Below, one piece after another: positions 1 to 64,000 of a DNA stretch of 64,000 nucleotides. The position numbers and the translations under genes are program-made. The DNA lies in contig NZ_CP040517.1 in NCBI RefSeq assembly GCF_005849285.1, positions 1,928,501-1,992,500 of the forward strand, in the 5' to 3' direction. How positions within the stretch are numbered: position 1 is the first letter of the stretch; each line of letters starts with the position of its first letter. Origin of the DNA: Luteithermobacter gelatinilyticus. Lineage in GTDB: Bacteria; Pseudomonadota; Alphaproteobacteria; Sphingomonadales; Emcibacteraceae. The notes beneath the pieces are model-generated. The model made no database searches and was not told where the DNA came from. It worked only from the letters and a program-made list of their open reading frames with translations.

Positions 1-90
1 GAAGCGGTGGAAGGTTTCTGGAAAGTTCTCACGGCCCTGCTGAATGAGGAAAACCGTGAGGAAGTTCTCGCCCATGTGAATAAACCATGA
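1..90 (+). CDS. C-terminal end of an unidentified protein (cut by window edge)
   Basis: An open frame runs from the first base to a TGA at 88-90 and gives 29 residues ending in EEVLAHVNKP. The composition (acidic, amphipathic, no membrane segment) looks like a genuine protein C-terminus. The fragment is too short to assign a family. It lies on the same strand as the polymerase/ligase gene that follows after 127 bases, so it could belong to a polysaccharide locus, but that is only a guess from position. Confidence 0.5.
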   Translation, partial: EAVEGFWKVLTALLNEENREEVLAHVNKP

Positions 91-217
91 CCGGTGGCCT
101 CCTCCCTGCCGCGGCAGACTTCCCCTAAAGATCCTGTATTTACGGGAGATTAATCTATTTGCGCGATAAAGGCATTCTGTAATCCGTGGAACTTCTGTCA
201 TTACAAGCCATTACGGG

Positions 218-1525
218 ATGCCGTTCATGCCAGACTTTTATAAAAAAATTTCCACTCTGGACACGTCTGGACGGGTGTTGTGCGGGATTGTCCTGCTATT
301 ACCTTTAGTCAGACTTCTCCTGCATCCCAATACGGGAATAATCTCCAGCATCCCCTTGTATTATTCCCACATCAGTCTGGCGGAAGTCCTTTTTATCATT
401 GCTTTTATCCTGACCAAAAACAGGCAAGCTCCCAACGCCCCCTTATTTCCAGTTGTATTCTGGCTGGGCTTCAGCCTTTGGCTCGCGGTTTCTGTATTCA
501 ACTTGTCTGTCGCGCCGTCTTATGAAGCGGCGGCATTCAAAACCACTCAATTCCTCATTCATTTCGCCTTTGCGATCACATTGATAAACTACGTACAGCA
601 TGCACCAAAAGCCACAGAGATAATTATTCCATCTGTGATTATTGCTTTACTTTTATTCCTGCCGATATTTTTAGGCACAACCTTTTTGATGGCACGTGAC
701 AATGAGCACTTTGACTGGGTTAAGTCTCTTCCCGGTTTCAGCAATGTGCGCCATCTGGATTATATGTTAGGAGCAGGGCTCGCAGCTCTGGGCACGCTTC
801 CTCTGACACACCCCCGAATTCTGAACAGCCTTTTACGGGTAACGGCTTTTGCTGTTCTCATGCTAGCTCTTTGGGTTCTGCTATTTTGGACAGGAGGGCG
901 CGGCTCATCAATCGCCGCGATAGCAAGTCTGGGCATTTGCTTAATATGGCTGCGACCAGAAAGATGGCAAAAACTATTCCAGTTCAATTTATTTATCCTG
1001 ATCCTGGGCGCAGGGATTTCAGCATTTCTGCCTGTACCTGACACCCCTTCCTACGGCTTGTTGCGTTTTCTGACCAAGGTGACCGAAGTAGAAAACGTTA
1101 ATGCCTTCACTGCCGGGCGCTTGGTCATATGGCAACAAACCATTGACGTCTGGAAGGATTCCCCTTGGTTGGGCATCGGACCAGGACAAACCAGAAATGT
1201 CATTGTTGCGGCAAACAACATTTTCACGCATCCCCATAACGTATTTCTACAGGCTTTCATGGCATGGGGAATACTCGGCGGGCTGCCGTTCTTAGCCATT
1301 TTTATAGGAAGTCTGTGGTCAATATGGCAAAGTGACGAGCTCAAAAAATCCACTTCAGCCCACCAAATTTGCGGGTTTGCCATGGCACTTGCTATAGCTG
1401 TAAATGCGCTGGTGGACGGCACCCTGTATCACCCATATCCCATATTTTTATTCATTCTCGGGATCAGTGTGGCCCTGAAACCAAGCGTAAAAACTCAATC
1501 CGCCAGTTCTTTGGAGCGCTCATAA
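218..1525 (+). CDS. O-antigen ligase / Wzy polymerase-like membrane protein
   Basis: The 435-residue product is strongly hydrophobic, with about ten to twelve predicted membrane segments. It carries the hallmarks of the Wzy_C/O-antigen ligase family: a GGRGSS segment near residue 226 followed by a membrane helix, a periplasmic-loop motif WLGIGPGQT near 312, and HPHN near 336 followed by FLQAFMAWGILG. Family members polymerise or ligate lipid-linked glycans at the periplasmic face of the inner membrane. Start ATG at 218 (a second ATG lies at 227); no strong Shine-Dalgarno is visible. Its last 31 bases overlap the convergent proC. Ligase and polymerase activities cannot be told apart from sequence alone. 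Confidence 0.85.
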   Translation: MPFMPDFYKKISTLDTSGRVLCGIVLLLPLVRLLLHPNTGIISSIPLYYSHISLAEVLFIIAFILTKNRQAPNAPLFPVVFWLGFSLWLAVSVFNLSVAPSYEAAAFKTTQFLIHFAFAITLINYVQHAPKATEIIIPSVIIALLLFLPIFLGTTFLMARDNEHFDWVKSLPGFSNVRHLDYMLGAGLAALGTLPLTHPRILNSLLRVTAFAVLMLALWVLLFWTGGRGSSIAAIASLGICLIWLRPERWQKLFQFNLFILILGAGISAFLPVPDTPSYGLLRFLTKVTEVENVNAFTAGRLVIWQQTIDVWKDSPWLGIGPGQTRNVIVAANNIFTHPHNVFLQAFMAWGILGGLPFLAIFIGSLWSIWQSDELKKSTSAHQICGFAMALAIAVNALVDGTLYHPYPIFLFILGISVALKPSVKTQSASSLERS

Positions 1526-2340
1526 GCGGCACGTACGGCTTTTTCCAGTAAAACCCCCAGCCCCTCTTTATCATCCATCAGCACATTGAGCGCCGCTTCG
1601 GTAGTGCCTTTGGGACTGGTGACATTGATGCGCAGTTGCGTGGCATCTTCCCCCGCCTGATCCAGCAGTGCCCCCGCGCCGCTTACCGTGGCTGCCGCCA
1701 GTTTTCCGGCGAGCTCAGGCGACAACCCCACATTTTTCCCGGCTGCCGCCAGCGCCTCCACCAGATGGAAGACATAGGCCGGACCACTACCGGATACGGC
1801 CGTGACAGCATCCATCAATGCCTCATCTTCGACCCAGTCCACCTGCCCCACCGCAGACAGCAAAATATGACAGGTGTCCTTTTGATCCGGCGTCACATGA
1901 GGATTGGCGCAGCCCACAGTGATGCCCCGGCCAATGGCCGCCGGCGTATTGGGCATGGCCCGGACAATCGCCTTGTCCCGGCCCAGACGGTTTTCGAAAT
2001 AGGTCAGCGTTTTACCAGCGGCAATGGACAACACTACCGCCTGCGAAAGATTCAACGCTTTTACCCCATCCACGGCTTGATCCATCATCTGGGGTTTGAC
2101 CGCCAGAATCACAAAAGCAGGCTGTAAGGCAGACGGCAAACGATCGGGCGTTGCCAAAATCTGTTGCGGCCCAAGGTCGGGAAACGCAGCCTGGACCTGG
2201 CTTGTGGCCGGGTCCACCACCAGCACTGCCCCGCTGGATAGGCCCTTTTTCAGCCACCCCTGTAACATGGCACCGCCCATTTTGCCGCAGCCAATAAGAA
2301 GCAGGGGATTTTCAGGAGTAATCCGGGAAAGATCCGTCAT
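1495..2340 (-). CDS. proC: Pyrroline-5-carboxylate reductase
   Basis: This 281-residue cytosolic enzyme catalyses the last step of proline synthesis, the NAD(P)H-dependent reduction of pyrroline-5-carboxylate. The N-terminal Rossmann motif is LLIGCGKMGGAM (residues 14-25). The C-terminal dimerisation domain carries the family signature, beginning VSGSGPAYVFHLVEAL and ending near INVTSPKGTTEAAL. The length is normal. The gene converges on the O-antigen ligase-like gene with a 31-base overlap. It lies downstream of the ubiK and ybjN-like genes on the same strand, after a 61-base gap, so it may be the last gene of that operon. Confidence 0.96.
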   Translation of the reverse strand: MTDLSRITPENPLLLIGCGKMGGAMLQGWLKKGLSSGAVLVVDPATSQVQAAFPDLGPQQILATPDRLPSALQPAFVILAVKPQMMDQAVDGVKALNLSQAVVLSIAAGKTLTYFENRLGRDKAIVRAMPNTPAAIGRGITVGCANPHVTPDQKDTCHILLSAVGQVDWVEDEALMDAVTAVSGSGPAYVFHLVEALAAAGKNVGLSPELAGKLAAATVSGAGALLDQAGEDATQLRINVTSPKGTTEAALNVLMDDKEGLGVLLEKAVRAAYERSKELAD

Positions 2341-2401
2341 GATGATGCCGTCTCATATGTTCTGTTTTGTCACCCCGAGGATACGGGGGATTATCTGTCG
2401 C

Positions 2402-2908
2402 TTAAGCCTGGCCCACGGTTTCCAACATGGCCGCTTCAAGCGCCTCGCGCGGCCCTTTCCCGGCCCAGAGCACAAACTGAAACACCGGATAATAGCGGTT
2501 GCATTCTCCCAGAATAACCTGAGTGACCTGCTCACAGAGATGAGCAACATCTTCCATGTTATGTGACAGAAGCTGGGTATTGCGGAACATGATGGTGCTG
2601 TCTTCACTCCAAATGCCAAAATGTCCCATCACCAGTCGTTCATTGACCAGGCTCAGCGTTTCCTGAACCGCCGCTTTTTTGCTATTCGGCACCCGCATAT
2701 CCAGCATGCCGGCCGCCTGCAGCATATTTTCTTCACTCAGCCAGAAATACCGAATATGGAAATCGCACCAATCGCCGCTCACGGCCACCGTGATTTCTTC
2801 ATCTCCCGCCCGTTCATAAGGCCATTCATTCTGGGCGATAATCATTTCCAGAATATCCAGCGGATTGCCGCCGCTCGCATCAAAACCGTCTATCGTCAGG
2901 GATGTCAT
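2402..2908 (-). CDS. YbjN domain-containing protein
   Basis: The 168-residue soluble protein matches the bacterial YbjN/sensory-transduction-regulator family. It has an early PLDILEMIIAQNEWPYER helix, a middle VSGDWCDFHIRYFW strand region, and a helix ending in NERLVMGHFGIW. In other bacteria YbjN proteins act as chaperone-like factors, and some associate with type III secretion regulation, but the role in Alphaproteobacteria is unknown. The start ATG overlaps the stop codon of the upstream ubiK by four bases (ATGA), so the two are probably translationally coupled. Confidence 0.85.
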   Translation of the reverse strand: MTSLTIDGFDASGGNPLDILEMIIAQNEWPYERAGDEEITVAVSGDWCDFHIRYFWLSEENMLQAAGMLDMRVPNSKKAAVQETLSLVNERLVMGHFGIWSEDSTIMFRNTQLLSHNMEDVAHLCEQVTQVILGECNRYYPVFQFVLWAGKGPREALEAAMLETVGQA

Positions 2909-3195
2909 TTTTTCTTTTTCTCTAACTGAGAGATTTTCTGTTCCAGTTCTTCCAGGCGCGCTGCAAGCCGTTCATTTTCTTCACGAGCCGTCGCCGCCAT
3001 TTCCCGCACGACCTCATATTCTTCACGGCTTACAAGATCCATATGGCACAGCATATTTTCCAACCGCTGACGGACAAGATGTTCCACCTCCGTCTTGATG
3101 CCGTGAAACGTCCCCGCGGCACTCTGGCCGAGCCGGGCCAGATCATCCAGAATTTTGTTGTCTGTTTGCACCTTAGTATTGGTCCCTGTTGTCAT
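2905..3195 (-). CDS. ubiK: UbiK (BMFP domain) ubiquinone biosynthesis accessory factor
   Basis: The 96-residue protein has the BMFP layout: an N-terminal amphipathic helix (KILDDLARLGQSAAGTFHG), a middle segment VRQRLENMLCHMDLVSREEYEVV, and a C-terminal coiled coil rich in Glu/Leu ending in a lysine tail. UbiK-type proteins trimerise and help the UbiJ-containing complex in late ubiquinone synthesis. The frame could extend 46 codons further upstream, but the ATG at 3195 follows AGAAGAAG at the right distance and gives the family's usual length. The gene is divergent from lgt, with 136 bases between them. Confidence 0.9.
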   Translation of the reverse strand: MTTGTNTKVQTDNKILDDLARLGQSAAGTFHGIKTEVEHLVRQRLENMLCHMDLVSREEYEVVREMAATAREENERLAARLEELEQKISQLEKKKK

Positions 3196-3331
3196 ACTTC
3201 TTCTTTCTGCACTATGGACAATCATGTCCCTGTTGCCAAGAAGAATCCATTTTCGGACCCTTGACTTCCCTCGAAAGCCGGTCATGATAACGGGCAAATG
3301 ACTGAAAAACAGCGACATCCGGCTCATTCCC

Positions 3332-4150
3332 ATGATTGAAGTTCTTTTATCCTCTGCCCTTGCCTATCCAGAAATCGACCCTGTTCTGATTGAAATCGGC
3401 CCGCTGGCGATTCGCTGGTACAGTCTGGCTTATCTGCTGGGCTGGATTCTTGGCTGGGTCTATCTATTGCGCCTGATCCGTCATCGCGGCGCCCCGTGCT
3501 CGGCACAAGACATCAGCGATTATGCCGTCTGGGCAATGGCGGGCACCATTCTCGGGGGGCGGCTGGGATATGTGCTGTTCTACAACCTGTCTTATTATCT
3601 TGATCATCCGGAAAAAATCCTGGCCCTTTGGGATGGCGGCATGTCGTTTCACGGCGGTTTTCTGGGGGTGGCGCTGGCCACCTGGATCTTCTGCCGCAAA
3701 CACCGAATTCCCTTTTTCAGGTTTACCGACCTGGTGGCTTGTGTGGCGCCCATCGGGCTATTGCTGGGCCGGGTGGCCAATTTTATCAATGGCGAGCTTT
3801 ATGGCCGGGTGACCGATGCCCCTCTCGGTATGGTGTTTCCTAGTGGCGGCCCCCTGCCCAGACATCCGAGCCAGCTTTATGAGGCAGCCCTAGAGGGGCT
3901 GGGGCTTCTGATTCTGCTCTGGGCGCTGTATAATTTTACAGCGGCGCGCAAAAAGCCGGGCCTGTTGACCGGGGTTTTTCTGATCGGCTATGCTGCCGCA
4001 CGCACAATTGTGGAAAATTTTCGGGAGCCGGACGCTCATATCGGTTTCCTATGGGGCACGGAACTTCTGACTATGGGGCAGATGTTGTCCATTCCCATGG
4101 TGCTGATCGGGCTGTATCTGGTGTTTCGTCCCCAAAAAGCAATATTATAA
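3332..4150 (+). CDS. lgt: Prolipoprotein diacylglyceryl transferase
   Basis: This 272-residue inner-membrane enzyme moves diacylglycerol from phosphatidylglycerol to the lipobox cysteine of prolipoproteins. It has about seven membrane helices. Family motifs are present: IRWYSLAYLLGW near the N-terminus, the essential histidine segment GGMSFHGG near residue 103, and the Lgt signature GRVANFINGELYGR near 148. It heads a three-gene set with midA (55-base gap) and pgeF (2-base gap). A local substrate is the M28 peptidase lipoprotein at 43728. Confidence 0.97.
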   Translation: MIEVLLSSALAYPEIDPVLIEIGPLAIRWYSLAYLLGWILGWVYLLRLIRHRGAPCSAQDISDYAVWAMAGTILGGRLGYVLFYNLSYYLDHPEKILALWDGGMSFHGGFLGVALATWIFCRKHRIPFFRFTDLVACVAPIGLLLGRVANFINGELYGRVTDAPLGMVFPSGGPLPRHPSQLYEAALEGLGLLILLWALYNFTAARKKPGLLTGVFLIGYAAARTIVENFREPDAHIGFLWGTELLTMGQMLSIPMVLIGLYLVFRPQKAIL

Positions 4151-4205
4151 ACTAGGTTAAAAAACCGTCTTACAGTTTTACAGATGACGGATTTCCGGGT
4201 GCTGC

Positions 4206-5321
4206 ATGAACAACCTTAAAGACCATCTGATTAACCTGATCCGGCATCAAGGCCCCATTCCCCTGTCCACCTATATGGCAGAGGCCCTGAGTAACCCGGT
4301 TCACGGCTATTACATGAAACAGGACCCCTTCGGCGTGAAGGGGGACTTCACCACAGCGCCGGAAGTCAGCCAGATGTTCGGGGAACTTATCGGCCTGTGG
4401 CTGGCCCAAAACTGGATCCAGGCAGGGTCACCAGGCAAAATTCACCTGGTGGAACTGGGCCCGGGGCGGGGCACATTGATGCAGGATGCGCTGCGCGCCA
4501 TGAAAATCGTGCCCGGCCTGATCGAGGCCATCACTCTGCATCTGGTGGAAATGTCTCCCGTGCTGCGCCAAAAGCAGCAAGAAAGTCTTTCCACATTTAT
4601 CACACCGGACTGGACCCCGCATTGGCACAACCGACTCAACGATGTGCTGCTGCACGCACAAGACGGCCCGCTTTTTCTGGTCGCCAACGAATTTTTTGAC
4701 GCTCTACCCATTCGCCAGTATCAAAAGACCGAAACCGGCTGGCATGAACGTCTGGTGGCTGTCGCCCAGCAAAAGGCGGAACTGATACCGGTGCTTTCCC
4801 CTCACCCCGTGCAGTATAAAGGACTTATTCCCGAGGCGCTCGACAGGGCGGAAATCGGCGCGGTCGCAGAACTTTGCCCGGCCGGCGAATCCATAATAAG
4901 GGATATTGCCGAACATGTGCGCACTTATGGCGGGGTGGCCTTGATCATTGATTATGGGCATATACACCACGGCATCGGGGATACGCTTCAGGCCGTCGCC
5001 CATCACGAATATACAGATATTTTTGCCGATCCCGGCAATGCGGACCTCACGGCCCACGTAGATTTTGAGACCCTCCAGGAACGTGCCCGTGAAAGCGGTG
5101 CCGCCACTTATGGCCCGGTGCCCCAGGGACAGTTCCTGACCACACTCGGCATAGAAGAACGCGCCCAAGCGTTGCTGAGCAAAGCCACTGAAAAACAGCG
5201 GATTGACATCATGATGGCGGTTGAACGCCTGGTCGCGACGGAAGAAATGGGGCACCTTTTCAAGGTGCTGGCTGTTGCCGATCCCGGGCTTCCCGTTCCC
5301 CCCGGTTTTGAGGGGGGCTGA
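4206..5321 (+). CDS. SAM-dependent methyltransferase, MidA/NDUFAF7 family
   Basis: The 371-residue protein belongs to the class I methyltransferase family whose eukaryotic member NDUFAF7 methylates an arginine of a complex I subunit. It shows the family opening IPLSTYMAEALSNPVHGYY, then GDFTTAPEVSQMFGE, and the SAM-binding motif LVELGPGRGTLMQD near residue 83. A later segment, LIIDYGH near 246, is also typical. Alphaproteobacteria commonly carry it between lgt and pgeF, as here. Its exact bacterial substrate is not proven, so the complex I assembly role is inferred from orthology. Confidence 0.92.
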   Translation: MNNLKDHLINLIRHQGPIPLSTYMAEALSNPVHGYYMKQDPFGVKGDFTTAPEVSQMFGELIGLWLAQNWIQAGSPGKIHLVELGPGRGTLMQDALRAMKIVPGLIEAITLHLVEMSPVLRQKQQESLSTFITPDWTPHWHNRLNDVLLHAQDGPLFLVANEFFDALPIRQYQKTETGWHERLVAVAQQKAELIPVLSPHPVQYKGLIPEALDRAEIGAVAELCPAGESIIRDIAEHVRTYGGVALIIDYGHIHHGIGDTLQAVAHHEYTDIFADPGNADLTAHVDFETLQERARESGAATYGPVPQGQFLTTLGIEERAQALLSKATEKQRIDIMMAVERLVATEEMGHLFKVLAVADPGLPVPPGFEGG

Positions 5322-5323
5322 TA

Positions 5324-6082
5324 ATGGATTTCCTCACCAGTCCGCTATTGCTCCATCCCGCTCTGAAACATGGTTTTTTTACCCGCCAGGGCGGTGTTTC
5401 CAGCGGTATTTACGCCAGTTTGAACTGTGGCCCCGGTTCACAAGACGCCCCAAAAAATGTGACAGAAAACCGTCGCCGGGTGTGTGAGGCGCTCGGGGCA
5501 GAAGAATTGAGCGGCATATATCAGATCCACAGCGCAACTGTCCGGACCCTAGAGTCTCCCTGGGTCACACCGCCACAGGCGGATGCCCTCGTCACCCGTC
5601 GCAAGAATATTGCCATCTCGGTTCTGACGGCGGATTGCTGCCCGGTTCTGCTGGCGGACCCGGAGGCCGGGGTGATCGGCGCCGCCCATGCCGGCTGGAA
5701 AGGCGCCCTTGAGGGTATTCTGGAAAATACTGTGCAGGAAATGTGTCGCCTTGGCGCCGCGCGAGAAACCATCCGGGCAGCCATTGGCCCCTGCATTGCC
5801 CAGAACGCCTATGAAACCGGGCCGGAATTTTATGCCGCCGTTATGGAACGGGACCCTGCTGCGCATCGTTTTTTCAGGCCCGCCTCCCGCCCGGATCACT
5901 CTTTTTTTGATCTGGCCGGTTTTGTCAAACACCGTCTTCAGACCGCCGGCCTTGAGCATATTGATCACCTGGAACGGGATACCTATGGCGAACAGGATCT
6001 GTTTTTCAGTTACCGGCGCACCACCCACCGCCGCGAAACGGATTATGGCCGGCAAATTTCCGCGATTATGATATGTTCGTGA
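5324..6082 (+). CDS. pgeF: Peptidoglycan editing factor (purine nucleoside phosphorylase/laccase-domain)
   Basis: The 252-residue protein carries the Cu-oxidase_4/YfiH family motifs: TRQGGVSSGIYASLN near residue 20, LTADCCPVLLAD near 100, the metal-site segment GAAHAGWKGAL near 120, and IGPCI near 153. Family members act as zinc-dependent purine nucleoside phosphorylase/adenosine deaminase, and in Escherichia coli the protein corrects misincorporated amino acids in peptidoglycan precursors. The start ATG sits two bases after the midA stop, indicating co-transcription. Confidence 0.93.
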   Translation: MDFLTSPLLLHPALKHGFFTRQGGVSSGIYASLNCGPGSQDAPKNVTENRRRVCEALGAEELSGIYQIHSATVRTLESPWVTPPQADALVTRRKNIAISVLTADCCPVLLADPEAGVIGAAHAGWKGALEGILENTVQEMCRLGAARETIRAAIGPCIAQNAYETGPEFYAAVMERDPAAHRFFRPASRPDHSFFDLAGFVKHRLQTAGLEHIDHLERDTYGEQDLFFSYRRTTHRRETDYGRQISAIMICS

Positions 6083-6327
6083 CATCTCACCGGAAACACC
6101 GTTTTTTTCCACACCAAAGGCTTTACAGTTTTATTTCACCCTGCTAGCGTCCGGCGCACTTGCGGCAGAGTCGCTTTTTCATGATTTTGCCAGTATAAAA
6201 GTTATAACGATCCAGTATTAAGGTATTGTGTAACATCTATCATGAAATCTCAGGGTCAGGTCCATGAAACACCCCTGCACCATATTGTCGCCTGATCCGC
6301 AAACATGAATAGAGAGGTAAACCCCCG

Positions 6328-7260
6328 ATGAAACTTCTGTCCGGAAACAGCAACCTGCCCTTGTCCGAAGCCATTGCCGCCTGTCTGGACATGGAACTGA
6401 CCAAAGCCGATATCAAACGGTTCAGTGACGAAGAGGTCTGGGTGGAAATCAAGGAAAATGTCCGGGGCGAAGACGTTTTCCTGATTCAACCCACATCCTT
6501 TCCCGCCAACGATAACGTGATGGAGCTTCTGGTGTGTATCGACGCCCTGCGCCGGGCCTCCGCCAAACGGATTACCGCCGTGATCCCCTATTTCGGCTAT
6601 GCCCGACAAGACCGCAAACCGGGGCCCCGCACCCCTATTTCGGCCAAACTGGTGGCGAACCTGATCACCACGGCCGGGGCCGATCGGGTATTGACCATGG
6701 ATTTGCATGCGGGACAGATCCAGGGTTTTTTTGATATTCCCACCGACAATCTATTTGCTTCACCCGTATTGATTAAGGACATCAAGGATAAATATTCTCT
6801 CGAAGACCTGGTTATTGTCTCCCCGGATGTGGGGGGCGTGGTTCGGGCCCGGGCCTATGCCAACCGTCTGGGCGTGCCACTGGCGATTATTGACAAACGC
6901 CGGGAAAGAGCCGGGGTTTCCGAGGTGATGAACATCATCGGTGACATCAAGGGACGCAACTGCATTCTGGTCGATGACATCGTCGATTCCGCCGGCACAT
7001 TGTGCAATGCTGCCAAGGCTCTGAAAGACCAGGGCGCCAAGGCCGTCAGTGCCTATGTGGCACATGGTGTCTTGTCCGGCAAAGCCGTAGAACGGGTCAC
7101 CAATAGTGAGCTGGAAAGCCTGGTCATTACCGACAGCATTCTGGCAACCGAACGTGTGCGGGCGGCTCACAATATCCATCAGATCAGCATTGCCCCGCTT
7201 TTCGCCGAGGCCATCAAACGGATCCACCAGGAATTGTCGGTTTCCGTTCTGTTCAGCTAG
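6328..7260 (+). CDS. prs: Ribose-phosphate pyrophosphokinase (PRPP synthetase)
   Basis: The 310-residue cytosolic enzyme makes PRPP from ribose 5-phosphate and ATP. Class I landmarks are all present: an ATP-binding flexible loop region with [15 protein letters not shown], the divalent-metal/ribose segment [16 protein letters not shown] near residue 128, and the PRPP-binding loop [12 protein letters not shown] near 218. An AGAGAGG ribosome site precedes the ATG. The product feeds the adenine phosphoribosyltransferase encoded at 12647. Intergenic DNA of 245 bases upstream probably holds its promoter. Confidence 0.97.
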
Positions 7261-7287
7261 ACCTTATCCGGAGGGTATTCCCGGCGG

Positions 7288-7313
7288 CCCGTTCGAATAC
7301 CCCCGTTCGAATA
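7288..7313. repeat. 12-bp direct repeat, two copies
   Basis: CCCGTTCGAATA occurs at 7288-7299 and again at 7302-7313, a 14-base period. It lies in the prs-rplY intergenic gap, just after prs. The first copy ends in AATACCC, which can pair with GGGTATT at 7273-7279, so a weak hairpin is also possible. It is one of several short intergenic duplications in the window. Confidence 0.8.
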
Positions 7314-7448
7314 AAACGTCAGAACGGGCTCCGAAATTACCAAAAAACCGTTGAGTTTTTACCCCTGACACGGTAAAAGCGGCGCATCATGGGCATTGGC
7401 ACCCCTGGAGGCCAATGCCTGAATACATTTATCAAGGAGATTTAAACC

Positions 7449-8087
7449 ATGGCAAATCCAGTTATCAAAGCTGAATTGCGCGAAAAAGCGGGTAAGGGGT
7501 CCTCTCGCGCTCTGCGTCGAGCAGGTCGTATCCCGGCCGTTATCTACGGCAACAAAAAAGAACCGGTCACCATTTCCCTTGACCGTATTGCGCTGGTCAA
7601 GGAACTGAATACGGGCGGGTTTCTGAACACCACCTATGATATTGAAGTGGGCGGAAAAAAAGAAATGGTCCTGCCCCGTGACGTACAATTCCACCCGGTG
7701 ACCGACTGGCCGTTGCATGTGGACTTCCTGCGTCTGGCCGAAGATGCCACCATTGAAGTTATGATTCCGGTACACTTCTTGAATGAAGAGGACTGTCCGG
7801 GCCTGCGTGCCGGCGGCGTTCTAAACGTGGTTCGCCACGAAGTCGAGCTCTCCTGTCCGGCCAATGCCATCCCTGAATCTATCGAAATCGACATCGCCAA
7901 ACTGGAGTTGGGGGAAAGCGTCCATATCAGCCATGTGAAACTTCCCGAAGGTGTCACACCGGTGATTACGGATCGTGACTTCACCATCGCCACCATCGCC
8001 GCCCCGAGCGGTCTGAAGAGTGCTGAAGCCGAAGCGGAAAAAGCTGAAGTTGAAGAAGAAGGCGAAACAGAAGAAAATAACGAATAA
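7449..8087 (+). CDS. rplY: 50S ribosomal protein L25/general stress protein Ctc
   Basis: The 212-residue protein is the long, two-domain (TL5/Ctc) form of L25, which binds 5S rRNA. The N-terminal domain contains [20 protein letters not shown], followed by the C-terminal beta domain with [19 protein letters not shown]. The last 30 residues are a Glu/Ala-rich acidic tail typical of this form. A good AAGGAG ribosome site lies nine bases before the ATG. The order rplY-pth-ychF is conserved in many Proteobacteria. Confidence 0.97.
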
Positions 8088-8113
8088 CCCTCAAGGATTG
8101 GGACAGGGATATT

Positions 8114-8767
8114 ATGCCTATGTTGTTATTGGTCGGTCTCGGGAATCCGGGCAGCAAATATGACAACAACCGGCATAACATCGGGTTTATGGCGGTGGAC
8201 ACGATTGTCCGCCGCCATAATTTTTCTGCTCCAAAGTCCAAGTTTCAGGCCGAGGTGGCCGAAGGCCGGCTGGGAAATAAAAAGGTTCTGGCCCTCAAAC
8301 CGCAGACTTTTATGAATCTGTCAGGCCAGTCCGTGGGCGAGGCCATGCGGTTTTTCAAAATCGGCCCGGAAAATGTGATTGTTCTGCATGATGAACTGGA
8401 TCTTCCCGCCGGCAAGGTGAAATTCAAAACCGGCGGCGGTCATGCCGGTCATAATGGTCTGCGCAGCATCGAGCAGCATATCGGCCGCGATTTTCACCGA
8501 ATCCGTCTGGGAATCGGCCATCCGGGAGATAAATCCCGGGTAACATCCTATGTGCTCAGCGATTTTTCCAAGGCCGAGCAGGACTGGCTGCATCCCCTGT
8601 TGGAAGCCATTGCCGATGCAGCCCCGGCCCTCTCCAATGGCGGGGACGCCTTCATGAATGCCCTTGGCATGATTATGCGACCGCCCCGCAAAAAGACACA
8701 ACCAAAAACAGATCAACCTTCTTCCGGGCCTGCCCCGGCTTCCGAACAAGAAAAAACACAGGACTAA
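8114..8767 (+). CDS. pth: Peptidyl-tRNA hydrolase
   Basis: The 217-residue enzyme releases tRNA from prematurely dropped peptidyl-tRNAs. It has the N-terminal LLVGLGNPGSKYDNNRHNIGF segment with the catalytic histidine, the KPQTFMNLSGQSV motif, and the aspartate-containing HDELDLPAGK near residue 95 followed by GGGHAGHNGLRSI. The C-terminal 30 residues are a Pro/Lys/Gln-rich extension beyond the usual catalytic core. The gene follows rplY by 26 bases and precedes ychF by three. Confidence 0.97.
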   Translation: MPMLLLVGLGNPGSKYDNNRHNIGFMAVDTIVRRHNFSAPKSKFQAEVAEGRLGNKKVLALKPQTFMNLSGQSVGEAMRFFKIGPENVIVLHDELDLPAGKVKFKTGGGHAGHNGLRSIEQHIGRDFHRIRLGIGHPGDKSRVTSYVLSDFSKAEQDWLHPLLEAIADAAPALSNGGDAFMNALGMIMRPPRKKTQPKTDQPSSGPAPASEQEKTQD

Positions 8768-8770
8768 GAC

Positions 8771-9874
8771 ATGGGTTTCAAATGCGGCATTGTCGGGCTC
8801 CCCAATGTGGGAAAATCAACACTTTTCAACGCCCTGACCAATACGGCCAGCGCGGCGGCGGCCAATTACCCCTTCTGCACTATTGAACCCAATGTGGGCC
8901 TCGTACCGGTGCCCGATCCACGACTTGTCAAGCTTGCCACTATTGCCGGCTCCAAGGAGATCATTCCCACCCAGCTCAGCTTTGTGGACATTGCCGGACT
9001 GGTGCGCGGGGCCTCCAAAGGCGAGGGCCTCGGCAACCAGTTCCTTGCCAACATCCGCGAAGTTGATGCCATTGTCCATGTGCTACGTTGTTTTGAGGAC
9101 GACGATATTACCCATGTAGAAGGCCGCGTTGACCCGCTGGCTGACGCTGAAACCATCGAAACTGAACTGATGCTGGCGGATATGGAAAGCCTTGAAAAAC
9201 GCAAGGACGGCCTGATCCGCAAGGTCCGCGGCAATGACAAGGAAGCCAAGGCCGTTCTGGAAATAGTCGAACGTGCTCTCGGCACCTTGCAGGAAGGAGA
9301 ACCCGCCCGGAAAACCCCGGTTGACAGCGATGAAGAGCGCAAGCTCCTGAAGGAACTTCAGTTACTCACCACCAAACCTGTCCTTTATGTCTGCAATGTG
9401 GATGAGGACGGGGCGGCCGAAGGTAATGCGCTGACCCGCAAGGTGGAAGAAAAGGCTGCCCGGGAAGGCGCAAAAATGGTTACCATCTGCGCCGCGCTGG
9501 AAGCGGAAATCGCGCAACTGGATGATGAAGAGGAACAAAAAGCCTTTCTTGCCGACCTGGGGCTAGGCGAGACGGGGCTGGCCCGGGTAATCCGCGCCGG
9601 GTATGAACTTCTGGACCTGATCACCTATTTCACCGTGGGTCCCAAGGAAGCCCGCGCCTGGACCGTCCGCCGCAACACCCCTGCCCCCAAAGCTGCCGGG
9701 GTGATCCACACGGATTTTGAAAAGGGGTTCATCCGGGCAGAAACCATTTCCTATGACGATTATATCGCCTGCAACGGCGAAGCCGGCGCCAAGGAAGCCG
9801 GCAAGATGCGGCTGGAAGGCAAGGACTATATCGTCCAGGACGGCGACGTCATGCACTTCCGCTTTAACACCTGA
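8771..9874 (+). CDS. ychF: Redox-regulated ATPase/GTPase YchF
   Basis: The 367-residue Obg-family P-loop protein binds ATP and associates with ribosomes. Visible motifs are the Walker [15 protein letters not shown] (residues 8-21), the switch region [11 protein letters not shown], and Walker [20 protein letters not shown] near 73. The NVDE segment lies in place of the GTPase NKxD, as expected for the ATP-preferring YchF clade. The C-terminal TGS domain ends in [11 protein letters not shown]. Start ATG lies four bases after the pth stop. Confidence 0.97.
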
Positions 9875-9896
9875 TCATTCCCCAGTACCAGTATTT

Positions 9897-9922
9897 TTGG
9901 CCAGTATTATTGGCCAGTATCA
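9897..9922. repeat. 13-bp tandem repeat, two copies
   Basis: TTGGCCAGTATTA at 9897-9909 is followed directly by TTGGCCAGTATCA at 9910-9922, with one mismatch. Partial copies of the CCAGTA core lie just upstream at 9882-9896. The array fills most of the 58-base gap between the convergent ychF and efflux-pump genes. Confidence 0.8.
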
Positions 9923-9932
9923 TTGACGGGAG

Positions 9933-11165
9933 CTATTGTCTGCTGTCATCGGCCTGTCCGTCGCGTTGCAGGGCAGGCATCCGCAAACGCCCACCGGCCA
10001 GAACGGTATAGGCCCCAAGCGCCGTCACTGATCCCACCAGCATCATCAGGCTCATGGGCAGAATGTTGCCTGTATGAAAAGCACTGGCCAGCGCCCCGAG
10101 ACACCCGCCAATCACATATTGGGATGTGCCGAACAAGGCATTTGCCGTGCCTGGCTTTTCCGGAAAATTGGAGATAAAACAGGTCATACAATTGGGCATG
10201 ATCAGACCGGCCGCCCCCACGCTGCCTACAATCAGTGGCACAACAAAAACAAATTCTGCCCGGCCGGCAAGTGTTAGAAAGGCCAGAGCAACCACTGTCA
10301 GAAACTGGCTGCACAGTCCAATACCCAGAATCTGGTGCGGGTCAAGAAATTTCAGCAAAAACGGATTTAAGCGGTTCAAAAGCATAGCCGCAACCATGTT
10401 CATGCCGAAATAAACCGGAAACATCCCCTCGGAAACCCCGAAATATTCAATATAGGTATAAGAAGAACTGGTCAGGAAAACAAACATCACCCCAATTGCA
10501 AAGGACTGAGTGAGCAGATACCCCATCGCGCTTTTATGCGTTAAAACGCCCCAATAATCCTTAAATACCTGGCGAGGGCTGATCGCGCTCAGCACCTTAA
10601 TGCGCCGTTCCGGCAGGCGCGGCATCACCACGATCAGAATGAGCAAGGCATAAGCGCCAAGAAAAACAAAAATCCATTCCCAGCCGAAATAAGTCAGAAT
10701 GACAGCCCCGATGGCCGGCGCCAGCAACGGCGCCACCGCCATGATCAGGCCGATTAGGGCAAAAATGCGCGCGGCTTCCTTGCCATCATAGCGGTCTCTG
10801 ACAAAAGCCGGCGCAATAACCGTCAAACATCCTCCGCCGAACGCCTGCACGAACCGCAAGACAATAATGGCTTCCGCGTGATGTATCAGCGCAATAGCCA
10901 GGCTGATGACCATAAAGATGAAAATGCCGATTTTCCCCACCAGCCGCCGGCCGTAATGGTCCGAAAGCGGGCCACCAAGCAACAAACCAAGTCCCAGTCC
11001 CCCCAGATAGGTGCTCAAGGAAGTCTGTAATATGTTGACCGTAGTTCCCAATTCCGTCGCCATAGTGGGCAACGCCGGCAGATAAGCATCCACCGCCAAG
11101 GGCGACAAAGCGACCATGCTGGCCAGAAGGACTGCCAACTGGCGCGCCGTTAAATCCATTCTCAT
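9933..11165 (-). CDS. Bcr/CflA-family multidrug efflux MFS transporter
   Basis: The 410-residue inner-membrane protein has twelve predicted helices and the drug:proton antiporter-1 features: an N-terminal helix with LSPLAVDAYLPALPTM, the loop 2-3 motif GGPLSDHYGRRLVGK, and motif C in the fifth helix (GLIMAVAPLLAPAIGA). Relatives export bicyclomycin, chloramphenicol or sulfonamides, but the substrate cannot be predicted. A start at 11165 or at the second ATG (11159) is possible. The gene is divergent from the MaoC dehydratase. Confidence 0.9.
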   Translation of the reverse strand: MRMDLTARQLAVLLASMVALSPLAVDAYLPALPTMATELGTTVNILQTSLSTYLGGLGLGLLLGGPLSDHYGRRLVGKIGIFIFMVISLAIALIHHAEAIIVLRFVQAFGGGCLTVIAPAFVRDRYDGKEAARIFALIGLIMAVAPLLAPAIGAVILTYFGWEWIFVFLGAYALLILIVVMPRLPERRIKVLSAISPRQVFKDYWGVLTHKSAMGYLLTQSFAIGVMFVFLTSSSYTYIEYFGVSEGMFPVYFGMNMVAAMLLNRLNPFLLKFLDPHQILGIGLCSQFLTVVALAFLTLAGRAEFVFVVPLIVGSVGAAGLIMPNCMTCFISNFPEKPGTANALFGTSQYVIGGCLGALASAFHTGNILPMSLMMLVGSVTALGAYTVLAGGRLRMPALQRDGQADDSRQ

Positions 11166-11350
11166 AATAAATGCCTGATAAATATATAATTCTTAATTCA
11201 GGGTCTTGCCCGTTTGACGGTGGAGGTTACTTTATCCTATTCCCGACAAAATACAAGGAACACGAAAAAGCTGTTGCACGACCCCGGCAGAGAAGGCACA
11301 ATAAGCCATCTTAAACGATCGTTTTATTTTAGTTTGTCCCGGAGAAAAAG

Positions 11351-11827
11351 ATGGAGTACCTCACCCTGGAAGATTTCAAAGTCGGGGAAAAAAAGGAATT
11401 CGGGGATTATCTGATCACCAAGGAAGAAATCATCGAATTTGCCCGCAAATATGATCCCCAGCCCTTTCACCTGGATGAGGAAGCGGCGGCCAAAACTCAT
11501 TTCGGCGGCCTGATCGCCAGCGGCTGGATGACCTGCTCGGTGATGATGCGGATGTTCTGTGATCATTTCCTGAACCGCTCTGCCAGCGCCGGCTCCCCCG
11601 GCGTGGATGAGTTGCGCTGGAAAAAACCCGTATTTGCCGGGGATCGCCTGCGCTGTGTGATAGAAGTTGTTGAGGTAACCCCTTCACGATCCCGCCCCTA
11701 TCTGGGCACCGTTCGCAGCAAGGTTCTCGTGCTCAATCAGAAGGACGAGGTGGTACTCAGCCTGTATAGCATTGCCATGTTCCTGACCCGGGCCGGACTG
11801 GAACAGATGATCGAAAATCAGAAGTAA
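11351..11827 (+). CDS. MaoC-family (R)-specific enoyl-CoA hydratase-like dehydratase
   Basis: The 158-residue protein is a single hot-dog fold domain. The hydratase-2 signature is visible: FARKYDPQPFHLDEEAA around residues 31-47 with the catalytic Asp and His, followed by FGGLIASGW. Such proteins hydrate (R)-specific enoyl-CoAs or act in beta-oxidation and related acyl-CoA chemistry. A GGAGAAAAAG ribosome site precedes the ATG. It stands alone, so the substrate is unknown. Confidence 0.9.
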   Translation: MEYLTLEDFKVGEKKEFGDYLITKEEIIEFARKYDPQPFHLDEEAAAKTHFGGLIASGWMTCSVMMRMFCDHFLNRSASAGSPGVDELRWKKPVFAGDRLRCVIEVVEVTPSRSRPYLGTVRSKVLVLNQKDEVVLSLYSIAMFLTRAGLEQMIENQK

Positions 11828-11840
11828 GTGATCAACCATC

Positions 11841-11874
11841 GGCCTTCGGGATTATTTCGAGCCTCCCGAAGGCC
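11841..11874. terminator. Hairpin between convergent genes, possible terminator
   Basis: GGCCTTCGGG at 11841-11850 is perfectly complementary to CCCGAAGGCC at 11865-11874, with a 14-base loop. It lies 13 bases after the MaoC gene stop and just beyond the end of the convergent methyltransferase gene. There is no T-run, so it is either a weak terminator or an RNA-end structure. A second hairpin (AATGTTTCG / CGAAACATT, 11931-11954) lies inside the end of the neighbouring gene and shares the loop text TTTCGAGCCT. Confidence 0.55.
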
Positions 11875-11891
11875 AGCAGAAAGGCAGGCAA

Positions 11892-12644
11892 TCAGGAAAG
11901 GCGCCCGATGCGAAGCTTCAGGGGCCATGAAATGTTTCGAGCCTGCGAAACATTCCCCCAGACCCGGCGCATATCCTCCTCAATCAGAGCAAGTGGTGAG
12001 TGTCCCGCCTTTTCCTGATACCTTTGGACGGCGGACCAAGAGGAAAAATATCCCATGAGCTGATCAAACGTCCACCGGGCCCGCATGGCAAAACCGGGAA
12101 TGTCGGCCTCCTCCTGAAAAGGAAACGGCAGACTGGCATACCCCTCTTCCACCAGGCGCCGTTCCTCTGGCCAGTAAGCCCCGAGAATGTCTTCGTAGAG
12201 CCTCAGAATCTCCCGATCCAGTTCCGCAAAAACCCCCAACAGGCCATAACTCCATACTGCGATAACCCCGTCGGGCTTCACGACCCGTTTTACTTCCGCA
12301 TAAAACGCTTCCAGATCAAACCAGTGCAAAGCCTGCGCCACCGTCACCAGATCCACACTGTCGGAATCAAGACCAGACTGTTCCGCCCGGGCCACCCGAA
12401 ACTCGATATTGTCCGGGCCCGCGGCATGACGGATCTGTTCTGCGCTGCCATCTGTCGCCATCACCTTTCGGAAATGTTCCGCCAGCCCCCGAGCCGCCTG
12501 CCCCGTACCACAACCGCAATCCCAGGCTCTTTCCTTTATTGTCACAAGACCGGCCAGATAGGCAAACAGCTCTGGAGGATAAGCGGGACGATACTGCCGG
12601 TAGGCGCCGGACTGACGGGAAAAATGATCCTTGAAGTTCACCAC
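11892..12644 (-). CDS. Class I SAM-dependent methyltransferase
   Basis: The 250-residue cytosolic protein has a methyltransferase-11-type fold: an N-terminal FSRQSGAYRQYRPAYPPELF segment common in this family, motif I AWDCGCGTGQAARGLAEHF near residue 40, motif II around MATDGSAEQI, and motif IV VDLVTVAQALHWFD near 97. It resembles the yeast TMT1/trans-aconitate methyltransferase type, but the substrate is not predictable. It lies two bases downstream of apt on the same strand, so it is probably in the apt-mtnP transcription unit. A hairpin is embedded near its 3' end. Confidence 0.88.
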   Translation of the reverse strand: MVNFKDHFSRQSGAYRQYRPAYPPELFAYLAGLVTIKERAWDCGCGTGQAARGLAEHFRKVMATDGSAEQIRHAAGPDNIEFRVARAEQSGLDSDSVDLVTVAQALHWFDLEAFYAEVKRVVKPDGVIAVWSYGLLGVFAELDREILRLYEDILGAYWPEERRLVEEGYASLPFPFQEEADIPGFAMRARWTFDQLMGYFSSWSAVQRYQEKAGHSPLALIEEDMRRVWGNVSQARNISWPLKLRIGRLS

Positions 12645-12646
12645 CC

Positions 12647-13177
12647 TTATTTTCCTTCATAAGATGTCAGGGCGAAAACCGGGCACCCCGCCGCCCGCAA
12701 CCGATTTGCACCGCCAAGATCCGGCAGATCAATCACAAACACGCTGCCCGCAACCTCGGCACCGCCCTCCCGGACCAACTCCAGCGTCGCCAGCGCAGTG
12801 CCCCCTGTGGCAATCAGATCATCCACCAACAACACCCTATCCCCGGGCGAGAGGGCGTCCATATGAATTTCCAACCGATCCGCGCCGTATTCAAGGGTAT
12901 ATTCGCGGGAATAGGTGCGGGCGGGAAGTTTGCCGCCCTTGCGCACCGGGACAAACCCAAGCCCCAGATGATCCGCAATGGCCCCGCCCAGAATAAACCC
13001 CCGGGCCTCGATCCCCACAACCTTATTGGCGTTATAGCCACGGCAATGAGTAACCAGTTCCTTGACGGCCCGGCGAAAAGCCGCCCCGTCCTTAAACAAG
13101 GTGGTCACATCCCGAAACTGTACCCCCTTGACCGGGTGATCAGCAATGGTGCGGATATGGTCTTTCACCCAGCTCAT
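12647..13177 (-). CDS. apt: Adenine phosphoribosyltransferase
   Basis: The 176-residue enzyme converts adenine and PRPP to AMP. It has the N-terminal DHPVKGVQFRDVTTLFKD segment, the GIEARGFILGGAIADHLG region, and the PRPP loop VLLVDDLIATGGTALATL near residue 120. The ATG overlaps the mtnP stop by four bases. Together with mtnP it salvages the adenine of methylthioadenosine into AMP. Confidence 0.96.
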   Translation of the reverse strand: MSWVKDHIRTIADHPVKGVQFRDVTTLFKDGAAFRRAVKELVTHCRGYNANKVVGIEARGFILGGAIADHLGLGFVPVRKGGKLPARTYSREYTLEYGADRLEIHMDALSPGDRVLLVDDLIATGGTALATLELVREGGAEVAGSVFVIDLPDLGGANRLRAAGCPVFALTSYEGK

Positions 13178-14094
13178 TGTTCCCCGCCTTCCTGCCGGTG
13201 ACCCAAAACCCGTGCCGTAATCGCCTGCAGACGCGCCATCGCCTCAGGGTCCCGCCTGTCCGGCGCGGTAATCAGCGCCATATCCAGCGCATGGTCACAC
13301 CCCTTGGCACAAGGATGACGATCCGCGGCCTGCGCCAACAACGGGGCAACAGTCCGGACAAGTTCTTTGCCCTTATCCACATTGCCGGCCAGAACCTTAA
13401 GGATATCCTGCACATCCACCGTGCCATGCCCCTCGTGCCAGCTGTCATAATCCGTGACCATGGCCACCGGGCAATAACAGATTTCCGCCTCCCGTGCCAG
13501 TTTGGCTTCGGGCATATTGCTCATCCCCACCACATCACACCCCCAGGACCGGTACAGGCGCGATTCGGCCATAGTGGAAAATTGCGGGCCTTCCATCGCC
13601 AGATAAGTGCCTCCTCGATGATATGGAATTGAAGCCTTTTTGAGCGCCTGTTCCACAATATCACTTAACGCGCGGCAGGTGGGTTCCGCCACCGAGACGT
13701 GAGCCACCATTCCGTCACCAAAAAAACTTTTCTCACGGGCAAAGGTGCGGTCAATATATTGGTCAACAATCACAAAGTCGCCGGGTTTCAGGTCTTCCCG
13801 GAACGACCCGACAGCACTGATTGAAAGGATGTCCGTAACCCCCAGACGCTTGAGCGCATCAATATTGGCGCGATAATTAATGTCTGTGGGCGAGAGTCTG
13901 TGTCCTCGGCCATGACGCGGTAGAAACACCAGATCCAGACCATCAAGGCGTCCCGTAAGCATCTCATCGGACGGCCTGCCAAACGGGCTTTCCACCCGCT
14001 GCCAACAGACGTCTTTCAGCCCATCCAGGTCATACAGACCACTGCCCCCGATAATGCCCAGCCGGGTTTTGTTTAAAAGATCCGTTTCCTTCAC
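13174..14094 (-). CDS. mtnP: S-methyl-5'-thioadenosine phosphorylase
   Basis: The 306-residue enzyme phosphorolyses 5'-methylthioadenosine, a by-product of polyamine synthesis, to adenine and 5-methylthioribose 1-phosphate. Motifs are GIIGGSGLYDLDGL at the N-terminus, LPRHGRGHRLSPTDINYRAN near 57, and the long signature around MEGPQFSTMAESRLYRSWG near 180 with MVTDYDSWH near 225. It is the first gene of the mtnP-apt-methyltransferase unit, downstream of the bc1 operon terminator. Confidence 0.96.
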   Translation of the reverse strand: MKETDLLNKTRLGIIGGSGLYDLDGLKDVCWQRVESPFGRPSDEMLTGRLDGLDLVFLPRHGRGHRLSPTDINYRANIDALKRLGVTDILSISAVGSFREDLKPGDFVIVDQYIDRTFAREKSFFGDGMVAHVSVAEPTCRALSDIVEQALKKASIPYHRGGTYLAMEGPQFSTMAESRLYRSWGCDVVGMSNMPEAKLAREAEICYCPVAMVTDYDSWHEGHGTVDVQDILKVLAGNVDKGKELVRTVAPLLAQAADRHPCAKGCDHALDMALITAPDRRDPEAMARLQAITARVLGHRQEGGEQ

Positions 14095-14128
14095 CTGTCA
14101 TTCTCCTTATTGATGTCGTCAGCATACA

Positions 14129-14156
14129 AAAAGGGCTGCTCAATGGCAGCCCTTTT
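14129..14156 (-). terminator. Rho-independent terminator of the bc1 operon
   Basis: AAAAGGGCTGC (14129-14139) pairs perfectly with GCAGCCCTTTT (14146-14156) around a six-base loop. Read on the minus strand, the hairpin lies about 30 bases after the cytochrome c1 stop and is flanked by T residues. It separates the petABC operon from mtnP. Confidence 0.88.
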
Positions 14157-14187
14157 CTTGAATTTCACAGGAAAGTGAGGCGCTTAT

Positions 14188-15027
14188 TTAAGCTTCCTCT
14201 TTAAGGTCTTCGCCTTTCTTGACTCGTGCCCAAACCTGTTTGTTGGCGAAATACAGCAGGATCGTGAGGAAAATCATATACCCAATGACTTTCAGACCCA
14301 TTTTCTTGCGCTCTTCCAGTTTCGGTTCGGACGCCCAGTAGAGAAAGGTCGCCACATCCTTGGCCATCTGTTCCACCGTGGCTTCCGTGCCGTCAGCATA
14401 TTCCACCAATCCCTCAGCCAGCGGCGGGGCCATGGCAATCTGATTCCCGGCAAATACCTTATTGTAATACAGGCCCGGCATCAGGACGAAATCTTCCGGA
14501 GCATCCTCATAGCCGGTCAACAGCGCAACGATATAATCTTCACCGTAAACACTGTTCCAGGGCATAAACAAGGACAGATGTTCCCGTGCCTTGGCAATCA
14601 GTGAGAAATCCGGAGGATAAGCCCCACCATTGGCGGCCCGGGCCGCCTGCTCATTGGGGAACGGCGCCGGGAAATAGTCGGACGGACGACCGGGGCGTGT
14701 GAACATCTCACCCTCGTCATTGGGCCCGTCTTCAATTTCATACTCCTTGGCGATGGCCTTGATTTCATCTTCGTTATAGCCCAAGGCGGACAGTTCACGG
14801 AAAGCCACCATGTTCAGGCTGTGGCAAGCGGCGCAGACCTCGCGGTAGACTTGGAAGCCGCGCTGCAATGCCGCCTTGTCATAGGTACCAAACACCCCGG
14901 CATGCGGCCAGTCATGGCGTTCGATATGCACTTTTTCGCCACCGGCTGCATGGGCTGAGTTCACGCCAAACACAACTGCGGATGCCGCAATAACTGTGAG
15001 GCTAATATTTCTGATAGTTTTCAACAT
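14188..15027 (-). CDS. petC: Cytochrome c1, bc1 complex
   Basis: The 279-residue subunit of ubiquinol-cytochrome c reductase carries covalent heme c in the periplasm. It has a signal-like N-terminus (about 27 residues ending in NSAHA), the heme-binding CAACH motif near residue 50, a PDFSLIAKAREH segment near 140, and the axial-methionine region around AMAPPLAEGLVEY near 200. A single C-terminal membrane anchor (VIGYMIFLTILLYFANKQVW) ends the protein. It is the last gene of petABC, five bases after cytochrome b. Confidence 0.96.
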   Translation of the reverse strand: MLKTIRNISLTVIAASAVVFGVNSAHAAGGEKVHIERHDWPHAGVFGTYDKAALQRGFQVYREVCAACHSLNMVAFRELSALGYNEDEIKAIAKEYEIEDGPNDEGEMFTRPGRPSDYFPAPFPNEQAARAANGGAYPPDFSLIAKAREHLSLFMPWNSVYGEDYIVALLTGYEDAPEDFVLMPGLYYNKVFAGNQIAMAPPLAEGLVEYADGTEATVEQMAKDVATFLYWASEPKLEERKKMGLKVIGYMIFLTILLYFANKQVWARVKKGEDLKEEA

Positions 15028-15031
15028 ATCC

Positions 15032-16300
15032 TTAGCCTTTCTTCTTGGCCAGCACGGCTTCGGCGATACTGGTCGGCAACGGTTTGGTGGTTTCCGTCCG
15101 GCTGATAATCGGCAGCAGGATCAGGAAATAAGCGAAATAGAAAGCCGTCGCAAACTGCGCAAAAGTCAGCACGGTCACTTCAACGCTTCCCACATGCAGC
15201 AGCACCTCATCCGGAGACTTGGCGCCCAAGAAGCCAAGAAACAGCCCGTTGATCACAAACAGCCAGAAGAAGAATTTGGTCAACGGCCGGAAGGTGGCAG
15301 ATCGGACTTTGGAACCGTCCAGCCACGGCAGGGCGAACAAGATCAGGATAGAGGCAAACATGGCCACAACCCCCAGCAGCTTGTCCGGGATAGCCCGCAG
15401 AATGGCGTAGAACGGCAGGTAATACCATTCAGGCACAATATGTGCCGGCGTTACCATGGGATCGGCCTCCATATAGTTGTCCGGATGCCCCAAAATATTG
15501 GGCATATAGAACACAAAGATTGCAAAGAAAATCACAAAGACCCCGAGCCCAAAGGCATCTTTCGCCACATAATAGGGATAGAACGGCACTTTGTCCTGCG
15601 GTCCCTTAGCGTCAATGCCCAGCGGGTTGTTGGATCCCGGAATATGCAAAGCCCAGATATGCAGGATCACCACGCCGGCAATCACAAACGGCAACAGATA
15701 ATGGAGGCTGAAGAACCGGTTCAGGGTTGGGTTATCCACGGAAAAGCCGCCCCAGAGGAAATACACGATGTCATCGCCAATGACCGGAATAAAGTCAAAG
15801 GCACTGAACAGGTTGGTGATCACCGTCGCGCCCCAGAAGCTCATCTGCCCCCACGGCAGCACATAGCCCATAAAGCCCGTGGCCATCATCAGCAGATAAA
15901 TGATGATGCCCAGGAACCACAGCACTTCGCGCGGCGACTTGTAGGATCCGTAATACATGCCCCGGAGAATGTGGATGTACACCACAATAAAGAACATGGA
16001 CGCACCGTTGGCATGGATATAACGCAACAGCCAGCCATAGTTCACATCCCGCATGATGTGTTCAACACTGCGAAACGCCATATCCACATGCGGGGTATAA
16101 TGCATGACCAGCACGATACCGGTAATGATCTGCACCACCAGCATAAAACCGGCAAGAGAGCCAAAATTCCACCAATAGTTCAGATTGCGCGGCGCGGAAT
16201 ATCCGCCGCCCAGCGAACCGTAAATCAGGCCCAGAATCGGCAGGCGTTGTTCAAACCACTTCACGCCCGCGCTTTGGGGCTCGTATTTTTTATCAGCCAT
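15032..16300 (-). CDS. petB: Cytochrome b, bc1 complex
   Basis: The 422-residue integral membrane subunit carries hemes bL and bH and both quinone sites. The four heme-ligand histidines are visible in two pairs: RYIHANGAS with YIHILRG in helix B, and LHYLLPF with LHIWALH in helix D. The Qo-site PEWY motif occurs in [17 protein letters not shown] near residue 290. It lies between the Rieske and cytochrome c1 genes with short gaps of nine and four bases. Confidence 0.97.
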
Positions 16301-16309
16301 AATCCTCTC

Positions 16310-16840
16310 CTACCCGATTTTTACGGTTGTATCATTGAGGAAGGTATATTCCGGCACCGGCAGGTTTTTCGGTGCGGGACCTTTTCGGATACGTCCGGAA
16401 ATGTCGTAATGGGACCCGTGACAGGGGCAGAACCACCCGTCGAACTCCCCCATTTGATCCAGCGGCACACACCCCAGATGAGTACATACCCCCACCATAA
16501 TCAGCCATTCCGGCTTAACAACCCGTTCGGCATCCGGTTGTGGATCCTTCAGTTCCGCCGTGTCATCAGCGCGGGCTTCAGCAATTTCAGCCTGAGTCCG
16601 ATGACGGATGAATACCGGCTTGCCGCGCCACAGAACCTTGATGGTCTGTCCCTCGGGGATGGCGGAAAGGTCAACTTCGGTTGATGAAAGCGCCAGCACA
16701 TCGGCGGACGGATTCATCTGATCAATGAGCGGCCAGGTGGCGGCGGCGGCACCTACTGCGCCGGCAGCACCACTGGCAACATAGAGGAAGTTACGGCGTG
16801 TAACTTCGCCTGCTTGTTCTTTGTGGTCTTTAGTGGCCAT
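16310..16840 (-). CDS. petA: Ubiquinol-cytochrome c reductase Rieske iron-sulfur subunit
   Basis: The 176-residue subunit binds the high-potential [2Fe-2S] cluster through two Cys-His motifs, CTHLGC and CPCHGSHYD. The N-terminus has a twin-arginine signal ([17 protein letters not shown]), which serves as its membrane anchor after Tat export. The start at 16840 follows GAGGGG at a good distance; an upstream in-frame start would add 11 unlikely residues. It is the first gene of petABC, and the 299-base gap to the next start (17140) probably contains the operon promoter. Confidence 0.96.
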
Positions 16841-17139
16841 AAAAAAACCCCTCGATGCGAATACGCAGATCAATACTCACGCAAATGACAGTTAAACGGA
16901 CAGGCCACCGGCATCAATATACCCCTAACAAATACGGCCCTTCCGGCCGCGCCCATCCAAAACATAGTCTGCGAGCACAGGTTTTACTCAGAAAGCCGCC
17001 AAGATGCAATGATTTTTCTTTCATGGCGACGCCCGCAACTCTGTGTTAACCTCTTGCGGAAAAAAAAGAGCGGTAAATATCTGGGAATTACGGTAAAAGC
17101 GTAGTAAAGAAATTACTGGTTTCCAAGGCTTACAGGCGT

Positions 17140-18084
17140 ATGCAGCATCACTGGCACAAAAAAAAGATACAGCTCACCTACTGGTTCGGGGAATTCCGCC
17201 TGTTCAGCAAGTCGTACAAGCTGCACACTTGTAATATAGACTATTTGACCACTCCCCCCTTCGACCCGTCCGGACTTTCCCTGCCCGCCTTATGTGAAAC
17301 GGAAAATACACCCGGGGTCCTGCTTTATTCATACCCAGTGGGCCATATCGCCGCACGTATTTTCACCTGGGAAAACTATCTCGGCTATTTCATCAAGGAT
17401 TATCAGCGGTTTTTTGTCAGAATCGATAGCAGTTATGAAGAATATCTGAACAAATTTTCCGCCAAGACCCGTTCCACCTTCCGTCGAAAAATCAGAAAAT
17501 TCGAAACCGTTTCTGGGGGGATGCTGGACTGGAAAATCTATGCCACGCCTGAGGAAATGGATGCGTTTTATCCGCTGGCCCGCCAGGTGTCCGAAAAATC
17601 CTATCAGGAAAAACTGCTGGATGCGGGGTTACCCACCTCAGAAGAGTTCCGGGACGAAATGAAACAGCTGGCGGAGCAAAACCGGGTTCGGGGCTATTTG
17701 CTGTTTCATGACGGCCAGCCGGTCAGTTACATGTATTGTCCCATTGAAAACACCTGCATGATCTATGCCTATCTGGGATATGACCCGGACTATGGGCGTT
17801 ATTCCGTGGGCACAATTTTAATGCTGCTGGTGCTGGAAAACCTGTTTGAAAGCCGGGATGCCGCCATTTTTGATTTCACCGAGGGGCAGTCGGATCATAA
17901 AAAACTGTTTGCCACAGATTCCGTAAAATGCGCGAATATCCTGCTGCTGCGCAAATCGGCAGGCGCCCTTTTCTGGATTTACCTGCATTACGGTCTCTGT
18001 GGCCTGTCGGAAAACATCGTCCGGGGGCTGGACAAGCTCGGGCTCAAAAACAAACTCAAAAAGTTGATCCGGCGGACGGCCTGA
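17140..18084 (+). CDS. BioF2/FemAB-like GNAT acyltransferase, probable polysaccharide modification
   Basis: The 314-residue soluble protein resembles the BioF2-like acetyltransferase (Acetyltransf_6) group found in exopolysaccharide loci. The middle contains YEEYLNKFSAKTRSTFRRKI, a basic helix typical of this group (residues 105-124), then LLFHDGQPVSYMYC near 188 and YLGYDPDYGRYSVGTIL near 209. The C-terminal IFDFTEGQSDHKKLFAT segment is also characteristic. It may acylate or aminoacylate a cell-surface glycan, because three ATP-grasp genes and a polysaccharide deacetylase follow. The family match is clear; the substrate is inferred. Confidence 0.8.
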   Translation: MQHHWHKKKIQLTYWFGEFRLFSKSYKLHTCNIDYLTTPPFDPSGLSLPALCETENTPGVLLYSYPVGHIAARIFTWENYLGYFIKDYQRFFVRIDSSYEEYLNKFSAKTRSTFRRKIRKFETVSGGMLDWKIYATPEEMDAFYPLARQVSEKSYQEKLLDAGLPTSEEFRDEMKQLAEQNRVRGYLLFHDGQPVSYMYCPIENTCMIYAYLGYDPDYGRYSVGTILMLLVLENLFESRDAAIFDFTEGQSDHKKLFATDSVKCANILLLRKSAGALFWIYLHYGLCGLSENIVRGLDKLGLKNKLKKLIRRTA

Positions 18085-18099
18085 ACGCAAACCAAGCAT

Positions 18100-18143
18100 T
18101 AGAGTGAATTGTGAATGGGGTGGCCCATTCACAATTCACTCTA
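18100..18143. repeat. 44-bp perfect palindrome, full copy of a dispersed repeat
   Basis: Two perfect 20-base arms (18100-18119 and 18124-18143) flank the four-base loop GTGG. The outer arm reads TAGAGTGAATTGTGAATGGG. The same arm recurs in partial or diverged form near 27615, 33317, 36502, 43240 and 47515. It starts 16 bases after the acyltransferase stop. In RNA it would form a very stable hairpin, although it has no T-run. Confidence 0.93.
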
Positions 18144-18157
18144 AAACAATCCCGGCC

Positions 18158-18325
18158 CGTCATGGAGAGCGCAAACGACGCAATCCAGTGCATTGGAGCC
18201 AGTACATTGAAGAATGGATCGCCACACCCCTTTCCCAAGATATATAGCGCGGGCTCGCGACGACATTCCCCCTTTCACCATCATTGCGAGACGCAAAAAC
18301 GGCAATAACGGCAAAGCAATCCACG
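18158..18325. repeat. Degenerate REP-like repeat pair (CATTGCGAG...GCAATCCA type)
   Basis: The stretch has two relics of an alphaproteobacterial palindromic repeat whose ends read CGTCATTGCGAG and GCAATCCAG. The first runs from CGTCATGGAGAGCGCAAACG to GCTCGCGACGACAT (18158-18265). The second runs from CATCATTGCGAGACGC to GGCAAAGCAATCCA (18279-18325). Both are eroded compared with the form I know from other genomes. The family assignment is recalled pattern knowledge, not a database result. Confidence 0.55.
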
Positions 18326-18335
18326 GCGGTTCGGA

Positions 18336-19427
18336 TCAGCTCTTGCGGCGGTAATCTATCCAGTGAGGCATTGGGTCAAGCAGCGGCTGGAAAAGACCTT
18401 TCAGATTTTCCGTCGGCAACGTGAAGGCCCGCCAAGGGCGTTTCAGGAGTTCGCGCCCCACCGCCCCTGGCAGGCGGTATTCCCCCCTGGCTTCGTAATG
18501 TTTGCCGTCCGCACGGCCCGTGCAATAATCAATACCGGCTTCGACAAAATTCAGCCCTGTCCACATGGCCGCCGGCATAGTGAACCAGAATCGTGGATTA
18601 CATTCGATGACATAGACTTGGCTGTTACGGGAATCAACACGCATATCAAAATGGGCCACGCCACTGAATTCAAACAATCTGATGATGTCCCGCCCCAGAT
18701 TTTCGATTTCTTCATTCCTGAGAAAGGACAATGTATCACCCTCATTCCATTTCTGCACCGCCATGGCGATAATCTCTCCCTGATCCGCCAGCAGGCTCAA
18801 GTCAATGTCATATCCCGGAATATATTCCTGGATGATTAACGGCGGCTCGCTATAGGGCGCGGGTCCTTCCACATGGTTTTTCAGGCTTTCATAATCCTCT
18901 ATCTTCACCACCCCATGACTTGATTCACATTCCAGAGGTTTGACAATCAGGGGAAATCCGATTTCCGCCGCGAAGGCTTCAGTCAGATCAGAAGAGCTGG
19001 AAATAAGTTTGGTTTTCGGCGTGGCAAGCCCATGAGTCATCAGTATATGGGCAAAACTCCATTTATTATGGATGTTGTTAAGGGTTTCCGCACTGCTGCA
19101 AGGGAAACAGCGAATGGCGCCTTTGCCGTCCTTCTCCCCAAAAAAGGAAAGGGTCCGATTGAGAAATGCCGTCGCCCCGATATCCCCGGGAATGATGAGA
19201 GAGATATCGTGCTGTTCACAATATTCCCTGATATGGCAGGCATTTTGCTCATCCTGTGCTTTATCCTTACCCCAGGGAAGGTAACTGAATTTATAGGTAT
19301 GCCGGGAGTATTTCAGGAGATTATCCCGGGCATTGGCCATGACATGGACCTGAGAACACACAGGATAAAGACAATAAAGAACTTTCAGGTTTAACGCTTC
19401 GGACCCCGCCAGCAATAAGACGTTCAT
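18336..19427 (-). CDS. ATP-grasp domain protein, carbamoyl-phosphate-synthase-like
   Basis: The 363-residue protein has an N-terminal Rossmann-like region beginning MNVLLLAGSEALNLKVLYCL, then an ATP-grasp core. Visible core motifs are FPLIVKPLECESSHGVVKI near residue 150, IIQEYIPGYDIDLSLL near 200, and the metal-site segment YVIECNPRFWFT near 270. Such enzymes form amide or peptide bonds through acyl-phosphates. A GTG nine bases upstream is possible, but AGGTGAG is well spaced for the ATG at 19427. It lies in a locus with two other ATP-grasps, an acyltransferase and a deacetylase, so an amino-acid or peptide decoration of a glycan is plausible but unproven. Confidence 0.82.
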   Translation of the reverse strand: MNVLLLAGSEALNLKVLYCLYPVCSQVHVMANARDNLLKYSRHTYKFSYLPWGKDKAQDEQNACHIREYCEQHDISLIIPGDIGATAFLNRTLSFFGEKDGKGAIRCFPCSSAETLNNIHNKWSFAHILMTHGLATPKTKLISSSSDLTEAFAAEIGFPLIVKPLECESSHGVVKIEDYESLKNHVEGPAPYSEPPLIIQEYIPGYDIDLSLLADQGEIIAMAVQKWNEGDTLSFLRNEEIENLGRDIIRLFEFSGVAHFDMRVDSRNSQVYVIECNPRFWFTMPAAMWTGLNFVEAGIDYCTGRADGKHYEARGEYRLPGAVGRELLKRPWRAFTLPTENLKGLFQPLLDPMPHWIDYRRKS

Positions 19428-19566
19428 TGAACTCACCTAATAAGCCACATAACGCGTATTTTATATGCCCGTTCAGGGTACCATGATATGCTAAGCGTTA
19501 ACAATGCTGTTTATTTTTAGACTGAAATGTAATAGACAAGACTTTCACAAAGGAAACGCCGCCAGT

Positions 19567-20646
19567 ATGCCTGCCCGTCAAAACAATAAATATATAACTG
19601 CTTTCAACTACGTCCTTTCCGCCACCCGCCGACATCACCTCAATCCCTTCAGGGCCTTTGCCGATTTTTTTAATTTTGCGGTTTTGAAAAAATTTTCCCC
19701 TGTTGAGATTTACAACTTTGACCTCCTCAGCCCCCAATGGACAAAACAAGACCGAAAAGAACTGGTCAGCAAGGAGATCCATTTACGCAACCAGCAAAAA
19801 GTGAACCCGGCCGCCTATAGTATTCTGACCGAAGACAAGGTTGTTTTTCATTATTATTGCAGTGCTGCAAGCCTGGCCACACCGCGCCTGCTGGCCGTCG
19901 TCAACCGTTTTGGGGCATCCTTTGCTTCTGATCACAGTCCAATTACCTGTTTTGAGGATTTCAGGGCCGCGCTTACGCAAACCGGGACAGGCGTAATCTG
20001 TAAACCGGTTTACGGGGCGCACGGCACAGGTATTGTCGGCTTCGACAAAAAAAATGAGGCATATGAGGGGATTCGAAGTGAATTTCCCTCATTGGAAAGT
20101 TTTTACAACTATCTGACCACCACAGGCCGACATGAAGAATTCATCATTCAGGAAAAACTCACCGGCCATCAGGAAATTTTAGCTCTGACAGGGAAAAAAC
20201 AGGTGCAAGGGCTGCGCCTGATCACGGTCATGGACAAGAATAATGAGCCGCGGCTCATTCTGCGCAAAATCAAACTGGCGGGTCGGGACCGTCTGCTGGA
20301 CAATTTTCAGTTTGGTCAGTCCGGCGCGCTGTTATGCCTGCTTGACGAAAACGGCCAAATTGAAAAAGCGCATGCTTATTGCGCCGAGAAACAGGCCCTC
20401 ACCTCCATCAGCCATCATCCGGAAACCGGAAAGAGCCTGATCGGTTTTCAGGTCCCCCACTGGAAACAATGTGTGGATCTTGTGCTCAGGGCGCAAAAAC
20501 ATTTCAGGCCCCACAAAACCATTGGCTGGGATGTGGCCATAACGGATGAAGGCCCCCTACTTCTGGAAGGCAACATCTACTGGGATCCCCTCATGCCGAT
20601 TGAAGGCCCCATGAAAAGCCTGTGCCGAAAATATAGCATAGGTTAA
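19567..20646 (+). CDS. Sugar-transfer-associated ATP-grasp protein
   Basis: The 359-residue protein fits the sugar-transfer-associated ATP-grasp family (Pfam ATPgrasp_ST). It has a KKFSPVEIYNFDLLSP segment near residue 40, the nucleotide-binding loop VICKPVYGAHGTGIVGF near 145, FIIQEKLTGHQEILALTG near 195, and the C-terminal metal-binding GWDVAITDEGPLLLEGN. An ATG at 19504 is in frame but lacks a ribosome site, while AAAGGAAA precedes the ATG at 19567. It is divergent from the upstream ATP-grasp gene and convergent with the next one, its probable paralogue. Confidence 0.83.
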   Translation: MPARQNNKYITAFNYVLSATRRHHLNPFRAFADFFNFAVLKKFSPVEIYNFDLLSPQWTKQDRKELVSKEIHLRNQQKVNPAAYSILTEDKVVFHYYCSAASLATPRLLAVVNRFGASFASDHSPITCFEDFRAALTQTGTGVICKPVYGAHGTGIVGFDKKNEAYEGIRSEFPSLESFYNYLTTTGRHEEFIIQEKLTGHQEILALTGKKQVQGLRLITVMDKNNEPRLILRKIKLAGRDRLLDNFQFGQSGALLCLLDENGQIEKAHAYCAEKQALTSISHHPETGKSLIGFQVPHWKQCVDLVLRAQKHFRPHKTIGWDVAITDEGPLLLEGNIYWDPLMPIEGPMKSLCRKYSIG

Positions 20647-20649
20647 TTT

Positions 20650-21759
20650 TTATATCAGGCCATGTGCTTTAAGTCGGTCCTTGGGCAGGCTAAAGGGGGC
20701 CATCGGTGTCCAGACCGCATTGCCCTCGAGAAGGACAGGGCCAGCATCCGTTATCGCAATATCCCAGCCCAGACATTCATGAGGCAGAAAACGCCGCGCC
20801 GCCTTTTGCGCCAGGTCAATGATGTCTTGTGGATAGGGAATCCTGAAATCGGCAAACCGCATGCCCGTTTTGGGATGACAATCAATGTCTTCAAGATATC
20901 CCACCTGCAAATTCATGCGGCGGACCCGAACCAGTTTTCCCGATTGCAGTTCCAGCTGCGCCAATGAATTTCCGGTTTTTCCGGCATTAAAGGCATCCGC
21001 CAGGCCCTCTTCACCAGCCAGTTTGAAAAAACTGAACAGGATCTCGACATCGCCCCCGGCCGTCAAACAGGTGCAGACCCGGACTGTTTGCAACATAGTA
21101 AAGCCAGTAAGTTCAGTGATTGCCCGGTGATTACTGAGACGTTCCTGAAAAATCGCCTTTTGAGGCGCTCGGCTCATCAGGTCCAGTTCAAAATCCTCTT
21201 TCCGGCATTCCTGGTCCAGTTTTTCCAGAAAACCGAACAGACTATATTTTTCATCCCCATAGACCACATCCCCCTCCGGCGTTTTGTGCAGCAGCTTGAT
21301 CCCCTGTCCGAGCAGTCCCAGGGATAATTTCACGAGTGTCTCCTGCGGCAATTTCCGGGAAATAAACTCTGACCAGTCTGATTGACTGACCAGAGGCTGG
21401 CCGTCTTCGTCCCAACCGCCTTCTATATCATAGACGCCGTAAATTTGCGGGATCGGCAGACCATAATTCCGGCACAGCTGATAAAAAATGCTTTTATCCC
21501 CCACCATGCACAAATGAGACCGAGCAATCTTGCGCATATAAAACCGGTCCGCCATTTCCTTGGAAATCGTATTATAATGTGTCCTGAAACTGAAGGACGG
21601 GTCCGCAAGACCAAGGAGGTGGATTTCCGCGGGTGAAAACTTGCGGACCAGATAGGCATATAGCCAGTTATATAGGACCTTCAGGGGTCGTGCCCGGTAT
21701 CGTTGCCACTCATTGCCTACAAACCGGAAAAAATCTCTGCCCTTTGAAATCATACGCAT
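20650..21759 (-). CDS. Sugar-transfer-associated ATP-grasp protein (paralogue)
   Basis: This 369-residue protein shares its plan with its neighbour at 19567. Matching parts are VRKFSPAEIHLLGL near residue 38, FQERLSNHRAITELTGF near 210, and the C-terminal GWDIAITDAGPVLLEGNAVW. The nucleotide loop is LSLGLLGQGIKLLHK, without the Gly-Thr-Gly of its neighbour. A GGAGGGG ribosome site precedes the ATG. The two paralogues converge with only three bases between them. The chemistry is probably ligation of a carboxylate to a glycan or carrier, but no member in this context is characterised to my knowledge. Confidence 0.82.
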   Translation of the reverse strand: MRMISKGRDFFRFVGNEWQRYRARPLKVLYNWLYAYLVRKFSPAEIHLLGLADPSFSFRTHYNTISKEMADRFYMRKIARSHLCMVGDKSIFYQLCRNYGLPIPQIYGVYDIEGGWDEDGQPLVSQSDWSEFISRKLPQETLVKLSLGLLGQGIKLLHKTPEGDVVYGDEKYSLFGFLEKLDQECRKEDFELDLMSRAPQKAIFQERLSNHRAITELTGFTMLQTVRVCTCLTAGGDVEILFSFFKLAGEEGLADAFNAGKTGNSLAQLELQSGKLVRVRRMNLQVGYLEDIDCHPKTGMRFADFRIPYPQDIIDLAQKAARRFLPHECLGWDIAITDAGPVLLEGNAVWTPMAPFSLPKDRLKAHGLI

Positions 21760-21802
21760 TTTGTGTAACCCCTCCCTTATACAAACCGGCCCCGGATATG
21801 GG

Positions 21803-22804
21803 TCAATATCGCCACACCATGTCGTTCAGTTTATTGTGCAATTTCCGGCCAACCGCATACCATGGCGGCATGGTCAGACAGATATTCTCGGCTTCCTCCT
21901 GTGCCCGCCAGCGTTCAGCAGCCGAGGCAAAATCCATGGTTACAAAATCATCCGGGTGACTGTGGATAAAACGGCACAGTTTTTCCAATCGTTGCTGATT
22001 CACCCGGTTGCGGGTGAGCTTTTCAAACCGTTCCCCATTCGTTTTAAAATATTCAAACGGATGGGTAAGGATCACCACATTGTCCACCCCGTACCGGCGG
22101 GCCTGCCATAAAAGCGCCTTCATTTCCGGCCAGCTGCAACTGGTAATCTGCAAGGTTTTGATATGGGGATTGCCGAACATGCTAAAATCCTGATAGCTGA
22201 GCACGGGCAGTTCCATCACCCCTTCGATCTGATGACGCCCTGACATCAGCTGCAATTCCGGTACCTCGGGCCGGAAGACCCCCAGTCCAATGCTGGAAGA
22301 CAAAGGAATACCCAGTTCCGCCATCACCCGGTATACGGTTCGATCCACATGCAGGCTGCCCGTGCGTAAGGCGAGTGGTTTTTTGCCGGTCCAGCGTTCA
22401 AAGACCCTGACACAAAGGTCAAAAATTCTCTTCAGTTCCCCGGTCTCACGGCCGGCACAGGAATCATTTTGGGAAAATGTGCCAATGCTCGGATTCTTAT
22501 TGAAATGCAGCCAACAAGGATGCACATGAAGCTGCACATCCTGCCCTGCGGCCTGAATACGCCGCACATATCCTTGCATCGGCTCATCGCCGAAATAAAA
22601 ATAATTGGCACATTCCACAAAGAAAGTTGATTTGGTCTGGTATTTCTGAAAAAGGTCAAGAAGAAACCCCAAGCCTTCTTCCCGCCCCGCCACGGCCCCG
22701 CTCACCATAGGGTCAGAGACCGGCAGGCAATCGGGACTGTCAAAAGCCCCGGCTATGCTGAATTCCGTATCAATGGTGATGCTGACTTCTGTCGCCAAGG
22801 ACAT
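21803..22804 (-). CDS. Polysaccharide deacetylase family protein
   Basis: The 333-residue protein has a NodB-like catalytic plan: the metal-binding aspartate segment SITIDTEFSIAG near residue 8, a QLHVHPCWLH metal-histidine motif near 91, the arginine segment LALRTGSLHVDR near 144, and the late histidine in VVILTHPFEYF near 250. There is no signal peptide, so it probably acts in the cytoplasm on a lipid-linked or nucleotide-linked N-acetyl sugar. It lies upstream of the paralogous ATP-grasp gene on the same strand and belongs to the same locus. Confidence 0.85.
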   Translation of the reverse strand: MSLATEVSITIDTEFSIAGAFDSPDCLPVSDPMVSGAVAGREEGLGFLLDLFQKYQTKSTFFVECANYFYFGDEPMQGYVRRIQAAGQDVQLHVHPCWLHFNKNPSIGTFSQNDSCAGRETGELKRIFDLCVRVFERWTGKKPLALRTGSLHVDRTVYRVMAELGIPLSSSIGLGVFRPEVPELQLMSGRHQIEGVMELPVLSYQDFSMFGNPHIKTLQITSCSWPEMKALLWQARRYGVDNVVILTHPFEYFKTNGERFEKLTRNRVNQQRLEKLCRFIHSHPDDFVTMDFASAAERWRAQEEAENICLTMPPWYAVGRKLHNKLNDMVWRY

Positions 22805-22909
22805 ATCACCTTAAAATTATTGCTCCACCCTTTCTACTCAACTATCTTCCTCACAAGGTACTCAACATAGATTTACCTAGGATATACTTATTTTGACGTA
22901 GTGAAAAGT

Positions 22910-23362
22910 ATGCAAATTGCTTTATATCAACCGGATATTCCCCCCAATACCGGCACCATGATCCGCATGGCCGCCTGTCTTGGAGTCCCCGTGCACATCA
23001 TCGAACCCTGCGGTTTTCCGTTCGGGGAGAAAAGTTTTCGCCGCGCGGGCATGGATTACGTAGATCAAAGCACGGTGATCCGTCATAAAAGCTGGCAGGA
23101 TTTTCAGAACAACCGGCCCCGGGGGCGACTTGTTCTGCTGACAACCCGAAGCCGCACCCCCTATACGGAAATTCAGTATGAGCCCACGGATATCCTGCTT
23201 CTGGGCCGGGAGAGCGCCGGTGTGCCGGAAGAGGTTCACAACGTCGCGGACCAACGGGTGCTCATCCCCATGAAACCAGGAACAAGATCATTGAATGTGG
23301 CGGTCTCCGCCGCTATGGTGCTGGGTGAAGCCCTGCGGCAAACAGGGCAGTTCCCAGCCTGA
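22910..23362 (+). CDS. trmL: tRNA (cytidine(34)-2'-O)-methyltransferase
   Basis: The 150-residue SPOUT-family enzyme methylates the wobble base of tRNA-Leu isoacceptors. The family opening MQIALYQPDIPPNTGTMIRM is complete, followed by LVLLTTRSRTPY, the knot segment ILLLGRESAGVPEEV near 105, and the C-terminal LIPMKPGTRSLNVAVSAA. A GTG at 22901 is in frame, but the ATG at 22910 gives the usual N-terminus; neither has a good ribosome site. A repeat array begins at the last codons of the gene. Confidence 0.95.
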   Translation: MQIALYQPDIPPNTGTMIRMAACLGVPVHIIEPCGFPFGEKSFRRAGMDYVDQSTVIRHKSWQDFQNNRPRGRLVLLTTRSRTPYTEIQYEPTDILLLGRESAGVPEEVHNVADQRVLIPMKPGTRSLNVAVSAAMVLGEALRQTGQFPA

Positions 23363-23400
23363 AGTATTACTGTCAGATGTATTACAGCCTGATGTATTAG
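23355..23400. repeat. Tandem repeat of about 15 bp, three imperfect copies
   Basis: CAGCCTGAAGTATTAC at 23355, a shortened middle copy ending in GATGTATTA (to 23384), and CAGCCTGATGTATTAG (23385-23400) follow one another. The first copy contains the last codons and the stop TGA of trmL, so the array appears to have been copied out of the gene end. It occupies most of the gap to hemF. Confidence 0.75.
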
Positions 23401-23422
23401 CTGAACGAAAGAGAATAAGCAT

Positions 23423-24295
23423 ATGGCTCTTCTGGACGATCCGATTACCCATGAAAGACAACAAAAAGCCAAAGCCTGGTTTGAAACGCTCAGAGACCAG
23501 ATTTGCGCCGCCTTTGAAAAGCTGGAAGATGAGCTCTCCGGCCCCCTCGCCGAGCGCGCGCCAGGCCGTTTCGAACGCAAGACCTGGCATCGGGAAAATG
23601 ATCCCGATAAAGGGACCGGGGTAATGTCCATCATGAAAGGCCGGGTTTTTGAAAAAGTGGGCGTGAATGTGTCCACCGTCCACGGGGAGTTTACCCCCGA
23701 ATTCGCCAGTTCCATGCCCGGTGCTGACAAGGACCCCCGTTTTTGGGCCAGCGGCATCTCGCTTGTCGCCCATATGCATAATCCGTTAGTCCCTGCCGTG
23801 CATATGAATACCCGGCACATCATTACCACAAAAAGCTGGTTTGGCGGTGGGGCGGACCTGAACGCCGCCCATCCCGACCCGCGGGATACCGCCGACTTCC
23901 ATGCGGCCCTAAAGGCGGCCTGCGACCGGCACAACCCCGAATATTATCCCAAATACAAAGAATGGTGTGATGAATATTTCTTCATCCACCACCGTAACAA
24001 AGCACGCGGTGAAGGCGGCATTTTTTATGATCAGCTGAATTCCGGCGACTGGGACGCGGATTTCGCCTTTACCCAGGATGTGGGCAAGGCTTTTCTGAAT
24101 ATCTATCCCGAACTGGTGCGGCGCCATATGAATCAGGATTGGACGCCAGAGCAACGCGAGGCGCTGCTGGTCTATCGCGGCCATTATGCAGAATTCAATC
24201 TGGTTTACGACCGGGGCACCACCTTCGGCTTGAAAACCGGTGGCAATGTGGAAGCCATCCTCATGTCCCTGCCGCCCGAAGCCAAATGGCCCTGA
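23423..24295 (+). CDS. hemF: Oxygen-dependent coproporphyrinogen III oxidase
   Basis: The 290-residue enzyme oxidatively decarboxylates coproporphyrinogen III to protoporphyrinogen IX in heme synthesis. Family motifs are present: [20 protein letters not shown] near residue 67, [20 protein letters not shown] near 124, and the signature around [20 protein letters not shown] near 174. The C-terminal [19 protein letters not shown] segment is also typical. Being oxygen-dependent, it points to aerobic growth. A weak hairpin (24337-24360) follows downstream. Confidence 0.97.
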
Positions 24296-24437
24296 ACCAT
24301 AGTCCAGTACTGTGGATGGCGCCGCTTCCGTTCGTCATGACGGTGAAGCTGTGCCGTCATCTCCCATATTTTGGGTTTCATTCAGGAGAGCCTGCGCTAT
24401 CGCCCCCCCGGATGGGGGTGTGGCGATCCATAAGGTT

Positions 24438-25649
24438 TCATGACCCCGCCATTTCCAACAGGTCAGCCTTGTTTAGGGAAAAGTCGCTCTCAATCCATTT
24501 TTGCTCAAGGTTTTTGAGAAGCCGGCCCAGTTCCGGTCCCCTCTCCATGCCGCCCGCCACCAGATCCCGCCCCCGGAGGGGGAATACCGGAATTTCCCAA
24601 TTTTCCACGACCTGAAGCGTTTTCTTCAAACGGCGCTGATCCGTTCCATTGAGAATGAGATGATAGATCACAACGGTTTTACCGACCTCATAAACCGCTC
24701 GCCTCAGTGCCGGTTCTGACAACTCAGGCGTGATGTCAGGACGGGGATGAGCCATATCCTCCAACAGCCCGGTCTCGCGGCTTGAAAGACGCAAATGATG
24801 ACCCGCCAGACGCGCCTGTTTCGGGTCCTGGGGCAAAAGCGCACACAACCGTCCCAACACATCCCTCCGGCCCGCCATATGCTCATGCCGAATATAAATC
24901 AGAAACCGCTCCAGTTCCGAAAACTGCGGCAGGATTTTTTCAAGAATACCGTGTTTCGCCATGATCGGCACAATCCATTCGGCCGCCGGATAAGACAACA
25001 GCTTTTTCATTTCCTGCGCCAGACGCTCCCCGGACAACCGGCAGATCATGTCCCGTTTCATAACGCAGGCCTCTACCCCCGCCTGATCCAGCCGGGCTTC
25101 CCCGAACTGGGCACCGAAGCGAAAAAACCGCAATATCCGAAGGGCATCTTCTTCGATCCGTTCTTGCGGATTGCCAATGAAGCGCACATGACGGGCCTCC
25201 AGATCCGGCCAGCCATTGCAGGGATCATAAAGCGTACCATCCGGGTCCATATAAAAGGCATTGACCGTAAAATCCCGCCGCCGGGCGTCTTCAACCCAGT
25301 CATCGGTCAAAGCAATTGTCGCATGACGCCCGTGTGTTTCCACATCCTTGCGCAGGGTCGTGATCTCGAAGGGCTGCCCCTCAATGACCGCGGTAATGGT
25401 ACCATGTTTCAACCCCGTGGGCACCACCTTGACCCCGGCGGCTTCCAAACGTGACATGCTTTCTTCCGGAGCAAGAGCGCAAGCCATATCAATATCGCCG
25501 ATCTTATGCCCCATGAGGGCGTCCCGAACACACCCTCCTACAAGACGGGCATTTCTGCCATCCCTGTTAAGAAGAGAAAAAATCCTGTTCAACGCCGGTG
25601 TTCTGGCCCACGCCATTTCGCCCGCCGGCAAATGTTTAAAAGGCTGCAT
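24438..25649 (-). CDS. cca: CCA tRNA nucleotidyltransferase
   Basis: The 403-residue class II nucleotidyltransferase adds the 3' CCA end to tRNA. The head domain carries the catalytic RLVGGCVRDALMGHKIGDIDMA pattern (GG...DxD) near residue 36, then a neck with DALRILRFFRFGAQFG near 190. No HD phosphohydrolase motif is seen, as in the shorter alphaproteobacterial form. Its ATG overlaps the stop of the upstream NUDIX gene by one base. The order DUF1285-NUDIX-cca is common in Alphaproteobacteria. Confidence 0.94.
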   Translation of the reverse strand: MQPFKHLPAGEMAWARTPALNRIFSLLNRDGRNARLVGGCVRDALMGHKIGDIDMACALAPEESMSRLEAAGVKVVPTGLKHGTITAVIEGQPFEITTLRKDVETHGRHATIALTDDWVEDARRRDFTVNAFYMDPDGTLYDPCNGWPDLEARHVRFIGNPQERIEEDALRILRFFRFGAQFGEARLDQAGVEACVMKRDMICRLSGERLAQEMKKLLSYPAAEWIVPIMAKHGILEKILPQFSELERFLIYIRHEHMAGRRDVLGRLCALLPQDPKQARLAGHHLRLSSRETGLLEDMAHPRPDITPELSEPALRRAVYEVGKTVVIYHLILNGTDQRRLKKTLQVVENWEIPVFPLRGRDLVAGGMERGPELGRLLKNLEQKWIESDFSLNKADLLEMAGS

Positions 25650-26299
25650 CAGCCCAGCTCCTTCAACAAACGGCTGAACCGCACCAACATGGCCGCCGTC
25701 GCCCCCCAGATATGGTAACGCTCATGGGGGAAAACATAATAATATCGCTGCTCCCCTTTCCAGACCCGGCTTTCGATAACATGATTCTTTTCGTCCAGAA
25801 TATAGTCCAGCGGCACTTCAAAAACATCATCCACCTCATTGGGATCCGGTTTCAGGCAGAAATCCGGGGAAACGAATCCTACCACGGGGCTTACGGCAAA
25901 GCCGGTCACCGTTTCATAATCCTCCATCGCACCGATTGCCTCAACATAGTCCCCCGTTAAGCCGATTTCCTCTTCCGCCTCTCTGAGTGCGGTAGCAAGA
26001 GCGTGATCATCCCCGGGATCACACCGCCCGCCCGGAAAAGCCACCTGTCCGGAATGGGTTTTCAGCGCCGCCGCCCGTTTAGTGAGCAAAACGGTCAGCC
26101 CTTCCCTGCGCTCCACAATCGGCATCAGTACGGCGGCGGGCCGCAAGGGCAGATCACGACGGGGCAATGTGTTATGGGGACGGTAAACATCATGATCCCC
26201 AAGGGCTGGCCGGGACCAGGCACGCTTGTCCGCCGGCCGAAGCGCCCGCCACATGTCCGGATCATGCAACCGGAAAATTTCTGTAATGGTTTGCTTCAT
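25649..26299 (-). CDS. CoA pyrophosphatase, NUDIX hydrolase
   Basis: The 216-residue protein has the CoA-specific signature LLTKRAAALKTHSGQVAFPGG directly before the Nudix box GGRCDPGDDHALATAL with REAEEEIGL. The usual Glu after GX5 is Asp, a change common in this subfamily. It hydrolyses CoA and derivatives to phosphopantetheine and 3',5'-ADP. It sits between DUF1285 (12-base gap) and cca (one-base overlap) and is probably co-transcribed with both. Confidence 0.92.
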   Translation of the reverse strand: MKQTITEIFRLHDPDMWRALRPADKRAWSRPALGDHDVYRPHNTLPRRDLPLRPAAVLMPIVERREGLTVLLTKRAAALKTHSGQVAFPGGRCDPGDDHALATALREAEEEIGLTGDYVEAIGAMEDYETVTGFAVSPVVGFVSPDFCLKPDPNEVDDVFEVPLDYILDEKNHVIESRVWKGEQRYYYVFPHERYHIWGATAAMLVRFSRLLKELG

Positions 26300-26311
26300 T
26301 CCGCGCCCATG

Positions 26312-26947
26312 TCATCCTGTTCCATCTGGCTGTTCCACCTGGGCGAGAGGGAAAAAACACCCCGCACTCCAAACCCCGTAAACATTGTCTTTTTTCTCCA
26401 CCAGGTTCGCCAATTCATAATAAACCGCACGGCTGATAAGGGCTTCTAGCCGGTCACGTACCAGAAGGTAAGGTGACGGTTCACCTGTTTCCGGATTCAC
26501 TTCTACCCTGATGGGGTGATCGGCATCTGCAGTCACGTCGTCATCCACATTGGTCCGGAACCTCAAGATCTGCTCCCGGCCTTCCCCCTCACGCGTCATC
26601 TCCACCGCCACAAAAGGTTTGTCTTCCACACGAATGCCCACTTTTTCCACAGGCGTCACCAGATAATATTTGCCATCCTCGTCATGACGCAGAATGGTGG
26701 AAAACAGCCGAACCATGGCCGGGCGAGAGATGGGCGTCCCCATGTAATACCAGCTTCCATCGCGGCGGATTTCCATGTCAATATCGCCGCAAAATTCCGG
26801 GTTCCACAAATGTACCGGCGGCAGGTCCGATTTGGTTTGCCCCTCACGCGCGGCCTGCTCCGCTTTTTTTGCGAAAAGTTCCGGGCGGAATCCGGCGGCA
26901 GTGGAGGATGAAGATGCAGAAGCTGGCGTTTTCGGTTTGTCAGACAT
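26312..26947 (-). CDS. DUF1285 domain-containing protein
   Basis: The 211-residue protein begins with a Ser/Ala/Pro-rich low-complexity stretch, then a conserved domain with [39 protein letters not shown] and a beta-rich tail. The family is of unknown function and is common in Alphaproteobacteria beside the CoA pyrophosphatase and cca genes, as here. An AAAGGAAAA ribosome site supports the ATG at 26947; upstream codons to 27016 are in frame but unlikely. No membrane segment is seen. Confidence 0.85.
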
Positions 26948-27024
26948 GGCGTTATTTTCCTTTCCCCTATCAATATAGAAAGGGGTAAGGAATTTTTGAA
27001 GTCCTGTCACCGCCAAAGCAGAGA

Positions 27025-27540
27025 TTACATCGGGGGTCGGGCCGCTTCCATCAGACCCTCAACCCCGTTCATCGCCCCCGGGACAAGCTCCCGCGCCAGT
27101 AGCCGTCTGTCGTCCACAGGCCCGGGCATTTTCACCCCCCGAGCCAGATCCCGGGAGAATCCTACACGGCGGTAATACTCCTCATCCCCGACCAGAATAA
27201 CCCGCTCATGGCCCAACTCCTTGGCCCGGATCAGCCCATGTTGCATCAGGGCGATGCCATATCCCCGCCCCTGGTGACCCTGGCGCACCGCAATGGGCCC
27301 CAAAAGCAGCGCCGGCCATACCTTGCCGCGGTCAGAGCGGATGCGCACGGGCCAGAACCGCAAGGTCGCCATCAGCTTCCCCCCATCCCGGATCACAAAA
27401 CACAGCTCCGGCAGGGGGGAGACCCCCTCCCGCAGCCGGTAAGCTGTTTTTCTGTGGCGATCAACGCCAAAGGCATCATCCAGCAACTCTTCAATGGCCT
27501 CAAGATCGCTGTCTTCTTGCAGGGTTATGTTATACATCAT
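27025..27540 (-). CDS. GNAT family N-acetyltransferase
   Basis: The 171-residue protein has the GNAT fold resembling predicted YhbS-type acetyltransferases. Visible are [20 protein letters not shown], the acetyl-CoA-binding [20 protein letters not shown] segment near residue 80 (motif A, Q-x-x-G-x-G), and [19 protein letters not shown] near 116. The substrate is unknown. It lies 78 bases upstream of DUF1285 on the same strand and could lead that operon. Confidence 0.88.
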
Positions 27541-27614
27541 CCGCCCTTTTTACATAAATTGACGGGGGAAGTATCACAAAAGTTTCGGGCTGACCAGCAC
27601 ATTCCTTTTTAAAT

Positions 27615-27630
27615 TAGAGTGAATTGTGAA
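27615..27630. repeat. Half copy of the TAGAGTGAATTGTGAA dispersed repeat
   Basis: The 16 bases TAGAGTGAATTGTGAA are identical to the left arm of the full palindrome at 18100, but the right arm is missing. The copy sits between the GNAT gene and the porin terminator. Confidence 0.85.
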
Positions 27631-27645
27631 CAGGCTTTAAATGAA

Positions 27646-27671
27646 AAAGGCGGGAACAAAGTCCCGCCTTT
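27646..27671 (-). terminator. Rho-independent terminator of the porin gene
   Basis: AAAGGCGGGA (27646-27655) and TCCCGCCTTT (27662-27671) form a perfect 10-bp stem with a six-base loop. On the minus strand it starts 26 bases after the porin stop and continues into a T-run. Confidence 0.9.
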
Positions 27672-27697
27672 CCCAGCAAAGTCAGAAAAAGATGATT

Positions 27698-28990
27698 TTA
27701 CCAGTCAACCTGGAACCGCAGACCAAAGGTATCAACGTCGGTCCCGTCATCCGCACCGCCTTCAATATCGGAGTGGGAATAGTTGGCCATGACGCGGGTA
27801 TAGTTGTTCAGGTGCCAGTTGACGCCCAAAATCCAGGTTTCCTGTTTGCCACCGTCGATGAGCGCCTCATTGTCCGTGAGGTCAACCACATCATAACGGG
27901 CGGCAATCTGCCAGGCCCCCATGCCGCCTTCAAAGACCGGGTTTTTCACTTTTACACGGCTGAACGCGCCTTTTTTATACCCGCGTTCTTCACCGGTAAG
28001 GAAATAGCTCAGGTCCACATACCCGCCGTTAAAGGAGGCGTTGTCATCCATAGCGACAAGGTCGGCGCTCTGCCAGGCCCATTCGGCCTGTGCGGAGAAC
28101 GGGCCCATGCGACCCGCCAGCTCCAGACCGAAGAAGGTGTCGTTATCAACCGCGAAATTTCCGGTATTCACATAGCGGCTGGCCTGGTGGTTGTGTGGGC
28201 GCTGGCGATAGCGGACGGTACCGGCCTCATCCAGTTCCCGATACCGTACAGACGCGCCCACATGGACCAACGCGCCATCAAATTTTGCCCCATAGGTGGC
28301 CCGAGCGGCGTAGGTCCGGTCCTGTTTGTCACCACCACTGGCCGCATCCCCCTGGAACAGGCCGGCTTTGAAGGTCATGCCATTGTCCACATAGTTCAGG
28401 GCAATACCGGTCTGACGGGACAGGCTGAAGGCATCCGTGAAGCTACCGCGTTCCATGAAAGTGATATAACGGGAAGAGGTTTGCTCTTCGAGAGAGTTGG
28501 GGGTTTTAAACTGCCCCACCATCACGGAAACCGGTTTCAGTTTCCATTCCAGATAGGCGTCTTTGACTTCCACCTCATCACCGGCAAAATCGGCTTCAAA
28601 TTTGTATTTGACGTCCTTGAAAACCACGCCTTCCACGCCAAGGCGCGCTGTGCGGAATTCCGTTCCGTCAACCTTGTCTGCGTCAAGGGAATTGCCAGCG
28701 GCGTCATCAGCAGACACATTGCCGTAATCCACATACAGACGACCGCGGACTTTCATTTTGAACTTGCCGTCCTTGCTGGACAGTTCCGGCGCGCCTTTCC
28801 ACTTGACGTTCAGATCACTGCCGCTGTCATCTTTTTTCTCATTTTTCTTGAGGTCATTGATTTGATTCTGCAGGGCGTTGATCTGGCGCTGCAATTCCTC
28901 AACGGACTGGGCTGAGGCAGGCGCTGCAAAAGCCACCCCTGAAAGGGCAGTCGCGGCCAGTATAGGGGTCAGACGTTTCCTGATAGACAT
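27698..28990 (-). CDS. Outer-membrane porin, phosphate-selective porin O/P type
   Basis: The 430-residue protein has a signal peptide (MSIRKRLTPILAATALSGVA ... ASA), a short coiled coil (VEELQRQINALQNQINDL) that probably trimerises in the periplasm, and a long beta-rich region ending in the terminal strand FGLRFQVDW with a C-terminal Trp. These are features of OprP/OprO-like porins. The motif KYKFEADFAGDEVEVKDAYLEW near residue 120 is typical. The ATG at 28990 is better spaced from AGAAGGA than the one at 28996. Ion selectivity cannot be read from sequence. The gene has its own terminator. Confidence 0.9.
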   Translation of the reverse strand: MSIRKRLTPILAATALSGVAFAAPASAQSVEELQRQINALQNQINDLKKNEKKDDSGSDLNVKWKGAPELSSKDGKFKMKVRGRLYVDYGNVSADDAAGNSLDADKVDGTEFRTARLGVEGVVFKDVKYKFEADFAGDEVEVKDAYLEWKLKPVSVMVGQFKTPNSLEEQTSSRYITFMERGSFTDAFSLSRQTGIALNYVDNGMTFKAGLFQGDAASGGDKQDRTYAARATYGAKFDGALVHVGASVRYRELDEAGTVRYRQRPHNHQASRYVNTGNFAVDNDTFFGLELAGRMGPFSAQAEWAWQSADLVAMDDNASFNGGYVDLSYFLTGEERGYKKGAFSRVKVKNPVFEGGMGAWQIAARYDVVDLTDNEALIDGGKQETWILGVNWHLNNYTRVMANYSHSDIEGGADDGTDVDTFGLRFQVDW

Positions 28991-29200
28991 ATTCATGTTC
29001 CTTCTGTGGTTATCTTCTGTGGTTATAAAAGTTTCTGGTTCTATACACTTTGGCAGTCAACGGATTACGGTAATCCGGTTTCCTCTCGCATCCGTGGCAT
29101 GCCCCTTCACTAAACATCATTCGTGAATGAAAAATTATGGTTTTATGACATTTTTGTGACATCTTATGCTGAGCCAGCAAAAAACCAACCGCACAAAAAA

Positions 29201-29226
29201 TAAAGGCCGTTCTGCAACGGCCTTTA
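29201..29226 (-). terminator. Rho-independent terminator of the sulfite reductase operon
   Basis: An 11-bp perfect stem, TAAAGGCCGTT (29201-29211) with AACGGCCTTTA (29216-29226), closes a four-base loop. On the minus strand it lies 22 bases beyond the DUF934 stop and is followed by a T-rich run. Confidence 0.9.
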
Positions 29227-29248
29227 CATGATGGATCCCTATCCCGGT

Positions 29249-29728
29249 TTAGCGGCGGCGGTAAAGCGGCAATTTCTCATCCACCGAGGCCTGATAGGTC
29301 ACAGAAAACCCGTCCAGGCCTTGCAAGGCATCTCTGATGTCCTTGCCTTCCTTGACTTCAAAGGCATTAAACCCGCAGCGCTGCATGTAAAACATCTGAT
29401 CCCGCATGACATCTCCCACAGCGCGCAATTCCCCCTGATACCCGTAACGTCCCCGCAGCAACCGGGCAATGGAATAACCGCGCCCGTCCATAAAGGTGGG
29501 AAACTCCACAGCTATAACAGCAAGGTCATCAAGATCTTCTTTCAAGATGGCCGGATCGGCATCAGAGCCCAGACGCACCCCGACCTTGCCCTCACGGTGC
29601 CGCAATTTGTCTTTTTCAATCAGCCAGCGTGCCAAGGGAACAATGACATCCCCCTCCGGCAGGGCCTCGGCTTCTCCCACATGCTGGAAGCTGTCCTCGA
29701 CGATGGTTTTATGCTTGATGATCTGCAT
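29249..29728 (-). CDS. DUF934 domain-containing protein, sulfite reductase partner
   Basis: The 159-residue protein matches the DUF934 family, found next to alphaproteobacterial assimilatory sulfite reductases. Characteristic parts are IVPLARWLIEK, VEFPTFMDGRGYSIARLLR near residue 80, and a C-terminal MFYMQRCGFNAFEVKEG. Its function is unknown, but conserved linkage suggests a role in sulfite reduction, perhaps electron delivery. A strong AAGGAGG site supports the ATG at 29728, 20 bases inside the upstream cysI frame, so the two genes are translationally coupled. Confidence 0.9.
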   Translation of the reverse strand: MQIIKHKTIVEDSFQHVGEAEALPEGDVIVPLARWLIEKDKLRHREGKVGVRLGSDADPAILKEDLDDLAVIAVEFPTFMDGRGYSIARLLRGRYGYQGELRAVGDVMRDQMFYMQRCGFNAFEVKEGKDIRDALQGLDGFSVTYQASVDEKLPLYRRR

Positions 29729-31373
29729 AGACTGCCTCCTTAAACGGTGCCATTCCCACACGCCGGTAGGTATCCAGAAAACGTTCGCCCTCCTCACGAA
29801 GTGCCACATAAGTTTTCAACAGCCGGTCAATGGCCGGAACAATCTCCTCTTCCCCAAAGGCCGGCCCCATGATTTTGCCAATGGAGGCGTCATCACTTTC
29901 CGACCCGCCAAGGGTGATCTGGTAATATTCCGTACCTTTCTTGTCGACGCCCAAAATCCCGATATGGCCCACATGATGATGGCCGCAGGCATTGATACAG
30001 CCGGACATTTTCAGCTTCAGCTGACCCAGGTCATAGAGATAATCCATGTCGTCAAAATGCTGGCTGATCCGCTCCGCTATGGGGATGGAGCGAGCATTGG
30101 CCAGAGAACAATAATCCAGCCCCGGGCAGCAGATCATGTCCTGCAATGTGCCTATATTGGGGGTGGCAAATCCCAGTGCTTTAAGGTTTTCCCAAAGTTC
30201 CGGCAGATCGTCCTGCTTCACATCGGCCAGCACCAGATTCTGATCGTGAGTGGTGCGGATTTCCCCGAAACTATACTGATCCGCCAGATCCGCCACCGCT
30301 TCCATCTGCTTATCCGTGGCATCGCCTGGCGGCACACCCGGTTTTTTCAGGGAAACGATCACAATGGCATACCCCGGTTTCTTATGGGCCACGACATTTT
30401 GCTTGTACCACCAGGAAAAATCCCGGTTATCCAGCAGAAGCTGCTCCACCACGGCGGATTTGGCCGGGAGGGTCTCATATTCCGGTTCCGTAAAATGCGC
30501 CTTAACCCGGTCGATTTCCGCCTGATCCAGTTCCACACCGCCTTCTTCGAGGATATTATGCCATTCCTCTTCCACCCGGCGGGTAAATTCTTCCAGCTTG
30601 AGCTCATGAACCAGGATCTTGATCCGGGCCTTGAACATGTTATCCCGGCGCCCATAACGGTTATAGACCCGCATGATCGCCTCGGTATAGGTCAGCAGGT
30701 CCTTTTCCGGCACAAACGCATTGATCAGCTTGCCAACCATCGGGGTTCGCCCCATGCCGCCACCCACATAGACTTCAAAACCGATCTCGCCAGCATCGTT
30801 TTTGGTCGCCCGATAGCCGATATCATGGAACAGTATAGCCGCCCGGTCCGTTTTTGCACCGGTAAAGGCCATTTTGAATTTACGCGGCAGATGCACAAAT
30901 TCCGGATGAAAGGTGGACCATTGCCGCATGATTTCCGCATAAGGCCGCGGGTCGACCACCTCATCCCCTGCGACGCCAGCATATTGGTCAGCACTGATAT
31001 TACGGATACAGTTGCCGCTGGTCTGAATGGCATGCATCTGCACCGTGGCCAGATCCGCCAGAATGTCCGGCACATCTTCCAGCTTCGGCCAGTTATATTG
31101 AATATTCTGGCGCGTGGTAAAATGACCATAGCCTTTGTCATATTTGCGTGCCACATGGGCCAGCATCCGCAACTGACGCGACGACAACAGGCCATAGGGA
31201 ATCGCCACCCTGAGCATATAGGCATGAAGCTGTAAATACAGCCCGTTCTGAAGCCTTAAGGGACGAAATTCCTCTTCGGTCAACTCCCCGGACAGACGAC
31301 GCGCCACCTGGCCCCGAAACTGGGCAACGCGTTCATTTACAATTTTCTGGTCATAATCGTCATATATATACAT
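29709..31373 (-). CDS. cysI: Assimilatory sulfite reductase, siroheme hemoprotein subunit
   Basis: The 554-residue protein has the nitrite/sulfite reductase ferredoxin-like half repeats and the siroheme-[4Fe-4S] domain. Cluster-ligand motifs are CPGLDYCSLANAR near residue 418 and CINACGHHHVGHIG near 457. The N-terminus shows YGHFTTRQNIQYNWPKL near 80, which contacts siroheme and substrate. It reduces sulfite to sulfide for cysteine synthesis. No cysG or cysH is adjacent, and the electron donor is not encoded here. It is divergent from the anchor-I gene with 254 bases between them, probably a regulated promoter region. Confidence 0.93.
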   Translation of the reverse strand: MYIYDDYDQKIVNERVAQFRGQVARRLSGELTEEEFRPLRLQNGLYLQLHAYMLRVAIPYGLLSSRQLRMLAHVARKYDKGYGHFTTRQNIQYNWPKLEDVPDILADLATVQMHAIQTSGNCIRNISADQYAGVAGDEVVDPRPYAEIMRQWSTFHPEFVHLPRKFKMAFTGAKTDRAAILFHDIGYRATKNDAGEIGFEVYVGGGMGRTPMVGKLINAFVPEKDLLTYTEAIMRVYNRYGRRDNMFKARIKILVHELKLEEFTRRVEEEWHNILEEGGVELDQAEIDRVKAHFTEPEYETLPAKSAVVEQLLLDNRDFSWWYKQNVVAHKKPGYAIVIVSLKKPGVPPGDATDKQMEAVADLADQYSFGEIRTTHDQNLVLADVKQDDLPELWENLKALGFATPNIGTLQDMICCPGLDYCSLANARSIPIAERISQHFDDMDYLYDLGQLKLKMSGCINACGHHHVGHIGILGVDKKGTEYYQITLGGSESDDASIGKIMGPAFGEEEIVPAIDRLLKTYVALREEGERFLDTYRRVGMAPFKEAVYADHQA

Positions 31374-31627
31374 GGTCTTTATCCAATGCCGGGCTGGCCC
31401 GGCGGCCTGGTTCGTCTGCTCAGTCTATCCGCTCAGGGCAGACTTCATTCAGCATAAGCGGCTAATTTACCGTATTTTTTAGTGTATTTTATCTTATTCT
31501 ACACATATATAACCCTAAAAATTATGTTTTTCAATACAACAAATGTGTTTTTCCAAAAAATACTTTTTCATAAAAGCTTCACATGTCCAGGGCAGGATGA
31601 GCCAACAACGTTCTGGAAGGAAATATC

Positions 31628-33220
31628 ATGTCTTCACGTTTAACGCTTATCCACAGGATGCAAAAATCACTGTTCCGGACGCTCGCTCTGCTCTTCGGCT
31701 TACCCCTTGGCGGCGCTATGATTTCGCTATCCCTTGCGACTTCTTTATCCCATGCCGCCCCCCTTGAGCTCAAAACGCTGGCGACTTACGAAACCGATCT
31801 TTTCAAAAAAAGCGCTGCTGAAATTGTGGTGTTCCAGCCCGACACACAAAATATTTTTGTGGTCAACGGTGCCGCCCCTTCGGTTGATGTTCTGCGTCTG
31901 ACGCCGGGAAACAAACTTGAAAAACATGCCACATTGACCCTGACTGCTGTGGAAACGCCCACCAGTGTGGCGGTGCGCCACGACCTGATCGCCGTTGCGG
32001 TCCATAATGACGCGCTTCCACAACGACCGGGCAAGATCCTGCTTTTCAACAACAGCTTTCAAAGAATTTCTGAATTTCCGGCCGGGTCCCTGCCGGATAT
32101 GGTAAGCTTTACCCCGGACGGACGTTATGTGCTGGCCGCCAATGAGGGCGAACCTCGCGATGGTGTTGACCCGTCAGGCTCTGTGACAATCATTGATTTG
32201 GTACATGGGCTGTCCCGGGCACGGGTGATCCAGGCCGGCTTTGAGGGTTTTTCGACCAGGGCACTGATCCGCCAGGGCGTACGTATCGCACCCGGCAAGA
32301 GCTTTGCGGAAGATGCGGAACCGGAATATATTGCCCCCGCCGCCGACAGCCGCCGGGCCTGGGTATCCCTGCAGGAAAACAATGCGCTGGCGGAAATCGA
32401 CCTTGTGGAAGGCCGTATCAGCCGCATTCTGCCGCTGGGGCTCAAAGACCACAGCCACGCCGGACAGGGCCTGGACGCCAATGATAAAGACGGCATCAAT
32501 ATCCGCCCCCTGCCCCTCTATGGCATGTATATGCCGGATGCCATTGCTACCCTCACCCATGAGGACCGCACCTTTATCCTGACCGCCAATGAAGGCGATG
32601 CCCGGGAAGAAGAAATCAAGGCCGGGAAAGCCCCCCTGGACGAAACACGTTTTCCAAAGGATCTGGTGGCTGCCTTCAAGAAACTGCGCATTTCCGGCAC
32701 CGACGGTGACCTTGATGGGGATGGGGACATTGACCGAATCCACAGCTATGGCGCCCGTTCTTTTTCGGTTTTTTCCGAACAAGGCACTTTGCTGTTTGAC
32801 AGCGGGGACCAGTTTGAACAAATCACTGCTCGTCACCTTGGTAAGGACGGATTCAACAGCGACAATGACGAAGGCGCCAGCGCCGACAAACGCAGCGATA
32901 ATAAAGGTCCCGAACCGGAAGGGCTCACCATCGGTGTCGTAGACGACAGAACCTATGCCTTTATCGGACTTGAACGGGTCGGCGGCATTATGGTGTATGA
33001 CGTCACCGACCCAACCGCGCCGCAATTCTCCACCTATATCAACAACCGGGTCTTCAATAAAGAGCTCGACTTTTCCAGAACCGCCGATATCAAGGCCGCC
33101 GGCCCGCTGGGACCGGAAGGGATAAGTTTCATCCCGGCCGACGACAGCCCCACCGGCAAACCGTTATTGCTGGTTGCTTATGAAATCAGCGGCACTGTTG
33201 AGGTAATGGAAATTAACTGA
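31628..33220 (+). CDS. Choice-of-anchor I family secreted protein
   Basis: The 530-residue protein has a cleavable signal peptide (hydrophobic stretch around LALLFGLPLGGAMISLSLA, then SHA). The mature part is a beta-propeller-like repeat domain with FTPDGRYVLAANEGEPRDG near residue 163, FILTANEGDAREEE near 317, GDLDGDGDIDRIHSYGARSF near 358, and PEGLTIGVVDDRTYAFIGLE near 432. These are hallmarks of the choice-of-anchor I family, sometimes called alkaline-phosphatase-like. It is extracellular or periplasmic, and the ligand or enzyme activity is unknown. A strong terminator follows. Confidence 0.88.
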   Translation: MSSRLTLIHRMQKSLFRTLALLFGLPLGGAMISLSLATSLSHAAPLELKTLATYETDLFKKSAAEIVVFQPDTQNIFVVNGAAPSVDVLRLTPGNKLEKHATLTLTAVETPTSVAVRHDLIAVAVHNDALPQRPGKILLFNNSFQRISEFPAGSLPDMVSFTPDGRYVLAANEGEPRDGVDPSGSVTIIDLVHGLSRARVIQAGFEGFSTRALIRQGVRIAPGKSFAEDAEPEYIAPAADSRRAWVSLQENNALAEIDLVEGRISRILPLGLKDHSHAGQGLDANDKDGINIRPLPLYGMYMPDAIATLTHEDRTFILTANEGDAREEEIKAGKAPLDETRFPKDLVAAFKKLRISGTDGDLDGDGDIDRIHSYGARSFSVFSEQGTLLFDSGDQFEQITARHLGKDGFNSDNDEGASADKRSDNKGPEPEGLTIGVVDDRTYAFIGLERVGGIMVYDVTDPTAPQFSTYINNRVFNKELDFSRTADIKAAGPLGPEGISFIPADDSPTGKPLLLVAYEISGTVEVMEIN

Positions 33221-33277
33221 ATCTCAACCAATTTGACCTATATTGGATCAAATAAGACATTTTCCTCCCCAGACTTG

Positions 33278-33308
33278 GGCGGCTTTACGGAACAGCCGCC
33301 TTTCTTTT
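33278..33308 (+). terminator. Rho-independent terminator of the anchor-I gene
   Basis: GGCGGCT (33278-33284) pairs with AGCCGCC (33294-33300) around a nine-base loop and is followed directly by TTTCTTTT. It lies about 60 bases after the stop codon. Confidence 0.9.
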
Positions 33309-33316
33309 GGAAGATC

Positions 33317-33355
33317 TAGAGTGAATTGTGAATAGGGTGGCTCAATTCACTTTAG
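33317..33355. repeat. Diverged copy of the dispersed palindrome, overlapping the hydratase stop
   Basis: The left arm TAGAGTGAATTGTGAATAGG matches the full copy at 18100 with one change. The right part reads GGCTCAATTCACTTTAG. CTAGAGTGAATTG can pair with CAATTCACTTTAG with one mismatch. The right edge supplies the TAA stop (complement of 33352-33354) of the minus-strand enoyl-CoA hydratase gene. Confidence 0.9.
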
Positions 33356-34116
33356 AATTTGGAAAAATCAGGCTGGCGTTTTTCGAAAAACGCTGTGGCC
33401 ACCTCCATAAATTCCGGGGTTTTGAGAAGCTCGGCAAAAAGCTGCCCCTCCTCCATCATGCGGTCCTGCATGACCGTATGGTTTTTGCGCAGCAGCCGTT
33501 TGGTTTGCAGGATGGCATTGGGGGCCTTGGCCGCGAGCGCATGCGCCTTGGCCAAAACGGCTGCCGCGAAGTCATTGGCCGGTAAAAGCCGTGCCACCAG
33601 GCCAGCCTTTTCCGCCTCCTCGGCGCTGAGAACTTCCCCCATCATCAGCATTTCCGCCGCTTTGGCCGGACCAATGGCCTGCGGCAAAAGATAGGACGAT
33701 CCCGCTTCGGGCACCAGCGCAAGATTGGTGAACGGGGTGCTGAACGTCGCCTCCGGCGTCGCATAAATCAGATCGCTGTGCAACAGCATGGTCACCCCGA
33801 TCCCTACTGCCAGCCCCTGCACCCCGACCACAATCGGCTTTTCAAAGCGGGAAATGGTTTTCAGGAAACGGAATACCGGCGCTTTCTCGGCATCCTGCAG
33901 ACCCGCGGCAAAATCCTTCAGGTCATTGCCACTGGTAAACGCATCGCCATTGGCGCGAATCAATACCACACGGATATGATCATCCGCCGCCGCCTCGTCA
34001 AGGCCATCACATAATGCTGTATACATTTCATGGGTTATGGCATTTTTTTTATCCGGCCGGTTAAAGGTAAGAATTAATACCCGGTCATCCCGTTCTTTCA
34101 GAATATGTTCGCTCAT
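33352..34116 (-). CDS. Enoyl-CoA hydratase/isomerase family protein
   Basis: The 254-residue crotonase-fold protein shows LILTFNRPDKKNAITHEMY near the N-terminus, the oxyanion-hole segments GDAFTSGNDLKDFA near residue 58 and VQGLAVGIGVTMLLHSDLI near 99, and TPFTNLALVPEAGSSYLLPQ near 126. The second glutamate of the hydratase pair is visible in PEAGSS. Members hydrate or isomerise unsaturated acyl-CoAs; a general acyl-CoA role is likely and the specific substrate is not. A GGGAGA site marks the ATG at 34116. The stop codon lies in a dispersed repeat. Confidence 0.9.
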   Translation of the reverse strand: MSEHILKERDDRVLILTFNRPDKKNAITHEMYTALCDGLDEAAADDHIRVVLIRANGDAFTSGNDLKDFAAGLQDAEKAPVFRFLKTISRFEKPIVVGVQGLAVGIGVTMLLHSDLIYATPEATFSTPFTNLALVPEAGSSYLLPQAIGPAKAAEMLMMGEVLSAEEAEKAGLVARLLPANDFAAAVLAKAHALAAKAPNAILQTKRLLRKNHTVMQDRMMEEGQLFAELLKTPEFMEVATAFFEKRQPDFSKF

Positions 34117-34219
34117 CGCCACAATCTCCCGTTTCCTATACTGCAATGAAGTGTACGCCATTGGCCGGGAAAATTCAAACGGTCGTTTTATAAAAAAACA
34201 GAACCCCACAGACATGAAA

Positions 34220-34244
34220 AAGGGCTGCGACAGGCGCAGCCCTT
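34220..34244 (-). terminator. Rho-independent terminator of groESL
   Basis: AAGGGCTGCG (34220-34229) pairs perfectly with CGCAGCCCTT (34235-34244), with the loop ACAGG. On the minus strand it starts 27 bases after the groL stop and runs into TTTTT. Confidence 0.9.
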
Positions 34245-34270
34245 CGGTAAAGCTTGTCTGCGGGCGGGGT

Positions 34271-35923
<1,653 letters not shown>

Positions 35924-35950
35924 CTATTTCTTAGTCGTGTTCGGAATGAA

Positions 35951-36238
35951 TTATTCGATGATGCCGAGAATGTCGGACTCTTTCATGATCAGCAGATCTT
36001 CTCCGTCGATCTTCACTTCGGTACCTGACCATTTGCCAAACAGTACCTGGTCCCCGGTTTTCACATCCAGAGGACGGACAGTCCCGTCTTCACCTTTTAC
36101 GCCCGGCCCCGCGGCAACAACTTCACCCTGGCTGGGTTTTTCCTTGGCGGTATCCGGAATAATGATGCCACCGGCGGTTTTCTGTTCACTATCCACGCGA
36201 CGGACAAGAACACGATCATGCAACGGACGAAATGCCAT
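35951..36238 (-). CDS. groS: Co-chaperonin GroES
   Basis: The 95-residue lid subunit begins [20 protein letters not shown], contains the mobile-loop region [20 protein letters not shown] and the roof/core segment GEVVAAGPG, and ends [14 protein letters not shown]. It is the first gene of the groESL operon, 53 bases downstream of the CIRCE element. Confidence 0.99.
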
Positions 36239-36290
36239 TTTGCTTATTCCTCTTTTAATAAGGTTGGTTTCATTCTACATGGTTGAAATA

Positions 36291-36317
36291 TTAGCACTCA
36301 CCAAGAGAGAGTGCTAA
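36291..36317 (-). promoter_or_regulatory. CIRCE element (HrcA operator) of groESL
   Basis: TTAGCACTC (36291-36299), nine spacer bases, and GAGTGCTAA (36309-36317) form the exact CIRCE consensus upstream of groES. HrcA binds CIRCE and represses groESL until heat stress. The hrcA gene is not in the window. Confidence 0.98.
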
Positions 36318-36501
36318 CAGCTGTCTAGAGAAATAGATCTGATCCAGGAAGTGTCAAGGGGTAGTGGAAGATTTTTTTTAAAAAAAACCAGACTTTTTTC
36401 AATCCCCTACCCCATATGGGGGAGAGACTGAAAATTACAAGCCGTCTGCTGACATTTTATCCTTTCCGCGTCACAGTTTTGCATCGCAGGTTCGCCTCAC
36501 A

Positions 36502-36522
36502 ACCTATGCACAATTCACTCTA
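36502..36522. repeat. Half copy of the dispersed repeat (ACCTATGCACAATTCACTCTA)
   Basis: This piece is the reverse complement of the arm beginning TAGAGTGAATTGTGCATAGG. It is closest to the copy at 47515, with a single mismatch, and it shares the GCATAGG variant with that copy. The opposite arm is absent. Confidence 0.85.
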
Positions 36523-36531
36523 GTGACCTTA

Positions 36532-36551
36532 TGATATATAGTGATATATAG
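36532..36551. repeat. 10-bp tandem duplication TGATATATAG
   Basis: TGATATATAG occurs twice without a gap (36532-36541 and 36542-36551), ten bases after the half repeat and just before a very AT-rich stretch. Confidence 0.8.
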
Positions 36552-36655
36552 ATGGACTCTATATAAAGATATTAAATAAATATATATCCAAGAAAGTTCT
36601 ATTATAATAATAGTAGAAGCGCCACAGCCGCCGCTGCCCCCCGTCTTTGACCTGG

Positions 36656-37213
36656 TTATTTTCCTTCAACCAAACGATTGACCATGGTGCGCATGGTTTT
36701 GATGGCGGGTTCCGCCCCGAAAATCTTGGCCCCCTGGATCGCTCCATCAATGATCACCATGAGCTGACTGGCAAAAGAAAACGGATCCCGCATGCCAAGT
36801 TCCGCACCAAGCCCCGCATAACGTTTCAATGTGGTTTCCTTATGAGCCCGAATGGTCTGGAAGACCGGGCTTCTTGGATCGGCATATTCGCCCGCCCCCC
36901 TCAGAAACATACACCCGTTAAAATCGGGGGAGCGGAACCAGTCCTCATACACTTCGATAATGGCATTGAGGCGCCCCCGGGGTTTCAGGTCCCAGCCCGC
37001 CGTTTTCAGACGGTATTGATCGGCGAAAAACTGTTCCTTCTTTTTTAGAGCAGCCACCACCAGATCGTCCTTGGATTTGAAATGATTGTAGAGCGTCATT
37101 TTCGCCACGCCTGCTTCCTTGAGAATCGTATCAATGCCTGTCGCGTGATATCCGTAGCGATTAAAAAGTCTGACGGCCGTATCGACCAGATGATCTCTGC
37201 GTGAGGACGCCAT
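36656..37213 (-). CDS. TetR/AcrR family transcriptional regulator
   Basis: The 185-residue repressor-type protein has an N-terminal helix-turn-helix: LVDTAVRLFNRYGYHATGID with ILKEAGVAKMTLYNHFKSKD (residues 9-48). The C-terminal domain contains CMFLRGAGEYADPRSPV, seen in regulators of the YcdC/NemR-like group. A GGAGGT site precedes the ATG at 37213. It is divergent from the GST gene, and a perfect operator-like palindrome overlaps the GST promoter, so it most likely represses GST and itself. The inducer is unknown. Confidence 0.9.
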   Translation of the reverse strand: MASSRRDHLVDTAVRLFNRYGYHATGIDTILKEAGVAKMTLYNHFKSKDDLVVAALKKKEQFFADQYRLKTAGWDLKPRGRLNAIIEVYEDWFRSPDFNGCMFLRGAGEYADPRSPVFQTIRAHKETTLKRYAGLGAELGMRDPFSFASQLMVIIDGAIQGAKIFGAEPAIKTMRTMVNRLVEGK

Positions 37214-37292
37214 ATTACCTCCGTTATTCTTTGAAATTACAAACTTAATTGGTCCCCTTGCCGGATGCAAGAAACAGTTTCTCATAATCCTG

Positions 37293-37322
37293 TTGACAAA
37301 TAGACAGACTTGTCTGTATATA
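37293..37322 (+). promoter_or_regulatory. Sigma-70-like promoter with overlapping TetR-type operator
   Basis: A perfect TTGACA (37293-37298) lies 18 bases before TATATA (37317-37322), pointing at the GST gene. Between them sits the palindrome ACAGAC-TT-GTCTGT (37304-37317), whose outer bases TA/TA also match. Its place between the two hexamers is classic for repression by the adjacent TetR-family protein. Confidence 0.8.
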
Positions 37323-37346
37323 TACCATATCTTATGGAGAAACGCG

Positions 37347-37504
37347 ATGACCTACTTTTCTAGTCCCCGCCCGCCCGTTCCGCGCAGCCCCTGCCCGAAT
37401 TTTTGATTTTTCCCGTCTTCAGCGGCGCCCTCACGGTCACTCTGCTGGGCCTGCTGATTAATCGCCTCTCATTGGGGCATCCCACTTTCACCCTGAAAGG
37501 ATAA
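37347..37504 (+). other. Leader region with a short ORF and a possible relic membrane-protein tail
   Basis: A GGAGA site precedes ATG 37347, which opens a 19-codon frame ending at TGA 37404-37406. In a second frame, codons 37364-37504 are open and end with IFPVFSGALTVTLLGLLINR, then RLSLGHPTFTLKG and a stop five bases before the GST start. The hydrophobic run looks like one membrane helix. A frameshifted remnant of a small membrane protein or a leader peptide are both possible, and neither is proven. Confidence 0.4.
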
Positions 37505-37508
37505 TAAA

Positions 37509-38144
37509 ATGTATAAACTTTATGATCTTGCCCTGTCCGGTCACTGCCACAAGGTCCGCCTGTTCCTGAATATCCTGGGACAGGATTACGAAACCGTCCC
37601 TGTCGATCTTCTGGCGGGCGAGCAGCACAGCGAGGCCTATCTGCGGCTTAACCCCTTTGGCACCGTGCCTGTGCTGGTGGATGGATCCACCGTGATCCGG
37701 GACTCCAATGCCATTCTGGTCTATCTGGCCCTGAAGCATCAAGCAGAGGCCGCCCGGGACTGGTACCCGCGTGATGCCCAGACGGCCGCAGAAGTCCAGC
37801 AATGGTTCAATATATCCGCCAACCAAGTTCTGCACGGTCCGGCCAAGGCCTATATCGCCACCGTCTTCACCGGCGATACCAATGAACATGTCCTTGCCGT
37901 GGAAAACAGCCACAAACTGTACGCAATTATGGATCCGCTGCTGGCCGGGCAGGACTGGCTTGTAGGGGGACAGCCAACACTCGCGGATATTGCCAATTAT
38001 TCCTATATCTCCCGCGCCCCCATTGCGGGTGTGGATCTTAGCCCCTATGACAATATTCGCCGCTGGCTGAAAAATGTGGAAAATCTGGATGGTTTTCTGG
38101 CCATGCCTCTCCCTAACCCTACCCCTGCACGTGACGAGAGGTGA
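37509..38144 (+). CDS. Glutathione S-transferase family protein
   Basis: The 211-residue cytosolic protein has the GST layout: an N-terminal thioredoxin-like domain starting MYKLYDLALSGHCHKVRLFL with the substrate segment LNPFGTVPVLVDG near residue 52 and IRDSNAILVYLA near 66, then an all-helical C-terminal domain with QDWLVGGQPTLADIANYSY near 150. The activity is probably a thiol conjugation or isomerisation. It is expressed from the TetR-operator promoter and followed after four bases by a flavin-nucleotide-binding gene. Confidence 0.9.
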   Translation: MYKLYDLALSGHCHKVRLFLNILGQDYETVPVDLLAGEQHSEAYLRLNPFGTVPVLVDGSTVIRDSNAILVYLALKHQAEAARDWYPRDAQTAAEVQQWFNISANQVLHGPAKAYIATVFTGDTNEHVLAVENSHKLYAIMDPLLAGQDWLVGGQPTLADIANYSYISRAPIAGVDLSPYDNIRRWLKNVENLDGFLAMPLPNPTPARDER

Positions 38145-38148
38145 CCCC

Positions 38149-39081
38149 ATGACGTCTTCTCCCCCTCCCTTATCTGCTGCCTCCCCCTTTCACGAGGGGG
38201 AGAGCCTGATTCAGGAAAAGGCCGGCAAACGGGCTCTGGTGGAAAAAATAGGCCAGAAATTCATTCGCCCGTTTCTGACTGAACAACAACAGGAATTTTT
38301 CAGCAATCTTTCCTATCTGTTCTTGTCTGTTCGGGACCCTAAGGGGTGGCCCCTGCCCACAATCATGGCTGGCGATGTCCCCTTGATTAGCGTTCCGGAC
38401 AGTCAGCACATGATCCTGCATGCTTTCCCTGAAGACCGCCCCAATCTCCATGCGGGCCAACATCTAGGGCTTCTGGGCCTGGATTTTTCCAACAAACGCC
38501 GCAACCGCGTCAATGGCAGGGTTGCGGCCCTGGACGGAGAAAAGATTATCTTTCGGGTGGATCAGGCTTTCGGCAACTGTCCGCAATATATTGATATTCA
38601 GGATATTGCGGCCATTCGCTCCCCGTCAGCCCCCCCTATTGGACTGTCTGAAATGACTCCCGCAATCCGTAATGTCATCCGTCGCAGCATCCGTTTTTTC
38701 ATTGCCAGCGGTTATACCGCCCATCAGAACGAAACGCTCAGCGGCATGGACATGTCCCATCGGGGCGGTCCGCCGGGTTTTGTCCAGACCCCGAACGCCC
38801 GGACGCTGATTTTTCCCGATTACGCAGGAAACAATTTTTTCAACAGCCTGGGCAATATCCTGATGGACGGCAGGGCCGGACTCCTTTTTGTGGATTTTGA
38901 CAGCGGCCTGCGGCTGCGCCTGTTTGGCAAGGCGGACGTCATCTTCGATAATTTTGAAGCGGCCGGCTGGACCGACCCCGGAGATAATCCTGCAAAAACC
39001 AGCCCCCCGGAAAAGATGCCCAAAGCCCGGCGGCTGGTCCGCCTCAATGTTGAAAAGATTCTTTATTCACCGGGCACATAA
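38149..39081 (+). CDS. Pyridoxamine 5'-phosphate oxidase-like (FMN-binding split-barrel) protein
   Basis: The 310-residue protein has a Ser/Pro-rich N-terminus (about 20 residues), then a split-barrel domain. Landmarks are FFSNLSYLFLSVRDPKGWPL near residue 48, LLGLDFSNKRRNRVNGR near 107, then HRGGPPGFV near 204 and FPDYAGNNFFNSLGNILMD near 223. The family binds FMN or heme and often reduces electrophiles. The ribosome site GAGAGGTGA overlaps the GST stop, so the two are translated from one message, consistent with a joint detoxification role. The 3' end overlaps the convergent DUF1491 gene by 19 bases. Confidence 0.85.
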   Translation: MTSSPPPLSAASPFHEGESLIQEKAGKRALVEKIGQKFIRPFLTEQQQEFFSNLSYLFLSVRDPKGWPLPTIMAGDVPLISVPDSQHMILHAFPEDRPNLHAGQHLGLLGLDFSNKRRNRVNGRVAALDGEKIIFRVDQAFGNCPQYIDIQDIAAIRSPSAPPIGLSEMTPAIRNVIRRSIRFFIASGYTAHQNETLSGMDMSHRGGPPGFVQTPNARTLIFPDYAGNNFFNSLGNILMDGRAGLLFVDFDSGLRLRLFGKADVIFDNFEAAGWTDPGDNPAKTSPPEKMPKARRLVRLNVEKILYSPGT

Positions 39082-39392
39082 ACTCTCTGCGGGTCTTCAA
39101 TTTCCAGCACCCACAGATCTTCATCAAATTTGCGCTGCCGGGCGATATAGTCTTCCGCCTTGTCTTCCGGTAGCGGGTCGGGACCCAGCGGCGTACGCCA
39201 TCCCAACCGCCCCTGCGGGTCCCGTCCCTGTGTATACAGAATTGAACCGTCTCCCATCAGATTCTGTTTGATCAGGACAAGCCCCCGATCCACATCCCCC
39301 TTGTAACGCACCATGGCGGTGATCAGCCGGCCCTCCAGCTTGCGAATTTCCGCGGAAACCCAGAAAGACGTTTTCACCCGTTCTTCAGTCAT
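39063..39392 (-). CDS. DUF1491 family protein
   Basis: The 109-residue protein matches the DUF1491 family, a small alphaproteobacterial family of unknown function. It begins MTEERVKTSFWVSAEIRKLE, contains a YKGDVDRGLVLIKQNLMG strand region, and has RQRKFDEDLWVLEIEDPQR near the C-terminus. It overlaps the convergent gene at 38149 by 19 bases. Its start lies within the first copy of a perfect 20-bp duplication (39377-39416), so the gene's 5' end has been duplicated. Confidence 0.85.
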   Translation of the reverse strand: MTEERVKTSFWVSAEIRKLEGRLITAMVRYKGDVDRGLVLIKQNLMGDGSILYTQGRDPQGRLGWRTPLGPDPLPEDKAEDYIARQRKFDEDLWVLEIEDPQRVYVPGE

Positions 39393-39416
39393 AGTGCCCG
39401 TTCTTCAGTCATAGTG
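39377..39416. repeat. Perfect 20-bp tandem duplication
   Basis: CCCGTTCTTCAGTCATAGTG occurs at 39377-39396 and, without any gap, again at 39397-39416. The first copy contains the start codon region of the DUF1491 gene, and the second lies just upstream of it. The identity suggests a recent event. Confidence 0.95.
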
Positions 39417-39431
39417 TTAGACTTTTCCCTG

Positions 39432-39461
39432 AAGGTTATTATAGATAAGGTTATTATAGAT
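39432..39461. repeat. Perfect 15-bp tandem duplication
   Basis: AAGGTTATTATAGAT is present at 39432-39446 and immediately again at 39447-39461, in the upstream region of the LuxR-type gene. The copies are TATA-rich and could affect its promoter spacing. With the 20-bp pair at 39377 there are two perfect duplications within 85 bases. Confidence 0.95.
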
Positions 39462-39493
39462 AGTGATGAGGAACCATAACGGGAAGTGAACAC

Positions 39494-40330
39494 GTGTCAA
39501 TAAGCGGGAATGATCTCTGGTTAAAAAAACTGACCAGCACCATTTGCAAACTGGGGCGGGCGGGTTTTGAACAGACCCTGTTCGACTTGGTAAATCTGGC
39601 CGTGAAAGTGGATCATTGCACCGTGTTCATCAATCGCCATGACGGCACCACCGGCCATCTTTTTACCCAAAGCCATCTGGACGAGGAAACCTGCGCCGCC
39701 CTCGCCAGCGCCTATGCCGGCGGATATTATGTGCAGGACCCCAATCTGGCACCGCTGGTAAGTTTCAAAACCCCACCCGAAAATGAACAACTCACCGTTC
39801 TGGGACACAACGACCCCTCTGCTTACACCTCGGAATACCGGAACCGTTTTTTCCGGAACACCGGACTAATCGACAAGGTATCCAGCCTGCTGCAGACCCG
39901 CCAATACAATATTTATTGCAGTTTCTACCGTCTGAAACGCAGCGGCAAGTTCACCGATGCGGAATTTGCAGAATTATCACGACTGCTGCCGCTGCTGACC
40001 AATCTGATTTTCAAACATTCCCGGCTCAGGGAATTTCGTGACAAACCGGCAGACCCCATTGTCACCCGTGTGCCGTTGAGCCGCTCTTCCGCGCTGATGG
40101 CCAAGGTGCTCAACACCCAGAACGAGGTCTTCGGCCGGCTGACGACACGGGAACGGGACGTCTGTTCGCGGATCTTGCAGGGATATACCTCCGAGGCCAT
40201 CGCGCTGGAGCTTGATGTGGCCATTTCCACCGTCCATACCTATCGCAAACGCGCCTATGCCAAGCTCGGCATCTCCTCCCAGAATGAACTGTTCAGCCTG
40301 TGCCTGGAATTCATGCCAGTAACGGCCTGA
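39494..40330 (+). CDS. LuxR-type (GerE HTH) transcriptional regulator
   Basis: The 278-residue protein starts with GTG at 39494 and has an N-terminal ligand-sensing-like domain of about 200 residues with SAYTSEYRNRFFRNTGLIDK and LPLLTNLIFKHSRL. The C-terminal GerE-type HTH spans about residues 213-270 with LTTRERDVCSRILQGYTSEA and STVHTYRKRAYAKLGIS. It is clearly related to the regulator at 51583. Its position directly upstream of the MBL/FAD hydroxylase genes suggests that it controls them. Confidence 0.9.
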   Translation: MSISGNDLWLKKLTSTICKLGRAGFEQTLFDLVNLAVKVDHCTVFINRHDGTTGHLFTQSHLDEETCAALASAYAGGYYVQDPNLAPLVSFKTPPENEQLTVLGHNDPSAYTSEYRNRFFRNTGLIDKVSSLLQTRQYNIYCSFYRLKRSGKFTDAEFAELSRLLPLLTNLIFKHSRLREFRDKPADPIVTRVPLSRSSALMAKVLNTQNEVFGRLTTRERDVCSRILQGYTSEAIALELDVAISTVHTYRKRAYAKLGISSQNELFSLCLEFMPVTA

Positions 40331-40496
40331 ATACCGCCGAAAAGCTGATCTGTCCCTGATTTCCTGTTATACTGATCATCCTGTCCCCTTCTGTGAGGAC
40401 ATACAACACGCCCGGAAAAGATTAAGATGTTCAACATTCAGGCGTGTCACCTTACCCGCTTCCACTTAAAAACCGTCATGACTCAGGGAGTTAAAT

Positions 40497-41450
40497 ATGA
40501 GTGAGAAAAAATTTGCTTCACAGGCTGATCTGGAAGAAAAGAAAATTACCTTTTCCAAACTGTCTGATAACGCCTACGCCTTTACCGCCGAGGGCGATCC
40601 CAATACCGGCGTGATCGTAGGCGACAATGCCGTGATGGTTCTGGATACCCAGGCGACGCCGGTCATGGCCCAGTCCGTGATCAAGGAAATCCGCAAGGTG
40701 ACCGACCTGCCAATCAAATATGTGGTCCTGACCCATTACCATGCTGTGCGGGTTTTGGGCGCCAGCGGTTACAATCCGGAACACATCATCGCCAGCAAAG
40801 ACACCTATGACCTGATTGTCGAGCGCGGCGAACAAGATTACAAATCCGAATATGAACGTTTTCCACGCCTGTTTAATGCAGTGGACACCATTCCGGGCCT
40901 GACCTGGCCGACCATCACCTTCACCGGAGAAATGACCATCTGGCTGGGCAATGTGGAGGTCAAGCTGATGCAACTGGGCCGCGGGCATACCAAAGGAGAT
41001 ACCGTCGCCTGGCTTCCCAAGGACAAGGTTCTGTTTTCCGGAGATCTGGTGGAATTCGGCGCCACACCCTATACCGGGGACGCCTACCTAGAAGACTGGC
41101 CGCAGACCCTGGAAAACATCGCCAAGCTGGAACCGGAAAAACTGGTCCCTGGGCGTGGCGAAGCGCTGATGACCAGGGAACAGTGCCTGCAAGGCATTAA
41201 TGAAACCCGCGCCTTCCTTCAGGATATGTACGGATCCATCAAGGCCTGTCTGGCCGAAGGACTGGACCTGAAAACCACCTACAAAAAAACCTATGACCTT
41301 CTGAAACCCAAATATGGCAACTGGGTTATTTTCGATCACTGCCTGCCGTTTGACGTGACCCGCGGCTATGACGAAGCCCAGGGCATTCGGGATCCGCGGA
41401 TCTGGACGGCGGAACGTGATAAGGAAATGTGGGAAAGCCTCGAAGGCTGA
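40497..41450 (+). CDS. MBL-fold metallo-hydrolase-like protein with an altered metal motif
   Basis: The 317-residue protein has the beta-lactamase fold: VMVLDTQATPVMAQSVIKEI near residue 43, LTHYHAVRVLGASGY near 79, LGRGHTKGDTVAWLPKDKVLFSG in two parts near 161, and PGRGEAL near 218. The canonical HxHxDH is HYHAVR here, so the Asp and the third His of this motif are absent. It may bind one metal or act non-hydrolytically. It has a GGGAG site, stands just after a LuxR-type regulator, and precedes an FAD hydroxylase in a probable aromatic-compound operon. Confidence 0.85.
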   Translation: MSEKKFASQADLEEKKITFSKLSDNAYAFTAEGDPNTGVIVGDNAVMVLDTQATPVMAQSVIKEIRKVTDLPIKYVVLTHYHAVRVLGASGYNPEHIIASKDTYDLIVERGEQDYKSEYERFPRLFNAVDTIPGLTWPTITFTGEMTIWLGNVEVKLMQLGRGHTKGDTVAWLPKDKVLFSGDLVEFGATPYTGDAYLEDWPQTLENIAKLEPEKLVPGRGEALMTREQCLQGINETRAFLQDMYGSIKACLAEGLDLKTTYKKTYDLLKPKYGNWVIFDHCLPFDVTRGYDEAQGIRDPRIWTAERDKEMWESLEG

Positions 41451-41631
41451 CAATTCGACAAGCGGCGCGCCCCTGCCCATTCCTGGCGCGGGCGGTGCCC
41501 CTACAGAAGCACTATCAATAGCACATAAATAAAAAGCAGATCATTAATCAAAAAAACAGAAATCAAAAAACAAATTGGGGCACAGGGTGTAGAGAACCAC
41601 GTAGCAGTTTTTCACGAGGGAGACGATTAAG

Positions 41632-43242
41632 ATGTTAAAAACCTATCAGTGGCCTGAATATGACTATGTGCAGTCCCCCGAACAGAAAGAGGGTAAGGTT
41701 CTGCGCCATCCGCTGGTGGTCATTGGCGCCGGCCCTATCGGCATGACCGCGGCCCTGGATTGTGCCCATCACGGCGTCCCAGCCCTGATTCTGGATGACA
41801 ACAATACGGTCAGCATAGGCTCGCGCGCCATATGTTATGCCAAGCGCCCCCTAGAAATCCTTGACCGGCTAGGGCTTGGCGAAAAACTTGTCAAACGGGG
41901 CGTGGACTGGAAAATCGGCAAAGTGTTTTTCAAGGATGATCTGGCTTATCAGTTCGATCTGTTGCCGGAGGAGGGGCACAAAATGCCCGCCATGATCAAT
42001 CTTCAGCAATATTATCTTGAAGAAGAACTGGTCAAGGCCTGTGAGGCCCAGGAAAATGTGGAACTGCGCTGGAAACACAAGGTCATTGGAATCGAACAGC
42101 ATAACGATTATGCGGTCCTTGAGGTCGAAACGCCGGACGGGATCTTCACGATGGAAGCCGACTGGGTGATCGCCTGTGACGGCGCCAACAGCAAAGTCCG
42201 GGACATGGTGGGGGCAAAATTCACCGGCAAGTTTTTCCAGGACCGTTTTCTTATTGCCGATGTGGTGATGAAAAATGACTTCCCGTCCGAACGCTGGTTC
42301 TGGTTCGATCCCCCCTTCCACAGAAACCAGTCCACCCTGCTGCATAAACAGCCCGATGACGTTTGGCGAATCGACTTTCAGATGGGCTGGGACGCCGATC
42401 CGGAAGAAGCGGTCAAAACGGAAAACGTCGTCCCTCTGCTCAAGGCCATGCTGGGTGAAGATACGGAATTTGTCCTGGAATGGGTGTCCATCTATCAGTT
42501 TGCCTGTCGCCGGATTGACAATTTCCGGTATGGCCGGGTGCTGTTTGCCGGTGACGCCGCGCATCAGGTCTCGCCATTCGGCGCACGCGGTGCCAATACC
42601 GGCTTCCAGGATATCGACAATCTGGCCTGGAAGCTGAAACTGGTGATGGATGGCAAGGCCCCCTTTGGCCTGATCGACACCTATCACGAAGAACGGGCCT
42701 TTGCCGCCGATGACAATCTGAAGAATTCCACCCGTTCCACGGATTTCATTACCCCCAAAAGCAAGATGAGCCGCTATTTCCGGGACGCCACCCTGCTGCT
42801 GGCGGAAAAATATGCCTTCGCCCGCCCGCTGGTCAACAGCGGCCGCCTGTCCATGCCAACCCCTTATGAACATTCATCCCTCAACACCCCTGATGAGGAT
42901 GTCTTTGAGGGGGATATGAAACCGGGCACCAATTGCAGCGATGCTCCGATCCGCAAGGACGGCCAGGACGCCTGGTTCCTGAACCAGATCGGCGACCGAT
43001 TTGTCGTGCTCTGCTTTGACGAGGTGCCCGGGGTACAAACCGTCTCCATAGACGGCATCACCGCCGAGATCCTTGTCGTCGGCCGGGATTTTGAAGACAA
43101 GGAAGGGTTGCTGGAAAAACGTTACGATGCCCAGCCCGGCACCACTTATCTTTTACGACCGGATCAATATGTGGCCGCCCGCTGGCGCCGCTTTGATCCC
43201 GAAAAAATCAAAACCGCCCTGGCCACGGCGACCGGACGGTAG
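41632..43242 (+). CDS. FAD-dependent aromatic hydroxylase (MhpA/PheA-TfdB type)
   Basis: The 536-residue flavoprotein monooxygenase has the N-terminal FAD motif VVIGAGPIGMTAALDCAHHG near residue 30, the DG segment ADWVIACDGANSKVRDMVG near 179, and the second FAD motif VLFAGDAAHQVSPFGARGAN near 303 followed by GFQDIDNLAWKLKL. The C-terminal thioredoxin-like domain seen in phenol and 3-hydroxyphenylpropionate hydroxylases follows. It adds oxygen to an aromatic ring using NAD(P)H; the substrate is unknown. The stop codon TAG is the first triplet of a diverged dispersed repeat. DUF2783 follows after 49 bases. Confidence 0.92.
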   Translation: MLKTYQWPEYDYVQSPEQKEGKVLRHPLVVIGAGPIGMTAALDCAHHGVPALILDDNNTVSIGSRAICYAKRPLEILDRLGLGEKLVKRGVDWKIGKVFFKDDLAYQFDLLPEEGHKMPAMINLQQYYLEEELVKACEAQENVELRWKHKVIGIEQHNDYAVLEVETPDGIFTMEADWVIACDGANSKVRDMVGAKFTGKFFQDRFLIADVVMKNDFPSERWFWFDPPFHRNQSTLLHKQPDDVWRIDFQMGWDADPEEAVKTENVVPLLKAMLGEDTEFVLEWVSIYQFACRRIDNFRYGRVLFAGDAAHQVSPFGARGANTGFQDIDNLAWKLKLVMDGKAPFGLIDTYHEERAFAADDNLKNSTRSTDFITPKSKMSRYFRDATLLLAEKYAFARPLVNSGRLSMPTPYEHSSLNTPDEDVFEGDMKPGTNCSDAPIRKDGQDAWFLNQIGDRFVVLCFDEVPGVQTVSIDGITAEILVVGRDFEDKEGLLEKRYDAQPGTTYLLRPDQYVAARWRRFDPEKIKTALATATGR

Positions 43243-43277
43243 AATGAATTGAGTAAATCTCATCATTATTCACCCTA
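43240..43277. repeat. Strongly diverged copy of the dispersed palindrome
   Basis: TAGAATGAATTGAG at the left and ATTCACCCTA at the right resemble the outer ends of the family. Twenty-four bases of it (AATCTCATCATTATTCACCC and onward) match the complement of 47452-47475 with three differences. The hydroxylase stop codon TAG lies at its left edge. Confidence 0.6.
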
Positions 43278-43291
43278 AAGGGAGACTTCTT

Positions 43292-43486
43292 ATGGCACCT
43301 CTCAATCTTGACCCCAACATCGCCAAACCTGATGACTTTTATCAGGAACTGATTGATGCCCAACGCGACCTTGACGAAGATGAGGTCAACCTGATGAACG
43401 CCAAACTGATCCTTATTCTGGCCAATCATATCGGGGATATGGACGTGTTGTCCGAAGCCCTGCGCATTGCCCGCGGGGATGACTGA
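43292..43486 (+). CDS. DUF2783 domain-containing small protein
   Basis: The 64-residue protein matches DUF2783, a short helical, acidic family found beside FAD-dependent aromatic hydroxylases. It begins MAPLNLDPNIAKPDDFYQEL and contains LMNAKLILILANHIGD near residue 34. A GGGAG site precedes its ATG. The constant linkage suggests it helps the hydroxylase, but its function is not known. A strong terminator follows. Confidence 0.88.
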   Translation: MAPLNLDPNIAKPDDFYQELIDAQRDLDEDEVNLMNAKLILILANHIGDMDVLSEALRIARGDD

Positions 43487-43565
43487 TTTTCCAGGCCCGT
43501 AAGACAAAACAGATCATCACATCTGAGCCGATTTCTCTTCTGATCTCACCTAACTGCCTCCTTTG

Positions 43566-43598
43566 GACCCGACATCTATCCTGTCGGGTCTTTTTTTT
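43566..43598 (+). terminator. Rho-independent terminator of the hydroxylase/DUF2783 operon
   Basis: GACCCGACA (43566-43574) pairs perfectly with TGTCGGGTC (43582-43590) around a seven-base loop. Eight T residues follow directly. Confidence 0.95.
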
Positions 43599-43629
43599 GG
43601 AAAAGGTAAGGGGAAAAATCATCGCTACG

Positions 43630-43655
43630 CCCGCCCCCTAAAAAGGAGGGGCGGG
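43630..43655. terminator. GC-rich hairpin, possible terminator of the M28 peptidase gene
   Basis: CCCGCCCC (43630-43637) and GGGGCGGG (43648-43655) form a perfect eight-base stem with a ten-base loop. It lies about 70 bases past the minus-strand peptidase stop. No T-run follows at once on that strand, although a short T-run lies some ten bases on. Confidence 0.5.
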
Positions 43656-43727
43656 TCGCGATGAGAGGTTTATGGGGTATAAAGCGCGCCTAAGTCCCCT
43701 TTGCCTCAGACTCTCCTTATCTCAGGC

Positions 43728-45371
43728 TCACTTCATCATGGCATCACGTTTGGCCTTGAATTCCGTGCCGTCGCGCCAGTTGGGAAAACTGTCTTCATTG
43801 GCGAGCCTTGCGCCAATGCGGTAGATCAGCTTGAGGTCCTCCACCGCACCGCTGAGATCCCAATCCGGGGAATATTCATCCGACGGCTTATGGTAATCAT
43901 TGGCGACATATTCCTCATGCTGTTTTAGGAACCACTCCTCGCCTTTCTCCACATGGTCCACGCCCCCGTCGATATAAATGGCCGGCACCCCTACCTTGGC
44001 CAGGCTGAAATGATCGGAACGGTAATAGGACCCCTGTTCCGGTGTCGGGTCCGGCCGAGTGACACGGCCCACGGCCTTCACGGCCTGGTCCACATAATCA
44101 TCCAGTTCGGAATTGCCATAACCGATGACGGTGACATCCCGTGTGGGCCCGAGATGATTGAGCACGTCCATATTGATGGCAGCCACGGTTTTCTCAAGCG
44201 GCACCAACGGATGTTCAGCATAATATTGTGACCCCAAAAGCCCCTGCTCTTCCGCGGTTACTGCCAAAAACATTACCGACCGGCGCGGCGGCGTAGGCGC
44301 GGATGCATAGGCATGAGCCAGCTCAATCAGGCCTGCTGTTCCCGTCGCGTTATCCAGGGCTCCGTTATAGATCTGATCCCCTTCCAGGCTTTCGTCCTTC
44401 CCCAGGTGATCCCAATGCGCCATGTGAATAATATATTCATCGGCCCGGTCTGTCCCAGGCAGGACAGCCACCACATTACGGGATTTCGATTGACGAATCC
44501 GGTTATTCAGGGTCAGGGACATTTGGGCCTTGAGCGATACGGCCTTGAAGTCCGCCTTAGTGGCCGTCTCTTTCAATGCCGCATAGTCCAGCCCCGCAGT
44601 CTTAAACAGTTTTTCCGCATAATCTCCCGGAATCCAGCCTTCCACCTTGAGACGGTTCATATTCTTGTCTTCCGTCGCCAGGGAGAATTGCGGCCCCGAC
44701 CAGCTGCCTTCCACCACGGCCCAGGGATAGGCGGCCGGGGCCGTTTCATGGATGATCAGCGCCGCGTCCGCGCCTTGTCGGGCCGCTTCTTCAAACTTAT
44801 AGGTCCAGCGCCCATAATAGGTCATGGCTTTGCCGGTAAACAACGCCGGATCCTTCGTGGCGAATCCCGGGTCGTTGATCAGAATGACAACTGTTTTACC
44901 TTTGACATCCACCCCTTCATAATCGTTCCAGCCATATTCCGGGGCCACAATGCCATACCCCACGAACACCATTTCGGATTCATCCACACTGACCTGCTCC
45001 ACCATACGCTTGGTCCAGGCCATATATTCCGGGCCATATTTCAGCTCGTCACGCCCCCCCACATGGGCAATAGTCATCACCGCTTCCGGATTGGCGGTGA
45101 TTTCCACCAGATCCATTTCCTGAAAATAGCTGTCTCCATTGCCCGGTTTCAGTCCCGCTTCCTGAAATTTCTGTTTCAAAAAGTTTACGGTTTTTTCCTC
45201 GCCAGGCGAAGACGGGCTGCGGCCTTCAAATTCGTCCGAAGCCAGAATCTGAATATTTGCATCCAGTCGCGCTGCCTGAATGTCCGGTTCCTTTTCCTGT
45301 ACTGTTTTCTCCTCGCCGCCACAGGCGGTCAAGGTCGCACTCAACATGATCCCCAACAGAATTTTCTTCAT
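43728..45371 (-). CDS. M28 family metallopeptidase, lipoprotein with PA domain
   Basis: The 547-residue protein has a lipoprotein signal (MKKILLGIMLSATLTACGG, lipobox LTAC), so it is attached to a membrane after Lgt and signal peptidase II. A protease-associated region lies near residues 150-250. The M28 zinc site is complete: MAHWDHLG near 320, GALDNATGTAGL near 340, AVTAEEQGLLGSQYY near 378, AINMDVLNH near 402 and RSDHFSLAKVGVPAIY near 450. It is an aminopeptidase or carboxypeptidase facing the periplasm or exterior. The ATG at 45371 follows GGAGA; an ATG four codons upstream is less likely. Confidence 0.92.
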   Translation of the reverse strand: MKKILLGIMLSATLTACGGEEKTVQEKEPDIQAARLDANIQILASDEFEGRSPSSPGEEKTVNFLKQKFQEAGLKPGNGDSYFQEMDLVEITANPEAVMTIAHVGGRDELKYGPEYMAWTKRMVEQVSVDESEMVFVGYGIVAPEYGWNDYEGVDVKGKTVVILINDPGFATKDPALFTGKAMTYYGRWTYKFEEAARQGADAALIIHETAPAAYPWAVVEGSWSGPQFSLATEDKNMNRLKVEGWIPGDYAEKLFKTAGLDYAALKETATKADFKAVSLKAQMSLTLNNRIRQSKSRNVVAVLPGTDRADEYIIHMAHWDHLGKDESLEGDQIYNGALDNATGTAGLIELAHAYASAPTPPRRSVMFLAVTAEEQGLLGSQYYAEHPLVPLEKTVAAINMDVLNHLGPTRDVTVIGYGNSELDDYVDQAVKAVGRVTRPDPTPEQGSYYRSDHFSLAKVGVPAIYIDGGVDHVEKGEEWFLKQHEEYVANDYHKPSDEYSPDWDLSGAVEDLKLIYRIGARLANEDSFPNWRDGTEFKAKRDAMMK

Positions 45372-45497
45372 GATTTTCTCCATGTTTTTGTTTCCGGAAC
45401 GCTAGCACAGCGCCTCCCGAAACGGAAGATATAAGGATAAAAAACCCTCTCGACCCAAACAGGCCGCCCCCTTATAGTGCCGGAAAGGAAGAACGTC

Positions 45498-46619
45498 ATG
45501 AGCGAATATTGTGAAACTGTCATCATCGGCGCGGGCGTTGTGGGCTTGGCCTGCGCCCGGAACTTGGCCCAGCGCGGCCATGAGGTTCTTGTCCTGGAAA
45601 AAGAGACCACCATCGGGAGCGGCATCAGTTCCCGCAACAGCGAGGTGATCCATGCCGGGCTCTATTACCCGCCGGGCAGCCGCAAGGCCGCCTTGTGTGT
45701 GCGCGGGAAAGCGCTTCTTTACGCCTACGCAGAACAGCGTCATATTACGCACCGCCGCCTAGGCAAATTTGTTGTCGCCACAACCCCCGAAGAACAGCCC
45801 GCACTGGAACAGATCGGCATCCGGGCGCAGGCCAACGGCGTAGGAGATCTGATCTGGCTGGATCGAAACGACTGTCGCCGCCGTGAACCGGCGCTTGCCG
45901 CCGAGGCGGCATTGTTTTCCCCTTCCACCGGCATTATCGACAGCCACGGCCTGATGCTGAGCCTGTTAGGGGAGGCCCAGGACCGCGGAGCGATGATTGC
46001 CTATGGCAGCCGGGTGAACCGCATCACCCCCGACGGGCCCGGCTTTGTCCTTGAGGTACGCCAAGAAGACGGCACCTCCTTCCCGCTCGCCTGCCGCCAT
46101 CTGGTCAATGCGGCCGGGCTTGGGGCGGTGCCTCTGCTGCGGCGGATCGACGGATTTCCGACGGCCCGGATTCCGCCGCTATATTTTGCCAAGGGGAACT
46201 ATTTTACTTACCGCGGGCGCGTGCCGTTTCGGCATCTGATCTATCCTGTACCGGTGCCCGGCGGGCTCGGCATTCATCTAACCCTGGATCTCGTCGGACA
46301 AGGCAAGTTCGGCCCCGATGTGGAATGGGTGAAACGGGAAGATTATGACGTGACGGAAAACCGCCGCCCCCAGTTCGCTGCCGCCGTCCGCCGCTACTGG
46401 CCGGCAGTTGAGGAAGAGCGGCTTATCCCGGACTATGCCGGCATCCGCCCCAAAATCGTGCCCCCCGATCAGGGGGACCAGGATTTCCAGATCCAGACCG
46501 CCGCACAGCACGGCTTTCAGGGCCTCGTCAATCTGTTGGGCATCGACTCCCCCGGCCTCACCGCCGCCCTGGCCATCGCGGAACAGGTTGCAGACACTCT
46601 TGACAATCAGGAAGGGTGA
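45498..46619 (+). CDS. FAD-dependent oxidoreductase, L-2-hydroxyglutarate oxidase-like
   Basis: The 373-residue DAO-type flavoprotein opens with the FAD motif TVIIGAGVVGLACARNLAQ and has the family-specific SGISSRNSEVIHAGLYYPPG near residue 43, IDSHGLMLSLLGEAQDRGA near 150, and the C-terminal LVNLLGIDSPGLTAALAIAE. These fit L-2-hydroxyglutarate dehydrogenase/oxidase relatives, which return L-2-hydroxyglutarate to 2-oxoglutarate. An AAGGAAG site precedes the ATG at 45498. It converges with the GntR gene with a 13-base overlap, and a link to the glutarate pathway at 52540 is possible but not shown. Confidence 0.88.
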   Translation: MSEYCETVIIGAGVVGLACARNLAQRGHEVLVLEKETTIGSGISSRNSEVIHAGLYYPPGSRKAALCVRGKALLYAYAEQRHITHRRLGKFVVATTPEEQPALEQIGIRAQANGVGDLIWLDRNDCRRREPALAAEAALFSPSTGIIDSHGLMLSLLGEAQDRGAMIAYGSRVNRITPDGPGFVLEVRQEDGTSFPLACRHLVNAAGLGAVPLLRRIDGFPTARIPPLYFAKGNYFTYRGRVPFRHLIYPVPVPGGLGIHLTLDLVGQGKFGPDVEWVKREDYDVTENRRPQFAAAVRRYWPAVEEERLIPDYAGIRPKIVPPDQGDQDFQIQTAAQHGFQGLVNLLGIDSPGLTAALAIAEQVADTLDNQEG

Positions 46620-47290
46620 TGTTTTGCGATAAAATCCGCCACCATATTCCCCACATGAAGAATATGTTTTTTGAGCATATCGGTGGCCCCAGCCACATCT
46701 TTCTCCCGGCATTTTTTCAGGATCATATCATGTTCCTGATGGGCCTGTGTGGCGGCATCCTTCAGATTCATCTGTAAACGCTGATAACGATCGGTATTGT
46801 CATGCAGCGTATAACAAAATTTCAGGGTCACAGGCGAGTTGGCGGGTCTGTAAAGAGCGGAATGAAACTGCCAGTTGAGATCGGACCAATGGGCCGCATT
46901 CATACCGGAGTCCACCGCCTTGTCATAGGCCCTCAGAGCCTTATCCGCAACCGCAATATCCTTATCCGTCATGTTGGGCACCGCCCGTTCAAGCATGTCG
47001 CATTCCAACATAGCCCTCAGCCGAAACAATTCCCGGATCTCTTCCGCGTTTAACGGTCTGACCACCGCGCCCCGATAAGGCTGCACCTCCACCAGGCCAT
47101 CCCCTTCCAAAAGAAAAAGCGCCTCACGAACCGGAATCCGGCTGGTACCAAGATCCTGAGCCAACGCGTCCTGACGCAGACGTGTCCCCGCCGGATAATG
47201 GCCTGCCACAATCCGCATTTTCAGGGTTTCGTATATGTCATTTGCCGCTGTTTTACGCAGCCGCGGCCTCTGTCCCGACCTGACGCCCAT
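46607..47290 (-). CDS. GntR family regulator, FadR-type ligand-binding domain
   Basis: The 227-residue protein has an N-terminal winged HTH: ANDIYETLKMRIVAGHYPAG, then LAQDLGTSRIPVREALFLLE (residues 15-64). The C-terminal FCD domain contains RLRAMLECDMLERAVPNM near 91 and two histidines in SALYRPANSPV and AATQAHQEHDMILK. Such regulators bind organic acids. It converges with the L-2-hydroxyglutarate-oxidase-like gene but does not share its promoter. No operator is identifiable from one copy. Confidence 0.92.
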   Translation of the reverse strand: MGVRSGQRPRLRKTAANDIYETLKMRIVAGHYPAGTRLRQDALAQDLGTSRIPVREALFLLEGDGLVEVQPYRGAVVRPLNAEEIRELFRLRAMLECDMLERAVPNMTDKDIAVADKALRAYDKAVDSGMNAAHWSDLNWQFHSALYRPANSPVTLKFCYTLHDNTDRYQRLQMNLKDAATQAHQEHDMILKKCREKDVAGATDMLKKHILHVGNMVADFIAKHHPS

Positions 47291-47514
47291 CTTTGCCCTG
47301 TTATGTTCTGATTTTTTCTGAGCTTATACCGGTTTTTACCCGAACTGTAAATTTATTCCCTGTCCCGCATATCATTTCGCAGCCCTGTCTCCCCCTCACC
47401 TTCAAAATCATTCGATCTTCGCTTTACAGTTTTATGTCATCTGTACCTGGTTTTAAGGTGAATGGTGATGAGATTGCCCCATAGGAATTCAATACCAGGC
47501 CGATTCATGATATT

Positions 47515-47554
47515 TTAGAGTAAATTGTGCATAGGTTGGCTCAATTCACTCTAA
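47515..47554. repeat. Full-length, diverged copy of the dispersed palindrome
   Basis: The left arm is TTAGAGTAAATTGTGCATAGG and the right end is CAATTCACTCTAA, 40 bases in all. TTAGAGTAAATTG pairs with CAATTCACTCTAA with one mismatch. The GCATAGG variant is shared with the half copy at 36502. Confidence 0.9.
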
Positions 47555-47621
47555 GGGGAGCGTGGAGAAATCTGAACGGTGGATGGTTTGGTATGACCCG
47601 ACCGCTGAGCCGGCCGGAGAA

Positions 47622-47662
47622 AAACTTCAGGCCCAAACTTCAGGGCGCAAACTTCAGGGCGC
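47622..47662. repeat. 13-14-bp tandem repeat, three copies
   Basis: AAACTTCAGGCCC (47622-47634) is followed by two exact copies of AAACTTCAGGGCGC (47635-47648, 47649-47662). The array ends at the ribosome site (AAGGAAA) of the aldo/keto reductase gene. Confidence 0.92.
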
Positions 47663-47674
47663 AAGGAAACACAC

Positions 47675-48631
47675 GTGAAATATCATGATTTTTTATCAGA
47701 ACACCCGCGCCTCGCTTTGACCCGACGCAACTTTATGGAAACGCTGTCTGCGGCTTTAGCGTCCAGCGTCCTACCGGTACGGGGTGTCCGGGCCTTGCCT
47801 GAAACGCGGCTGATGAATCCCATACCCGCCACCGGAGAAACAATTCCCGCCATCGGCATGGGGACCTGGGGCACCTTCAATGTGGGACAGGATCAGACCC
47901 TGCGGGATCACCGGGTGAAAATCCTCGACGCTTTTTTTGACGGTGGCGGCGGCCTGATTGACTCCTCCCCCATGTATGGCTCTTCTGAGGAAGTAATCGG
48001 TTATGGTCTAGCACGACTGACAAACACGTCGAAACTGTTTTCTGCCACCAAGGTCTGGACCTGGTTCACCGGGCAGGGTCCGGATCAGATGGCCACCTCC
48101 CGCCGGCTATGGGGGGTGGAGCGGTTCGACCTGATGCAGGTCCATAACCTGCTCAACTGGCAGGATCACCTCAAAACCCTGCGGGCCGACCAAGATAAAG
48201 GGCTTGTCCGTTATATCGGTGTCACCACCTCGCATGGCCGCCGACATGGGACGTTGGAAAACATCATGCGCCGCGAGCCGCTGGACTTTGTGCAGTTCAC
48301 CTATAACATTCTCGACCGGGAGGCCGAACAACGCCTGCTACCGCTGGCGGCGGACCGGGGGATCGCCGTGATCATCAACCGGCCCTTCCGGCGCAAGGAA
48401 CTGATCCACCGCTTTCGCCCGCACCCGTTGCCGATCTGGGCGGCGGAAATCGGCTGCACCAGTTGGGCGCAGTTTTTGCTGAAATTCATCATTTCCCACC
48501 CCCATGTCACTTGTACCATCCCGGCCACGTCCCAGATCCCGCACATGCGCGAAAACATGGCCGTGCTCGCCGGCCCGCAACCGGATCAGGCCATGCGCCG
48601 GCGCATGGTCGACTATGTGGAAAATTTGTGA
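47675..48631 (+). CDS. Aldo/keto reductase with a Tat-like signal
   Basis: The 318-residue protein begins with GTG at 47675 after AAGGAAA. The N-terminus has TRRNFMETLSAALASSVLP, a twin-arginine signal, so it is probably exported folded. The AKR barrel follows: IPAIGMGTWGTFNVG near residue 58, IDSSPMYGSSEEVIG near 89 with the catalytic Asp and Tyr, LFSATKVWTW near 116 with the Lys, and MQVHNLLNW near 151. The stop codon shares one base with the next ATG, so the DUF6064 gene is probably translationally coupled. Confidence 0.88.
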   Translation: MKYHDFLSEHPRLALTRRNFMETLSAALASSVLPVRGVRALPETRLMNPIPATGETIPAIGMGTWGTFNVGQDQTLRDHRVKILDAFFDGGGGLIDSSPMYGSSEEVIGYGLARLTNTSKLFSATKVWTWFTGQGPDQMATSRRLWGVERFDLMQVHNLLNWQDHLKTLRADQDKGLVRYIGVTTSHGRRHGTLENIMRREPLDFVQFTYNILDREAEQRLLPLAADRGIAVIINRPFRRKELIHRFRPHPLPIWAAEIGCTSWAQFLLKFIISHPHVTCTIPATSQIPHMRENMAVLAGPQPDQAMRRRMVDYVENL

Positions 48632-49299
48632 TGCTGCCCTATTCCCAGGAAGTATTTTTTTCATTTCTCAGCCTGTATAATAGCGCCTTATGGCCGCTGC
48701 TTATTGTAGGGATGGGGCTGTGGGGGATGGGGCTGGTATGGTTTTATCGCCCGGTTTCATGCGGGAGGCGGCTTTTGGCCGCATTATTGGCGTTTGGCTG
48801 GCTGTGGACGGGGGGATATTTTCTGATGACGCGCTTTGCCGCACTCAATTTTATGGCCCCGCTGTATGGTGCTTTTTTTGTGGGACAGGCGGGGCTTATG
48901 GCATGGTACGGCGTCCGGCATGGCAAACTGAAACTTTCCCTGCGCGCGGGGGGACCCGGCATGATCGGCCGCATGATATGTCTTTATGCGTTGATCGGAT
49001 ATCCCCTTATTGACAGGCTTTGGAGCGAAGACTGGACGGCGCTGCGCCTGGCGGGGTTTGCGCCTGGCCCTACGGTGATGCTGACCCTGGGCGTGCTGGC
49101 ACTTGCCGGCCGTTCCGCTCCTCTTATCCTCTTGTTCATCCCGCTGCTGTGGTGTGGCGTGGCAACCTATACCGCCTGGGCCCTGCCCTTGCCCGTAGAC
49201 TATGTCTTGCCGGTGGCGGGGCTCATCACACTGGCCGTGAGACTTTATGATCGGCCGCGGCCATATTGTTCGACAAGCGAGCGTGAAGCGCCAGAATAG
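48631..49299 (+). CDS. DUF6064 family membrane protein
   Basis: The 222-residue protein has about six membrane helices and a short start (MLPYSQEVFFSFLSLYNSAL) typical of DUF6064. Later helices include LLAALLAFGWLWTGGYFLM and VMLTLGVLALAG. A longer upstream frame exists but would overlap the reductase. The function is unknown; the one-base overlap with the aldo/keto reductase suggests a pair, with DUF6064 perhaps serving as the membrane partner of the Tat-exported enzyme. Confidence 0.85.
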   Translation: MLPYSQEVFFSFLSLYNSALWPLLIVGMGLWGMGLVWFYRPVSCGRRLLAALLAFGWLWTGGYFLMTRFAALNFMAPLYGAFFVGQAGLMAWYGVRHGKLKLSLRAGGPGMIGRMICLYALIGYPLIDRLWSEDWTALRLAGFAPGPTVMLTLGVLALAGRSAPLILLFIPLLWCGVATYTAWALPLPVDYVLPVAGLITLAVRLYDRPRPYCSTSEREAPE

Positions 49300-49444
49300 C
49301 GGGGGGTCTTGCCATGAAGAAGAAAACGATTATATAGGGAAAGAGGTCGAGTTGGTTCTTACTAAAGACTCAAATGAAACGGACCGAAGATAACATCAGG
49401 TCTTGAAACCCCGTAAAAATTCGGTTGCTATTGTGACAGAAACA

Positions 49445-49819
49445 ATGAAGAGGCCAAATATTTTCGTTGCGCTGCTGGTTCTCATACTGGCGGCCGCCTT
49501 TTCATTGTATGACGCAAGCTCCGGTTCTCCGGCACCAGGGTTGGGGGGCACGTTATATCCCGTCAAGTCTGCAGACCACCTGACCATTGAAGATAATGCG
49601 ACCGCCACGATCACCCTTCGGCTTCAGGGCGGAAACAAAAGTTCTCATTCGGAAAAAGATGATCCTGATGGCTCGTTTCCCTGGGCCATGAACTTGACCC
49701 AGGATGTCTTTTTCGCCGTCCTCCTGAAGGGCGGCATCAAGCCTGCCAACGGCTTCCTGCCGGGGGTCCCCGCCGCACCGGAAGACGCCCGACCGCGGGC
49801 TCCCCCTTTCTTCTCATGA
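49445..49819 (+). CDS. Hypothetical secreted or anchored small protein
   Basis: The 124-residue frame from ATG 49445 has one hydrophobic segment near its start (IFVALLVLILAAAFSLYDASS), which could be a signal peptide or anchor, then a Gly/Ser/Pro-rich region with no recognised domain. A TTG start 14 codons upstream is in frame. No clear ribosome site is seen. I do not recognise it. It lies at the edge of a decayed region, and it could be a real small protein or a degraded one. Confidence 0.45.
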   Translation: MKRPNIFVALLVLILAAAFSLYDASSGSPAPGLGGTLYPVKSADHLTIEDNATATITLRLQGGNKSSHSEKDDPDGSFPWAMNLTQDVFFAVLLKGGIKPANGFLPGVPAAPEDARPRAPPFFS

Positions 49820-50121
49820 CACGATGAAACCGTGACGGACCCGGTGACGGTTCCGCCGCCTGTGCGCCGAACCGCACCGGCGTCACGCTCTCAATGTAAC
49901 CCTGGTTAAAATCAAGATGATGCCCATGAATGTCCGGAATCCGATCCGGACGGCAACATGATCGTGCATCCCGCGGAATATGAGAATGAAAAACATGTCA
50001 ATAGCCACAGACCTCGCGAACCACAGCAAAAACGCCCTCAACTTACTTCGGAGCGATCAGGATATTTGCATCGCATTATATGCAACTCCCTGCGATGTGC
50101 TTTTTGCCGGGAGGCCATGAC
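49820..50121. other. Intergenic stretch with possible decayed coding sequence
   Basis: This 302-base gap holds no supported gene. One frame encodes an acidic stretch including DDAHECPESDPDGNMIVHPA and EYENEKHVNSHRPREP (about 49915-50020), which looks protein-like but lacks a start and a recognisable family. It may be a gene remnant. Low-confidence short frames are otherwise not reported. Confidence 0.4.
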
Positions 50122-50373
50122 ATGAATGTGCCTCATAAAAAGCTGCGCAGTTCGGCAATCTTCGGGGCGCTCGTCGCCTCCTCGTTCATCGTGGCGGAGA
50201 TCGTGATCATATGTCTTATAGTCGTTAATGTATTTTTGAGCGGAATAGTGCAAGATATCGCCTACGGAATTTGTTTTTTGGCGATCTCCTGGTTTTGGGT
50301 GCGATTTTATCGCCATGTTTATCACGTGGAGCTGAACTTGCTGTCCGACAGCCCCCCGGACGAACCGAGCTGA
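50122..50373 (+). CDS. Small two-helix membrane protein, unknown
   Basis: The 83-residue frame begins at ATG 50122 after GGGAGG. It has two predicted membrane segments (SAIFGALVASSFIVAEIVII around residues 12-31, then a second around DIAYGICFLAISWFWVRF) and a polar C-terminus ending DSPPDEPS. The frame and ribosome site look genuine, but no family is recognised. It faces the chimeric pseudogene that follows on the other strand. Confidence 0.6.
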   Translation: MNVPHKKLRSSAIFGALVASSFIVAEIVIICLIVVNVFLSGIVQDIAYGICFLAISWFWVRFYRHVYHVELNLLSDSPPDEPS

Positions 50374-50472
50374 CGCTATGTGGAGCGGCACCAGGGCCAG
50401 GCTCACACACAAGCCTTAACAAGAGATTAAACGGCGTCAGTCGCCGAATTATGCCGGCCGGTCGTTCCCCGC

Positions 50473-51263
50473 CTAGGGCTTAGGCTGGTAGTTTGTCTTG
50501 CGGACGATCGTGGCGACATCGACGCCCAGCGCCTGGGCCGCTTTACGCTTGCTACCATGAAGTTCAATTGCCTTTTCGATAACCGTCAATTCAAAGTGAC
50601 GAACCAGATCTTTCAGGTTTTCCGGCTGGTCAGGATGAGGAACCGGCGGCCCTTCATCATCCATACTGTATTGCCGCCCCCGCCCAGAGAAACATATTGA
50701 CTGGCATGCGTAATACAATCCGGTAGATTTTCCGGCTTCACCACTTCATCGCATTCCACGGCGAGATGCTCGATAATATTTTGCAATTCCCGTATATTGC
50801 CGGGATAATCATAGGTGACCAGACGGGTCCAAGCCTCTTTGCTAAAGCGCAGCGGCCGTCCCCGTTTTTTTACCAGATGCGCCAAGAAGTTTTCAATCAG
50901 TTCCGGGACGATCTCCCGTGTCTCGCGTAAGGGGGGAGTTTTGATCCGAATAACGCAAAGGCGGTAAAAAAGATCTTTCCTAAAGGTGTCTTCGGCCACC
51001 ATTTTTTCCAGATTCCGGTTGGTCGCAGCAATGATTTTGACATTAACCTGCTTCGCTGTGGTGGCTCCCAATCGTTGAACCGTTCCGGTTTCGAGGAACT
51101 GCAACAGTTTGGGTTGACAATAAAGCGGAATTTCTCCCACTTCATCCAGAAACAGCGTGCCCTGGGGGCTGCGCAGTACCTCGACCCGCTCCAGGTCGAA
51201 CATCGGAAATCCGGATCTGGTTTTCAGTCCCGAACTTTCTTGCTTGATGAAAGCAAAACCCAT
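50473..51263 (-). pseudogene. Chimeric, frameshifted sigma-54 activator with a TonB-receptor-like start
   Basis: Read on the minus strand, the product starts at 51263 with 43 residues ending MFDLERVEVLRSPQGTLF, the plug-domain motif of TonB-dependent receptors. It then continues as GTLFLDEVGEIPLYCQPKLL and IIAATNRNLEKMVAEDTFRK, the Walker B and sensor parts of a sigma-54 AAA+ activator. Walker A and GAFTGA are missing. The AAA+ region runs to about 50665, where a frameshift in a G-rich run moves the reading frame. The HTH_8 end (AIELHGSKRKAAQALGVDVA) is in the next frame and stops at 50473. A good AAAGGAT site remains. It cannot work as an activator. Confidence 0.8.
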
Positions 51264-51582
51264 GCCGTTTTTTTCTATCCTTTAAAATCAAACCGTTATG
51301 CTAATTTTTTATTTTTCCCTTTCCCATAATGCTGCCTTTTTGCAACGAACCAACATCAAATAATGCATCATTTGCATCGCGCCGGCCTGCCCTGCATTCC
51401 GTAACCACAACGAGGGATGCGGACATGTGTTAACGAAACATGTCTGCAGTTCGCTATTTTTCAGACTCAGGCTTGTATTTCCCGGTTCGCTCATTACTAT
51501 TTACGCAGAGAACAAACGGCTGCGGAGCAGACAGGCCATGATGGGCAGAACCATATTCCATTCGGGGACAAGGCAGTAAGAT
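51264..51582. other. Intergenic region between the pseudogene and the LuxR-type gene
   Basis: This 319-base gap has no supported gene. The part next to the pseudogene is AT-rich, with T- and A-tracts at 51270-51330. I see no -12/-24 sigma-54 site and no dispersed repeat. It should contain the promoter of the LuxR-type gene at its right end, but no clear -35/-10 pair is visible. Confidence 0.6.
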
Positions 51583-52443
51583 ATGGGCTTGATGTCTCTG
51601 ACCTCGCAGGCGTGGTACGACCTTCTTTCAGAAGCGCTTTTCGCGCCGAACAGTCGAGCCAAGCTGCACGGACTTGCAACCGCACTCAAGAGCCTTGTCG
51701 CCATCGACAGTCTGCTCATTCTTGTCTATCTTCCCCACCAGCGCCCGGTTTTTTATTACAAGGATGCCGACCACAAATGGCGCAAAAACAATATCGACGA
51801 ATTTCTGTCCGGTTATTATCTTCTGGATCCGTTTTATCAGGCCGCTGAAGTCTGTCGCGCGCCCTGTCTGTGTCGACTCAACAGCATTAGTTCGGAAGAT
51901 TTTTACGATACTGAATATTATGAATCCTGGTACAAACAATCCGGTCTGATTGACGAAGTAAATTATCTAATTCCTGTGGATGGCGGGCCTGTGCTCGCGA
52001 TTTCCTTGGCCAAAAACATGGATCACAGCCTGTTCTCACAGACCGAAATCTCTCTCCTTTCGACCATTCTTCCCCTTGTTAAGGGACTTCTCCAGGAGGT
52101 GTGGAGCCAAGGCCTGACCCCGGAGATTTCCGCAGGAGACAGCGAAGCCGCCCACCACCGCGCCCTGCGTGAGGCACAGAAGAATTTTGGTCGTTCCCTG
52201 CTCACGGAACGGGAATTTGAGATCGTGCAGCTTCTGCTAAAAGGCCATTCCACTAAATCCATCGCCGGCAAACTCGACATTTCCCCCACCACCATCAAGG
52301 TGCACCGGAAAAATATATACGCCAAGTTGGACATCTCGTCACATTCCGAACTTTTCTCGCTGTTTTTTGATGCCCTGTCCACCGTCACCCCGGCAGAAGG
52401 GGAAGACCCCCTGATCCGTTATCATATGAGCCGGCGACGCTGA
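51583..52443 (+). CDS. LuxR-type (GerE HTH) regulator, probable controller of glutarate genes
   Basis: The 286-residue protein has a ligand-sensing-like N-terminal domain (about residues 1-190, with LLILVYLPHQRPVFYYKDAD and ESWYKQSGLIDEVNYLIPVD), then a GerE HTH near 205-265: LLTEREFEIVQLLLKGHSTK and TTIKVHRKNIYAKLDISSHS. It is a paralogue of the regulator at 39494, sharing the YAKLxISSxxELFSL ending. Immediately after it stands a 23-bp dyad-containing element also found upstream of the gabT-like gene. It is therefore the best candidate regulator of the glutarate set. The effector is unknown. Confidence 0.9.
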   Translation: MGLMSLTSQAWYDLLSEALFAPNSRAKLHGLATALKSLVAIDSLLILVYLPHQRPVFYYKDADHKWRKNNIDEFLSGYYLLDPFYQAAEVCRAPCLCRLNSISSEDFYDTEYYESWYKQSGLIDEVNYLIPVDGGPVLAISLAKNMDHSLFSQTEISLLSTILPLVKGLLQEVWSQGLTPEISAGDSEAAHHRALREAQKNFGRSLLTEREFEIVQLLLKGHSTKSIAGKLDISPTTIKVHRKNIYAKLDISSHSELFSLFFDALSTVTPAEGEDPLIRYHMSRRR

Positions 52444-52447
52444 GTGA

Positions 52448-52470
52448 CTACTCCCCGGGGGGTATTTACG
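52448..52470 (+). promoter_or_regulatory. Dyad element upstream of the CoA-transferase gene
   Basis: The element runs CTACTCCCCGGGGGGTATTT plus ACG. It matches the complement of 56523-56545 at 20 of 23 positions. The core is a near-palindrome with ACTCCC facing GGGGGGT. It lies five bases after the LuxR-type stop and about 70 bases before the CoA-transferase ATG. Confidence 0.75.
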
Positions 52471-52539
52471 CTGCCACACATCTCTTTATGCTTGGATTTA
52501 CTGGCAAGAGTATCTTCAGCAAGAACAGGTCGTATTGTT

Positions 52540-53685
52540 ATGAATAGCCCCCTGTCTCATATTAAAGTGCTTGATCTCAGCCGTGTTCTGGCCGGCCCCT
52601 GGGCAACCCAGATGCTCGGCGATCTGGGTGCGGAAGTCATTAAAATCGAACGTCCCAAGACCGGCGATGACACCCGCCACTGGGGCCCGCCCTTCCTGCG
52701 CAACCCGGACGGCAGCCAGGGCGACGCCGCCTATTTTCTGTGTGCCAATCGCAACAAAACCAGCATGGTTCTCGACATCAGTACGCCGGAAGGCCAGGAC
52801 AAAATCAAGGCCCTGGCCCGCGACTGCGATGTGGTGGTGGAAAATTACAAGGTCGGCGGCCTGAAAAAATACGGCCTCGATTATGACAGTCTCAGCGCCC
52901 TCAATCCCGGCCTGATTTATTGTTCGATCACCGGCTTTGGCCAGACCGGACCCTATGCCAGCCGGCCCGGCTATGATTTTCTGATCCAGGCCATGGGCGG
53001 CATGATGAGCATCACCGGTGAAAAGGATAGCCTGCCCGGCGGCGGGCCCCAAAAGGTGGGCGTCGCCATCGCCGACGTGATGACTGGCATGTATGCCTCC
53101 GTCGGCATCCTCGCCGCACTTGCCCACCGCGACAGGACCGGCGAAGGCCAATATCTCGACATCGCCCTTCTGGACTGCCTGATCGCCAGCCTCGCTAACC
53201 AGAACATGAATTATCTGATCGGCGGCCAGGTTCCCGAACGCCTGGGCAACGGCCATCCCAACATCGTGCCCTATCAGGCCTTCGCCACCCGCGACAGCCA
53301 CCTCATTCTCGCCATCGGCAATGACGCCCAGTTCAGGCGTTTTGCCGAACTGAATGGGCAGGATTGGGCCGCGCGGGCGGAGTTTTCCACGAACCAAAGC
53401 CGGGTTGAACATCGCAACCAGCTTATTCCCCTGATTGAGGAGGTCATGCAACAACGTACGACGCGGGAGTGGGTAAGCCTTCTCGAACAAAACAACATCC
53501 CTTGCGGCCCGGTGAACACTCTGAAAGAAACCTTCGCGGACCCGCAGGTGATCCACCGCCAAATGGTGCGGGAAATGGTGCGAGAGGACGGGATGCGCCT
53601 CCCGACGATTTCAAACCCCATCAATTTTTCCAAGACCCCGGTACAGTACCGGAGAAGCCCCCCCAAATTGTCTCCTGAAGAGTAG
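52540..53685 (+). CDS. CaiB/BaiF family CoA-transferase, probable glutarate CoA-transferase
   Basis: The 381-residue enzyme shows the class III CoA-transferase opening IKVLDLSRVLAGPWATQMLG, then AEVIKIERPKTGDDTRHWGP near residue 28, PGLIYCSITGFGQTGPYA near 121, and VAIADVMTGMYASVGILAAL near 174 with the catalytic aspartate. It moves CoA between dicarboxylates. Its position between a LuxR-type regulator and glutaryl-CoA dehydrogenase points to glutarate (succinyl-CoA:glutarate CoA-transferase type) as the substrate. The ATG at 52540 is the first family-like start; frames extend upstream to 52444. A small gene follows. Confidence 0.85.
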   Translation: MNSPLSHIKVLDLSRVLAGPWATQMLGDLGAEVIKIERPKTGDDTRHWGPPFLRNPDGSQGDAAYFLCANRNKTSMVLDISTPEGQDKIKALARDCDVVVENYKVGGLKKYGLDYDSLSALNPGLIYCSITGFGQTGPYASRPGYDFLIQAMGGMMSITGEKDSLPGGGPQKVGVAIADVMTGMYASVGILAALAHRDRTGEGQYLDIALLDCLIASLANQNMNYLIGGQVPERLGNGHPNIVPYQAFATRDSHLILAIGNDAQFRRFAELNGQDWAARAEFSTNQSRVEHRNQLIPLIEEVMQQRTTREWVSLLEQNNIPCGPVNTLKETFADPQVIHRQMVREMVREDGMRLPTISNPINFSKTPVQYRRSPPKLSPEE

Positions 53686-53695
53686 GATACAAGAC

Positions 53696-53884
53696 ATGAG
53701 CCAGAACGCGAAATCAGACATACCCCCGCCCCAAACGCCCGGCGAACGTCATCTTGCCATCAAGCTGATCAAGCGTTTCGGTTATCACGAAAGCATTCGG
53801 CAGTGCCGTGAAAACAAATGGCACGGGACACTGGAAGAAATACAACGGACCCACGCCCCAGCGCTCCCGAAAAAGACCACCTGA
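53696..53884 (+). CDS. Small hypothetical protein downstream of the CoA-transferase
   Basis: The 62-residue, basic, soluble frame (MSQNAKSDIPPPQTPGERHL and ending ALPKKTT) starts ten bases after the CoA-transferase stop behind AGGATACAAG. It contains LAIKLIKRFGYHESIRQC, which looks like a helix. I do not recognise a family. It is probably co-transcribed with the transferase and could be an accessory protein. Confidence 0.5.
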   Translation: MSQNAKSDIPPPQTPGERHLAIKLIKRFGYHESIRQCRENKWHGTLEEIQRTHAPALPKKTT

Positions 53885-53927
53885 TCAAGCCCTGAAGTCT
53901 CTGGATCTCCGTGCCCGGCATAAAAAG

Positions 53928-53954
53928 CCCCTTCCCCGTTGGGCGGGGAAGGGG
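53928..53954 (-). terminator. Rho-independent terminator of the gabT-gcdH operon
   Basis: CCCCTTCCCCG (53928-53938) pairs perfectly with CGGGGAAGGGG (53944-53954) around TTGGG. On the minus strand it is 28 bases past the gcdH stop and is followed by GCTTTTTAT. Confidence 0.88.
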
Positions 53955-53981
53955 GGATGGTGTTTCCTGAACCGGGGCGCC

Positions 53982-55163
53982 TTAGAACGCATTGAGGCCG
54001 GTCTGCAGGCGGCCGAGGATGAGGGCGTGGACATCGTGGGTGCCCTCATAGGTATTGACCGCCTCCAGGTTCAGCACATGGCGGATGACATGGTATTCGT
54101 CGGCGATGCCGTTGCCGCCATGCATGTCGCGGGCGGTGCGGGCAATCTCCAGCGCCTTGCCGCAATTGTTGCGTTTGAGCAGGGAAATGGCGTCCGGCGA
54201 CAGCTTGCCCTTGTCCTTTAAGCGTCCCGCCTGCAGGCAGGCATGCAGGCCCAGCGTGATCTCGGTCTGCATGTCGGCGAGTTTTTTCTGGATCAGCTGG
54301 GTGGCCGCCAGCGGCCGGCCGAACTGCTTGCGGTCGAGCGTATATTGCCGCGCCGCATGCCAGCAGAATTCCGCCGCCCCCAGCGCCCCCCAGGCGATGC
54401 CATAGCGGGCGTTGGAAAGGCAGCCCAACGGGCCCTTCAGCCCTTCCACCCCCGGCAGCAGATTATCCTCCGGCACAAACACCTCGTCCATCACGATCTC
54501 GCCGGTAATCGAGGCGCGTAAGGAAAACTTGCCTTCGATCTTGGGCGCGGAAAGCCCCGTCATGCCCTTCTCCAGGATAAACCCGCGCACCACCCCGTCA
54601 TCGCATTTGGCCCACACCACAAATACATCGGCAATCGGGCTGTTGGTGATCCACATCTTGGCGCCGCTTAAGGAATAGCCGCCGTCGACGCGACGCGCCC
54701 GGGTCTGCATGCCCGCCGGGTCGGACCCCGCATTGGGTTCGGTGAGGCCAAAACAGCCCACCCATTCGCCACTGGCGAGCTTGGGCAGATATTTTTCCTT
54801 CTGCGCGTCCGAGCCATAGGCATAGATCGGATACATCACCAGCGAACTTTGCACGCTCATGGCGGACCGGTAGCCGCTGTCCACCCGCTCCACCTCGCGC
54901 GCAATCAGGCCATAGGCCACATAGCCCACCCCCGCGCAGCCATACCCGTCAATGGTCGGGCCCAAAAAGCCCAGCTCACCCATCCGGGTCATGATCGAGC
55001 GGTCGAAAATCTCGTGCCGGTGCGCCTCCTGAACCCCCGGCAGCAATACCTCCTGACAGAAATCCCGCGCACTGTCCCGGATCAGACGTTCCTCTTCCGT
55101 AAGACTGTCCTCCAGCAACAGCACATCATCCCACGGCGCACTCGGCCAGCTAAATTTGCTCAT
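53982..55163 (-). CDS. gcdH: Glutaryl-CoA dehydrogenase
   Basis: The 393-residue acyl-CoA dehydrogenase oxidises and decarboxylates glutaryl-CoA to crotonyl-CoA with FAD. Motifs are [20 protein letters not shown] near residue 136, [20 protein letters not shown] near 168, [20 protein letters not shown] near 248, and the catalytic-Glu segment [20 protein letters not shown] near 367, which is diagnostic for GcdH. Its ATG overlaps the gabT-like stop by four bases. The gene is the second of the minus-strand unit. Confidence 0.96.
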
Positions 55164-56443
55164 CTCTCAGTTTCCACTTCGTCAAAACAGTTTTCCAGAA
55201 TATCCAGCCCCTCATGGATCAGCGCATCGGAGATAGTGAGCGGCGGCAGAAAGCGGATCACATTGCCCCGCGTGCCGCAGGACAGCAGGATAAGACCCTT
55301 CTTGCGGCCGGCGGCGACCAGGGCGCGCGCCAGTTCCGCATCGGGCTTGTCCGCATCGCCGTCCCGGACCAGTTCGATGGCGATCATTGCGCCCAGGTGA
55401 CGGATGTCGCCGATCCGCTCCTTATGGGCGAATTTCCCGAGACGGTCCACAAAAACCTTTCCGATCTGCTGCGCCCTTTCACAAAGGTTTTCCTGCTCGA
55501 TCACCTCCAGCACCGCCAGTGCGGCCGCGCAGCCGATCGGCGAGCCCGCATAGGTGCCGCCCAGACCGCCGACAGGGGCGGCGTCCATGATTTCCGCCTT
55601 GCCGGTCACCGCCGACAGGGGAAAGCCGCCGGCGATGCCCTTGGCCATGGTCATGAGATCCGGCTCGATGCCGGCATATTCAGTGGCAAACATCCTGCCG
55701 GTACGGGCAAATCCGGTCTGGATCTCGTCGATGATCAACAGAATGCCATGCGCATCGCAAATTTTGCGGAGTTCTTGTAAAAAGGCGGGTGGGGCAATAT
55801 TAAATCCCCCTTCGCCCTGAACGGGCTCCAGGATAATTGCCGCCACCCGAGACGGGTCCACATCCACTTTAAACAGGGTGTTTAAGGAGATAAGAGAGTC
55901 TTCCACGCTGATCCCGTGATACAGGTGAGGATAGGAGGCATGAAAGACTTCCGATGGAAATGGACCAAAACCTGCCTTATAGGGGATCACTTTGCCGGTC
56001 AGCGCCATGCCCATCATGGTGCGACCGTGAAAGGCGCCGGAAAAGGAGACGATGCCAGACCGGCCGGTGGCCGCGCGGGCGATCTTAATGGCGTTTTCCA
56101 CCGCCTCGACGCCGGTGGACAGTAGCATGGTCTTTTTGGGGCTGCTGCCCGGGGCCAGCTTGTTAAGCTGATCCGCGAGCATGATATAATCGGGATAGAG
56201 CGCCACATGAAAACAGGTATGGCTGAATTTTTGCAACTGCGCCTCAACCGCTGCCTTGACCTTGGGATGGTTGTGTCCGGTGTTCAGCACCGCGATGCCG
56301 GCAGCGAAATCAATATAGCGCCGCCCCTCCAGATCCCAGAGCTCCGCATTCTCCGCACGCGCGCAGACAATATCCGTCACATGGCCGATGCCCTGCGGCA
56401 CGGCGGCCTTGCGTAATTGAAGAAGTGAATCACTTGTCGTCAT
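55160..56443 (-). CDS. gabT: 4-aminobutyrate/5-aminovalerate aminotransferase
   Basis: The 427-residue class III PLP enzyme has [20 protein letters not shown] near residue 46, [20 protein letters not shown] near 107, the cofactor segment [20 protein letters not shown] near 235, and the PLP-lysine region [20 protein letters not shown] near 263. GABA and 5-aminovalerate (DavT) activities cannot be separated by these motifs, but linkage to gcdH and a CoA-transferase favours 5-aminovalerate to glutarate semialdehyde. A dyad element lies 80-102 bases before the start. The semialdehyde dehydrogenase is not nearby. Confidence 0.9.
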
Positions 56444-56522
56444 CTTTCATTCCCCGCCACCCGAAGTCAGTGGCATGTAATTATCAGAAGCCAAGCGGTA
56501 TTTAGCCACTCCCCCCGACAAC

Positions 56523-56545
56523 CGTAAATACTCCCATGGGAGTAG
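56523..56545 (-). promoter_or_regulatory. Dyad element upstream of the gabT-like gene
   Basis: TACTCCCATGGGAGTA (56529-56544) is a perfect 16-bp palindrome. The flanking TATTTACG, read on the minus strand, is shared with the element at 52448. The two agree at 20 of 23 positions and are placed in front of opposed genes of the same pathway. Confidence 0.8.
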
Positions 56546-56590
56546 GCGGGACCGACAATGTCAGGCGTGGACCTCGGTAGCGGGGACGGA

Positions 56591-56749
56591 TCAGATACTC
56601 ACCAGATAACTTTCATATTCAAAGCTGGTCACCTCTCGCCCGAAATTGGCCAGTTCCTGGTCCTTGGTGGCCAGGAAATAAGTCATGAAGGGTTCGCCGA
56701 AATAGGATTTTGCGTCCCCCAGCCCGATCCCCTTGAGCTCGTATCGCCG
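56591..56749 (-). pseudogene. C-terminal remnant of a glutamine synthetase-like gene
   Basis: On the minus strand, 52 codons and a stop (TGA at 56591-56593) encode GDAKSYFGEPFMTYFLATKD, QELANFGREVTSFEYESYL and VSI. This is the canonical C-terminus of the glutamine synthetase/glutamylpolyamine synthetase family. No start codon or catalytic part is present: the frame begins right at the DUF1428 stop. The rest of the gene is not found upstream. Confidence 0.8.
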
Positions 56750-57127
56750 TCAGGCCTCGACCAGCACCTCGAAACCGCCGAAGATCAGCCGCTTGCCGTC
56801 AAACGGCATCGGGTTCCTTTCGGGGTCCATGCGCGGGTCGGCCCTTTCCGGATTTTTCATCCAATCGGTCATTTTTGCATGGGCAGCATCGCGCGTTTCC
56901 TTGTCGGGCCATTCGATCCAGGAAAAGACGACCATCTCGTCGTCCCTGGCCTGGACGGCCTTGCGGAAATCTGTGACCTTGCCGTCCGGCACATCATCGC
57001 CCCAGCATTCAATCACGCGCGTTGCGCCAAGCTCAATAAACACGCTGTCGCTCAGCTTGGCGTGGTCGATGAATTTCTGCTTGTTCGCCGTCGGCACGGC
57101 GTACACGAAGCCGTCGATGTAGCTCAT
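56750..57127 (-). CDS. DUF1428 domain-containing protein
   Basis: The 125-residue protein is a complete DUF1428 (dimeric ferredoxin-like fold) member. It begins MSYIDGFVYAVPTANKQKF, has GATRVIECWGDDVPDGKVTDF near residue 34 and WIEWPDKETRDAAHAKM near 70, and ends in FDGKRLIFGGFEVLVEA. The family has no proven function. Its ATG overlaps the stop of the truncated VOC frame by four bases, and its stop abuts the glutamine synthetase remnant. Confidence 0.9.
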   Translation of the reverse strand: MSYIDGFVYAVPTANKQKFIDHAKLSDSVFIELGATRVIECWGDDVPDGKVTDFRKAVQARDDEMVVFSWIEWPDKETRDAAHAKMTDWMKNPERADPRMDPERNPMPFDGKRLIFGGFEVLVEA

Positions 57128-57375
57128 GGCGTTTCTCCTTCAATTTCCTTACACCAGCCGCAGGCGCTCTCCGCCCCGCCATTGCCGACGATCGCGTTCC
57201 AGTAGCGGTCAATCTCTTCCTGATCCTCTGTCAATATCATCATGCTAACGGCGGATTCGTTCAGCGTAAAGGTCGGACACGCGCACTCGAGATATGTGAA
57301 ACTTGTGCCGTCGCTACGATAAGTGAGCGTCAGGCGAATATAGGAATATCCGGCCGCCAATGCAATCAGCTCCAA
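57124..57375 (-). pseudogene. Truncated PhnB-like VOC protein
   Basis: The frame includes LTYRSDGTSFTYLECACPTF, TLNESAVSMMILTEDQEEID and RYWNAIVGNGGAESACGWCK. This is the C-terminal half of the PhnB/DUF3479-like VOC family, whose usual text is QEEIDRYWxxLxxxGGxxxxCGWxxD. The only possible start is a TTG, preceded by an in-frame stop, and the usual end WGLSWQI is replaced by EIEGETP. Both ends are therefore lost. Confidence 0.75.
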
Positions 57376-57391
57376 TTCCGAACTTTATGCC

Positions 57392-57505
57392 ATGTTTATC
57401 CAGGCCCTGCCCGGTTACGCCAATTTGCCCGACCAGGACCCTTTTTCGCTTTACGATACCCGTCACGACGGATCACAGAATCCCACATACGAGCACCGGA
57501 ATTAG
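57392..57505 (+). other. Short open frame of unknown origin in the gap before the amidase
   Basis: A 37-codon frame from ATG 57392 encodes MFIQALPGYANLPDQDPFSL and YDTRHDGSQNPTYEHRN, and stays open upstream to about 57344. It looks like a protein fragment rather than random sequence, but has no ribosome site and no family I recognise. It lies between the truncated VOC frame and the amidase. Confidence 0.3.
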
Positions 57506-57530
57506 CCCCTGCTCGGGTTCATTCTCCCTC

Positions 57531-58949
57531 TTATAGCGTGTTGTATTTAGCGTGCCAGGGTTTAGCCGCTTCCAGTTGCCCGGCAATCCGGAACAAACTC
57601 GCCTCGTCCCCGAAGGCGGCGCTGAACATGACCCCTACCGGCAGGTTTTCCGGCGTCCAGTGCAGCGGCAAGGAAATGCTGGGTTCGCCACTCATATTCT
57701 GGGGGAAGGTAAAGGGACAGAAGGACATCTCCGCCTTCTCAAAAGCCTCAAGATCCGGCGTGTCCATACGCATCAGGCCCAGCTTGACGGCCGGCTGGGC
57801 CAGGGTCGGGGACATGATAAGGTCATATTTCTCATACACATCGGCCATGCGACGGCCATGGCGATGCATAATCATGACTGCCCGGGCATAAGCATCGGGA
57901 CTGAGGGTGCGGGCATGCTCCACCGCCGACCAAGTCACAGCCTCCACATCCTCAGGGCACAGCTCCCGGCCCAGTCCCCGGGCCCGATTGGTCAACGCGA
58001 TATCGACGGTGGTCGCAACAAGGGCCCACCAGGCCGCGCCAATCTCCTCAGTGTCATAGAAGGGTGCCACTTCCTCGACCTCGTGGCCAAGACTCTCCAG
58101 CAGGGCCGCCGTCTGCCGCACGGCTCTGTCACACTCCGGATCCAGGGCAACCCCATTCGGCGGACGGGTGAAAAAAGCAACCCGGAATGTTCCCGGCCCC
58201 GCCCCCAGTTCTTCAAGATAGGGTCGCGCGGGAACCGGCGCCACATAAGGATCTCCCGGCGCGGAACCCGCCGTTGCATCCAAGAGCGCGGCACTATCGC
58301 GGACCGTGCGGCTGACCACATGCTGGACCGCCATGCCGCCCCAGCCTTCGCCATAATCCGGCCCCATGGGGGTGCGTGCGCGGCTAGGCTTGAGCCCCAC
58401 CAGACCACAGGCGGCCGCCGGAATGCGGATCGAGCCACCGCCATCTGTCGCATGGGCGGCCGGGACAAGGCCCGCCGCCACCGCCGCCGCGGCCCCACCC
58501 GATGATCCACCCGCCGTCCGGGTAATGTCCCACGGGTTCCGGGTATCGCCGTAAAAGGCATTTTCCGTTGACCCTGCTAGCCCCATTTCCGGCGCATTGG
58601 TCTTGCCGAAAATGACCAGTCCCGCGTCCAGATAACGGTCCACAAGGGTGGAGTTATGATCCGGCACATAATCCCGGAACAGCCGGGAGCCATAGGTGGT
58701 CGGCGTACCTTTCAGGAAAGCCGAGGTATCCTTGAGCAAAAATGGCACCCCCCGGAAGGGACCATCCGGCAGTCCTGACTCAATCTGCCGGCAGGCCAGG
58801 TCATAAAACTCGCAGATCACCGCATTAAGGATAGGATTTTTTTCCTCATAGCGCGCCATGGCAGAATCCAGCAATTCACGCGGGCTGACTTCCTTCTCCC
58901 GAACCAGGCGCGCCAGGCCAATTCCGTCAAAATTCTTGTAATCATCCAT
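57531..58949 (-). CDS. Amidase signature family enzyme
   Basis: The 472-residue enzyme has the amidase signature with its Ser-cisSer-Lys triad: the lysine in [20 protein letters not shown] near residue 67, and [20 protein letters not shown] near 143 holding the glycine/serine run. [19 protein letters not shown] follows. It hydrolyses an amide bond. A GGAG site supports the ATG at 58949. It is the last gene in a minus-strand set with MFS, serine hydrolase and sulfotransferase genes, so a small amide substrate imported by the MFS protein is plausible. Confidence 0.9.
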
Positions 58950-59063
58950 GTAAAAACTCCATTCTCTCCTGTGAGGACACAGCGCCGGGCCCATAATGAC
59001 CCGGGTGTCCGGTCGTAAGCATGGTCATCGCCCGAACATATTAATTTACTCTATTTTGGTGAT

Positions 59064-60305
59064 TTATCCGGCCCGGGGCTGAACCGATCTTCGCCGGTCC
59101 AGGGTATAAGCCGGGATCAGGGCAAGGATCGCACAAATCATTAACCCACCCACCGCAATATTGATCAGCAGATCATAATTGCCGCCGGCCACGATATAAG
59201 CGCCGGCCATCGGACCCGACGCCAACCCCATTTTGGAAAAGAACCCGGCCAGAGCCGCCGTCTGCCCGGTCTGATCCAGTGCCGCGCACATGCCCAGAAG
59301 ATAAGGCATCACAAAGGCCCAGGTAATCGCCGTGCCGCAATTGGCGACGATAAATATCACAGGAATATCGCTGAAATGAAACATCAGGGTGCCGAAAAAG
59401 GTCAACATCATGGCGGCGAGCACCGGCCAGAAACGGCCCAGCCAGGTGCCGAGCACGATGACCAGCACCGGGCCCACCATGCCGATCCAGGCGGCGGCCC
59501 CCAATGTGGAGCTGATGAAGCCCGTCTCCAGCCCGAACTGCCGTCCCAACGCGATGATATAGGCGGCTACCCCCATATTGGCCGCCTGAAACAGAAAAAT
59601 CGCACAGAGGGTGAGGATCAACAGCCCGTTATGCTGGATCGGTCCCTTGCCTGGAATTACCGGCACCGTTTTCTTTTGGGGATAGTCTGGCAAAAAGGGC
59701 AGCATGGCAAAGGTGGCGCAGCTTAAGGCCAACAGTGCCATGAATAACACTTCGTAGCCATAAAGCGGCACCAGCCGGGGCAATGTCATTACCCCCAGCC
59801 CCCCGAACCCGAACTGCACCACCAACAGTACACCAAATGTGCGGTCCGGAAAGCGTGAACGGGCGATGACCGATAGCGACACCCCGACCAGGAAACCGCC
59901 GACGAAACCATGCAGAAACCGGATCACCAGCAGAAAAACCCAAGATGAAAACACCATTGAAATCAGGTCAATGGCGATCAGAGCGGTAAGCGTAATCACC
60001 GCCGCCCGGCGCCAGGGCACCCGCTTGACAAAAAACACCACGATAAAGGCACCCAATGCCGCGCCATAGACATTGGCCGAAGCGATCTGACCCGACTGCT
60101 GGTTGCTAAAGCCCAAGCCATCCACCAGCCCGGTCACCAGCGCCGGCATGATATTGATATAAAAGAACCCCGCTGTCGCCAAAAAGGACAGAATGACGCT
60201 GGCCGCATAACCGTCTGGATTAACCTTGGGCAGTTTTGGACCCCGCGTCTGGTCCGACATGGCTTCCACCGCCAGTTCGCCGCCTTTCCCTTCTGAGATC
60301 GTCAT
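59064..60305 (-). CDS. MFS transporter, unknown substrate
   Basis: The 413-residue inner-membrane protein has about twelve helices, MFS motif-like segments such as GFSNQQSGQIASANVYGAAL near residue 63 and FLHGFVGGFLVGVSLSVIA near 130, and a hydrophilic N-terminus of about 25 residues. The ATG at 60305 overlaps the serine-hydrolase stop by four bases with an AAGGAAAAA site. A later ATG at 60260 is possible. It is probably co-expressed with the serine hydrolase and amidase, and the substrate is unknown. Confidence 0.88.
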   Translation of the reverse strand: MTISEGKGGELAVEAMSDQTRGPKLPKVNPDGYAASVILSFLATAGFFYINIMPALVTGLVDGLGFSNQQSGQIASANVYGAALGAFIVVFFVKRVPWRRAAVITLTALIAIDLISMVFSSWVFLLVIRFLHGFVGGFLVGVSLSVIARSRFPDRTFGVLLVVQFGFGGLGVMTLPRLVPLYGYEVLFMALLALSCATFAMLPFLPDYPQKKTVPVIPGKGPIQHNGLLILTLCAIFLFQAANMGVAAYIIALGRQFGLETGFISSTLGAAAWIGMVGPVLVIVLGTWLGRFWPVLAAMMLTFFGTLMFHFSDIPVIFIVANCGTAITWAFVMPYLLGMCAALDQTGQTAALAGFFSKMGLASGPMAGAYIVAGGNYDLLINIAVGGLMICAILALIPAYTLDRRRSVQPRAG

Positions 60306-62500
60306 TTCTGTTTTTCCTTCCGGCACAGTGGGCGGATTTTATCGGATTCGATCGCGGCCCGCCCCCATGCAAAATTATGATTATCACTGAAATAATAATA
60401 GGCAGTGCCGTTGGGCAACAGGGCCAGCGTGATGCCCCCATAGCCGGACAGGAAGGGAATCCAGGTCTCGTCCCGGCACCCCAACATCTTTGTTGCGTTC
60501 CATAGCCAGAAGCCGTTCCGGTAACGAAAATCCTTGCTCGTTGTTTCCCGGCCATAAGTTCCGGGAAGGCGCGGCAATGTCGCCTGTAATTTTTCACCAT
60601 CAAACAGCGACCGGCCCCCAAGAGTCCCCCGGTCCCGGCTCAAAAATAGCCCAAGCTTCGCCACGTCGTCCCGGTGCAGGGTCAAGCCCCAGCCCGTAAA
60701 GGGCTGCGCCTGCGCGTCATAACTGCGCCGGGTGGACCAGGTCACGGGGCTCAACCCCAATGGCTTCCAGACCGGCTCCACCAGAATGTCCCGGTACAGA
60801 TCGGCGTCCTGTCCCCGTTTCTGTTTCAGATAAGCGTCCAGCGCCGTCCCCAGAATATAGGTGGCCGACGTCTGATACACGAATTTTTCCCCCGGCAGCG
60901 TCTGATGTCTGAACTGACCGCAGGCCAGGTGGATTTTCGTGTCATGATCCAGCGCAGCGAAGAACCGGCGCATCTTGGGCCCGTTCTCATCCGCCATGCT
61001 TACAGGGGAATCATAATGTCCCGTGGTCATTTCCAGCGCCTGGGCAAACGTCACGTCGTCCCACGTGCCCCTGTCCCGGCATTGCGGGACGTAATCCACG
61101 ATTTTTTCATCGCTCACCCCCGGATACAGAAGTTCCATGCGCATTAGCGCCAGACCGCCGACCAAGGATTTGGCCAGGGAAAAAGACGGCAGGTCCAGCA
61201 CATCGCAATAGGGATAGATCCCATAGCGCGTATCGCAACCCCCCGCATAATGGATGCCGTCAATCACAAAGCCGAACGCCGTCATATGTTCCGCTGGCAC
61301 CTCCGCCGTGGAGCCGAAATTGGCCGCCACCACCCCCGGATAATCCTCCGCCAGCCGTTCAATGGGGCGCAGCGGCAGGCGGCTGGCAACTTCTCGCCGA
61401 TACGCGGTGATCAGGGCGGCCTTGTCCTTGACCGGCCCGGGCGCATAACGGGCCGGCATCAGCCCCCACATGTCGAATTTGAAATACTGACAGGTTTCGC
61501 TACCAATCTGGAACGCCACATGCGAAACCGTCCCGGCCCCGTTAAATAGGAAGGTCATGACCCCGTTATGGGTGCAGTTCATGTTTTTTTCCTGCAGCGC
61601 AAAAGGGATCGCCGCCCGGCTGTAATCACCATCCACCGGATCATGCCACACCCGGCCCGGCTCCAGAATATATTCCCAGTCCGGATGAGATCCGGCGACG
61701 GGGCCGCGCCGAAGGGGGATCAGGTCCCGCCCTGCCTGCACAAATTCAAAATCAAAGGGAGGCAGGCTGTCCGGTGCTCCAACTCCCGACCGCACATAAT
61801 CAAATTCATCTCTGATAACCTTGAAACCACCGCTGATGCGCGGCCCGGTGAAAGACAACCGACCCTCAAATACATGAACCGGCGCTGCCGCCCCTGGCGG
61901 TTCGGCATAGGCGGCAAGGTCCACCGGTGTCGGATAGGCGGGTCTGTCCAGCAACCGGTCGCGGGAAAGGGACGGTGCAAGTTTTGCGTCGCGGCCCACA
62001 GGCGTGCCGGTCACCTCCACATTATCCAGCCAGCACTGATCCTTGGCACTGTTGCCGGTAATACGCGCCCGGATCAGGACCCGGGGCAAATTCCCCATAT
62101 GCGACAAAACCACCTGTCCCCGATGCAGAGTGACCCCATCATCCTGACCGGGGCCAATCCGGCTTATCTCATGCCAGGTCCTGCCCTCGTCGCCGGATAC
62201 ATCACCGATGCAATACTCGTCCTTCTCAAGGGAAGCGGCGGCAAAAGACAGGGCAAAGGCCGTATTTTCATAACCTTGAGTTGAGATCACGGTGAGTGCT
62301 GAAACGCGGCGACTGAGGTGCAGGGAAATATTGTCGTCATACCGTGTCAGACGGATATCGCCCTTGCCGCGGGCCACCCAGCCATCCGCCTCGCCGTCCT
62401 GAAAGTCATCCCGGAAAATCGTTTCCGCCCCGGCCGCGTTTCTCGCCAAAAGCGGCAACAGGACCACCAGAAACAACACTATGGCTCGCCGTTTGCTCAT
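60302..62500 (-). CDS. Class C beta-lactamase-like serine hydrolase with N-terminal beta domains
   Basis: The 732-residue protein has a signal peptide (RAIVLFLVVLLPLLARNAAGA). The first 380 residues are beta-rich and look like carbohydrate-binding or adhesion modules, with no named family visible. The C-terminal domain from about 390 is serine hydrolase/esterase-like, with the catalytic SxxK at 441-444 (PSFSLAKSLVGG), QTSATYILGTALDAYL near 560, and GFWLWNATKMLG near 680. It acts in the periplasm or outside the cell. The N-terminal region is an unusual fusion for the family. The stop overlaps the MFS start. Confidence 0.82.
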   Translation of the reverse strand: MSKRRAIVLFLVVLLPLLARNAAGAETIFRDDFQDGEADGWVARGKGDIRLTRYDDNISLHLSRRVSALTVISTQGYENTAFALSFAAASLEKDEYCIGDVSGDEGRTWHEISRIGPGQDDGVTLHRGQVVLSHMGNLPRVLIRARITGNSAKDQCWLDNVEVTGTPVGRDAKLAPSLSRDRLLDRPAYPTPVDLAAYAEPPGAAAPVHVFEGRLSFTGPRISGGFKVIRDEFDYVRSGVGAPDSLPPFDFEFVQAGRDLIPLRRGPVAGSHPDWEYILEPGRVWHDPVDGDYSRAAIPFALQEKNMNCTHNGVMTFLFNGAGTVSHVAFQIGSETCQYFKFDMWGLMPARYAPGPVKDKAALITAYRREVASRLPLRPIERLAEDYPGVVAANFGSTAEVPAEHMTAFGFVIDGIHYAGGCDTRYGIYPYCDVLDLPSFSLAKSLVGGLALMRMELLYPGVSDEKIVDYVPQCRDRGTWDDVTFAQALEMTTGHYDSPVSMADENGPKMRRFFAALDHDTKIHLACGQFRHQTLPGEKFVYQTSATYILGTALDAYLKQKRGQDADLYRDILVEPVWKPLGLSPVTWSTRRSYDAQAQPFTGWGLTLHRDDVAKLGLFLSRDRGTLGGRSLFDGEKLQATLPRLPGTYGRETTSKDFRYRNGFWLWNATKMLGCRDETWIPFLSGYGGITLALLPNGTAYYYFSDNHNFAWGRAAIESDKIRPLCRKEKQK

Positions 62501-64000
62501 AAACGGATTCCCCCCTGTTCGAGCTGTTCTTTTAACGGCGCAAGTTGTTTTTCATAAGAACGCCAGCGGGCAAGCGACGTTTTATAGATCGGTTTTCTGA
62601 CTTGTGCCGCACTGGCCGTCGCCGAGGGAGACATATTGCGGTAAAATTCCAGACATTGCGGTTGCCAGTCCAAGCCGCAGAACTCAATGATCCGGCGGCT
62701 CACGCCTTCCTGATCGTCCACCAGATCCTCATAGGCCACATCAAGAAAAAAATCCGGCAAAACACGCCGCCAGTGATCCATCAGTTTCGCATAGGTCAGA
62801 TAATAACGGCCAAGATCCGCCAGATCATAGGAAAAGGGATACCCCATCCGGAACAGGGTCTTGTACATGGCATAACAACTGTCCAAGGGGTGACGTTGCA
62901 GATGAATGACCTTTGCCCCCAGCAGCGCGCGGGCAATAAGGCCTACATAGAGGAAATTCATCGGGGTCTTGTCAATCAGATGCGGCGCGGCGCGGCCATG
63001 CCCCCTCAGACTGTCGCAATATTGCCGTCCCAGTTCGGCAAAATCCAGTTCCGTGGATTTTTCCACCAGCTCCCGTTTGTTGCGGGCCGGTCCCGCAGCC
63101 TGCATCAGAGCCAAGGCAAAGTGGTTCACTTCTCCCAGGCTTTCCACATCGCTGTGGGAGCTCAGGATCCGGTCAACCAGGGTTGTGCCGCTGCGCGGCA
63201 ACCCAATGATGAAAATCGGTGTATCGTCGCTGTGTCCGGCCGACCCGGACCGGGCAAAGAAGGCGTCATCAAAACAATCCATGATATGGTTGATGGTCTC
63301 GACATCTTCTTCCACCTTATAGGACATATGCTGTCGCCGCAGGTCAGCGCCCCGCTTCAGGTAATGAAACGAGTCCTCATATTTCCCGAGGTCCTCCAGT
63401 TCTTTGGCCAGCGCATAACAGAGCTGGACTTCCGCCATGGGGAGAAGGTTCTCGGCTCCCAATGCGGCGCGAATTTCCGCGACATGGTTATTGTCGGCCG
63501 TCTGACGGCGCAGGGTTGAGCGGTTGTAATAAGCGTCATAATCCCGCGGGTTGAGGCGCAGAACCCGGTTCAGAAGCTGTTCGGCTTCTTCCATCCGGCC
63601 CACCGCGATGACAGCGCTGGCCAGGTTATAAAGGAATTTTGCATTGTCCGGTTCGGCCTCCACAGCCCGGCGGTAACAGGATTCAGCCTTTTCATAGGCA
63701 TGACACATCGTATAGAATTCCGCCAGATGTTGCAGCATCATCGGGGGCGGCACGTCCTTACCCCCGCTGAGGCTTTCCTTCTCCAAACGCTCAAGGCACT
63801 CCAGCGCGGCATCAATCCGGCCGCAATGAATCAGGGCGTCAATCTCCTGCAACCGAACGGTGGGATGACCCGGATTGAGCATCAGGGCCCGCCGGGCCAT
63901 TTCCAGCATGCCGGAAAAATCCGCCTTGCTCTGACAGATCCGACCCAGAAGCATCCAGCCTTCCAGAAGTTCAGGATGATCGGTCACCAGGTCGCGGCAG
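62497..64000 (-). CDS. TPR-containing sulfotransferase family protein (cut by window edge)
   Basis: The frame extends past base 64000, so the N-terminus is outside. About 500 residues are visible. The first 200 hold TPR repeats, e.g. AEPDNAKFLYNLASAVIAVG and LNPRDYDAYYNRS. The sulfotransferase domain begins with the PAPS loop IIGLPRSGTTLVDRILSSHS and has VIHLQRHPLDSCYAMYKTL and VAYEDLVDDQEGVSRRIIEF. It probably sulfates a small molecule or polymer. The stop overlaps the serine-hydrolase start by four bases, so it heads, or lies upstream in, a four-gene operon. Confidence 0.88.
   Translation of the reverse strand, partial: CRDLVTDHPELLEGWMLLGRICQSKADFSGMLEMARRALMLNPGHPTVRLQEIDALIHCGRIDAALECLERLEKESLSGGKDVPPPMMLQHLAEFYTMCHAYEKAESCYRRAVEAEPDNAKFLYNLASAVIAVGRMEEAEQLLNRVLRLNPRDYDAYYNRSTLRRQTADNNHVAEIRAALGAENLLPMAEVQLCYALAKELEDLGKYEDSFHYLKRGADLRRQHMSYKVEEDVETINHIMDCFDDAFFARSGSAGHSDDTPIFIIGLPRSGTTLVDRILSSHSDVESLGEVNHFALALMQAAGPARNKRELVEKSTELDFAELGRQYCDSLRGHGRAAPHLIDKTPMNFLYVGLIARALLGAKVIHLQRHPLDSCYAMYKTLFRMGYPFSYDLADLGRYYLTYAKLMDHWRRVLPDFFLDVAYEDLVDDQEGVSRRIIEFCGLDWQPQCLEFYRNMSPSATASAAQVRKPIYKTSLARWRSYEKQLAPLKEQLEQGGIRL

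Follow-up and report, generated by a model that had tools for sequence, protein, structure and literature searches.

A sigma-54 activator remnant joined to a TonB-dependent receptor plug motif at the GTLF codons of both families in Luteithermobacter gelatinilyticus

Pseudogenes and chimeric genes that arise by illegitimate recombination at microhomology are a known class in bacteria. Among the titles and abstract openings listed in a literature search, none describes a fusion between a TonB-dependent receptor and a sigma-54 activator, and here we report such a hybrid on the minus strand of a 64,000-nucleotide stretch of the L. gelatinilyticus genome (the window, to which all coordinates refer). 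On the activator side, its closest intact relatives are proteins of about 470-580 aa from stop to stop, in which a sensor-like N-terminus, putatively PAS-like by our reading, is followed by Walker A, a GAFTGA or GSFTGA loop, Walker B, the lid and an in-frame HTH tail. The hybrid has the AAA+ domain from Walker B onward, the lid and the tail in common with this family, but it lacks the sensor part, Walker A and GAFTGA, and its tail is out of frame. With TonB-dependent receptors, which combine a plug (PF07715) with a beta-barrel (PF00593), it shares about 20 residues around the plug motif FDLERVEVLRxPQGTLF, whereas the rest of the plug and the barrel are absent and RSPQ stands in place of RGPQ. 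An earlier note on this DNA had read the locus as a fusion at GTLF, which turned out to be right in its essentials and over-extended in its details. It is quite likely that the locus is a microhomology-joined pseudogene of a sigma-54 activator that had a sensor-like N-terminus, an AAA+ domain and an HTH_50 tail.

The hybrid ORF (51263..50613, minus strand) starts with ATG, encodes 216 aa and reads MGFAFIKQESSGLKTRSGFPMFDLERVEVLRSPQGTLFLDEVGEIPLYCQPKLLQ. In Pfam, Sigma54_activat is matched on residues 33-107 with 96 bits, covering model positions 93-167 of 168, and AAA_lid_14 follows on residues 113-188. The best NCBIfam match is PrdR, on residues 34-188 with 166.8 bits against a cut-off of 795, and the other NCBIfam matches are sigma-54 activators as well, all of them partial. 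Plug is found below its cut-off of 23.9 bits, on residues 12-38 with 13.6 bits when the whole ORF is searched and on residues 11-38 with 17.4 bits when the first 45 residues are searched alone. Since this match spans only model positions 72/73-99 of 107, a complete plug domain is absent. None of the genome's 45 barrel matches lies at the locus.

The C-terminal half of the sigma-54 AAA+ domain, from Walker B onward, occupies 50721..51161 (minus strand) together with the lid, as judged by Pfam and by identity to the family. From residue 35 onward the ORF matches sigma-54 activators; in relatives, the matches start at residues 23-34 among those listed, and in 77 of 80 activator loci they start at residues 31-35. 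Frames were extracted for 19 of these 80 loci and ten of them were aligned, giving 44-55% identity between the hybrid and the ten family members. Leaving out one of two near-identical members (L069), the hybrid departs at one of 36 columns that are invariant in the nine other sequences; family members treated in the same way show 0 or 1 departures, except L074 with 5 of 40. Walker B, sensor I, the arginine fingers and the lid are present, the first three at what we take to be their usual places in the sequence. Pfam and the family matches bear out that the Walker B part begins at GTLF, as had been proposed. The loss of Walker A and GAFTGA, also claimed before, is confirmed: Walker A is gone according to both the Pfam match, which starts at position 93 of 168, and the family alignment, and the GAFTGA loop is gone according to the sequence and the same alignment. 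The sensor part of the activator is missing, too.

The tail of the hybrid locus, around GSKRKAAxxLGVDIATIVRK, recurs almost unchanged in nine of the 19 activator frames (L067-L071, L073, L074, L080, L083), which are for this reason taken as the parental family of the hybrid. L067 and L070 adjoin genes whose translations presumably represent polyamine-type ABC transporters, and the family may regulate polyamine use. With the L070 protein as query against 118 genomes (own included), no match starting before residue 139 appeared among the matches listed; since no full-length relative was found among them, the L070 gene may be patchily distributed, and its acquisition is conceivable.

Upstream of the activator half, residues 19-38 (FPMFDLERVEVLRSPQGTLF, 51150..51209, minus strand) match the plug motif of TonB-dependent receptors; the residues ahead of GTLF read FDLERVEVLRSPQ. 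A search of the genome with the first 42 residues returned 27 matches, namely the hybrid itself and 26 others with E values from 3e-6 to 0.85. All 26 stop at residue 38 and fall inside the genome's 45 receptor plug regions, for example GLQMFDLERVEVLRGPQGTLY (L043) and LFDLERVEVLRGPQGTLY (L020), in agreement with the plug motif up to GTLF that had been noticed earlier. The comparison of the first residues with TonB receptors, suggested as a check, gave a strong match: against 26 receptor segments, residues 1-34 reach a maximum score of 71, attained by 0 of 200 shuffles, versus 27 against 75 sigma-54 segments, attained by 101 of 200. Outside the own genome, a 56-residue junction query was compared with 117 genomes; among the matches listed, most end near residue 38 or 39, and those inspected contain the receptor motif, an example being GFPVFDLDRVEVLRGPQGTLF in L169. 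Neither this listing nor that of the activator matches in relatives included a genome from the genus itself. Besides, annotated Sphingobium plasmid receptors match residues 5-38 at 55.9%.

The extent of the receptor piece towards the start codon is less sharply defined. Residues 1-12 do not score above shuffles against receptors (915/2000; 365/500 in a second test) or against sigma-54 activators (428/500), and neither do residues 1-20, with gaps allowed, against 26 receptors of the own genome (487/500). An ungapped in-register test against 53 receptor segments, part of which had been fetched because they matched, gave scores reached by 9 of 2000 shuffles for residues 12-20 and by 3 of 2000 for residues 5-20. 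As gapped and ungapped tests disagree on residues 12-18, we grade the receptor piece as firm only for residues 19-38 and as probable for residues 12-18 (from 51230). Residues 1-11 (51231..51263, minus strand) are unlike anything compared, with scores at shuffle level against both receptors and activators. The earlier assignment of the first 43 residues to a receptor therefore holds for the origin, but not for the length, which is firm for 19-38 and perhaps extends over 12-38.

These comparisons also bear on whether the ORF might simply be a sigma-54 activator that has diverged and carries an unusual N-terminus. In tblastn, 3 of the 80 activator loci (L096, L119, L130) do align as far as residue 3, yet this extension pairs FAFIKQESSG-LKTRSG, with gaps, with the GAFTGA loop region and equals shuffles. 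A degenerate GAFTGA in residues 1-18 was considered and rejected, its score of 29 against 75 activators being reached by 83 of 500 shuffles. Because neither residues 1-18 nor residues 1-34 do better than shuffles against activators, the N-terminus cannot be said to align end-to-end with intact activators, an outcome that the earlier note had named as speaking against a fusion. The breakpoint test described below prefers a chimera by 149.9-188.6 bits, and the probability of a divergent activator is practically nil.

The position of the junction follows from the limits of both similarities. Of 19 sigma-54 loci, 17 begin to resemble the hybrid at 51161, with L070 setting in at 51170 and L081 at 51173. 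With 30 receptor frames as queries against the whole window, 15 rows hit the locus; receptor similarity stops at 51150 in 14 of them and continues to 51096 in L045. In a narrower search, whose region ends ten bases later, 20 of 23 rows match the motif and 20 of 20 end at 51150. The two similarities overlap by 12 nt, GGCACGCTGTTT (51150..51161, minus strand), which code for GTLF; the stretch across the junction reads LRSPQGTLFLDEVGEIPL. In two runs of a positional DNA model, 51153 came out as the best breakpoint, and the offsets from 0 to 10 relative to 51161 scored within 3 bits of it. For these runs, 30 of 45 receptor loci were fetched. After motif filtering, run 1 used 8 of 18 sigma-54 loci, none of the eight from the own genome among them, and 21 of 30 receptor loci, and run 2 used 9 of 18 and 26 of 30, respectively. 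The chimera's lead over a pure sigma-54 gene is 188.6 bits in run 1 and 149.9 bits in run 2; over a pure receptor gene it is 213.8 and 208.1 bits. For real genes left out in turn, the gain stayed within 12.0 bits in both runs for receptors, and within 0.0 bits (run 1) and 2.1 bits (run 2) for sigma-54 genes. The breakpoint thus lies inside a stretch common to both parents (51161-51150), as judged on the families and not on the actual parents, and GTLF is retained as the joining point, to within its 11-12 nt, by the similarity limits and by both runs. Since the GTLF codons have the same codon phase in both families, the fusion stayed in frame.

The DNA-level check for parental genes elsewhere in the genome, proposed together with the fusion, led to the two families and not to individual parents. 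Among the 12 sigma-54 domain matches of the genome, nine cover nearly the whole domain, one (93-167) belongs to the hybrid, and two are weak (25-27 bits) and sit in frames of 908 and 777 aa of other proteins; an orphan sigma-54 first half was not found in any of the 12 matches inspected. The genome's 45 plugs and 45 barrels lie in frames of the same lengths, so that no receptor is visibly orphaned. Neither a near-identical donor nor the missing halves of either gene were found elsewhere in the assembly, which is a single contig and 99.3% complete. This absence argues against a chimera created during assembly, and we consider an assembly or cloning artefact joining two real genes very improbable; it fits a deletion that consumed both parents. 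As neither parent was found, we infer rather than prove that two genes of this genome recombined, and the deletion has the status of a model.

A junction consensus probe recovered the own junction with an E value of 1.7e-16, and at E 1e-9 it found only this junction in the genomes drawn from the order (396) and from the class (385, own genome included in each draw), the two draws being samples with some genomes in both and genomes with many candidates being scored in part (18 of 41 and 19 of 41 candidates in the own genome). One candidate for a second fusion (G110:C203, query 14-49) was dismissed, because it reads on as a receptor after GTLF. In 130 receptor/sigma-54 gene pairs of the own genome, built from the 5 of 8 sigma-54 loci left after motif filtering and the 26 of 30 receptors in which the motif was located, the exact run at the GTLF register never exceeds 10 nt. 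Exact matches of at least 12 nt between these genes number 67, all of them outside that register; GTLF is therefore not the longest common stretch on offer. Given these short runs, the 67 longer matches elsewhere and the lack of a second fusion in the draws, we rejected the idea of GTLF as a hotspot. Most consistent with the comparison is a single and probably unique event.

For the origin of the locus, we propose that illegitimate recombination joined a receptor and an activator gene at the GTLF codons, where the junction is seen today. In its simplest form, this would have been a deletion running from a receptor gene upstream, of like orientation, into the activator gene. The receptor would have lost its barrel in the event, and the activator its sensor part, Walker A and the GAFTGA loop. 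Upstream of the plug piece, a search with 30 of the 45 receptors as queries revealed no receptor remnants beyond the same motif. Because receptor similarity extends over only 60 to about 80 nt, with none beyond, a second rearrangement or replacement probably occurred just upstream of the receptor piece. A frame change has cut off the HTH tail as well. The short reach of the receptor similarity, limited to 20-27 residues, would also suit a different course, in which a deletion took away the front of the activator gene and its end point was filled with a copied receptor patch of 60-80 nt; the 33% G+C of the 100 bases around 51250-51349 and their lack of receptor similarity are in line with it. 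However, a recent copy should match its donor almost exactly, and the best DNA match of the receptor piece in the genome is 87% over 52 bp, the best in-register match among 26 of 30 fetched receptor loci being 49 of 66 nt. We hence regard the filler as unlikely, and a direct join of the two genes at GTLF as the preferred course.

The DNA-binding tail of the activator is still recognisable. HTH_50 (TyrR/Fis-like; PF18024, 39.1 bits with a cut-off of 27, and family alignment) lies at 50473..50676 on the minus strand, in a separate frame (ORF 50718..50473) and not, as in a sigma-54 activator, in the frame of the AAA+ part. Its identity to nine family members is 48-73% over 22-66 aa. When the nine tail-bearing members are compared with the locus, their matches in the AAA+ frame run out between 50724 and 50667, and those of the tail, in the other frame, set in between 50676 and 50559. 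These ends and starts place the frame change in the stretch 50620..50720 (minus strand), in which the G-rich run 50685-50674 is the candidate place; a sequencing error in this run is a possible source. The earlier note had described a later frameshift in a G-run that separates the tail. The tail is indeed in the other frame and the G-run is a candidate, but the order of fusion and frame change is unsupported. An ATG at 50664 is in frame with the tail (50473-50664), with a G-rich stretch before it, so that a separate small DNA-binding protein is conceivable.

Without the parts for ATP binding and sigma-54 engagement, activator function has most likely been lost, and the locus as we read it from its sequence is most likely without function as an activator. 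According to PMC7175178, GAFTGA mutants are in most cases unable to activate. The absence of both Walker A and GAFTGA is also in line with the previous statement that the product cannot be a normal activator. The ribosome site said to be kept is a poor one, as AGGA stands 14 nt before the ATG of the hybrid; a weak GGA is found 6 nt before the ATG of residue 21. A consensus scan of the minus strand between 50000 and 51800 revealed no sigma-70-like site. On the other hand, the well-kept remainder without signs of long decay suggests a young event, or some selection that still acts. The hybrid could, for instance, still be expressed as an ATPase-dead partner, while translation from the ATG at 50664 would supply the HTH tail as a small DNA-binding protein of its own. 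The open frame of 216 codons, the 35 of 36 invariant columns kept in the sigma-54 half and the lasting likeness of the tail to its nine relatives would agree with this. Nevertheless, the missing Walker A and GAFTGA, the poor ribosome site, the lack of a sigma-70-like site in the scanned region and the restriction of the junction to one genome among the draws of 396 and 385 make continued expression improbable. That the gene is retained, its ATPase-dead AAA+ fragment bearing a leader derived from a receptor and acting with a separately translated HTH_50 protein as a new sigma-54-independent regulator, is highly improbable. We therefore keep to the pseudogene.

In its surroundings, the hybrid is divergent from a LuxR-type regulator (51583-52443), followed by a family III CoA-transferase (52444-53685) and, beyond it on the minus strand, an acyl-CoA dehydrogenase and a class III aminotransferase. 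On the other side, an FAD-dependent oxidoreductase and an FCD-type GntR regulator are located, and the neighbourhood looks like one of amino-acid or dicarboxylate catabolism, as far as gene content can tell. Directly upstream of the hybrid, positions 51250-51349 have 33% G+C and a GC skew of -0.46. An ORF at 48463-49299 matches DUF6064. Just past the right end of the window, a receptor gene (L203) with an open frame of 801 codons lies on the strand of the hybrid, its barrel match starting about 0.3 kb past the window end.

Taken as an example, the hybrid is interesting; in its consequence, it is modest. It offers a cleanly resolved junction of two unrelated, abundant protein families at a common motif and illustrates that protein motifs can supply the microhomology which keeps an illegitimate join in frame. 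It also calls for caution in annotation, since the name "sigma-54 activator" is misleading at this locus. The kind of event is already known, and GTLF as a general hotspot lacks support here. As in other microhomology-made pseudogenes, the junction is a short identical stretch and the functions of both parents are, by all appearances, lost. Unlike in the class as a whole, the microhomology of the hybrid is a four-residue match of two unrelated and abundant families, read in the same codon phase in both.
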